32,401 bases of DNA from Propionibacteriales bacterium (GTDB taxonomy: Bacteria; Actinomycetota; Actinomycetes; Propionibacteriales; Nocardioidaceae): contig JAICMS010000015.1 of NCBI GenBank assembly GCA_025929075.1, positions 1 to 32,401 on the forward strand, in the 5' to 3' direction. The notes below the pieces were generated by a model that was not told where the DNA came from, did not search any database, and was given only the letters and a program-made list of their open reading frames with translations. Each line of letters starts with the position of its first letter. Position 1 is the stretch's first letter. This document shows, piece by piece, positions 1 to 32,401 of this stretch. A program made the position numbers and the translations under genes.

Positions 1-167
1 CCTTCGGCGGCAACGGCAAGTCGGGCAACGGCAGCCGCCAGTCGGGGATGTGGGTGCTCGACCAGATGACCCGTTGGCAGGCAGTGAACTTGGACTACTC
101 CGGCTCGCTGCAGAAGGCGCAGATGGACGTCGCCGAGCTCGTCCCGGATCTCGACTTCCGGATCTGA
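1..167 (+). CDS. Aldehyde dehydrogenase, C-terminal fragment (5' end outside window)
   Basis: Reading from base 3 to the TGA at 165-167 gives 54 residues ending in a tail typical of NAD(P)-dependent aldehyde dehydrogenases: a Gly/Asn-rich stretch (FGGNGKSGNGSRQSG), then a Trp-containing segment (TRWQAVNLDYSG) and a charged end with LQKAQMDV. In this family the segment follows the catalytic domain and contributes to the oligomer interface; the active-site Cys and Glu lie upstream, outside the window. The reaction would be oxidation of an aldehyde to the acid. It lies 13 bp upstream of the E1 dehydrogenase gene on the same strand, so the two may be co-transcribed. Family assignment rests on this short tail only and the substrate cannot be judged. 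Confidence 0.7.
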   Translation, partial: FGGNGKSGNGSRQSGMWVLDQMTRWQAVNLDYSGSLQKAQMDVAELVPDLDFRI

Positions 168-180
168 GCCGCGCTGGCAG

Positions 181-2373
181 ATGAGCCCCGACGATGCGGA
201 ACAGCGCTTCGCCTCCGCCGTACTCTCGCTGCAGTCTCCAGACGAGGCCGCTGCGTCGGACGGAGCAGTCCGCGCCAGCAGCGCGCTCACAGTGGCGACC
301 TGCCGGGAACTGTTCGACGCGCAGCTGACCAGCCGGCACCTCGACTACGCCGCCCGCTGGATGCAGGAGCAGGGCCGCGGCTACTACACGATCAGCTCCG
401 CCGGCCACGAGGGCAACGCGGCCGTTGCGGCCGTGCTGCGACCGACCGACCCGGCGCTGTTGCACTACCGCTCCGGTGCCTTCTACGTGCAGCGGGCCAG
501 CCAGGTCACCGGCGTCGATGCGGTGCGCGACGTCTTGTCCGGCGTCGCAGCCGCCACCGACGAGCCGATCGCCGGCGGGCGGCACAAGGTCTTCGGCCGG
601 GCCGAGCTCGCGGTGATCCCGCAGACCTCCACGATCGCCTCGCACCTGCCGCGGGCGGTCGGGGTCGCGTTCGCGATCGACCGGGCGAAGCGGCTCGGCA
701 TCGAGACCCGGTGGCCGGTCGACGCGATCACCGTCGCCAGCGTCGGCGACGCGTCGATGAACCACTCGACCGGTGCCGGCGCGATCAACAGCGCCTGCCT
801 GGCGGTCTACCAGGGGCTGCCGATGCCGCTGCTGCTCGTCTGCGAGGACAACGGAATCGGCATCAGCGTGCGCACGCCGACCGGCTGGGTGCGGGCGGCG
901 TACGGCGACCGCCCGGGGCTTCGCTACTTCGCCGCCGACGGGTGCGATCTCGCCGCCACGTATGACGCCGCGCTGGCCGCCGCGGACTGGGTGCGCACGC
1001 AACGCAAGCCGGCGCTGCTGCACCTGGCCACGGTCCGGCTGCTCGGCCACGCAGGCTCCGACGTCGAATCCGGCTACCGAACGCCGGCCGAGATCGCCGC
1101 CGACGCCGACCGCGACCCGTTGGTCACCACCGCCCGGCTGCTGGTGGAGAGCGGGGCGATGACGTCTGACCAGGTGCTCGAGCGCTACCGCGACATCCGG
1201 GCCAGGGTGTTCGACGTGGCGGCGGAGGCGTTGCGGAGCCGCCCGCTGGAGTCGGCGACTCAGGTGGTCGCGCCCCTTGCTCCGCGGCATCCAGAGCAGG
1301 TCGCGGAGGCGGTGTGCTCGTCGCCGTACGAGCACCACGACGGTGCCGACCGCGTGACGGTGGCGCAGGCGATCAACCGGACGCTCGGCGACCTGCTCGA
1401 GCAGCACCCGGAGATGCTCGTCTTCGGCGAGGACATCGGCCGCAAGGGCGGGGTCTATGGCGTGACGCGTGGCCTGCAGCGCCGGTTCGGTGCGATGCGT
1501 GTCTTCGACACCCCGCTCGACGAGCAGACGATCCTCGGGCTGGCGCTCGGTGCCGGCGTGTCCGGCCTGCTGCCCGTGCCGGAGATCCAGTACCTCGCTT
1601 ACCTGCACAACGCCGAGGACCAGTTGCGCGGGGAGGCGGCGACCGAGCAGTTCTTCTCGCAGGGGCAGTTCCGCAACCCGATAGTGCTGCGGGTCGCGGC
1701 TTATGGCTACCAGCGCGGCTTCGGTGGCCACTTCCACAACGACAACTCGGTCGCGGTGCTGCGCGACATCCCTGGGCTGGTTGTGGCCTCGCCCGCACTC
1801 CCCGACGATGCGGCTTCGATGCTGCGGACCTGCGTGGAGGCGTCTCGCGTCGACGGCTCGGTCTGTGTCTTCCTGGAGCCGATCGCGCTCTACCACGAGC
1901 GTGACCTGCACGAGGACGGCGACGGGCTCTGGCTGGCCGACTACCCGGAGCCGGCGGCACACGTCGCCGTCGGCAGCGCGCGCGTCCACGGGTCGGGAAT
2001 CGACGTGACCGTCGTGACGTTCGGCAACGGGCTGCGGCTCTCGCTGCAGGCCGCGATGGCGCTGGAGCGTGACGGGATCGGCGTTCGGGTGCTCGACCTT
2101 CGATGGCTCGCGCCGCTGCCGGTGGACGACCTGCTGCGGGAGGCCCGTGCGACCGGGCGGGTGCTAGTCGTCGACGAGACCCGGCACACCGGCGGAGTCG
2201 GCGAGGGCGTCGTCACGGCTCTGGTCGAGGCTGGCTACGACGGGCGGATCGCCCGGGTCGCCGGGACCGATAGCTTCGTGCCGCTTGGCGAGGCGGCCAA
2301 CCTCGTCCTCGTCCAGCGGTCCGAGGTCGAGTCGGCGGTACGTCGGCTGGCGGCTCAAGGGCCGAGCAGTTGA
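181..2373 (+). CDS. Fused E1 alpha-beta subunit of a 2-oxoacid (branched-chain type) dehydrogenase
   Basis: The 730-residue protein joins in one chain what are usually two E1 subunits. Residues about 40-370 are the E1-alpha thiamine-diphosphate domain, with the GDAS...N...EDNGIGIS ThDP/Mg signature at about 189-229. Residues about 390-725 are the E1-beta transketolase-like domain, with VAQAINRTLGDLL, the FGEDIGRKGGVYG segment (about 415-427), and a C-terminal transketolase-C domain. Family knowledge: E1 decarboxylates a 2-oxoacid and transfers the acyl group to the lipoyl domain of E2 in a cytosolic complex. No E2 or E3 gene lies beside it here, so the substrate (branched-chain 2-oxoacids or another) is open. 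The ATG at 181 was chosen because it opens the frame just after the preceding gene; no convincing Shine-Dalgarno is visible. Its stop overlaps the next start by 4 bp. Confidence 0.9.
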   Translation: MSPDDAEQRFASAVLSLQSPDEAAASDGAVRASSALTVATCRELFDAQLTSRHLDYAARWMQEQGRGYYTISSAGHEGNAAVAAVLRPTDPALLHYRSGAFYVQRASQVTGVDAVRDVLSGVAAATDEPIAGGRHKVFGRAELAVIPQTSTIASHLPRAVGVAFAIDRAKRLGIETRWPVDAITVASVGDASMNHSTGAGAINSACLAVYQGLPMPLLLVCEDNGIGISVRTPTGWVRAAYGDRPGLRYFAADGCDLAATYDAALAAADWVRTQRKPALLHLATVRLLGHAGSDVESGYRTPAEIAADADRDPLVTTARLLVESGAMTSDQVLERYRDIRARVFDVAAEALRSRPLESATQVVAPLAPRHPEQVAEAVCSSPYEHHDGADRVTVAQAINRTLGDLLEQHPEMLVFGEDIGRKGGVYGVTRGLQRRFGAMRVFDTPLDEQTILGLALGAGVSGLLPVPEIQYLAYLHNAEDQLRGEAATEQFFSQGQFRNPIVLRVAAYGYQRGFGGHFHNDNSVAVLRDIPGLVVASPALPDDAASMLRTCVEASRVDGSVCVFLEPIALYHERDLHEDGDGLWLADYPEPAAHVAVGSARVHGSGIDVTVVTFGNGLRLSLQAAMALERDGIGVRVLDLRWLAPLPVDDLLREARATGRVLVVDETRHTGGVGEGVVTALVEAGYDGRIARVAGTDSFVPLGEAANLVLVQRSEVESAVRRLAAQGPSS

Positions 2374-2846
2374 TCGTCAATCGTCAGACGGCGCCTTACC
2401 TGGCGCTCGGCGCGGCGTGTGTTGTCGCCGGTGGACTGGTCTCTGCCGCCACCGCCGGAGCGCCGACCGAGCACAGCGCCTGGGCAGTCGCGTACCTCGT
2501 GCTGGTCGCCGGCGTGGCGCAGATCGGGCTCGGCTTGGGTCAGCTGTTGTCGAGTCGGCGCACCGACGCCACGTCCACTGCCGAGCTGGTCCTCTGGAAC
2601 GCCGGCAACGCGCTGGTGCTCGCGGGTGTGCTCGTTCCGGTCGGCGTACTGGTCGACGTCGGCGGCGCGCTGTTGGTGGTGGCCTTGGTGCTCGCCCTCT
2701 ACGGTGTCCGCAGCGCTCGATCGAGTGGTGCCGAGCGCTCCGTGCTGGCCGGCCGGAGCCGGCAGTGGCTGCTGGTCGCCTTCCGGTTGCTGGTCGCCGT
2801 ACTCGCCTTGAGCATCCCTGTCGGGCTCATCCTCGCCCGGCTCTGA
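2370..2846 (+). CDS. Small integral membrane protein, function unknown
   Basis: This 158-residue hydrophobic protein starts at a TTG that overlaps the stop of the E1 gene (TTGA), a classic translational-coupling arrangement. Four membrane spans are visible: about 10-28 (ALGAACVVAGGLVSAATAG), 38-62 (WAVAYLVLVAGVAQIGLGLGQLL), 75-115 (a long hydrophobic stretch that probably forms two helices, rich in Val, Leu and Gly) and 135-157 near the C-terminus. There are no conserved polar residues within the membrane that would point to a transporter or enzyme. Position and overlap imply co-expression with the dehydrogenase gene. I do not recognise the family and give no function. Confidence 0.75.
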   Translation: MIVNRQTAPYLALGAACVVAGGLVSAATAGAPTEHSAWAVAYLVLVAGVAQIGLGLGQLLSSRRTDATSTAELVLWNAGNALVLAGVLVPVGVLVDVGGALLVVALVLALYGVRSARSSGAERSVLAGRSRQWLLVAFRLLVAVLALSIPVGLILARL

Positions 2847-3020
2847 GGCGGCCTGAGTACCTCCGAGGATCGCGAGTGTGGCCGATCCCGGCAGCAAACG
2901 CCGGTTGTGGCCGCAGACTGCAGCGATCCGGCCCAGATCCCTGCGCCTACCGGCCACTTCCAGCCGCATACCTACCGGGAGCTGGCCGCCAACGCCGACG
3001 TCGTGAGCAATCTCGCTGGC

Positions 3021-3035
3021 TATACTCTGAGTATG
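3021..3035 (+). promoter_or_regulatory. -10 box / palindromic operator over the VapB start codon
   Basis: TATACT at 3021-3026 is a good -10 box. A perfect 13-bp palindrome, ATACTC-T-GAGTAT (3022-3034), overlaps it and runs into the ATG at 3033. Six bases separate the -10 box from the start codon, so the transcript would begin at or beside the ATG. Inference: this is the autoregulatory operator of the ribbon-helix-helix antitoxin. The same element recurs at 3816-3830. Confidence 0.7.
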
Positions 3036-3269
3036 GCTAAGGTGATGGTGTCGCTGGCTGATGAGTTGCTTGCTGAGATCGACAGCGAGGTACGACGGCG
3101 AGCGACGACGCGGAGCGCGTGGCTCGCCCTTGCTGCCAGGCAGCAGTTGCGCCGGCGTGACCCAGACGATGTGGCGGCCGCGATCGCAAGATCCGAGGTG
3201 AGGTTCGCGAGTGCTGGCTCCTTCGAGTCTGCGGACATCCTCCGTTCTGATCGCGATGCTCGCCGGTGA
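3033..3269 (+). CDS. vapB: Ribbon-helix-helix antitoxin (VapB-like)
   Basis: The 78-residue protein starts with a short beta strand (AKVMVSL) followed by two helices (DELLAEIDSEVRRR and TRSAWLALAARQQLRRR), the usual ribbon-helix-helix DNA-binding dimer unit. A charged C-terminal tail (about 45-78) would wrap the toxin. It precedes a PIN-domain gene whose GTG start overlaps this gene's stop (GTGA, 3266-3269), the normal antitoxin-toxin order. The upstream palindrome overlaps both the -10 box and the ATG, consistent with autorepression. The start at 3033 fits the domain; an in-frame extension upstream to 2907 reads as non-coding. Confidence 0.85.
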   Translation: MAKVMVSLADELLAEIDSEVRRRATTRSAWLALAARQQLRRRDPDDVAAAIARSEVRFASAGSFESADILRSDRDARR

Positions 3270-3703
3270 CGCACCTCCTGCTTGACACCTCAGTGCTCGT
3301 CAAGTGGTTCCACACGGTGGGGGAAGGCGACCTTCTCGAGGCGCGAGCATTGCGTGCAACACATGCGTCGCACGAGCTCGAGGCGCACATCTTGGATCTC
3401 GGCCTCTACGAGCTGGGCAACGTGCTGGTCCGCGGGCTGGGTTGGTCTGCGGTCGAAGTCTCGGACCAGCTCGACGATGTGTTCGACATCGTCGGGCCGC
3501 CGATAGTTTTCGAACGGTCATGGTTCGGCGATGCTGCGCAGATGGCCGAAGCACACACCCTTACGTTCTACGACGCCTGCTGGGCTGCCGCCGCACGGGC
3601 ACTCACCATCCCGCTGGTCAGCGCTGATCGGCAGCTGCTGGCCGCCGGCCTTGCCGAGTCCCCTCGAGAGGTCGTCGCGCGCCTTCGGCTGCGCGTGAAC
3701 TGA
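3266..3703 (+). CDS. vapC: PIN-domain toxin ribonuclease (VapC-like)
   Basis: The 145-residue PIN-domain protein carries the expected acidic set: D7 in LLLDTSVLVKW, E49 in LYELGN, D103 in TFYDACWAAAA, and D121 in LVSADRQLL. These coordinate Mg or Mn in VapC toxins, which cut specific RNAs (often tRNAs or the 23S sarcin-ricin loop) when freed from antitoxin. Length is normal for the family. The GTG start at 3266 overlaps the antitoxin stop, so translation is coupled. All four acidic residues are present, so the nuclease is probably intact. The RNA target cannot be inferred. Confidence 0.88.
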   Translation: MTHLLLDTSVLVKWFHTVGEGDLLEARALRATHASHELEAHILDLGLYELGNVLVRGLGWSAVEVSDQLDDVFDIVGPPIVFERSWFGDAAQMAEAHTLTFYDACWAAAARALTIPLVSADRQLLAAGLAESPREVVARLRLRVN

Positions 3704-3815
3704 CCGCGAGGAGCCCCTGGCGGCCACCCGTCGCTAGTCCCCTTAACCGGTCCGAGGCAGAGGCAGCCAGAAGGTCGCCTGGCCGTTCATATCGAGGTAG
3801 TGGTATCCACCCCCG

Positions 3816-3830
3816 TATACTTTGAGTATG
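3816..3830 (+). promoter_or_regulatory. -10 box / operator of the second TA module
   Basis: TATACT at 3816-3821 lies six bases before the ATG at 3828. The palindrome ATACTT-T-GAGTAT (3817-3829) matches the first module's operator in 12 of 13 positions and has one mismatched pair between its arms. It has the same geometry, with the -10 box and start codon both inside the site. Confidence 0.68.
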
Positions 3831-4052
3831 ATCACGACGATCAAGGTTTCCTCTGACGTGCGCGATCGCCTCAAGCACCAAGCCTCGCAGGCACATCGGA
3901 CGCTCGGTGAGCATCTGGCGCACCTGGCCGACCTCGGCGACAGGCAGGACCGCTTCACGGCGCTGCGCGAAGCCATGGCAGCCACCCCAGCCGATGCGAT
4001 CGACTCCTATCGAGCCGAGACCGAGGCGTGGGATCGCATCGACCGTGGTTGA
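3828..4052 (+). CDS. Ribbon-helix-helix antitoxin (MazE-like)
   Basis: The 74-residue protein has an N-terminal strand (ITTIKVSSDV) and helices (RDRLKHQASQAHRTLGEHLAHLADLGDRQ) matching the CopG/Arc-type ribbon-helix-helix fold. It is followed by an acidic, Ala-rich tail (about 45-74) expected to bind and mask the toxin. The downstream MazF-type gene overlaps its 3' end by 8 bp. The ATG at 3828 was preferred over the TTG at 3822 because it sits at the same offset from the -10 box as in the preceding module. DNA binding would be at the palindrome overlapping the start. Confidence 0.82.
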   Translation: MITTIKVSSDVRDRLKHQASQAHRTLGEHLAHLADLGDRQDRFTALREAMAATPADAIDSYRAETEAWDRIDRG

Positions 4053-4395
4053 CGTCGCTCAGGCCGATCTTGTCCCGGGTGAGCTGGTGTGGGTTGCGCC
4101 GGATCCGACGGTCGGACGGGAGCAATCAGGGAGTCGGCCCGCGCTCGTGGTCTCCGGTGTCGACTACCTCGCCGTCGTGGGCACGCTTGCGATCATTGTC
4201 CCCATCACCACAGTCGACCGCGGGTGGCCCAACCACATACCGATCCGCGGCGGAACGCTGCCGCGCGAGTCGTGGGCGATGACCGAGCAGGTACGCACGG
4301 TCTCGCGCGAGCGGATCGTCGACCGTGCAGGCCGGGTGTCGCCCGAGACGCTCAGGGCCGTGCGCACCTGGATTCGCGACTTCCTCGACCTGTGA
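4045..4395 (+). CDS. mazF: MazF/PemK-type mRNA interferase toxin
   Basis: The 116-residue protein starts at a GTG inside the 3' end of the antitoxin gene. It has the MazF/PemK (CcdB-fold) pattern: VPGELVWVAPDPTVGREQSGSRPALVVS at the N-terminus, with the conserved G-x-E-Q-x-G-x-RP-x-LVVS core, then the strands LAIIVPIT and WAMTEQVRTVS. Family knowledge: such toxins cut single-stranded mRNA at short motifs; the Arg in the RP segment and the later Thr/Ser are the catalytic region. The gene ends 31 bp from the convergently transcribed helicase gene. The cutting specificity is not predictable. Confidence 0.88.
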   Translation: MVDVAQADLVPGELVWVAPDPTVGREQSGSRPALVVSGVDYLAVVGTLAIIVPITTVDRGWPNHIPIRGGTLPRESWAMTEQVRTVSRERIVDRAGRVSPETLRAVRTWIRDFLDL

Positions 4396-4426
4396 AGGAC
4401 CAGTTCGTCGATGGCCGGCCACTCCT

Positions 4427-6079
4427 TTACAAGCCCAGCCGTACGGCGACGTCGTGGCCGCCGATCCCCCGTACGACGTCCGGGTCGCCCACAACGACAA
4501 GTACGTCGGTGGCGCGCGACATGCCGACGTACAACCGCTCACGTGCCCGATCACGATTGCCGGCCTCGTTGACACAAAGGACGACGACGGCGCGTTCGAG
4601 CCCCTTGCTACCGAGCACGTGGCCGTAGAAGACGTCCTCGCCCTCCCAGAAGCTGCGCCAGTAGCCGAGCTGCCCCTCGCGCTCGGTCTGCGCCTGCTGC
4701 TCGGGGTGCCGATGACCGGTCGTCAGCAGCGCGATGTTCGACGGATCCCAGCCCTCGTCGAGGAGCGCGACCACCTCGTCGTCGGCGACGCCGAGCGCCT
4801 GCTCGGTGCTGGCCGGCACGAACCGGACTGCGGGACCCTCGCCGCCACGGGCGTACATCCGGCTGGGAGCCAGCGGGCCGAAGCACTCGTGGATCTGCTT
4901 GGTGTTGCGAAGGTTGTGATCGAGCACCAGCGGCACAAGCTCGACAGGTGGCCGGCCGAACCTGGCGAAGATCCGCTGGTTCTCATCGGAGTAGAGGTAG
5001 ACGCCGCCGTGCTCCTCATCGCGGAGCGCGCCGAGGACGGCGTCCCACCAGGTCTCGGCGAAGTCCTGCGCCTCGTCGACGATGACGGAGTCGTAGCGCT
5101 TGCCGTCCGGCAGGCCTGCCGCCAGCCGTGCCATCTCGCGCGGCAGCTCCTCCTCCCAGAACTCGCTGTCCTCACGGTCACCCGTCGGTGCGCCCCACTG
5201 CCGGCCGAACTCCTCGTAGGTGCCCACAAATGCGGGACGATGGTTGCGCGGCCAGGTTGCGACCACGCGCTTGAGGTATTCGGCCAACCCGATCGAGTAG
5301 CAGAGCAAGGCGACGCGTTCGGCCTTCCGGTCGGAGCGACCGCGGGTCAGCTCTTTTGCCTGCTGGAGGGCGAGCACCGTCTTGCCGCTGCCGGCGCCGC
5401 CTCTCACCTCGACTCGACGGAGCAGCCGCGTGACCTGCAGGATCGTCGCCTGCTCCTGGGTCAGGCGGTCGGCCTCGGCTGCCCGCTCTACTGCGTCCGC
5501 GTTCACGTCGTACGACGAGTGGTGCCGCCCAGCAAGGATCTCGACGATCAGTTCCACGTCCTCTGCCGTCGGCCGGCGCCGATTCCGGCCGACTCGCTGG
5601 GTCGCATCTTCGACACGGTCCGCTAGCGAAGCCTGGTCGTCTCGGTCATGCAGAGCCCACCGAGGCAGTTCGAGCACGGAGAAGTCGGCATCGAACCTCG
5701 CATGCGGCGTCACGAGCCCGTGCGCCCAAGCGAGGTGGGGGCCACCGCGCCAGCGCGGGTCGGCCTCGACATACTTCCGTATCGCGTACTTGACCTCACG
5801 CACCTGGTCGACTGGGTGAATCCGGACAGCGTTGTTGCCGCGCTTCTGGTACCAGCCGTCTTCTGCATGCCAGACCGAGCCGCCCTTCACCTCCAGCACG
5901 CAGATGCCGACAGCGGGCAGCAGCACCACAAGATCCGCCTCGTAATCCAACTCATCGGTCGTCAGCCGGAGATTGGCCAGCAGTACGGCGTCCGGCCCGA
6001 GAGAGGTCCGCAGCCGCTCCCAAACCTCCCGCTCCGACCCCGTGGCAAACGCCGGCCGCTCAGGGATGCATCGCGTCAT
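4427..6079 (-). CDS. NERD nuclease-domain SF1 (UvrD-like) helicase
   Basis: The 550-residue protein starts at the ATG ending at 6079; the frame stays open further upstream but reads as Arg/Pro-rich non-coding sequence. Residues about 13-130 form a NERD (nuclease-related) domain with the PD-(D/E)XK-like residues D49 (EADLVV), E63 and K65 (LEVKGG). Helicase motifs follow: Walker A GGAGSGKT at 227-234, Walker B VIVDEAQDF at 332-340, YSDENQ at 363-368, LDHNLRNT at about 387-394, and a C-terminal motif VI (RERLYVGMSRATDVL). Family knowledge: SF1 helicases unwind DNA, and NERD-helicase fusions occur in actinomycetes without a firmly assigned role. The gene lies downstream of an orphan VapB and an HNH nuclease on the same strand, suggesting DNA defence or repair. 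All key residues seem present. Confidence 0.88.
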   Translation of the reverse strand: MTRCIPERPAFATGSEREVWERLRTSLGPDAVLLANLRLTTDELDYEADLVVLLPAVGICVLEVKGGSVWHAEDGWYQKRGNNAVRIHPVDQVREVKYAIRKYVEADPRWRGGPHLAWAHGLVTPHARFDADFSVLELPRWALHDRDDQASLADRVEDATQRVGRNRRRPTAEDVELIVEILAGRHHSSYDVNADAVERAAEADRLTQEQATILQVTRLLRRVEVRGGAGSGKTVLALQQAKELTRGRSDRKAERVALLCYSIGLAEYLKRVVATWPRNHRPAFVGTYEEFGRQWGAPTGDREDSEFWEEELPREMARLAAGLPDGKRYDSVIVDEAQDFAETWWDAVLGALRDEEHGGVYLYSDENQRIFARFGRPPVELVPLVLDHNLRNTKQIHECFGPLAPSRMYARGGEGPAVRFVPASTEQALGVADDEVVALLDEGWDPSNIALLTTGHRHPEQQAQTEREGQLGYWRSFWEGEDVFYGHVLGSKGLERAVVVLCVNEAGNRDRARERLYVGMSRATDVLVVVGDPDVVRGIGGHDVAVRLGL

Positions 6080-6167
6080 GGGGCCGCGACCGCCTCGCGC
6101 TGCTGGCCCCGGACCGCAGGGCGGATGCCGCCAACAGCTCCTCCTCTCGGGGCGACGTGACCGAACA

Positions 6168-6362
6168 TCAGCCCGACGGCCCACGGCGGGGTGGCGCCTC
6201 CATGGACGGCATGCTTCCGCCGAGCCGGGCAAGCCGGCCTGCGGCCTCCTTCTCGATCAAGGCAACCAGCGCAGCACTGAGGAGCGTCGATCGGTCCGTG
6301 ATGCCGGTCAGCCGTCCTGCCTCAGCAAGCAGATCGTCAGCGATCCGCACCCTAACCCGCAT
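6168..6362 (-). CDS. VapB-family antitoxin without adjacent toxin
   Basis: The 64-residue protein MRVRVRIADDLLAEAGRLTG... matches the VapB type (DUF2191-like). It has an N-terminal strand, a helix (DDLLAEAGRLTG), the TDRSTLLSAALVALIEKEAAGRLARLGG helix-turn-helix stretch, and a short tail with Met and Pro. In normal modules a vapC gene overlaps or follows immediately. Here the next 88 bp to the helicase start carry no PIN domain, and the upstream gene is an HNH nuclease. A GGTGGG stretch about 5 nt before the ATG can serve as ribosome-binding site. It could be a relic of a lost module, or a regulator or antitoxin for a neighbour. It lacks the TATACT palindrome found at the other two modules. 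Confidence 0.8.
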   Translation of the reverse strand: MRVRVRIADDLLAEAGRLTGITDRSTLLSAALVALIEKEAAGRLARLGGSMPSMEAPPRRGPSG

Positions 6363-6432
6363 CGCTGCCCACCGTTCGCCTCGTCACAGACACCACCTGC
6401 TGCTTCGTTTCCGCCGTACAGCGAGAACGCCG

Positions 6433-7359
6433 TCAGCCGTGATACACGACATCGTTGTGCCACTCGAGATATTCGACGTCGGGTTGCTGCTCCAGTCGCT
6501 CCGGCACGTGGACCGGTTGCCCTTGCAATTGGTAGTAGCTGTGGCCGTTGTGGTACTCGACGCGGAGTCGATCACCGACAAGGAAGGTGAGATCCGTCTT
6601 GACGGTCACATAGCCGAGATCGAACAGTCGGTGGAGGTCCCGACGCAGCGGCAGCCCGTTGCTGACCAGATGTTCGCCGCCCTTTGAGTACGGCTTGATG
6701 TGAGCGGCTTCGAGCACCGGCAGTGAGTGTTCGCCGGTGATACAGCATGCCCGGCCGTAGGCGTCGTAGACGGCGAGCCGGAAGCCGCCCTGACCAAGCC
6801 GTGGCCGGATCACCAGCGGCTTACCGAACCGTGCGGCAGCCAGGGCCTCGACTGTCCAGTCCAGCCCACTCCTCAGTTCGGCGGCCCGTTCCAGGCACTC
6901 TTGCCAAATGCGGGCTCCTTCGCCAGCAGAGAGGTCGTAGCGCTTGCCGGCAACGATCGAGCGCTGCCAGTCAGCCGGAGTCGTTACCCGCATCGAGGGC
7001 GGGAAGAAGATGGGGTCGCCGATCAGGCGGCAACCCAACGGGCTGGCGCTGGAAGCGGGATTCGTGGCGGAGCGGTTGGCCGAGACTCGTCGAATGAGTG
7101 AATCCTCGTCGCGAGCGCCGTTGCCCTCTCCGAAACTGTCCCAAGCGAGCCATAACGGAAGTTGCTCAGATCGCACAAAGATGCCGAAGCCGCCGATCGA
7201 GTTGTCCGTGCCCTTCAGTTTGAAGAAAAAGGGCTCGCCTACGGCAAGGGCCGAGAAGCCGCGGCCGGACGGTGTCCAGAAGTTGACCTCAGAATGCGGC
7301 CCGGTGCTGGCGAGATAGTCGAACCAACCCTTGTCAGTCGGCGCAACGTAACCGAACAC
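6433..7359 (-). CDS. HNH endonuclease with PUA/EVE-like N-terminal domain
   Basis: The 308-residue protein starts at a GTG (codon ending at 7359) preceded by GGAGGG about 6 nt upstream. The N-terminal half (about 1-135) reads FGYVAPTDKGWFDYLAS...VNFWTPSG...GEPFFFKLKG...IGGFGIFV, which resembles the PUA/EVE-like fold that can recognise modified bases; this is a fold-level guess. The C-terminal half is an HNH nuclease: CCITGE at 205-210, H220 in EAAHIKPYS, N234 in VSNGLPL and H243 in RDLHRLFD. Family knowledge: related EVE/PUA-HNH proteins act as modification-dependent restriction enzymes. The gene heads a same-strand set with a vapB and a NERD helicase. Confidence 0.85.
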   Translation of the reverse strand: MFGYVAPTDKGWFDYLASTGPHSEVNFWTPSGRGFSALAVGEPFFFKLKGTDNSIGGFGIFVRSEQLPLWLAWDSFGEGNGARDEDSLIRRVSANRSATNPASSASPLGCRLIGDPIFFPPSMRVTTPADWQRSIVAGKRYDLSAGEGARIWQECLERAAELRSGLDWTVEALAAARFGKPLVIRPRLGQGGFRLAVYDAYGRACCITGEHSLPVLEAAHIKPYSKGGEHLVSNGLPLRRDLHRLFDLGYVTVKTDLTFLVGDRLRVEYHNGHSYYQLQGQPVHVPERLEQQPDVEYLEWHNDVVYHG

Positions 7360-7567
7360 AGCCGGCCCTCCGTCCCCTCGGCGGAAGATTAGTCACCACG
7401 GCCGACTCCCGCGACCATTTGGCCCAATCCCGGCGTTCCGCGGCATCGCATCGGCTGTGCTGGCCGCCCTCAGCGCCACGACGTCCTGCAACGAGGACGG
7501 TATAGCGCGCCACGTGCAAGACGTTGGCGGCGGTGAGTTGTCGGCGGAGAGGGGCAGAGTGTTCGGC

Positions 7568-8158
7568 GTGAGAAAGGTTCAGTACTTCACGGCTTGCACG
7601 CTCGACGGGTTCATCGCTGACGAGAACAACTCGCTCGACTGGCTGTTCGAGTCACCCCACGACGGCGACGACACCAGCTGGGACGAGTTCATCGGGCCGG
7701 TCGGCGCGCTGGTGATGGGCGCGACGACGTACGAGTGGATGGTCGACCACGACGACCTGCTCGACCATCCGGAGAAGTACGCCGAGTACTACGGCGAGCG
7801 ACCGTGCTGGGTCTTCACCCACCGCGACTTGCCACCGATCCCGGGCGCGCCGCTCACCTTCGTCAGCGGCGATGTGACGCCGGTGTACGACGACATCGTC
7901 CGCACTATCCCCGACGGCAACATCTGGCTGGTCGGGGGCGGTGACCTCGTCGGCCAGTTCGACGATGCGGGGCTGCTCGACGAAGTGTGGCTCGGCATGC
8001 GGCCGGTGTTCCTCGGCGCCGGGGCTCCCCTGCTGCCGCGGCGGATCACGTCGAAGCGGCTGCAGATCCGCGAAGTTCGCCATACCGGGCAGCAGCTCCG
8101 ACTGATCCTCGACGTCTCTCGCCCTCAAGGTGGGCAACCGGCCATCCGGCCGGGCTGA
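7568..8158 (+). CDS. Dihydrofolate-reductase-like (RibD C-terminal domain) protein
   Basis: About 196 residues with the RibD_C/DHFR fold: VRKVQYFTACTLDGFIAD near the N-terminus, GALVMGATTYEWM around residue 47, a central beta strand and the NIWLVGGGDLVGQFDDAGLLDEVWLGMRPVFLGAG signature in the second half. Family knowledge: these NADPH-dependent reductases include the pyrimidine reductase domain of RibD, but stand-alone members mostly have unknown substrates. The GTG at 7568 fits family N-termini; a GTG at 7559 has better spacing from the GGAGAGGGG run at 7546-7554 and would add three residues. The gene is divergent from the HNH gene and convergent with the kinase gene. Confidence 0.85.
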   Translation: MRKVQYFTACTLDGFIADENNSLDWLFESPHDGDDTSWDEFIGPVGALVMGATTYEWMVDHDDLLDHPEKYAEYYGERPCWVFTHRDLPPIPGAPLTFVSGDVTPVYDDIVRTIPDGNIWLVGGGDLVGQFDDAGLLDEVWLGMRPVFLGAGAPLLPRRITSKRLQIREVRHTGQQLRLILDVSRPQGGQPAIRPG

Positions 8159-8194
8159 GCCGACGTCGATGGTGGTGGTCCGGCGCGGTGACCG

Positions 8195-9415
<1,221 letters not shown>

Positions 9416-9719
9416 ACGCTCCTTTGGTCGATCACTCGCTCAAGCCGGACGGCTCACGTCGGAGGTTCTGCCTCGCCCCGCGGACGAACCGCCGCAGCGT
9501 CTCCGGTTCCCGCGAGTGATCAAAGTAGTCGGGTGCGAGCGTGACGGCAGCCTCTCCCGCATTCACGGCCGATAGGCGGTAAGCGGCAGACGGTGCGAGT
9601 CTTCACGAGCAACGCCCCGGCCACCGACCGCGTAACGGTCATGGCAGCAACTGGCTCGGCGGCCGGAGTCAAGCTGCACGGCAGCGGACCTTCCACCCTG
9701 CTCTGCGATGCTGAGCCCC
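9416..9719. other. Non-coding stretch between kinase and DinB-like genes
   Basis: This 304-bp stretch separates two divergent genes. The first bases hold the kinase ribosome-binding site. Short frames on both strands lack conserved composition or a ribosome-binding site. I see no clear promoter or hairpin. Confidence 0.5.
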
Positions 9720-10343
9720 ATGAACGACTACAAGGACGACCTACACGACTACCTCGTTCGGGCCAGGGACGCACTGGTGTGGAAGCTCGACGGTGCCTCG
9801 GAGTACGACGTCCGGCGACCGCTCACCCCGACCGGCACCAATCTGCTCGGCATCGTGAAACACGTCGCTAGCGTCACCCTCGGCTACTTCGGCGAGGTCT
9901 TCGACCGGCCGTCTGGCGTCCCCTTGCCGTGGTTCGCTGAAGGGGCGGACATTAACGCCGACATGTGGGCCACCGCGGACGAGAGCCGAGCGGAGATTCT
10001 CGAGCTCTACCGCCGAGCCTGCGCCCATGCTGACAGCACAATCGACGCGTTGGACCTCGACGACGTCGGTGAGGTTCCGTGGTGGCCCGAAGACCGCCGC
10101 CGCGTCACGTTGCACCAGGCGCTGGTCCACATGCTTGCCGAGATCGAGCGCCACGCCGGCCACGCTGACATCGTGCGCGAGTTGGTCGACGGAAGCACCG
10201 GTGTGCGCGAGGCGGCCACGAACCTGCCCGACGAGGACCAGGCCTGGTGGTCGGCGTACCGCGAACGTCTCGAGCAAGCGGCCCGCGACGCCGCCGCCGC
10301 TCGGATTGAGCCGACGAGAAGCCGGCGACAACCACCCCTATGA
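9720..10343 (+). CDS. DinB/DUF664-like protein
   Basis: The 207-residue protein shows the DinB-like four-helix pattern used by mycothiol- or bacillithiol-dependent enzymes and related proteins of unknown function. It begins DYKDDLHDYLVRARDALVWKLDG and continues through LLGIVKHVASVTLGYFG, with H49, and TLHQALVHMLAEIERHAGHADIVREL, with H136, H143 and H146, as likely metal ligands. The family usually binds Ni or Zn through three His residues. The ATG at 9720 is preferred over the start 12 bases upstream because MNDYKDDL matches family N-termini; there is no Shine-Dalgarno, so it may be leaderless. Its substrate is unknown. Confidence 0.85.
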   Translation: MNDYKDDLHDYLVRARDALVWKLDGASEYDVRRPLTPTGTNLLGIVKHVASVTLGYFGEVFDRPSGVPLPWFAEGADINADMWATADESRAEILELYRRACAHADSTIDALDLDDVGEVPWWPEDRRRVTLHQALVHMLAEIERHAGHADIVRELVDGSTGVREAATNLPDEDQAWWSAYRERLEQAARDAAAARIEPTRSRRQPPL

Positions 10344-10486
10344 GCCAGCGTCACCCGGGTTCGTGCGAACCGGGTCGGACTTCCTCGCGCGCCGGACGAA
10401 TCGGCGTTCGTGTCCCTGTAGCCAAGCAGACGGGTGACCCTGCCTCCCGATGTCCACGCCTTCCGAGCGCTTGAGAGGCTGGCGCT

Positions 10487-11596
10487 GTGAGTCACGATGA
10501 GTCGCTGCAACCGAGCCAACTGCAGCCGACGCGGCTCCCCGACCTGTCGACGCCCTGCCTCGTTGTCGACTCTGACCGGCTCGATCGGAACATCGCCGAG
10601 ATGGCGTCGTACGCCGATAGCCACCGCCTCACGCTGCGGCCGCACGCCAAGACCCACAAGTGCCACCAGATCGCCCGTCGGCAGCTCGACGCGGGTGCCG
10701 CCGGGCTCACGGTGGCGACGATCGGCGAAGCGGAGATCTTCGCGGAGGGCGGCTGCGACGACCTCTTCGTCGCCTACCCGCTCTGGGTCGACCAGCGCCG
10801 CGGTCAGCGGCTGCGCGACCTCGCCGACCGCTGTCGGATCGCGGTCGGGATCGACTCGGCCGAAGGCGCCGAAGCGGTCGCGCGGCACGCCGGCGACCGG
10901 GTCGAGGTGCTGGTCGAGATCGACAGTGGCCACCACCGGACCGGAGTGCCGCCGCAGCATGCCGGTGACGTCGCGACGGCTGCGCGGCGCGCCGGGCTGG
11001 GCGTGCGAGGCGTGTTCACGTTCCCTGGCCACAGCTACGGACCGGGCATGGCCGGCCGGGCAGCGGATGACGAGCGGCGGGCGCTCGAAACTGCGGCGGC
11101 CGCACTGCAGGCCGTGGGCGTCGACGCCACCACCGTCAGCGGCGGTTCGACGCCGTCTGCCCATCGGACCGACAGCGGTCCGCTGACCGAGATCCGCCCT
11201 GGCGTCTACGTCTTCGGCGACGCCCAGCAGGTCGAGCTCCGCACCTGCGCCTTCGACGACGTCGCCCTCTGCGCGGCGGCCACCGTGGTCAGCCGCGGCA
11301 CCGGCCGGGTGACCCTCGACGCCGGCGGCAAGGTCCTCGGCGCCGACCGCGCGACCTGGTCGACCGGCTACGGCCGCCTCCCCGACCAGCCCGACGCCCG
11401 GATCACGGCGCTGTCGGAACATCACGCCACGGTGTCGTGGCCTGAGGGGGTACGTCGACCAGAGCTGGGCGCCGTCGTACGCGTCATCCCCAACCATGTC
11501 TGCGCCACCGTCAACCTCGCCGACGAGCTCATCGTCGTCAGCGCCGGGCAAGTGGTCGACACCTGGCCGGTGGCGGCCCGCGGCGCCAACACCTAG
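10487..11596 (+). CDS. D-threonine aldolase / D-serine dehydratase-like PLP enzyme
   Basis: The 369-residue fold-type III PLP enzyme has an alanine-racemase-like N-terminal barrel with the PLP-binding lysine K55 in RPHAKTHK. EIDSGHHRTGV and VSGGSTPSA are the phosphate- and cofactor-binding loops, and a C-terminal barrel carries PNHVCATVNLADE, whose His and Cys bind the metal (Mn or Zn) in this family. Family knowledge: members cleave D-threonine to glycine and acetaldehyde or dehydrate D-serine; which applies here is undecided. The GTG start follows GAGAGG at 10473-10478 with good spacing. No neighbouring gene suggests the pathway. Confidence 0.88.
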   Translation: MSHDESLQPSQLQPTRLPDLSTPCLVVDSDRLDRNIAEMASYADSHRLTLRPHAKTHKCHQIARRQLDAGAAGLTVATIGEAEIFAEGGCDDLFVAYPLWVDQRRGQRLRDLADRCRIAVGIDSAEGAEAVARHAGDRVEVLVEIDSGHHRTGVPPQHAGDVATAARRAGLGVRGVFTFPGHSYGPGMAGRAADDERRALETAAAALQAVGVDATTVSGGSTPSAHRTDSGPLTEIRPGVYVFGDAQQVELRTCAFDDVALCAAATVVSRGTGRVTLDAGGKVLGADRATWSTGYGRLPDQPDARITALSEHHATVSWPEGVRRPELGAVVRVIPNHVCATVNLADELIVVSAGQVVDTWPVAARGANT

Positions 11597-11617
11597 GCCC
11601 CCGCCACGGCCCCCAGC

Positions 11618-11675
11618 CGCCGAACGCACCTTGAGGGATCCGGGCAGCTATGGCGACCCGAACTCCTCAAGATCG
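11618..11675. repeat. 58-bp intergenic repeat, unit 1
   Basis: The unit starts with CGCCGAAC and ends with GATCG. It matches unit 2 at 56 of 58 positions. CTTGAGG (11630-11636) and CCTCAAG (11665-11671) form a perfect 7-bp inverted repeat around a 28-nt loop. Confidence 0.85.
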
Positions 11676-11722
11676 GTCGAACCGGGACGCGACCCAACAG
11701 CCCCTGATGATCACCACCCGAG

Positions 11723-11780
11723 CGCCGAACGAACCTTGAGGGATCCGGGCAGCTATGGCGACCCGAACTCCTCATGATCG
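11723..11780. repeat. 58-bp intergenic repeat, unit 2
   Basis: This unit is a direct copy of unit 1 starting 105 bp downstream. The two differences are at 11732 (A for C) and 11775 (T for A); the second breaks one pair of the inverted repeat. Confidence 0.85.
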
Positions 11781-11841
11781 CCACCCGCCGAACCCGAACT
11801 TGAGGGATTTCGGCGGCCGGAGCGACGGCAATCCCTCAGGA
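11781..11841. repeat. Diverged third repeat unit with 11-bp hairpin
   Basis: After the same CCACCCG-CCGAAC lead-in, CTTGAGGGATT (11799-11809) pairs with AATCCCTCAGG (11830-11840) with one mismatch over 11 bp. The central sequence differs from units 1 and 2, but the stem is kept and longer. Confidence 0.6.
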
Positions 11842-11904
11842 CCAGAGCGCCAACGGACGTCGCGACCACGGGCGAGGATCGGACCCCAAACCATGCCGGC
11901 CACA

Positions 11905-11910
11905 TAGAAT
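11905..11910 (+). promoter_or_regulatory. -10 box TAGAAT of a leaderless gene
   Basis: TAGAAT ends six bases before the GTG at 11917, so the transcript would start at or next to the start codon. No clear -35 box is visible. Confidence 0.55.
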
Positions 11911-11916
11911 CCACCG

Positions 11917-12213
11917 GTGATCTTCCGTGGAGTGCGCGCCACGAGGCCCTACCCCGACCACGGGCTGCAGTCACGCGACTGGGCGCACCTGCCACCGCAG
12001 CAGGTGCGGCTCGACCAGCTGATCACGACCAAGGACACCCTCGACCTCGCGACGTTGCTCGACGAGGACTCGACGTTTTACGGCGATCTCTTCGCCCACG
12101 TGGTGCAGTGGCGCGGCGACCTCTACCTCGAGGACGGTCTGCACCGGGCGCTGCGGGCGGCTCTGCAGCAGCGCCAGGTGCTGCATGCCCGTGTGCATGT
12201 GCTCGACGGGTAG
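11917..12213 (+). CDS. Conserved actinobacterial ParB-like / 'VapB-family' small protein
   Basis: The 98-residue protein reads VRLDQLITTKDTLDLATLLDEDSTFYGDLFAHVVQWRGDLYLEDGLHRALRAALQQRQV in its middle and end. The DLYLEDGLHRALRAALQQ part resembles the ParB/Srx-like motif (a D/E-G-x-HR segment). Similar actinobacterial proteins are often labelled VapB-family antitoxin, though this is not a ribbon-helix-helix VapB and no toxin is next to it. It precedes a LytR_C-domain gene on the same strand, a pairing I recall in other actinomycetes. The GTG at 11917 is supported by the -10 box and by the conserved MIFRGVR start. Function unknown. Confidence 0.75.
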   Translation: MIFRGVRATRPYPDHGLQSRDWAHLPPQQVRLDQLITTKDTLDLATLLDEDSTFYGDLFAHVVQWRGDLYLEDGLHRALRAALQQRQVLHARVHVLDG

Positions 12214-12285
12214 ATCACACTTGTTGACGGGCTCCTGCCGATCAGCGGAGCCGGGCCCAGTCGGCGACCGAGAGGAGGGGCAGCA

Positions 12286-12825
12286 GTGGCGGTGCGTACG
12301 CCGATCACGCTGCTCGTGCTCGTGGGCATCCTGCTCGGCGCTGCCTACTACGGGTGGCAGACGGTCATCAACCCGGCCACGGAGGCCACCACGACTCAGG
12401 GTCCCACCCACGCGTCCAAGCCGACATGTGTGAAGCAGAAGCAGTTCCTGAAGGGGCAGGAGATCAAGGCGGCCGACATCGTGGTCAACGTCTTCAATGC
12501 CGGCACGATCAGCGGCCTGGCCGGCGACGCGTTGTCCGCCCTGCATCAGAAAGGCTTCCAGATGGGCATTGCCGCCAACCCGCCGGGCGGCGTGGGCGCC
12601 ACCAATGTCACCGTGCTGACCGACTCGCCGCAGTCGCCGGAGGTGAGGCTGGTTGTCAGCCAATTCCTCGGCAAGGTGCTCGTGCGTAAAGGGCCGAACC
12701 TGGCGCCCGGCATCGACGTGGTCATCGGCCAGGACTTCAAAGGCATCGCGGAGAAGGCGCCGACCACGCTGCGGCTGAGCCACGACGTCACCACGTGTCT
12801 GCACCTGGTGACGCCGGCCGCCTGA
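12286..12825 (+). CDS. Membrane-anchored LytR_C-domain protein
   Basis: The 179-residue protein has an N-terminal membrane anchor at about 6-25 (ITLLVLVGILLGAAYYGW), a Thr/Pro-rich linker, and a LytR C-terminal domain at about 64-150. That domain includes DIVVNVFNAGTISGLAGDALSALHQKGFQMG and the later VVIGQDF segment. Family knowledge: LytR_C occurs on the outside of actinobacterial cells, alone or attached to LCP wall-polymer ligases; its ligand is not settled. Two cysteines, C48 (PTCVK) and C172 (TTCLH), could form an extracellular disulfide. The GTG start has an excellent GAGGAGGGG upstream. It lies 72 bp downstream of the preceding small protein gene. Confidence 0.85.
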   Translation: MAVRTPITLLVLVGILLGAAYYGWQTVINPATEATTTQGPTHASKPTCVKQKQFLKGQEIKAADIVVNVFNAGTISGLAGDALSALHQKGFQMGIAANPPGGVGATNVTVLTDSPQSPEVRLVVSQFLGKVLVRKGPNLAPGIDVVIGQDFKGIAEKAPTTLRLSHDVTTCLHLVTPAA

Positions 12826-12910
12826 CTCGGCTGCACCGACGGCCCGAGGCCGCGGGACGTGACCGGTCCGATCCGCCCGACCGGCCCGCAGCCGTCGTAC
12901 GGCGACACAC

Positions 12911-14401
12911 TCAGCGCGGGCGCGACGTCCGCAGCCACCCGGCGAGCCGCCCATCCCGGCTGATCGCCTGCAGCCGTCGCTCGGTCGCCTCCCTATCGCC
13001 ACGTGGCGTGACCACGAGCAGGTCGTCGCCACGTTGCAGCACCGTCTGGGCGGTCGGCGTAAAGCTCACGCCACCCCGGACGATCAGCGACACGTTGGTG
13101 CCTCGCCGCAACCGCAGCTCACCGATCTCCACGCCGTGCAACCGTGACTGCGCCGTGACATGGATCTGCAGCAGATCGGCGGCGATCCGCTCCAACGGCG
13201 CGGCCTCGACTTCGACATCGCGACCCCGCTCGACCGTCACTCCCAGCCGACCGGCGATCCACGGCAGCGCCGGCGCCTGCAGCAGCGTCAGCACGATCAC
13301 CAACACGAAGACGAGGTCGAAGACGTCACCGGCCCGACCCACCCCATGAGCCAGCGGGATCGTCGCCATCACGATCGGCACGGCCCCACGCAGTCCGCCG
13401 ATCGACAAGAAGGCCTGCTCTCGCAACCGCAGCCGGAAGGCCGCGCTGCTCAGCAGCACACTCACCGGCCGCGCCACAAACGTGAGCACCGCACCGACCA
13501 CGACCCCAGTCACCACATGTGTCCAGCGGAAATGCGCCGGTGACGCAAGCAGCCCGAGCATCACGAACAGCCCAATCTGCGCCAGCCAGCCGAGCCCCTC
13601 GCCAAACGACCGGGTCGCCATCCGGTGCGGCAGCTCGGCGTTTCCGAGCCACAACGCGGTCACGTAGACGGCGGCGAAGCCGCTGGCATGGATGGCCGAC
13701 GCGACGCCGTACGACAAGACCGTCAGCGCCAGCACCGACACCGGATAAAGGCCGGACGCCGGCAGCGCCACCCGGCGCAACAGCCACGCCCCCACGACAC
13801 CCAGCGCCACGCCCACGAGCAGCCCCACGACAAGCTCGTAGACGACAGTGCCGACGAATTCCAGGGCGCCACCGGCGTCGGCTTTGCTGAGCAGTACGAC
13901 GAGCAGCACCGTGGCGGCGTCGTTGAGGCCGGATTCCGCCTCAAGCGCCCCGCGCAGCACCGGCCGCAGCGGCACTCTGCGCAGGACGGCGAAGACCGCC
14001 GCCGCGTCCGTCGGCGAGGTCACCGCGCCGACCAGGAATGACAGGTGCCACGGGAAGCCGAGCAGCACATGAATGAGCGCGGCCACTACGACGACGCTGA
14101 CCCCCACGCCGACTGTCGCGAGGGTGAGACCGACACCGGCCGACGGACGGACCTCCGACCATTTGGTGGTGAGGCCGCCCTCGGCCAGGATCACCACCAA
14201 CGCGGCGAAGCCGAGAGCCTGGGCCGTGTTGGCGTCGTCGAACCTGATCCCGAGTCCCGCGTCGCCGAGCGCAATGCCCATCCCGAGATAGATGAGCAGG
14301 CTGGGCAGCCCGATGACCACGGTGCCGCGCACGGCCAGCACGGCGAGCAGCAGCACCGCAGCGCCGACCAGCAGGAACTGGTCGAGCGACTGCACGTCCA
14401 T
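12911..14401 (-). CDS. CPA1-type potassium or sodium / proton antiporter with TrkA-C domain
   Basis: The 496-residue protein has about 12 membrane helices. The ion-site motifs of cation/proton antiporters are present: SPTDAAAV with T131-D132 and SGLNDAATV with N160-D161, on the two broken or central helices. Helix 1 begins around residue 9 and the membrane part ends near 385. Residues about 395-480 are a cytosolic TrkA_C-like domain (LLQIHVTAQSRLHG...GTNVSLIVRGG...LQRGDDLLVVTPRGD), as in NhaP2/CvrA-type potassium/proton antiporters, where it senses ligand. Expected role: pH and cation homeostasis in the cell membrane. The ATG ending at 14401 begins the first predicted helix region. It is convergent with the LytR_C gene. 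Confidence 0.9.
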   Translation of the reverse strand: MDVQSLDQFLLVGAAVLLLAVLAVRGTVVIGLPSLLIYLGMGIALGDAGLGIRFDDANTAQALGFAALVVILAEGGLTTKWSEVRPSAGVGLTLATVGVGVSVVVVAALIHVLLGFPWHLSFLVGAVTSPTDAAAVFAVLRRVPLRPVLRGALEAESGLNDAATVLLVVLLSKADAGGALEFVGTVVYELVVGLLVGVALGVVGAWLLRRVALPASGLYPVSVLALTVLSYGVASAIHASGFAAVYVTALWLGNAELPHRMATRSFGEGLGWLAQIGLFVMLGLLASPAHFRWTHVVTGVVVGAVLTFVARPVSVLLSSAAFRLRLREQAFLSIGGLRGAVPIVMATIPLAHGVGRAGDVFDLVFVLVIVLTLLQAPALPWIAGRLGVTVERGRDVEVEAAPLERIAADLLQIHVTAQSRLHGVEIGELRLRRGTNVSLIVRGGVSFTPTAQTVLQRGDDLLVVTPRGDREATERRLQAISRDGRLAGWLRTSRPR

Positions 14402-14695
14402 GCCCAGACCCTATGAGGAAGCCCTGGCCCCCGGCTGGTCTCAGCGCCGCAGCCACCAGTCGTCAGCAACGACAACAATCCCAGCCGCGCCGCGCCCCAT
14501 GCACGGTGCCGATGCACCGGATCTCATTGCGCAACGCAGTTTCTGCGAGCTTGCGGAGAACCGCGATCCGCGAAAGCCCCTCCGGAAGACGCCGGTGGCC
14601 CCGTCTCAACGGAAGAACCGCTGAGACGGGGCCATCAGACTGTACGGCGACGGCTCAGGCTAGGGGTGCGAGGTCGCCCGCGCCGTCAACATCGA
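14402..14695. other. Intergenic stretch holding a strong hairpin
   Basis: This 294-bp stretch separates the antiporter and peptidase genes, both on the minus strand. Apart from the hairpin at 14597-14633 I see no gene. The antiporter promoter should be near 14410-14560, but no clear box stands out. Confidence 0.5.
14597..14633. terminator. Strong hairpin terminator downstream of the G1 peptidase gene
   Basis: The arms 14597-14612 and 14618-14633 pair at 15 of 16 positions around a 5-base loop (AAGAA), with GGCCCCGTCTCA as the outer stem. There is no T-run on either side, as is common in high-G+C actinobacterial terminators. It lies about 60 bp past the stop of the minus-strand peptidase gene. 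Confidence 0.8.
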
Positions 14696-15445
14696 TCAGC
14701 TCAGCGGCACCATCTTGAAGTTGGTCTTGTGCCGGATCGGCGTCGCGGTGTAGATCGTCGAGCTGCCGCTCTGCGTGTCGTACTCCGTCGGGCTCCAGCT
14801 CTTCAGCGACTTGCCGTTGAACTTCACGTTCGTGAACTTCTGGACCTGGAAGTCCGGATAGCCACCGGGTGCCTCGATGACCGCCTCGGCCGACAGCCGC
14901 TGAGCGCTCGCCAGACTCTGGGTGACCGACTCGGTCCAGCCCTTGGTCACGTCGGAGATCTTGAGGGTGAACTGGGTTCCGTTCGCCGTGACCGAGGCGT
15001 TGAACGTGTCACCGACCGAGATCGGGTCCGAGTAGTAGACGGGCGACTGCGGGTACATCTCGTACCACGCCGAGTACTCAGGGGTGCTCCCGTTGCACTC
15101 GGTCTGGACGCCGGTTTGCTCGACCGTCGAACTGCCGTCACCGTCGATCCCCACCCATGGCGCGAACAGCGCGAACCCGTTGCACGTCACCTTGGCGACC
15201 GTCCACGAGGCAGATGCCTTGGTGAACGTCCCGGCGCTGCGGATGGCGACGTAGCCACCCCAGTTGGAGATGGTTCCCGGCCCGACGTGCAGCGGGCCAC
15301 CGATCGTGACGTGGTGGTCGATCGCGCCGAACGAGGCGGTCGCGGCAGAGACAGTTGGCGCCGCCGCAACGGCGGTGACCGCCATCGGGGCGAAGAGCGC
15401 CAGTGCAGAGACACCGATCGCGGTGCCTCGACGCAAGGTGAACAT
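14696..15445 (-). CDS. Secreted G1-family glutamic peptidase (eqolisin-like)
   Basis: The 249-residue secreted protein has a signal peptide (Arg-rich start, hydrophobic core to about residue 28, AVAAAP-type cleavage) and a short pro-segment. The G1 peptidase domain starts near residue 58 with SNWGGYVA and continues with SASWTV, APWVGIDGDG, VEQTG, YSAWYEMYP and LSAEAVIEAPGG. By comparison with scytalidoglutamic peptidase, the catalytic pair would be Q110 (in VEQTG) and E187 (in SAEAVIE). Family knowledge: acid-active endopeptidases, best known in fungi and present in some bacteria. An AAGGAG lies 13 nt before this ATG but only 6-7 nt before a TTG at 15451, so translation may start two codons earlier. 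A strong terminator follows. Confidence 0.85.
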   Translation of the reverse strand: MFTLRRGTAIGVSALALFAPMAVTAVAAAPTVSAATASFGAIDHHVTIGGPLHVGPGTISNWGGYVAIRSAGTFTKASASWTVAKVTCNGFALFAPWVGIDGDGSSTVEQTGVQTECNGSTPEYSAWYEMYPQSPVYYSDPISVGDTFNASVTANGTQFTLKISDVTKGWTESVTQSLASAQRLSAEAVIEAPGGYPDFQVQKFTNVKFNGKSLKSWSPTEYDTQSGSSTIYTATPIRHKTNFKMVPLS

Positions 15446-15601
15446 GGACAAGGTCTGCTCCTTGCTTTGACATGGGTAGAGGTGCGACGCGCAGTTGGTA
15501 CCTTCCTCCGTCGCCGCCGACGCGTCAACAGGCACGCCGCTGTCGACTTCTCCCCAACAAACCGTCAACGACGGCCATGGCATAACGGAACCTTCGGTCT
15601 C

Positions 15602-15607
15602 TAGGGT
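15602..15607 (+). promoter_or_regulatory. -10 box TAGGGT of the LLM oxidoreductase gene
   Basis: TAGGGT ends six bases before the ATG at 15614, and no Shine-Dalgarno lies between them. A leaderless start is likely. No clear -35 box is visible. Confidence 0.5.
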
Positions 15608-15613
15608 TGGCTC

Positions 15614-16525
15614 ATGGCGCGTCCCTGCAAGATCGGTGTCCAGCTGCCTGAGGTCGAGAGGTTCGTGGCGTGGCCTGAGTACGTCGACATGGCGCGGCGG
15701 GCAGAGGACGCCGGCTATGACTCGATCTGGGTCGGCGACCACCTCCTCTACGACCTGCCAGACGGGTCGACTCGGGGGCCGCATGAGGCGTGGACGACGC
15801 TCGCAGCGCTGGCGGCCTGCACCGACCGGGTGCAGATCGGCCCGCTCGTTGCGGCCACGCCGTTTCATGCCCCGGCGATGCTGGCCAAACAGGCCGCGAC
15901 CGTCGACGCAATCTCTGGGGGCCGACTCATCGTCGGGTTGGGGGCGGGCTGGAACCGACGGGAGTTCGACGCGTTCGGCTTTCCGTACGACCACCGCGTG
16001 TCGCGCTTCGAGGAGGCGCTGGCGATCATCGTCTCGCTCCTGCACGAAGGGCGGACAACCTTCCACGGCCGTTTCTACGACGTCGACGACTGCGTCTTGG
16101 ACCCGCGACCCGTCAGAGAGGGAGGGCCGCCGATCATGTTGGGCTCCAACAGCCCCCGCATGCTGAGCATCGGGCTGCCGGTCGTCGACTCCTGGAACGT
16201 CTGGTGGAGCACCTATGGGAACTCCATCGAGGGGTTCGCGGAGACCAAGGCAGCGGTCGACGCCGCCACGCCACAGGGACGTTCCGTCGAGGCCACGGCT
16301 GCGGTTCTGGTCACGATGACTGCCGGTCGCGGCCGCCTGATGGGTGAGCGGTACGACGACAACGTCGCAGTGGTCACGCCCGACGACCTGGACGACCACG
16401 TGCGCGGCCTGGCCGGCGTCGGAGCGACGCACCTACAGCTTGTGCTGGACCCGATCACCGCCGAAAGCATCGAGACGGTCGGCTCAGCACTGGCTGACTT
16501 CGACCATCCTGCGCAGGTCCCCTGA
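15614..16525 (+). CDS. LLM-class F420-dependent oxidoreductase
   Basis: The 303-residue luciferase-like TIM barrel has KIGVQLPEVE, the WPEYVDMARRAEDAGYDSIWVGDHLL segment (about 20-44), IGPLVAATPFHAPAMLAKQAATVDAISGGRLIVGLGAGW (about 75-112) and an FGFPYDHRVSRFEEAL segment. These are standard for F420- or FMN-using hydride-transfer enzymes. F420 is the more likely cofactor in an actinomycete; the substrate is unknown. The gene is divergent from the G1 peptidase gene with 168 bp between starts, and is followed by a secreted propeller gene after 214 bp. The ATG is supported by the -10 box placed immediately upstream. Confidence 0.88.
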   Translation: MARPCKIGVQLPEVERFVAWPEYVDMARRAEDAGYDSIWVGDHLLYDLPDGSTRGPHEAWTTLAALAACTDRVQIGPLVAATPFHAPAMLAKQAATVDAISGGRLIVGLGAGWNRREFDAFGFPYDHRVSRFEEALAIIVSLLHEGRTTFHGRFYDVDDCVLDPRPVREGGPPIMLGSNSPRMLSIGLPVVDSWNVWWSTYGNSIEGFAETKAAVDAATPQGRSVEATAAVLVTMTAGRGRLMGERYDDNVAVVTPDDLDDHVRGLAGVGATHLQLVLDPITAESIETVGSALADFDHPAQVP

Positions 16526-16739
16526 CTGACATCTTGACCGAGCCCGGAAGAGCAAACGTGCGGAGGCCTTCCGATGCTCACGCTGTGGCAGTGCGGGTGG
16601 TCCGTTGCGTTCCCCACACCGGGGGCACAGCCGCGCTGCGGCGGTAGCCTGATGAACTCGACGAGAATTTTGGGTGTGTGCTGTGACTCGGCGGGTAAAG
16701 TACGGTGGGCGTGGCCAACGTCCACGAAGGGGGGATCCG

Positions 16740-17858
16740 ATGTCTGTTCGCGCGCTGCTGAGCAGCCTCTTCGCGGCCTCCGCCATCGTCATCGCCAGCG
16801 CGCTTCCGGCCCTGGCAATCAGCACCAGTCCCGATTCCTCCTCAGGCACCAACGGTCGTGTGGAGGCTGCGGCCCTGATCGGCCCCGACCTCTACATCGG
16901 TGGACAGTTCACCGCCGTCGACGGCAACCCCTATACCCGCCTTGCGGCCCTCGACTCCAGCACGGGCATTCTCGACCCCAGCTTCTCGGTGCCCGTAAAC
17001 GGCGAAGTCCGGTCGATGACCGCATCCGGGACGACCCTCTACATCGCTGGCAACTTCACGACAGTCGGATCGGTCGACCGCACCGACGTGGCAGCGATCG
17101 ACACCACGACAGGTGAGGTCTTGCCGTTCGCCGCGAACCCCTCGGGGATGGTCGAGTCAATCGACGTCATGGGCGGCGTCGCTTACCTCGGCGGCAAGTT
17201 CACGAGCGTCAACGGTGTCTCCAGGCCACACATCGCCGCTCTAGATGCCGACACCGGCAGCCTCATCACGACGTTCAACCCAAAGGCGACCGGGCTGGTG
17301 TGGGTCGTCAAGGACGATGGCACGAACCTCTACGTCGGTGGCAGGTTCCTCAAGATCGGCGGCGTGGCGCGCAACTATGTGGCAGCACTGGATCCGGCGG
17401 GCAACGTCTTGGCATGGGACCCAGGGCTAAACACAGATAGCCAGGTCATGGCGATCGCCTTTGACCCCGGTCACGTCTATCTCGGCACCGGTGGCCATCT
17501 CCCGGCAGGCAACAGCGTCTACAGCATCGACGCCTCGACCGGCGACCAGCTATGGCAGGTCCAGACCGACGGCAACATTCAGGCACTGGACGTCACTGAT
17601 GACACCGTGTACGTCGGAGGGCACTTCAACAACCTTGAGTCCTGCAACCCAGGTGTCTGCTCGATGACCGTTCCGCGCAAGAAGGCGCTAGCGATCGACC
17701 CCAGCACCGGGTCCGTGCTCGGCTGGAACCCTCGGTTCAACAGCAACCTCGGCGTCTGGGACTTCGCTGACACCGGTGGCAACCTTTATGCCTTCGGTGA
17801 CTTCACCACGGTCAACAGCGTGACGCACCCGCACATCGCCCGATTCTCCCTTCCTTAG
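16740..17858 (+). CDS. Secreted delta-60 / PQQ-like beta-propeller protein
   Basis: The 372-residue exported protein has a signal peptide (1-26, ending SALPALA) and seven repeats of about 45 residues. Each repeat has the pattern LYIGGxFTxVxG...AALDxxTG, for example LYIGGQFTAVDG, LYIAGNFTTVGS, AYLGGKFTSVNG, LYVGGRFLKIGG and VYVGGHFNNLES. This is the delta-60 / PQQ-like propeller pattern. No enzyme residues or cell-wall anchor are seen, so it is probably an extracellular binding or structural protein. Two cysteines in repeat six (SCNPGVCS) may form a small disulfide loop. AAGGGGGG just before the ATG decides the start. It opens the run of exported repeat proteins. Confidence 0.85.
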   Translation: MSVRALLSSLFAASAIVIASALPALAISTSPDSSSGTNGRVEAAALIGPDLYIGGQFTAVDGNPYTRLAALDSSTGILDPSFSVPVNGEVRSMTASGTTLYIAGNFTTVGSVDRTDVAAIDTTTGEVLPFAANPSGMVESIDVMGGVAYLGGKFTSVNGVSRPHIAALDADTGSLITTFNPKATGLVWVVKDDGTNLYVGGRFLKIGGVARNYVAALDPAGNVLAWDPGLNTDSQVMAIAFDPGHVYLGTGGHLPAGNSVYSIDASTGDQLWQVQTDGNIQALDVTDDTVYVGGHFNNLESCNPGVCSMTVPRKKALAIDPSTGSVLGWNPRFNSNLGVWDFADTGGNLYAFGDFTTVNSVTHPHIARFSLP

Positions 17859-17987
17859 TTCCGCCCTTCATCGGCATTGCCGCGGGTGCTACGACCAATG
17901 GGCAATACCCGCTTCCGTCTGTAGGCCATAGCGTCAGCCGGAGCCCGGTCATCAAGCCGGCCACTGGCAGTCAGACAGAGGTCATAC

Positions 17988-19406
17988 ATGCGCAAGCAAG
18001 GCGTCCTATTGAGTACGGCGGTCATCGCCGCTGCTTCCCTGGCGGCTCCCGCAGCCGCCATCTCACCAGCCGTCCAGACCGTCCGAACCGCCCGAGTCAG
18101 CGTCGACAGTCGGGAGCTGCAGGGCAACGACATCAGTGGCCGCTCGGCGCGGCCGGCGCTCAACGCAGACGGCACGGTCATCGCCTTCGACTCCATCGCC
18201 GACAACCTGGTGACCGGCGACACCAATCAGTCCGACGACGTATTCGTCCGCAATCGCACCACGGGTCGCACCCACCGGGTCAGCGTCAGCTCTACCGGCG
18301 TCCAAGCCAATGGCACCAGCAGCCGGCCGGACGTCAGCAACGACGGGCGCTACGTCGTCTTCGACTCCTCCGCGAGCAACCTGGTGCCCGGCGACACCAA
18401 CAACCGGACCGACGTCTTCATGCACGATCGGATGACCGGCGAGACCACGCTCGTCAGCCAGAGCTCGAGCGGACAGCAGGGCAACGACTCGAGCTTCTCC
18501 CCGGTGATCAGCGGCAACGGCCATCTGGTCGCCTTCACAACGAATGCCACCAACCTGACCCGCAGACCGACAAACGGCGCCATCGTGATTCGCAACCTCC
18601 TGACCGGCCGCACCTCGATCGGCAGCTTCCGCCTTGACGGCACCGCGGCGCCGGCCGCATCGCCGAGTCTGAGCGCAAACGGCCGTTATCTTGCCTTCGC
18701 GTCATTCGTGCCGGACGTCGTGGCGGGTGACACCAACGATGCCTTCGACGTCTTCGTGCGTGATCGCCGCCTCGGCATCACGACCCGGGTGAGCGTCGAT
18801 AGCGAGGGCGCTGAAGCACAAGGCGGTGGCAGCTTTGAACCGTCGTTGAGTGCCGACGGCCACGAGGTCGCCTTTGCATCGGAAGCCACGAATCTTGTCG
18901 CCGACGACACCAACGGAGTCCAAGACATCTTCGCGCACGATATGTCCAACGGCACAACACAACGAGTCAGCGTCGCTTCTGACGGCTCTCAGGCCGACGG
19001 CCAAAGTGACGGACCGGGCATCCGTGGCGGGTCGACATTCGGTCCGGATATCAGCGCCGATGGCACCAAGGTGGCCTTCGATTCCATTGCCACCAACCTG
19101 GTAGCGGACGACTCGAACATCTGCACCTACAGTCCCGGCGGTCAGTCGTTCCCCGAGCCGGGTGAGTGCCCCGACGTCTTCGTCCGTGACCTCTCTGTCG
19201 GTACGACCGTACGGGTGAGCGTCTCCACCGCTGGAGCACAAGAGGACGACGCCAGCACAGATCCGGCCATCAGCGCCAACGGGCTACGCGTGGCGTTCTT
19301 CAGCGCGGCTGCCTTCGTCACCGACGACACAAACACCTGCCAGCCGTTCTTCCTCTCCCACGCCGGCCAGTGCCCGGACGTCTACCTCCACACCACGAAG
19401 AACTAG
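17988..19406 (+). CDS. Secreted TolB/PD40-like beta-propeller protein
   Basis: The 472-residue protein has a signal peptide (1-24, ending PAAA) and seven to eight WD40-like PD40 repeats. Each repeat reads roughly S-x-DG-x-x-VAFDS-x-A-x-NLV-x-GDTN-x-x-DVFVRDR-x-TG-x-T-x-RVSVS. The D-T-N-x-x-D-V-F stretch resembles a calcium-binding loop. The C-terminal repeats carry inserted Cys-containing loops (NICTYSPGG...GECPD and NTCQPF...GQCPD), probably disulfides. The fold is like TolB but without the TolB N-terminal domain, and no Tol-Pal system would be expected in an actinomycete; an extracellular role is inferred. The ATG has AGAGG seven bases upstream. It lies 129 bp after the previous propeller gene. 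Confidence 0.85.
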   Translation: MRKQGVLLSTAVIAAASLAAPAAAISPAVQTVRTARVSVDSRELQGNDISGRSARPALNADGTVIAFDSIADNLVTGDTNQSDDVFVRNRTTGRTHRVSVSSTGVQANGTSSRPDVSNDGRYVVFDSSASNLVPGDTNNRTDVFMHDRMTGETTLVSQSSSGQQGNDSSFSPVISGNGHLVAFTTNATNLTRRPTNGAIVIRNLLTGRTSIGSFRLDGTAAPAASPSLSANGRYLAFASFVPDVVAGDTNDAFDVFVRDRRLGITTRVSVDSEGAEAQGGGSFEPSLSADGHEVAFASEATNLVADDTNGVQDIFAHDMSNGTTQRVSVASDGSQADGQSDGPGIRGGSTFGPDISADGTKVAFDSIATNLVADDSNICTYSPGGQSFPEPGECPDVFVRDLSVGTTVRVSVSTAGAQEDDASTDPAISANGLRVAFFSAAAFVTDDTNTCQPFFLSHAGQCPDVYLHTTKN

Positions 19407-19527
19407 CGGATGATCTGCTTCACGTGTCCGCAGCCCTTCCCACAACGAACACACGATGTCACGCGGACGACGCCGAGCTGACCGCATGGCGCTGACCAGT
19501 AGGGCCCCGGAGCGACTCCCTCGGTTG

Positions 19528-19533
19528 TAGCGT
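19528..19533 (+). promoter_or_regulatory. -10 box TAGCGT before the alpha/beta hydrolase remnant
   Basis: TAGCGT ends seven bases before the ATG at 19541. The spacing matches the other leaderless genes in this window, which supports 19541 as the true start of the ancestral gene. Confidence 0.45.
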
Positions 19534-19540
19534 CTGCCCC

Positions 19541-19994
19541 ATGGAGGTATTTCGCACGGCCGATGACCGTGCCGTGGCGCGCGGTGGCCATGGTCACCGC
19601 CGAGGTGAGCCGTGACTTCGACGCGATGATGCAGGTTCCGGCGAGTGAGTTCGAGGCGGCGTTCTCCGGCGTGACCCCTCCTAGCGAGCACTACTTCGAC
19701 ACCCGTCCCGACGACCGGACGACCTTCTTCGCCGATATCCACAGGGGGCTTGAGCGCTACGACGGGTTCGTACGCGACAACCTCAGCTGGCTTGGAACCT
19801 GGGACATCGACCTTGCTGATGTCCTGTCGCCGGTCGAGCTGCATTACGGCGGCACGGATGCCATGTCGCCGGCGGCCCACGGTGAGTGGCTCGCCGCGCA
19901 TCTCCCAGCCGCCGAGCTCGTTATCCATCCGGACGCCGGCCATGGAGACATCTGCTTCGGGCTGGCGGAGCATCTGCTCGGGACGCTGGAGTAG
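19541..19994 (+). pseudogene. Alpha/beta hydrolase, internally deleted
   Basis: The ATG at 19541 begins MEVFRTADDRAVA, the usual start of a group of actinobacterial alpha/beta hydrolases, but this frame stops after about 24 residues. From about 19590 a second frame (+1) gives the C-terminal part of the same kind of protein: a cap region (VSRDFDAMMQVPASEFEAAF), then LSPVELHYGGTDAMSP and LVIHPDAGHGDICFG. These carry the late acidic residue (D in GGTD) and the catalytic His (GHGD). The central part with the oxyanion HG motif and the nucleophile elbow GxSxGG is missing. The remnant therefore combines an internal deletion of roughly 150 residues with a frame change, and cannot encode an active enzyme. 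Confidence 0.75.
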
Positions 19995-20302
19995 TGGAGG
20001 ACAGGCGGGCACCAGCTTCGGGTCCCTCGCCACGTCCCAGCGCCTGGCCAGGCGATGTTGCACCCCCAGTCGATCGCCTGACGCGAGGCGTATAACACTC
20101 GGACGCCCCGGTCACGCCTCGTCAAATCTGGCTGCTGTGCTTTGGCTGCGGGCGTCGTTTAACGTCAGCGGCCTGGGAAACCTGATCGATACGTTCTCGG
20201 CCGCTTTGGGAAAGCGTCTTGGAGCTAGGCGCTGCTGTCCAGGTCAGAGGCACCGGCGCTGCCCGGGAACAACAGCCGAGATCCTCAGCGGAAGGTTGTG
20301 AC
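19995..20302 (+). other. Non-coding stretch upstream of the ANTAR gene
   Basis: This 308-bp stretch contains an inverted repeat, CAGGCGAT (20049-20056) and ATCGCCTG (20073-20080). GTTTAA followed 12 bases later by GGGAAA (about 20157-20178) faintly resembles a stress-sigma promoter, but the spacing is short. No gene is supported. Confidence 0.4.
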
Positions 20303-20707
20303 ATGGAAGGGCAGGACGACCTGCAGGAGCAGATCGACGGGCTGCGCCGGCGGATGGACGCGAGCCGGGTCGACAGCGACGTGAGTCGTGCCGATATCGA
20401 CCAACTCCAGAAGGGGGCAGCCGTCGACCGTGCCGACATCGACCGCTTGCAGGTCGGAACGGAAGTCGACCGCCACCTGATCGCCGAGCTGCAAGCCGAA
20501 GGAGTGCTGCGGGCCGAGCAGGCGGCCCAGCTCGAGGAAGCGCTGAAGTCCGCGCGGGTGATCGGCTCCGCGATCGGGATCGTCATGGCTGCAGCCCACT
20601 GCACACCTGAGAAGGGGTTTCAGATCCTTACGAAAATCAGTCAGGACTCGAATCGGAAGGTGCGCGATGTCGCCGCCGACGTGGTGATGACTGGGGCGCT
20701 CCCGTAG
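20303..20707 (+). CDS. ANTAR-domain protein with coiled-coil N-terminus
   Basis: The 134-residue protein has an ANTAR RNA-binding domain at about 76-130: QLEEALKSARVIGSAIGIVMAAAHCTPEKGFQILTKISQDSNRKVRDVAADVV. Family knowledge: ANTAR domains bind paired hexanucleotide RNA hairpins and prevent termination. The sensor usually in front (GAF, PAS or receiver) is replaced by a short helical region (about 5-75) made of imperfect repeats of VDRADIDRLQ type. It probably forms a coiled coil for dimerisation or partner contact. GGAAGG about seven bases before the ATG at 20303 sets the start; the frame is open further upstream but unlike coding sequence. No paired RNA hairpins are obvious next door, so its target is elsewhere or unseen. 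Confidence 0.85.
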   Translation: MEGQDDLQEQIDGLRRRMDASRVDSDVSRADIDQLQKGAAVDRADIDRLQVGTEVDRHLIAELQAEGVLRAEQAAQLEEALKSARVIGSAIGIVMAAAHCTPEKGFQILTKISQDSNRKVRDVAADVVMTGALP

Positions 20708-20736
20708 GCGCGGCAGGACCCCGCCGGCCGCGTTCG

Positions 20737-21777
20737 CTACCTGTTGTTGGCCAGGTCGAATGCGAAGTCGGCGCCTTCGGTCGAGGGCATGCACGTGAGC
20801 AACGGGGTGAAGTGCGCGCAGCCGGTGCCGAAGCCGTCTTGGTTGTTGCGCCACGACGCGGGGTAGCCCCGTTGGGTGTTGTTGGTGCTCCAACCCCATT
20901 CGCCGCCCGTGCTGAAGTCCATGTTGACCTGGACGGAGACGATGTAGGTGTGCTGCGCCAGTAGCGGGACCGGATTCGAAAGGGCGATTCTGAGGTTTCC
21001 GGTGCCATCGTCGATGCCCGGTAGGTCCGTCTGGTTCGAGATGACGCTGCCCGGAAGCCCACCGTTGTTGCGGTAGATCGTCACGTTCTCCGAAGCCGCG
21101 GGGCCAAAGCCATTGAGATAGGCGCCTGCTACGTCGATCCTTCTGACCACGCAGTCCCGGGTCAGCGTGAAGTCGTCTGCGCCTCGGGTGTCGTAGGCGT
21201 CGAAGGCGGCCTCGAAGTTCTGGGAGACGATGCTGACTCCGTTGTCGGCGTCCATCTGGGTGTAGCAGATCCGGTTGCGTTCCGGAGCGACACGGCTGCT
21301 CGATGTCGCCCCACCGCCCTGGCTGCCGGACAACACGATGGAAGTGACCAGATCATTGAAATCCCCATCTCCACCGGCATCATCCCAGTGAATCGTCCAC
21401 TTGACGGGCGAGACGGCCCTAACCCGAGCATGGTTGGGGTCGGTGGACAGATAAGTGGTGCCATGGGTGCGATCCCTCATGTAGAAAACCAGCGTCGAGC
21501 CGACATCGAACACACCAAAGTCTCGTTGCATGCCCGGCGTACAGGTCTTGCACATGAGCCGGTGCTCAGGCGAGCTCATGCCGAACGCCAGCGCATCACC
21601 GGCGTTCCTGCTGTCCACCGTCAGCGTGATGTCCCCCAACACCGGAAGGATGATCGGAGGTTCAGTCGCAGCGCCGATCGCCTGCGGCGCCGTCGCTGGC
21701 TGAGCAGCAACCGCCGAGCCGGCCGACGTCGCGGTGAAAACGACCAGGAGGCTCACTAGGCCGACGAAGAGCCTCAT
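20737..21777 (-). CDS. Secreted DUF4114-like protein
   Basis: The 346-residue exported protein has a signal peptide of about 25 residues (VGLVSLLVVFTATSAGSAVAA). Residues about 45-155 resemble the DUF4114 type, including the acidic DDAGGDGDFNDLV loop that probably binds calcium. Residues about 165-340 form a second beta-rich domain (FEAAFDAYDTRGADDFTL..., then a GFGPAASENVTIYRNNGGLPG segment and SVQVNMDFSTGGEWGW), a pattern I recall in secreted proteins of unknown function. Several cysteines (CKTC, and paired ones near the C-terminus) suggest disulfides. GAGGG six bases before the ATG decides the start. No enzymatic residues are apparent. Confidence 0.75.
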   Translation of the reverse strand: MRLFVGLVSLLVVFTATSAGSAVAAQPATAPQAIGAATEPPIILPVLGDITLTVDSRNAGDALAFGMSSPEHRLMCKTCTPGMQRDFGVFDVGSTLVFYMRDRTHGTTYLSTDPNHARVRAVSPVKWTIHWDDAGGDGDFNDLVTSIVLSGSQGGGATSSSRVAPERNRICYTQMDADNGVSIVSQNFEAAFDAYDTRGADDFTLTRDCVVRRIDVAGAYLNGFGPAASENVTIYRNNGGLPGSVISNQTDLPGIDDGTGNLRIALSNPVPLLAQHTYIVSVQVNMDFSTGGEWGWSTNNTQRGYPASWRNNQDGFGTGCAHFTPLLTCMPSTEGADFAFDLANNR

Positions 21778-22018
21778 TCGACGCCCTCGATCCGTGAACT
21801 GCTCATAGAACTCGCCGCCCTGTCCCGATGGCCCTCGAAGTTGCTAAGCGCTGCGGTTACAGTGCCACCGGACCGGCGAGAACGCAATGGGAGCCGACTA
21901 TCCACGACCACTTCGCCTCGCGACCAGCCCGAAGTTATCCGGAACCCCTGGAGCTGAGCTCTCGCAACCACGTCGGCTGACCAGAGAGAGTGCTCGACAC
22001 CGGCCCGAGTGGTCGGCC

Positions 22019-22635
22019 CTATTCCCTGAAAGGAGAGACCGGTGTAGATGACGGGGCGATCGGGGTACGTCGAGTGAGACGAGTGACCAGAATCGCGGCT
22101 GCGAGAGCGCCCGCCGTACCGAGCGTTTCGTCACCCAATGTGTCCTGGTAGGCGGTGTCGAGTTCGGTGCCGTGCCGGATGAACGTGTACCACTCGCCGA
22201 GTTCCCATGCGATCGCGAGCACCGCTCCCAAGCCGGTGATCACCGCAGGGAGAAGCCAGGGCGGCCTGATGTCGAGACGGGCCAGCAACAGGCCAAGCCC
22301 GCAGCAGAGCAGTAGCCAGTTAACGAAGTGGTTTGCATCGTCCCACCAGCCCACGCGGTCGTACAGGTCGAAGGTGTTGCCGGTCACGTCGACCAGGAAT
22401 GGCGACATCACGAGGGCGTGGCCAGCCAAGGGAACGGCGTTCCTACCGGCGTACGACGTCGTACCAGCCAGCACGCGACCGGCACGACGGCCATCAAGCA
22501 GGGGTAGAAGATCAGCCGTGCACCAAACGCCTTGCCTTCGAACTGCGGAAGGCCAGGGACGAACGTCGCGACCGCGAGCTGACCGACGGTCAGCAGGAAG
22601 ACTACCGGCGCAACGATCCGGGCTCGGTCGGCCAT
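22019..22635 (-). pseudogene. Frameshifted membrane protein
   Basis: The N-terminal part (MADRARIVAPVVFLLTVGQ...) runs in one frame from the ATG ending at 22635 through RRRTPVGTPFPWLA. The rest (HALVMSPFLVDVTGN..., WWDDANHFVNWLLL, LPAVITGLGAVLAIAWELGEW, TLGDETLGTAGALAAAILVTRL) continues in another frame. Both parts join into one continuous protein of about 200 residues with five to six membrane spans if one base is restored near 22421. A single missing C in a CC run on the minus strand is the simplest explanation. The family resembles actinobacterial multi-span proteins with a conserved WWDD-x-NHFVNW motif; function unknown. A sequencing error cannot be excluded. Confidence 0.72.
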
Positions 22636-22829
22636 CCGCTGCGACTCGACCCATGCGACTTTCCAGCTGCTCCCAGGCATGGGTCGAGTATGGCGGCGCC
22701 GGGTCGGGGCTGGAGACGTCCGCTGACCCGAATCGGACAGCCATTGTGACCACTGTGTGCTACTGCGCCCCTCAACCCCGGTCCGGCGCATAGCAAAACC
22801 CCTGACCCGGGCGTTCGCGGGGATGAGGA

Positions 22830-22849
22830 GCGGTGGCGGTGGGATTTGA
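22830..22849 (-). repeat. att-like copy of the tRNA-Ser 3' end
   Basis: These 20 bp are identical to 28915-28934, the discriminator, acceptor stem and T-arm end of the tRNA-Ser(CGA) gene, in the same orientation. Beyond the 20 bp the sequences diverge at once on both sides. That is what an attachment-site core left by integration into a tRNA 3' end looks like. Confidence 0.65.
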
Positions 22850-22969
22850 CCTCCGAACATCCTCAAAGCCCTCGGTGCTCTGAGACGCCTTTAGGCGCTC
22901 CCCGGGCGTACCCGCTCGTGACTGCTGGGCCGCTCGTGGCCCTCCGTTCCCGCTGGTATCCGCTGGGCC

Positions 22970-22988
22970 GTGACCACTGTCGTGACCA
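22970..22988 (+). repeat. Paired GTGACCA direct repeats, left end
   Basis: GTGACCA occurs at 22970-22976 and 22982-22988, five bases apart, about 120 bp inside the att-like site. A similar pair is at 28827-28844 near the tRNA. They may be arm-type recombinase sites; this is inference. Confidence 0.4.
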
Positions 22989-23073
22989 CTCAAACGGCGG
23001 TTCCGTACTTGGGTCATCGCCGTTGGGCTGGTATCTCGGACGGAGTATTCGTCGCAGAACAATCCGAGTGCTA

Positions 23074-23089
23074 CCCCCTCGCGAGGGGG
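23074..23089. terminator. GC-rich palindrome, possible terminator
   Basis: A perfect 16-bp palindrome (CCCCCT arms around CGCG) lies about 55 bp past the stop of the minus-strand secreted-protein gene. It could form a 6-bp stem with a 4-base loop. There is no T-run. Confidence 0.4.
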
Positions 23090-23144
23090 GGTTGCGCCGC
23101 GGTGGCCGGGTGACGGGACAGAAGTGTCGACTGATAGCGGTGAG

Positions 23145-23788
23145 TCAGACTCGCATCTGGGCGATGGCGAACTGGTCGTCGGCGTTGTTGGTGATCACCG
23201 CGGACCGGAATCCCGCCTTGGCCTTGCAGCCGAACAGTCTGGCTCCGGCGTTGCCGTTGACGTCGCGGGTGATCGTCCCGACCAGGGTGCCGCTGCCGTA
23301 CGGGCCGGAGAAGAAGCTCACCTTCACCGTCTCGACCTTGAGCGTGCTCGGCTCGTACTCGAACCCGCCGGTGGTCACCGTCGTGCCGAAGTCGATGGTC
23401 GCCGCGGTCGCTGAGTGGCTGTACATGATGTCGGGTGTGCAGCTCTCACTGACTGGCGGGCATGACCAGTTGCTCCAGCTGTGTGGGACCGTCAGCCGCT
23501 CGAACACCGTCGAGAAGGTGACCGTGGTGCCGCAGCCCTGCACCGTCGTGTGCAGGCTGAACTCGGCGTACCCCGACAGGTCGATCACGCAGCTGTGGCT
23601 CGTGTACCGCGCCGTGGGCCGGTGATACACCCGGAACGCCAGCCCAGGAGCCGACGAACTCGACCCTGTCGGCACGGCCACAGGCACGCTGCCGTTAGCC
23701 GGTTCGGCGTAGGACACCCCCGCCAGTGCATCAACCCAATAGCGGCCGCCATGACTGCAACCGCTAGCCCGATCCGGAACGCACGCAC
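23145..23788 (-). pseudogene. Secreted beta-rich protein with frameshifted signal peptide
   Basis: A GTG at 23786-23788 with GGAGGTGGG five bases upstream starts VRAFRIGLAVAVMAAAIGLM, a good signal peptide, but this frame then reads nonsense. The mature protein (GVSYAEPANGSVPVAVPTG..., then YTSHSCVIDLSGYAEF, a Cys-rich middle, and GSGTLVGTITRDVNGNAGARLFGC) is open in another frame to 23145. Adding one G near 23730 (ATGCA to ATGGCA) joins them perfectly as ...IGLMALAGVSYA-EPAN..., with a textbook cleavage site. The mature part has no stop codons, so the lesion is recent or a sequencing error. The start lies 16 bp after the RCC1 gene, so they were one operon. I do not recognise the mature domain. 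Confidence 0.72.
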
Positions 23789-23804
23789 GACCCACCTCCG
23801 CTGC

Positions 23805-24968
23805 TTAGACGACTCGGGGGAACAGTTCGCGTCCCTTGGTGGTGCCCAGCCCGAGCTGGCCGCGCAGGTTCGAGCCCCAGCACAACAACCCATGGGTGGT
23901 CCGGATCGCGCAGGTGTGCCCACCGCCCGTGGTCACCCGCATCCAGTCGCTGCGGGTCCCGACCCGCAGCGGAGCCAGCTGATCGGTCGCACCCCCATAC
24001 CCCAGGTCGCCGTGGTGGCCGGCACCCCAACAAAACAGCCCACCATCGACCGACAGCCCGCAGGTGTGGGCGCTGCCGTTGCTCACCTCCGCCCAGAAGT
24101 CCCCCACGAGCGGGGTCGGCACATGCCGGTCGACTCGGTCTCCCACGCCCAGCTGGCCGTTGTAGTTGTAGCCCCAACACCACAGCGTGTGCGCCGCCCG
24201 CACCCCGCAGGCGAAGTCGTAGCCGGCGCTCACCTCGGCCCAGTCGGTATGGCTTCCGACCTCGACCGGCACGTTGTGGCTCTGGTCGCCATCACCGAGC
24301 CCGAGCTCTCCGTAGCCGCCCCCGCCCCAGCACCACAGCGAGTGGTCGACCTGGATCCCGCAGGTGAAGTAGCCGCCGGCACTCACCGACAGCCACCGCG
24401 ACCCCGGCGCCACCTGCGACGGGTCATACACCTCGTACTCGTCGCTGCCGATCCCCAACTGCCCGCCGTTGTTCAACCCCCAACACCACAGCGACTGATC
24501 CACCCGGACGCCGCAGGTGTGGCCGTAGCCGGTCGACACCGCCGACCACTGCGCCGACCCCTCCACCCGGGTCGGGACCAGCCGGTCGGTGTGGTCTCCG
24601 GTACCCAACTGGCCGAAGTCGTTGTACCCCCAACACCACAACGACTCATCGACCTGGACCCCACAGGTGTGGAAGTAATCACTCCCATCCACCTGCAGCC
24701 ACGACGCGTCGCCGACCCGGGTAGGCACCAGACGGTCCTGATAGTCACCAAGCCCCAAAGCACCATGACCGTTCCCACCCCAACACCACAGCGACCCGTC
24801 CAGCCGGATCCCGCACGTGAACTCGCTGCCACCGGAGATCGACGCCCACACCCGCCCCGTGTGCTGCCCCGCCGGCGACCCGGCTGCGACGCCCGGCGCC
24901 GCGGCAGCCGCCAACAACCCAGCCACCAACCCCGCCCCGACGACCACCACCGAGCGCCGACTCACCAC
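23805..24968 (-). CDS. Secreted RCC1-repeat beta-propeller protein
   Basis: The roughly 387-residue protein has a signal peptide ([28 protein letters not shown]) and seven RCC1-type repeats of about 50 residues. Each repeat contains a TCGI/TCGV...SLWCWG...GQLGLGD...VPTRV pattern. Nearly every repeat has the same pair of cysteines (HTCGV and LWCWG), so each blade probably carries a disulfide, fitting an exported protein. Family knowledge: RCC1 repeats form seven-bladed propellers used for binding; bacterial secreted versions have no defined partner. GGAGG six bases before the GTG at 24968 sets the start; a TTG at 24989 would lengthen it by seven residues. It is followed 16 bp later by the frameshifted secreted partner. 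Confidence 0.87.
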
Positions 24969-24989
24969 CAGCAACCTCCGCTCGGCCAA

Positions 24990-25550
24990 ACCGCAATTGA
25001 CGCGTCACAGGCGCCGGTGCACAGCCCCTGTCGATTCGACTCCCCGCCGCCTCGGCTGTCAAGGAGGCCGGTGCCGACACGTTTGATGGTCGAGGGCCGC
25101 CCGTTCATACATCGAAACCCTGGGGTGACCCCCCTACCTGTCTCCCGGCATTGGCGGCCATACGGCCGGGCCGAGATGAGGGTCAGCGCCGCCGCGACCG
25201 CGGCCACGGCCACGGCCACGGCCAGCATCTCCAACACAGCCTGCGCCCGCCGCCGACCGCCCGGCAATGGACCGGTCGGCGGGAGCAGTTGCCAGGCCGG
25301 GTATCAGCCGGGCCCAAAGTGTGCAGTCCCCCAGCCACCGCCCAGACCGCGAACGCAGCCTGATCGATGAAGAACGCACCGACGCGGAACCCGAGCGCCG
25401 AAACAAGCACACGATGGCTCGCCGCCTCGCCGCCTCGCCGATGCCCACATGCCCATCGATCAGGCCACGGACGTTGAGAAAAGTGACGATCTCGGCGAGG
25501 AACAGCACCAACTGCACCAGCCCCAGCCAGGCGGTCAGTTCAGTCCGCAC
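24990..25550 (-). pseudogene. Decayed three-span membrane protein
   Basis: Three hydrophobic segments lie in three different frames of the minus strand. TAWLGLVQLVLFLAEIVTFLNV is near 25550-25480, ALGFRVGAFFIDQAAFAVWAVAGGL near 25405-25330, and AVLEMLAVAVAVAAVAAALTLI near 25245-25180. Frame 1 changes to frame 2 at a tandem 8-bp duplication (25424-25431 = 25432-25439). Removing one copy gives a smooth join, GIGEAASHRVLVSALGF. A further single-base change near 25295 restores the third segment (PWQLLPPTGPLPGG...). The natural stop is unclear; the third frame stays open towards the RCC1 start. The gene lies upstream of the RCC1 operon on the same strand. Family not recognised. Confidence 0.6.
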
Positions 25551-25696
25551 GCCGCGTTGGACAGCGCTGCGCGCAGGTCGTGCCCTATCCTGTCGGGCGC
25601 GTCTGCGAGGTCAAGCGTCGGTACTGGTTGTGGCTGACTCAAGCCACCGGTGCCGCCGGCCCCATTGTGTTCGCCTGTTGGGAGCGAGGTCACGGC

Positions 25697-26959
25697 ATGT
25701 GCCGGTTCGGATGGGTGGGGAAGTCACCTGTCGTGTGCGCTGCCGCGGCTGTGGCGTGTTCGGCGCTGTTGGGCTCGGCCGCTGCAAGCGCTGCGCAGCC
25801 CTCGCTGGGCTGGGCGGCGGTAGCTCGGCTGGTCGGCCCAGCCGACAGGGGCGGCGGCACCGACTTTGGCAACGCCGTTGCTGTGTCATCGGACGGGTCG
25901 ACGATGGTGGTCGGCGCGCAGTTCGCGCACTCGCTCGCTGGGGCGGCGTACGTGTACAAGAACCTTGATGGAAGTTGGACACGGCAGGCAGTTCTCAGGG
26001 CGGCCGACACGGCCGCAGACGACCAGTTCGGCTATAGCGTCGCAATTTCCGGTGATGGCTCAACGATCGCGGTCGGCGCACCAGGACGACACGACTACAC
26101 AGGAGTCGCCTACCTGTTCGCCGACGACGGGTCGCGCTGGGCGCAGACTTCGGAGCTGTCGGCGTCGGACTCGGTGCCGAACTCCAGCTTCGGCCAAGCG
26201 GTCGCGGTCTCAGGGTCGGGATCGGAGGTCGTGGTCGGCGAGTCCTACGAGCCGAAGGCGCACGGCGGGGCCGCCTTCGTCTACAGCGATCCAGGCGGCA
26301 GCTGGAAACTCGTCGCGAGACTCACCGACCCCAACCCCGAGGAGGGCAACTTCTCCGAGGTTGCCCTGTCGTCCGACGGCTCGGAGATCGTTGTCGCCAC
26401 CTTTGTGGGCGGCCCGCTTGGCGGTGGGGATGCTCACGCGTTCACCGGTCACCGTCGGACATGGACCGCCGACGGCACCATTGAGGCGAGCGACACAAGC
26501 TACTACGACGGCTTCGGCGCATCTCTCGCGCTGTCTGCCGACGGATCTCGGATCGCCATCGGTGCGCCGCAACATCATGCCAGCAATGACCTGGGCGCCG
26601 TTTACGTCTTCGATCACCGCGGCGACGGCTGGGATCAAATTGCTGAGTTCGCGCCCACGCGACCGCTCGGCGAGGCTCAGGCGGATTTCGGCTGGTCGGT
26701 GGGAATGAGCGCAGACGGGTCCTTGGTCGTCGGCGGGACAACGAACAACGAGTCCCGGGCCCGCGCCTGGGCCTACACCGCCCGCCACAGCGCCTTTCAC
26801 CAGAGCCGGGTGGTCGCGCCCAGGGACAGCAAGTCCGGCCCAGAGGGCATGTCCCTTGCCGTCTCCGCCGACGGCTCCAACGTCTACCTGGGCAGCGACG
26901 ACGCCGCTCACGGCCGCGGCGCCGTCTACGTCATGAACCGCACAGTCAGCCAGCCGTGA
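25697..26959 (+). CDS. Secreted FG-GAP-repeat beta-propeller protein
   Basis: The 420-residue exported protein has a signal peptide (about 1-35, ending SAAASAAQ). Seven FG-GAP-like repeats follow, each with FGxxVAxSxDGSxxVVGAP followed by a strand ending in AxVY: FGNAVAVSSDGSTMVVGA, FGYSVAISGDGSTIAVGAP, FGQAVAVSGSGSEVVVGE, FSEVALSSDGSEIVVAT, FGASLALSADGSRIAIGAP, FGWSVGMSADGSLVVGG and MSLAVSADGSNVYLGS. This is the integrin-alpha-like seven-bladed propeller, where D-x-D-G loops may bind calcium. GAGGT seven bases before the ATG sets the start at 25697. It is transcribed away from the RCC1 operon. No anchor or enzyme motif is seen. Confidence 0.87.
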   Translation: MCRFGWVGKSPVVCAAAAVACSALLGSAAASAAQPSLGWAAVARLVGPADRGGGTDFGNAVAVSSDGSTMVVGAQFAHSLAGAAYVYKNLDGSWTRQAVLRAADTAADDQFGYSVAISGDGSTIAVGAPGRHDYTGVAYLFADDGSRWAQTSELSASDSVPNSSFGQAVAVSGSGSEVVVGESYEPKAHGGAAFVYSDPGGSWKLVARLTDPNPEEGNFSEVALSSDGSEIVVATFVGGPLGGGDAHAFTGHRRTWTADGTIEASDTSYYDGFGASLALSADGSRIAIGAPQHHASNDLGAVYVFDHRGDGWDQIAEFAPTRPLGEAQADFGWSVGMSADGSLVVGGTTNNESRARAWAYTARHSAFHQSRVVAPRDSKSGPEGMSLAVSADGSNVYLGSDDAAHGRGAVYVMNRTVSQP

Positions 26960-27170
26960 CTTTCACTCGAGAACGACACAGATTGAACGGTGGCACGCCC
27001 TTTCCCTCCCTGCGAGGGCCATGGTTCCAGCCGCTCTGCCATGCCGCAGGGGTTTCCCACCACTTCCCGGCAGGCGGCGGCCACCCGCCCAGCCTGACCG
27101 CCATGAAGCAAGCACCGCCCGCTGCCGGTTGGCGACCAGCAGCACCGAGCCGGGGCCGTCCGAGCATTTG

Positions 27171-27521
27171 TCAGTGGGCCGCTTCGTACGCCTCGACGAC
27201 GCCCGCCGGGATTCGGCCGCGGGGGCTGACGTCGTAGCCGTTGGAGGTTGCCCAGTCGCGGATGGCCTTGGTTTGCAGCGGATCACGCCGAGTGATGCTA
27301 CGGCTACCGCGAGGCTCGGTGCGACGGCTGGTGCGGCTCACCCGGCGGCCAGCCTTGATGTAGGCCGCCATCGCGGCTCGAAGCCTCTCCGCTGCCTTGT
27401 GGTCGACATCGAGCTCGTACTGGTTCCCGTCCAGAGCGAACGACACGGTCTCGCCCTCGCCGTCTGCTAGCTCCTTGCCGGTGATGTCGTCGATCAGGAC
27501 GGTAACCGTGCGCTGTGCCAT
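27171..27521 (-). CDS. lsr2: Lsr2-family nucleoid protein
   Basis: The 116-residue protein matches Lsr2 along its length. The N-terminal oligomerisation domain (1-60) reads [39 protein letters not shown], then a basic linker ([17 protein letters not shown]) leads to the C-terminal DNA-binding part ([26 protein letters not shown]). That part has the RGR core at 101-103 that inserts into the minor groove of AT-rich DNA. Family knowledge: Lsr2 is the actinobacterial H-NS counterpart and silences horizontally acquired genes. GGAAGGA six bases upstream sets the ATG at 27521. Its place inside a putative island suggests an accessory copy, though it could be the chromosomal one. Confidence 0.92.
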
Positions 27522-27625
27522 CTGAGTCCTTCCAGTCACGCGGTGACGTATAAGCAATCGGAAAGTCTAAGGTCCCTGTCCGCGCCAGACTTTGATAAGG
27601 CTGTCCACGACCCGAAGGCCTGCGA

Positions 27626-28477
27626 TCAGCGATCAGTATCTAGGCCTTCACCGACCGCGGTCCGGATCTGGCTGAGCCACTCCGTGCCCAGCTGGCGCCC
27701 GTTCGGGAGCTGGTCGACTCGATCCCAGCGCCAGGCTGTGATCATCGCCAGCGCGAGGATCCGGCACTGGTGCAACAGGCCCTGGTCGACACCTGGGTAG
27801 TGCTCGCCGACTTCTTCGGGGGCATGGGCGAGATCGAACTCGACAGGCCCACGGCAGCACGTCTCGAGGTCGATGAACAGCAGCCCGTTGTTGGTGGCGA
27901 GCAGGTTGCCTGGGTGGGGCTCGCCGTGCAGGAGCTGCTCAGCGGCATCGTGCCGAACGATCGCTTGCCTCAGGCGTCTTAGCGTGTTGGCGAGGAGGTC
28001 CCGGTCGGCGTCGGTGAGCCCCGGACTTCGGTCGCGGCTTGCCAGGAGCTGTTGTGCCTGCTCGACTCGATCCGTGAAGAGCGGCGCAGGGACATCCAGC
28101 GTCCGCATGCCGGCATGCAGCCGCCAGAGCGCATCGGCGTAGTCGGCTGGTGAAACCTGCCGCGGGACCGCAGGTTCGTAATAGGGCCATAGCGTGATCA
28201 CGAAGCCGTCCCGCTCGTAGACGCGTGGCTCCACTCGAGGCTCGACCCTAGCCACCGGACTGCCAGATTCCGCGAGCCGTTGAGCAATGTCGATCTCGAA
28301 CGTTGCGACGTGATGGCCACCAGGTGCCACCACCCGTGCCACGACGTCACAAGGCTGCAGACGCACAGACAGCTTGTTCGAGTCATGAAGAACAACCGCG
28401 TCGGCAACGGCGAGACCAAGCGATGAGACGGTCGACATGGCAGCAGCCACCGCACGCGGAACCTGCGACGCCCGCAT
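27626..28477 (-). CDS. Aminoglycoside-phosphotransferase-like kinase (APH fold)
   Basis: The 283-residue APH-fold protein has an N-lobe with VVARVVAPGG. The C-lobe catalytic loop is LLHGEPHPGNLL (184-191), followed by LLFIDLETCCRGPVEFDLA (metal-binding D203). In classical APH enzymes the loop is HGD-x-H-x-x-N with Asp as base; here position 186 is Glu, a variant I recall in some uncharacterised actinobacterial members. The substrate may be a small metabolite rather than an aminoglycoside, and no resistance claim is made. The ATG ending at 28477 follows GGGAAG and GGGGAGG; an internal Met (28438) lacks a ribosome-binding site. It lies 104 bp upstream of lsr2 on the same strand. Confidence 0.82.
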   Translation of the reverse strand: MRASQVPRAVAAAMSTVSSLGLAVADAVVLHDSNKLSVRLQPCDVVARVVAPGGHHVATFEIDIAQRLAESGSPVARVEPRVEPRVYERDGFVITLWPYYEPAVPRQVSPADYADALWRLHAGMRTLDVPAPLFTDRVEQAQQLLASRDRSPGLTDADRDLLANTLRRLRQAIVRHDAAEQLLHGEPHPGNLLATNNGLLFIDLETCCRGPVEFDLAHAPEEVGEHYPGVDQGLLHQCRILALAMITAWRWDRVDQLPNGRQLGTEWLSQIRTAVGEGLDTDR

Positions 28478-28912
28478 CGCTTCCCGGCGCCTCCCCTGCG
28501 CGTCGTGCCGAACTGATCCTGATGACCTGCAAGCACCGGTGGACGTGTCGTGCGGCGAGCATCAGCCATCGCCGAAACCCATGCTCTGCCGAGCCCTGGC
28601 TGACAGGCACGGTAGTCAGGCTACGCACCCGCGCCGACGCGTCGGAGATCTCCGACCACTACCCGCTGTGGATCGAATTCACAATCGTGACCGCAGGTTG
28701 TCTGTGGTGCTGTCGTCTCGGCTCAGCAGGGAAGAGGTTCGTCAGCCATGGGCCCAACACTGGAAACATCCACCAGGACCCCCACACCCTCAACGCGGCA
28801 GCGCGTTCAGCCAGACGCTAGCCGATGTGACCACTTCGTGACCAATCAGGCCCTCAGCGCACGAGTCACAGGCTTGCAAAACTCGCTGACCTGCGGCTTT
28901 GGCAGGTCGGGA
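28478..28912. other. Gene-free stretch between APH gene and tRNA-Ser
   Basis: This 435-bp stretch has no supported gene. Bases 28651-28680 on the plus strand read SDHYPLWIEF, reminiscent of the C-terminus of endonuclease/exonuclease/phosphatase proteins, and might be a remnant. It also holds the second GTGACCA pair at 28827-28844. No integrase remnant could be recognised. Confidence 0.4.
28827..28844 (+). repeat. Paired GTGACCA direct repeats, right end
   Basis: GTGACCA occurs at 28827-28833 and 28838-28844, four bases apart, about 70 bp from the tRNA 3' end. It mirrors the pair at 22970-22988. Confidence 0.4.
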
Positions 28913-29002
28913 TGGCGGTGGCGGTGGGATTTGAACCCACGGAGGGCGTAAACCCTCACACGCTTTCGAGGCGTGCTCCTTCGGCCGCTCGGACACGCCA
29001 CC
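28913..29002 (-). tRNA. tRNA-Ser (anticodon CGA)
   Basis: On the minus strand the acceptor stem GGTGGCG (5' end at 29002) pairs with CGCCACC. The D-arm, an anticodon stem CACGC/GCGTG with loop CTCGAAA (anticodon CGA), a long variable arm (GAGGG/CCCTC) and a T-arm GTGGG-TTCAAAT-CCCAC follow in order. The long variable arm and CGA anticodon identify serine (UCG codons). The discriminator is G at 28916 and CCA is encoded at 28913-28915. Confidence 0.95.
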
Positions 29003-29116
29003 GCGGAGTAGGTTACCCGACTGCGGACGGCGACCCAGCCTCAGCGGTGCCGGGCACAGACCGCCCCGCGGCACCTCACCACCATCGTTGGCGAGATGTC
29101 GAGGTCCGAACGTGCT

Positions 29117-29470
29117 TCATCTAAGACCCAACTCGTCGAGCTTGAGATCGATGAGCCTGCGGATAAGGTCCTGCGGAAGCGGTGAGTCGACCGGGAAGTG
29201 CAACGCGCTCTTCGTCTGCGAATAGCCGCGCGTCTCGTCCTCAGCCGCAGGGAGGACTGACCCGCAGTGAGGCAGGTAGCTGAGATGGTTCGTGAATGCC
29301 GCGAGTCCAGCCACGACCTGTCCGTTGACCTTGAATGCCGGTACCGAGTAGGACAGACCCTGCTCGGCATCCGGGACCACAGCCAGGATCCTGCGACGCA
29401 TCTCGTCGAGCGTTGTGCGCTTCGGCTCCGGCAATCCGGCGAGGTACTGGTCGATGTCCGCGGTACCCAC
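29117..29470 (-). CDS. DUF1801 / YdhG-like protein
   Basis: The 117-residue protein starts at a GTG (29468-29470) with GGGAGGG five bases upstream. It matches the DUF1801 pattern: IDQYLAGLPEPKRTTLDEMRRRILAVVPDAEQGLSYSVPAFKVNGQVVAGLAAFTNHLSYLPHCGSVL, then SQTKSALHFPVDSPLPQDLIRRLIDLKLDEL. Family knowledge: small cytosolic alpha/beta proteins of the YdhG/YjdI kind, related to the frataxin-like IDEAL/DUF1801 fold; role unknown. The open frame upstream of the GTG to 29758 overlaps the tadA gene region and is not coding. It lies between tRNA-Ser and tadA on the same strand. Confidence 0.82.
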   Translation of the reverse strand: MGTADIDQYLAGLPEPKRTTLDEMRRRILAVVPDAEQGLSYSVPAFKVNGQVVAGLAAFTNHLSYLPHCGSVLPAAEDETRGYSQTKSALHFPVDSPLPQDLIRRLIDLKLDELGLR

Positions 29471-29570
29471 TTGCCCTCCCGAGGTCCGGCAGCGTTCTGA
29501 CTCTCCATCATGGGGCTCGACGTCAGCCCGCCGGACGTCCGCCTGGGTTTGGTGCTGGCGGACTGCTGCG

Positions 29571-30035
29571 TCACCGGTGGCCGGCGAAGAAGCGCCGCAG
29601 CACCTCACCGCATTCCTCGGCGAGCACACCGCCGACCACCTCCGGCCGGTGGTTGAGGCGGCGGTCCCGGACCACGTCCCACAACGAGCCGACGGCGCCG
29701 GCCTTGTCGTCGTACGCGCCGAACACCAGCCGCGCAACCCGTGCGAGCACCAGCGCACCCGCGCACATCGTGCAGGGTTCCAGCGTCACGACGAGCGTGC
29801 AGCCGTCGAGGCGCCAGGTACGGCGGCGGGCAGCCGCCTCACGCAGGGCGACGATCTCCGCGTGGGCGGTGGGGTCGGCGACCTCTTCTCGCCGGTTGCC
29901 CGCCGACCCGATGACCTGGCCTTCGGGGTCGAGCACGAGCGCACCGACCGGCACATCCAGTGAGCCACCGGCGCTCTCGGCGATCGCCAGCGCTTGGCGC
30001 ATCGCATCCTCGAGGCGCCATTCGACGTCGGGCAT
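29571..30035 (-). CDS. tadA: tRNA-specific adenosine deaminase TadA
   Basis: The 154-residue cytidine-deaminase-fold enzyme has the zinc site HAE at 58-60 (PTAHAEIVAL) and PCTMCAGA at 87-94. Family knowledge: TadA converts adenosine-34 of tRNA-Arg(ACG) to inosine and is essential. RLVFGAYDDKAGAVGSLWDVVRDRRLNHRPEVVGGV and the ECGEVLRRFFAGHR end are typical of TadA rather than other deaminases. The ATG ending at 30035 begins MPDVEWRLEDAMRQALAIAE, the expected first helix. It lies 13 bp after the TadA-associated protein gene, with which it surely forms an operon. Confidence 0.95.
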   Translation of the reverse strand: MPDVEWRLEDAMRQALAIAESAGGSLDVPVGALVLDPEGQVIGSAGNRREEVADPTAHAEIVALREAAARRRTWRLDGCTLVVTLEPCTMCAGALVLARVARLVFGAYDDKAGAVGSLWDVVRDRRLNHRPEVVGGVLAEECGEVLRRFFAGHR

Positions 30036-30048
30036 CAGCGCCGGGCGG

Positions 30049-30549
30049 TCAAGCGTCGACCGTGTCGAGCGCCTCGTCGAACTCCCGTCCGAACCCCAGC
30101 CGGCTGGCGATGTCACCCAGCAGCTCGTCGGGGTAGGCGTCGACGTCGTCGCAGATCGCACCGAGCTCCATGGCTGACAGGCCGAGGTCGGCGACGATCG
30201 AGAGATCGCCGGCGGGCTGGATCTGGTCTTCGTCATCGTCTGGTGCTGGCAGCTCGAGCTGCTCGACGACCGACCGCGCCAGCGGAGACTCCGTAGCGGC
30301 CCCCACATCGGACAGCAGGAGGCGCGTCTGGCCGCCGCCGACCCGGACCAGGACGAAGAAGTCCTCGTCGATGCTGACCATGCCGAGGGTGCCCGACTCC
30401 GACGGCAGCTGGCCGAGTGCGTGCAGGAACGTGTCGAGTTCGCACGCCGCGCGCGGCGGCAGCGCGCTCACCTGCCAGACGCCGTCCTCGCGATAGGCGG
30501 CGAGGGCGAAGTCGATGGCGTCGGCAGGTTCGGCATCCATGGGTGCCAT
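30049..30549 (-). CDS. tRNA adenosine deaminase-associated protein
   Basis: The 166-residue acidic protein belongs to the actinobacterial family found immediately upstream of tadA. It has [88 protein letters not shown], then a Gly/Asp-rich end with [38 protein letters not shown]. Its biochemical role is not established; position suggests a partner or regulator of TadA. Two ATG codons are possible, ending at 30549 and 30540. No Shine-Dalgarno precedes either, and CAGTCT seven bases before the first could be a leaderless -10 box, so the longer form is given. Confidence 0.85.
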
Positions 30550-30810
30550 GTGTTCCAGACTGACAGATGCGTCGACCGATGGCGACCCCGAAAGTGGCGG
30601 CCGGCCGGCCTGAGACGGCCCAGGACCGTATTTGCGGCAGATGCGAACGGTATGGAGAGTTCCGGGGCAGTCACCCGGACAGAAGCGCCCCGCATGGCTC
30701 CGAATCGTGATCAGGCCACGTCGAGCCGCGAGGAGCCGAGGCCCGAAGCCCGGCGCGGCCTCGGCGCAACGGCCGACCAACTCCAAACGCGGGCCACTAA
30801 GTTGGCGGTC
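30550..30810. other. Divergent promoter region between the tadA operon and upp
   Basis: This 261-bp stretch has no gene. It must hold promoters for both directions; the upp -10 box is at 30798-30803. Confidence 0.5.
30798..30803 (+). promoter_or_regulatory. -10 box TAAGTT of upp
   Basis: TAAGTT ends seven bases before the upp ATG at 30811, suggesting a leaderless or nearly leaderless mRNA. No convincing Shine-Dalgarno lies between. Confidence 0.5.
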
Positions 30811-31452
30811 ATGCGGATCCAGGTCGTCGAGCATCCCCTTGTCGCGCACAAGCTCACCGCCTTGCGCGACAGGACCACCAACTCCCCGACCTTCCGCCGG
30901 CTCACCGAGGAGCTCGTCACGCTGCTGGCCTACGAGGCGACTCGCGAGGTGCGCACCGAGCAGGTCACGATCAGCACGCCGGTCGCCCAGGCGGAAGGGG
31001 TGCGGCTGGCAGCGCCCAAGCCACTCGTCGTACCGATCCTGCGGGCCGGGCTCGGGATGCTTGAGGGGATGGTGCGGCTGTTGCCGACGGCCGAGGTCGG
31101 GTTCCTCGGGATGTTGCGCAACGAGGAGACGCTCGAGGCGTCGACGTACGCCGAGCGGCTGCCCGACGACGTATCGGGGCGGCAGTGCTTCGTGCTCGAC
31201 CCGATGCTGGCGACCGGTGGGACGCTTGCCGCGGCGATCAGGTTCCTGGTGCACCGCGGCGCCGACCACATCACCGCGATCTGCCTGCTGGCGGCTCCGG
31301 AAGGCTGCGCGCGGATCGAGTCCGAGCTCGCCGACCTTCACGTGCCGTTCACGATTGTCGTCGCCGCGATGGACGACCGGCTCAACGAACGCGGCTACAT
31401 CGTGCCGGGGCTCGGCGATGCCGGCGACCGCCTCTACGGCGTGGCGGGCTGA
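30811..31452 (+). CDS. upp: Uracil phosphoribosyltransferase
   Basis: The 213-residue enzyme makes UMP from uracil and PRPP in pyrimidine salvage. Diagnostic segments are [16 protein letters not shown] at the start, [14 protein letters not shown] at about 74-87, the PRPP loop DPMLATGGT at 130-138, and the uracil-binding [14 protein letters not shown] end. The length is normal. The ATG at 30811 aligns with the family N-terminus; the longer open frame from 30421 overlaps the opposite-strand gene and is not coding. It is divergent from the tadA operon and ends 6 bp from the convergent pntB gene. Confidence 0.96.
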
Positions 31453-31458
31453 CCGCCT

Positions 31459-32401
31459 TCAGAGCGCCTTGACGGCCGACAGCAGCTTGCTCATCGTCTC
31501 CTTGGCGTCGCCGAAGAGCAGCGTGGTCTTCGGGTCGAAGAGCAGCTCGTTCTCGATGCCGGCGAAGCCCGGACGCATCGAGCGCTTCATGAAGACGATC
31601 TGCCGGGCGTCGGCGGCGTTGAGGATCGGCATGCCGTAGATGGGCGCGCCAGGGGTCGTCTTGGCGGCCGGGTTGACGACGTCGTTGGCGCCGACCACAA
31701 GCACCACGTCGGCCTGCTTGAACTGGCCGTTGATGTCGTCCATCTCCTTCAGCTGCTCATACGGCACCTGCGCCTCGGCCAGCAGCACGTTCATGTGGCC
31801 GGGCATCCGGCCGGCGACAGGGTGGATGGCGTAGTCAACGGCGATCCCCTTGGCGGTGAGTACGTCGACGAGCTCGCGCAGGCTGTGCTGAGCCTGCGCC
31901 ACTGCCAAGCCGTAGCCGGGCACGATGATCACCCGCTGGGCGTAGCCGAGCAGGATCGCCACGTCGGCAGGACTGGCCGAGCGCACCGGCCGGTCCGACA
32001 CCGTGCCAGCGCCGAGCGTTGAGCCGCCCTTGAGCGCACCGAACAGAATGTTCGGCAGCGACCGGCCCATGGCCGCGGCCATCATCCTGGTCAGGAACGT
32101 TCCGGAAGCCCCGACCAGAGTGCCCCCGACGAGCAGCAGCGTGTTGCCAAGCACATAACCGCCAGCCGCCACGGCTAGACCGGTAAACGCGTTGAGCAGC
32201 GAGATCACGATCGGCACGTCCGCACCACCGACCGGCAGCACCAGCAGCACCCCGATCAAGAGTCCAAGCAGCGCCAGGATGGCTGCGACCCACATCCTCG
32301 GGTCGATGACGACCCGCACGGCCAGCACCACACTCGCCGCTAGCGCGATCGCGAAGATGTAACGCAGGGCCGGGAAGATCACCGGCCGTGTCGTCATCAA
32401 C
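31459..32401 (-). CDS. pntB: NAD(P) transhydrogenase subunit beta, 5' end outside window
   Basis: About 314 residues corresponding to the last two-thirds of PntB. The membrane helices include DVPIVISLLNAFTGLAVAAGGYVLGNTLLLVGGTLVGASGTFLTRMMAAAMGRS. The NADP-binding domain III follows: VIIVPGYGLAVAQAQHSLREL, then AIHPVAGRMPGHMNVLLAEAQVPY and DVVLVVGANDVVNPAAK. Full-length PntB is about 460-480 residues, and the frame is open to the window edge, so the N-terminal membrane part lies beyond. The start codons near 32395-32400 are internal. Role: proton-driven hydride transfer from NADH to NADP in the cell membrane, with PntA expected further along. It is convergent with upp. Confidence 0.95.
   Translation of the reverse strand, partial: LMTTRPVIFPALRYIFAIALAASVVLAVRVVIDPRMWVAAILALLGLLIGVLLVLPVGGADVPIVISLLNAFTGLAVAAGGYVLGNTLLLVGGTLVGASGTFLTRMMAAAMGRSLPNILFGALKGGSTLGAGTVSDRPVRSASPADVAILLGYAQRVIIVPGYGLAVAQAQHSLRELVDVLTAKGIAVDYAIHPVAGRMPGHMNVLLAEAQVPYEQLKEMDDINGQFKQADVVLVVGANDVVNPAAKTTPGAPIYGMPILNAADARQIVFMKRSMRPGFAGIENELLFDPKTTLLFGDAKETMSKLLSAVKAL

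Follow-up and report, generated by a model that had tools for sequence, protein, structure and literature searches.

Three copies of a dispersed palindromic repeat are found in the window, the 32,401-bp stretch of DNA analysed here, which is contig C22 of a 2.69-Mb, 224-contig draft genome (G000, the source genome). On balance we consider it probable, with some reserve, that they are non-autonomous copies of a two-component chromosomal repeat system, similar in kind to REP/RAYT but with an unrelated protein. The first component would be the dyad itself and the second a protein of about 290 amino acids, whose gene lies between copies of its own dyad. The palindromes flank the gene of the protein that probably binds and spreads them, and therefore the two look like an undescribed kind of bacterial repeat-spreading pair. 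No description of such a pairing between palindromes and an AbiEi-nuclease protein was found in the literature searched, most subscription journals being outside its reach.

Two 58-nt copies in the window, at 11618–11675 and 11723–11780, are identical at 56 of 58 positions and lie 105 bp apart from start to start, which bears out the original prediction. The third unit had been read as a lead-in and a hairpin only. It is instead a full-length family member, more diverged than the other two, and its core scores 45.5 bits against the repeat matrix, compared with 48.8 and 45.7 bits for theirs. The unit core is the dyad CTTGAGGgatt..GGTCGC..GCGACC..aatcCCTCAAG of about 58 bp, and the family consensus is an extended dyad, ACGGATCTTGAGGgnTTnnGGTCGCnnnnGCGACCnnAAnCCCTCAAGATCCGT. 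The coordinates in Table 1 follow the register of the genome-wide family, in which the first unit starts 25 bp past the stop of the upstream gene. The VapB-like gene on the downstream side adjoins a gene for a LytR_C domain protein, the two together covering 11917–12822 on the + strand.

Table 1. Palindromic units and adjoining genes in the window.
Feature	Position	Strand	Remark
Palindromic unit 1	11622–11679 (58 bp; 42-nt core 11630–11671)	−	Match to the genome-wide consensus; also matched by model R1
Palindromic unit 2	11727–11784 (58 bp; core 11735–11776)	−	105 bp from unit 1, equal to 10 helical turns
Palindromic unit 3	11791–11848 (58 bp; core 11799–11840)	+	64 bp from unit 2, about 6 helical turns
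Upstream neighbour, alanine-racemase N / D-serine dehydratase domains	10487–11596	+	Outside the repeat system
Downstream neighbour, VapB-like (PF23719)	11917–12213	+	68 bp from unit 3; outside the repeat system

Further copies in the genome and in relatives were found by BLAST, pattern and matrix searches and by the sequence-only model R1. Thus the earlier suggestion of a REP/MITE-like family was right in kind, in that the repeats are dispersed intergenic palindromes. The matrix scan located at least 28 copies in 12 contigs of the source genome, a lower bound since it covered only the neighbourhoods of matches, and gave no match in a shuffled control of 126,825 bases. Pattern searches of this whole genome gave 25 forward and 28 reverse matches, against 4 and 6 for the backward control. 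The dyads are 48–58 bp long and consist of two inverted half-sites of about 23–29 bp with a centre of about 4 bp. Each half-site is built from a conserved inner block, GGTNGC, and a lineage-specific outer block. In six genomes none of the 61 clusters falls inside a called gene. The flanking genes are convergent for 31 of them, co-directional for 23 and divergent for 7, and most clusters are within 30 bp of a stop codon. The 16 clusters of the source genome are more mixed (4 convergent, 8 co-directional, 4 divergent).

Model R1 has matches in 58 of the 294 family genomes, spread over 12 of the 26 genera, with the most copies in Aeromicrobium (Nocardioidaceae according to NCBI). In a collection of named genomes the exact pattern occurs in nine stretches, of which five come from metagenome bins of Aeromicrobium, three from Haloechinothrix halophila and one from Jiangella muralis, the last two species belonging to other orders than the source. 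The pattern matches number 34 in Haloechinothrix (backward control 0) and 8 in Jiangella (backward control 1). Within one genus the repeat is patchy, and a single orthologous convergent site holds 0, 1 and 4 copies in three Aeromicrobium genomes. Two species (G148 and G162; loci L069 and L078) also have dyads at an equivalent position next to a response-regulator gene, so some copies are kept or shared vertically. In G160 (loci L099, L103 and L107) TGAGGG and TGATGC dyad subfamilies coexist, mostly in separate clusters.

The clustered copies are spaced by whole helical turns, about 63, 74, 84 and 105 bp, in several genera. The phase test used 59 neighbour spacings of six genomes, together with spacings of a second dyad family among the matches listed. 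The 59 values are confined to 61–64, 71–75, 84–85, 105 and 125 bp, and none is found at 65–70 or 76–83 bp. Taking one spacing per cluster (n = 37) gives R = 0.94 at 10.5 bp. The same R = 0.94 is obtained after removal of the dominant 61–64 bp class (n = 16; P about 1e-5 versus jittered spacings). When distinct spacing values alone are counted, the phase signal is weaker and still significant. In the second dyad family, which belongs to distant members of the protein family, the main spacing among the matches listed is 52 bp (5 turns), followed by 61–63 and 72 bp, and off-phase spacings of 49, 131, 136 and 162 bp are also present among them. Such whole-turn spacing suggests that a protein binds along one face of the DNA, and proteins bound in an array would be aligned on one face of the helix. 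For binding assays this phasing is a ready prediction.

A gene associated with matching dyads on both of its sides was found by clustering the proteins encoded near copies. One family recurs between two copies, twice in G148 and once each in G152, G160 and G179, and these are the five gene-between-dyad places in Aeromicrobium genomes. In the source genome the gene (C46:8238–9125) occupies a 1.1-kb gap between two dyads, and its protein is 53–55% identical to those of the relatives. Except for this AbiEi-nuclease gene, the neighbour proteins of single clusters belong only to common families or to shared orthologous places. Matching repeats on both flanks, at a score of at least 22, are observed at 62 of 70 loci. 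Among the controls this score is reached at none of the 30 aminotransferase loci and in 7 of 600 random stretches. The best close members account for 28 of the 62 (30 loci), the further close members for 16 (20 loci) and the distant members for 18 (20 loci); the other 8 loci score below 22. A cut-off of 16 is too weak, because 31 of the 600 random stretches pass it. The matching flank repeat is usually a palindrome with genome-specific outer arms.

A close member of the protein family is present in 17 of 19 repeat-rich genomes versus 29 of 275 others. The contrast is less marked when only Aeromicrobium is considered (12 of 14 versus 16 of 35, P = 0.013). Two genomes with many repeats, G111 (one contig, 99% complete) and G193 (58% complete), gave no member, and therefore repeats can exist without the gene. 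Collections of plasmids and of phages gave one weak match each, and this near-absence indicates that the system is chromosomal.

On the basis of its model and sequence matches, the protein combines an AbiEi-type DNA-binding module and a Vsr/DUF559-like predicted nuclease domain in a single chain. Residues 1–186 are AbiEi-like (winged helix plus NTase-like domain) and residues 189–293 are Vsr/DUF559 PD-(D/E)XK-like. The AlphaFold model from 66 sequences has a pLDDT of 91.5 (53.5 with 6 sequences). The first part matches AbiEi (6y8q, Z 10.9 over 177 residues) and Rv2827c of M. tuberculosis (1zel, Z 9.4). PADLOC assigns AbiEi to three of three proteins (best E 3e-12, 2.2e-13 and 8.9e-15), and Pfam AbiEi_4 is found in 9 of 66 members. 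The second part matches the endonuclease-like structure 3hrl (Z 6.2) and, weakly, PvuRts1I (3.7) and TnsA (2.4); a structure Z below 8, as here for 3hrl, proves little by itself. The nuclease assignment is made because 3hrl is also matched by sequence profile (E 7e-4) and because Asp225, Glu236, Gly239, Arg254 and Asn256 are invariant in all 66 members. DUF559 is reached in 24 of 66 members at E 0.01, and a viral fold library gave no match at E ≤ 0.001.

The operator bound by AbiEi consists of two inverted repeats of 23 bp separated by 3 bp, and Rv2827c likewise binds 23-bp repeats in pairs (PMC7319586). The likeness to the present system lies in the fold of residues 1–186 and in this paired operator, which is close to our half-sites in size and to our dyads in layout. 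Here, however, there is an extra C-terminal nuclease-like domain, and the dyads flank the gene on either side and also occur at scattered places in the genome. In profile and in fold the C-terminal domain resembles proteins of the DUF559/Vsr-like type (3hrl, PvuRts1I), and it shares the conserved residues D, E, H/D-G-x-x-H, R and N, but here the domain is fused to an AbiEi-like module. An association of DUF559/Vsr-like nucleases with repeats was not found in the literature searched.

The palindromes and the protein diverge together. The identity of the half-sites rises with that of the proteins (Mantel r = 0.63, P = 0.0002) at 52 of 66 loci, the 14 loci without a match of at least 36/58 being left out of the test, and this co-divergence is partly shared ancestry. 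The gene adjoins rpoC in G160, G179, G117, G171 and G100 (L171, L172 and L180–L182; Aeromicrobium group), and the proteins of the first four are 64–70% identical. At these loci the flanking dyads differ between species, both sides together. Relative to rpoC, the gene has the opposite orientation in G171 and G100, an arrangement expected from recombination between inverted flanking dyads. Dispersed copies resemble the gene flanks of their own genome (14.76 of 17, versus 12.13 when permuted, P = 5e-5), although own flanks take first rank in only 4 of the 13 genomes compared, 7 of which had a single dispersed copy tested. Their likeness to own flanks and the species-specific dyads at one gene place suggest a concerted turnover of copies within a genome.

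A dyad read from the flanks of distant members, GTCATACG..GGTNGC..CGTATGAC, is dispersed in 6 of 10 genomes (58 copies in G028, 26 in G186, 23 in G095, 14 in G107, 6 in G113 and 1 in G170). In the other four no dispersed copies were found, and the backward control gave none in all ten. The forward test in Haloechinothrix, which had been picked up by DNA only, was half a success. One close member is present (E 2.7e-109) and has a 58-bp upstream palindrome with 24 of 25 pairs. This palindrome differs from the 34 dispersed copies of that genome, which are of the TGAGGCGTT type, and only a weak counterpart lies downstream (palindrome score 0.60; 42 of 58 positions identical). Jiangella contains seven more distant members, with strong palindromes within reach of the gene on both sides in two, on one side in four and on neither side in one. 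Among the Jiangella muralis paralogues (L242, L246, L247 and L248) the palindromes have the outer arm ATGATCATC in common but different inner parts.

From these results we infer binding, cutting and copying as follows. The AbiEi-like part would bind the half-sites as double-stranded DNA, by analogy with the binding of paired 23-bp inverted repeats by AbiEi and Rv2827c. The nuclease domain may then cut or nick at the dyad and so promote its copying into other intergenic sites, and new copies would be found mostly at 3' ends, where insertion is least harmful. The same nuclease action could homogenise the dyads, giving a concerted change of copies within a genome. It is possible, if somewhat short of probable, that this represents an undescribed class in Actinomycetes. 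In such a class an AbiEi-like module with a Vsr/DUF559-like nuclease would recognise its own long dyad as double-stranded DNA, would seed and homogenise helix-phased intergenic arrays, and would repeatedly change its recognition sequence, which would make flanks and dispersed copies vary in step between species. A widespread group of DUF559-like proteins would thereby gain a testable role, and the many natural pairs of protein and site could reveal how an AbiEi-type module reads DNA.

A rather unlikely alternative is that the protein binds the dyads for the benefit of the host, as insulators between convergent genes, as nucleoid or supercoil sites or as a regulon, with a nuclease domain that is structural or rarely used and with no mobilisation. 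The helix-phased arrays and the symmetric conservation of the dyad would suit such a role, as would the position of the clusters, 31 of the 61 being placed between convergent genes and most lying no more than 30 bp from a stop codon. However, a repeat that is patchy within one genus, with 0, 1 and 4 copies at one orthologous site, does not fit a host function well. The invariance of the nuclease residues in 66 of 66 members and the flanking of the gene by its own repeats also argue against it.

We regard as improbable a defence or toxin–antitoxin device, in which the AbiEi-like part represses its own gene via flanking operators, the dispersed dyads are decoys or self-marks, and the nuclease attacks DNA on some trigger. 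The PADLOC match and the AbiEi fold agree with this explanation, as does the autoregulation of AbiEi antitoxins via paired inverted repeats (PMC7319586). Yet no AbiEii-type (DUF1814) toxin partner is found among the six neighbour proteins checked at four loci, which are AMP-binding, PEPCK, ABC-type, response regulator and kinase proteins. Furthermore, matching dyads are located downstream as well as upstream of the gene, and the family is nearly absent from plasmid and phage records.

The repeat is a DNA element and not a structured RNA. The copies fold stably because they are palindromic (mean hairpin energy −24.6 kcal/mol in the source genome and −32.9 kcal/mol in G160). RNAalifold nevertheless predicts no pairs on 26 copies, and the paired cells of the source-genome copies amount to 75.2% versus 76.2% after shuffling, with no excess. 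The original prediction had proposed selection for stem structure and compensatory changes as its check. Paired positions vary independently, and covariation shows no excess in the larger sets, each drawn from a single genome or subfamily (n = 28, 49 and 30, the last two from Aeromicrobium). A slight pairing excess is seen in the G160 TGATGC-type set (n = 8), where 23 and 15 of 300 shuffles are as high by two measures. Between subfamilies and species both halves of the dyad do change together. Conservation of the two halves is mirrored, with r = 0.55–0.58 in the source genome, a value possibly inflated by the uncertain orientation of a near-symmetric element; the correlation for the pooled, unoriented set of all copies was set aside. 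In the larger sets compensating changes are lacking, and the selection for stem structure proposed in the original prediction is not borne out.

An RNA-level element, such as a bidirectional terminator, an mRNA 3'-end stabiliser or an attenuator, is thus very improbable, even with hairpin-forming copies located just past stop codons. In addition to the missing covariation, an Rfam search of the window gave no match above the gathering score, and the hairpins of the source genome are not followed by a T tract (mean 3.5, maximum 7 T per 20 nt of tail). A helical spacing is meaningless for RNA, and 7 of the 61 clusters lie between divergent genes. A regulatory RNA or attenuator for the gene at 11917 had also been suggested, but clusters in six genomes adjoin many different genes, 31 of the 61 being between convergent ones.

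The copies are palindromic, dispersed, intergenic and found as doublets, but a classical REP mobilised by RAYT, or a MITE belonging to an insertion sequence with a DDE transposase, is largely refuted and can hardly be considered further, since the RAYT Y1 transposase (PF01797) is found in 2 of 294 family genomes, neither of them repeat-rich nor the source genome (a draft missing about 6%), target-site duplications show no excess, and no isolated half-site pair surrounds a transposase in the loci examined. The PF01797 search gave matches in 5 of 14 control genomes. As candidates, a RAYT-moved REP was rejected on the absence of PF01797 from the source genome and all repeat-rich genomes, and a transposon with target-site duplication on the lack of excess at the tested boundaries (lengths 2–6, 8 and 9; 24 single copies and all 120).

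Our preferred reading, a two-component system of dyad and protein, shares much with REP/REPIN and RAYT. Both have short dispersed extragenic palindromes, often as doublets and mostly downstream of genes, and in both a chromosomal gene is flanked by repeats while repeat type and protein co-vary by lineage (PMC3116915, PMC3733652). In contrast, the protein here has an AbiEi-like part and a PD-(D/E)XK-like nuclease domain in place of a Y1 HUH transposase, the dyad is 48–58 bp long, its arrays are phased by whole helical turns, and it is found in Actinomycetes. CGTC REPs apparently lack a dedicated transposase (PMC3733652), and the word 'actinobacteria' does not occur in the available part of that article. 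With MITEs and insertion sequences the system shares a gene bounded by repeats and small non-coding copies, but its repeats are complete palindromes instead of terminal arms, and neither a target-site duplication nor a DDE transposase was identified. REP-type palindromes have so far been tied to one enzyme class, RAYT, and here a second, unrelated protein has its own palindromes. Elsewhere in the window, a gene for an Lsr2-type nucleoid protein (PF11774, PF23359) is located at 27174–27557 on the − strand.
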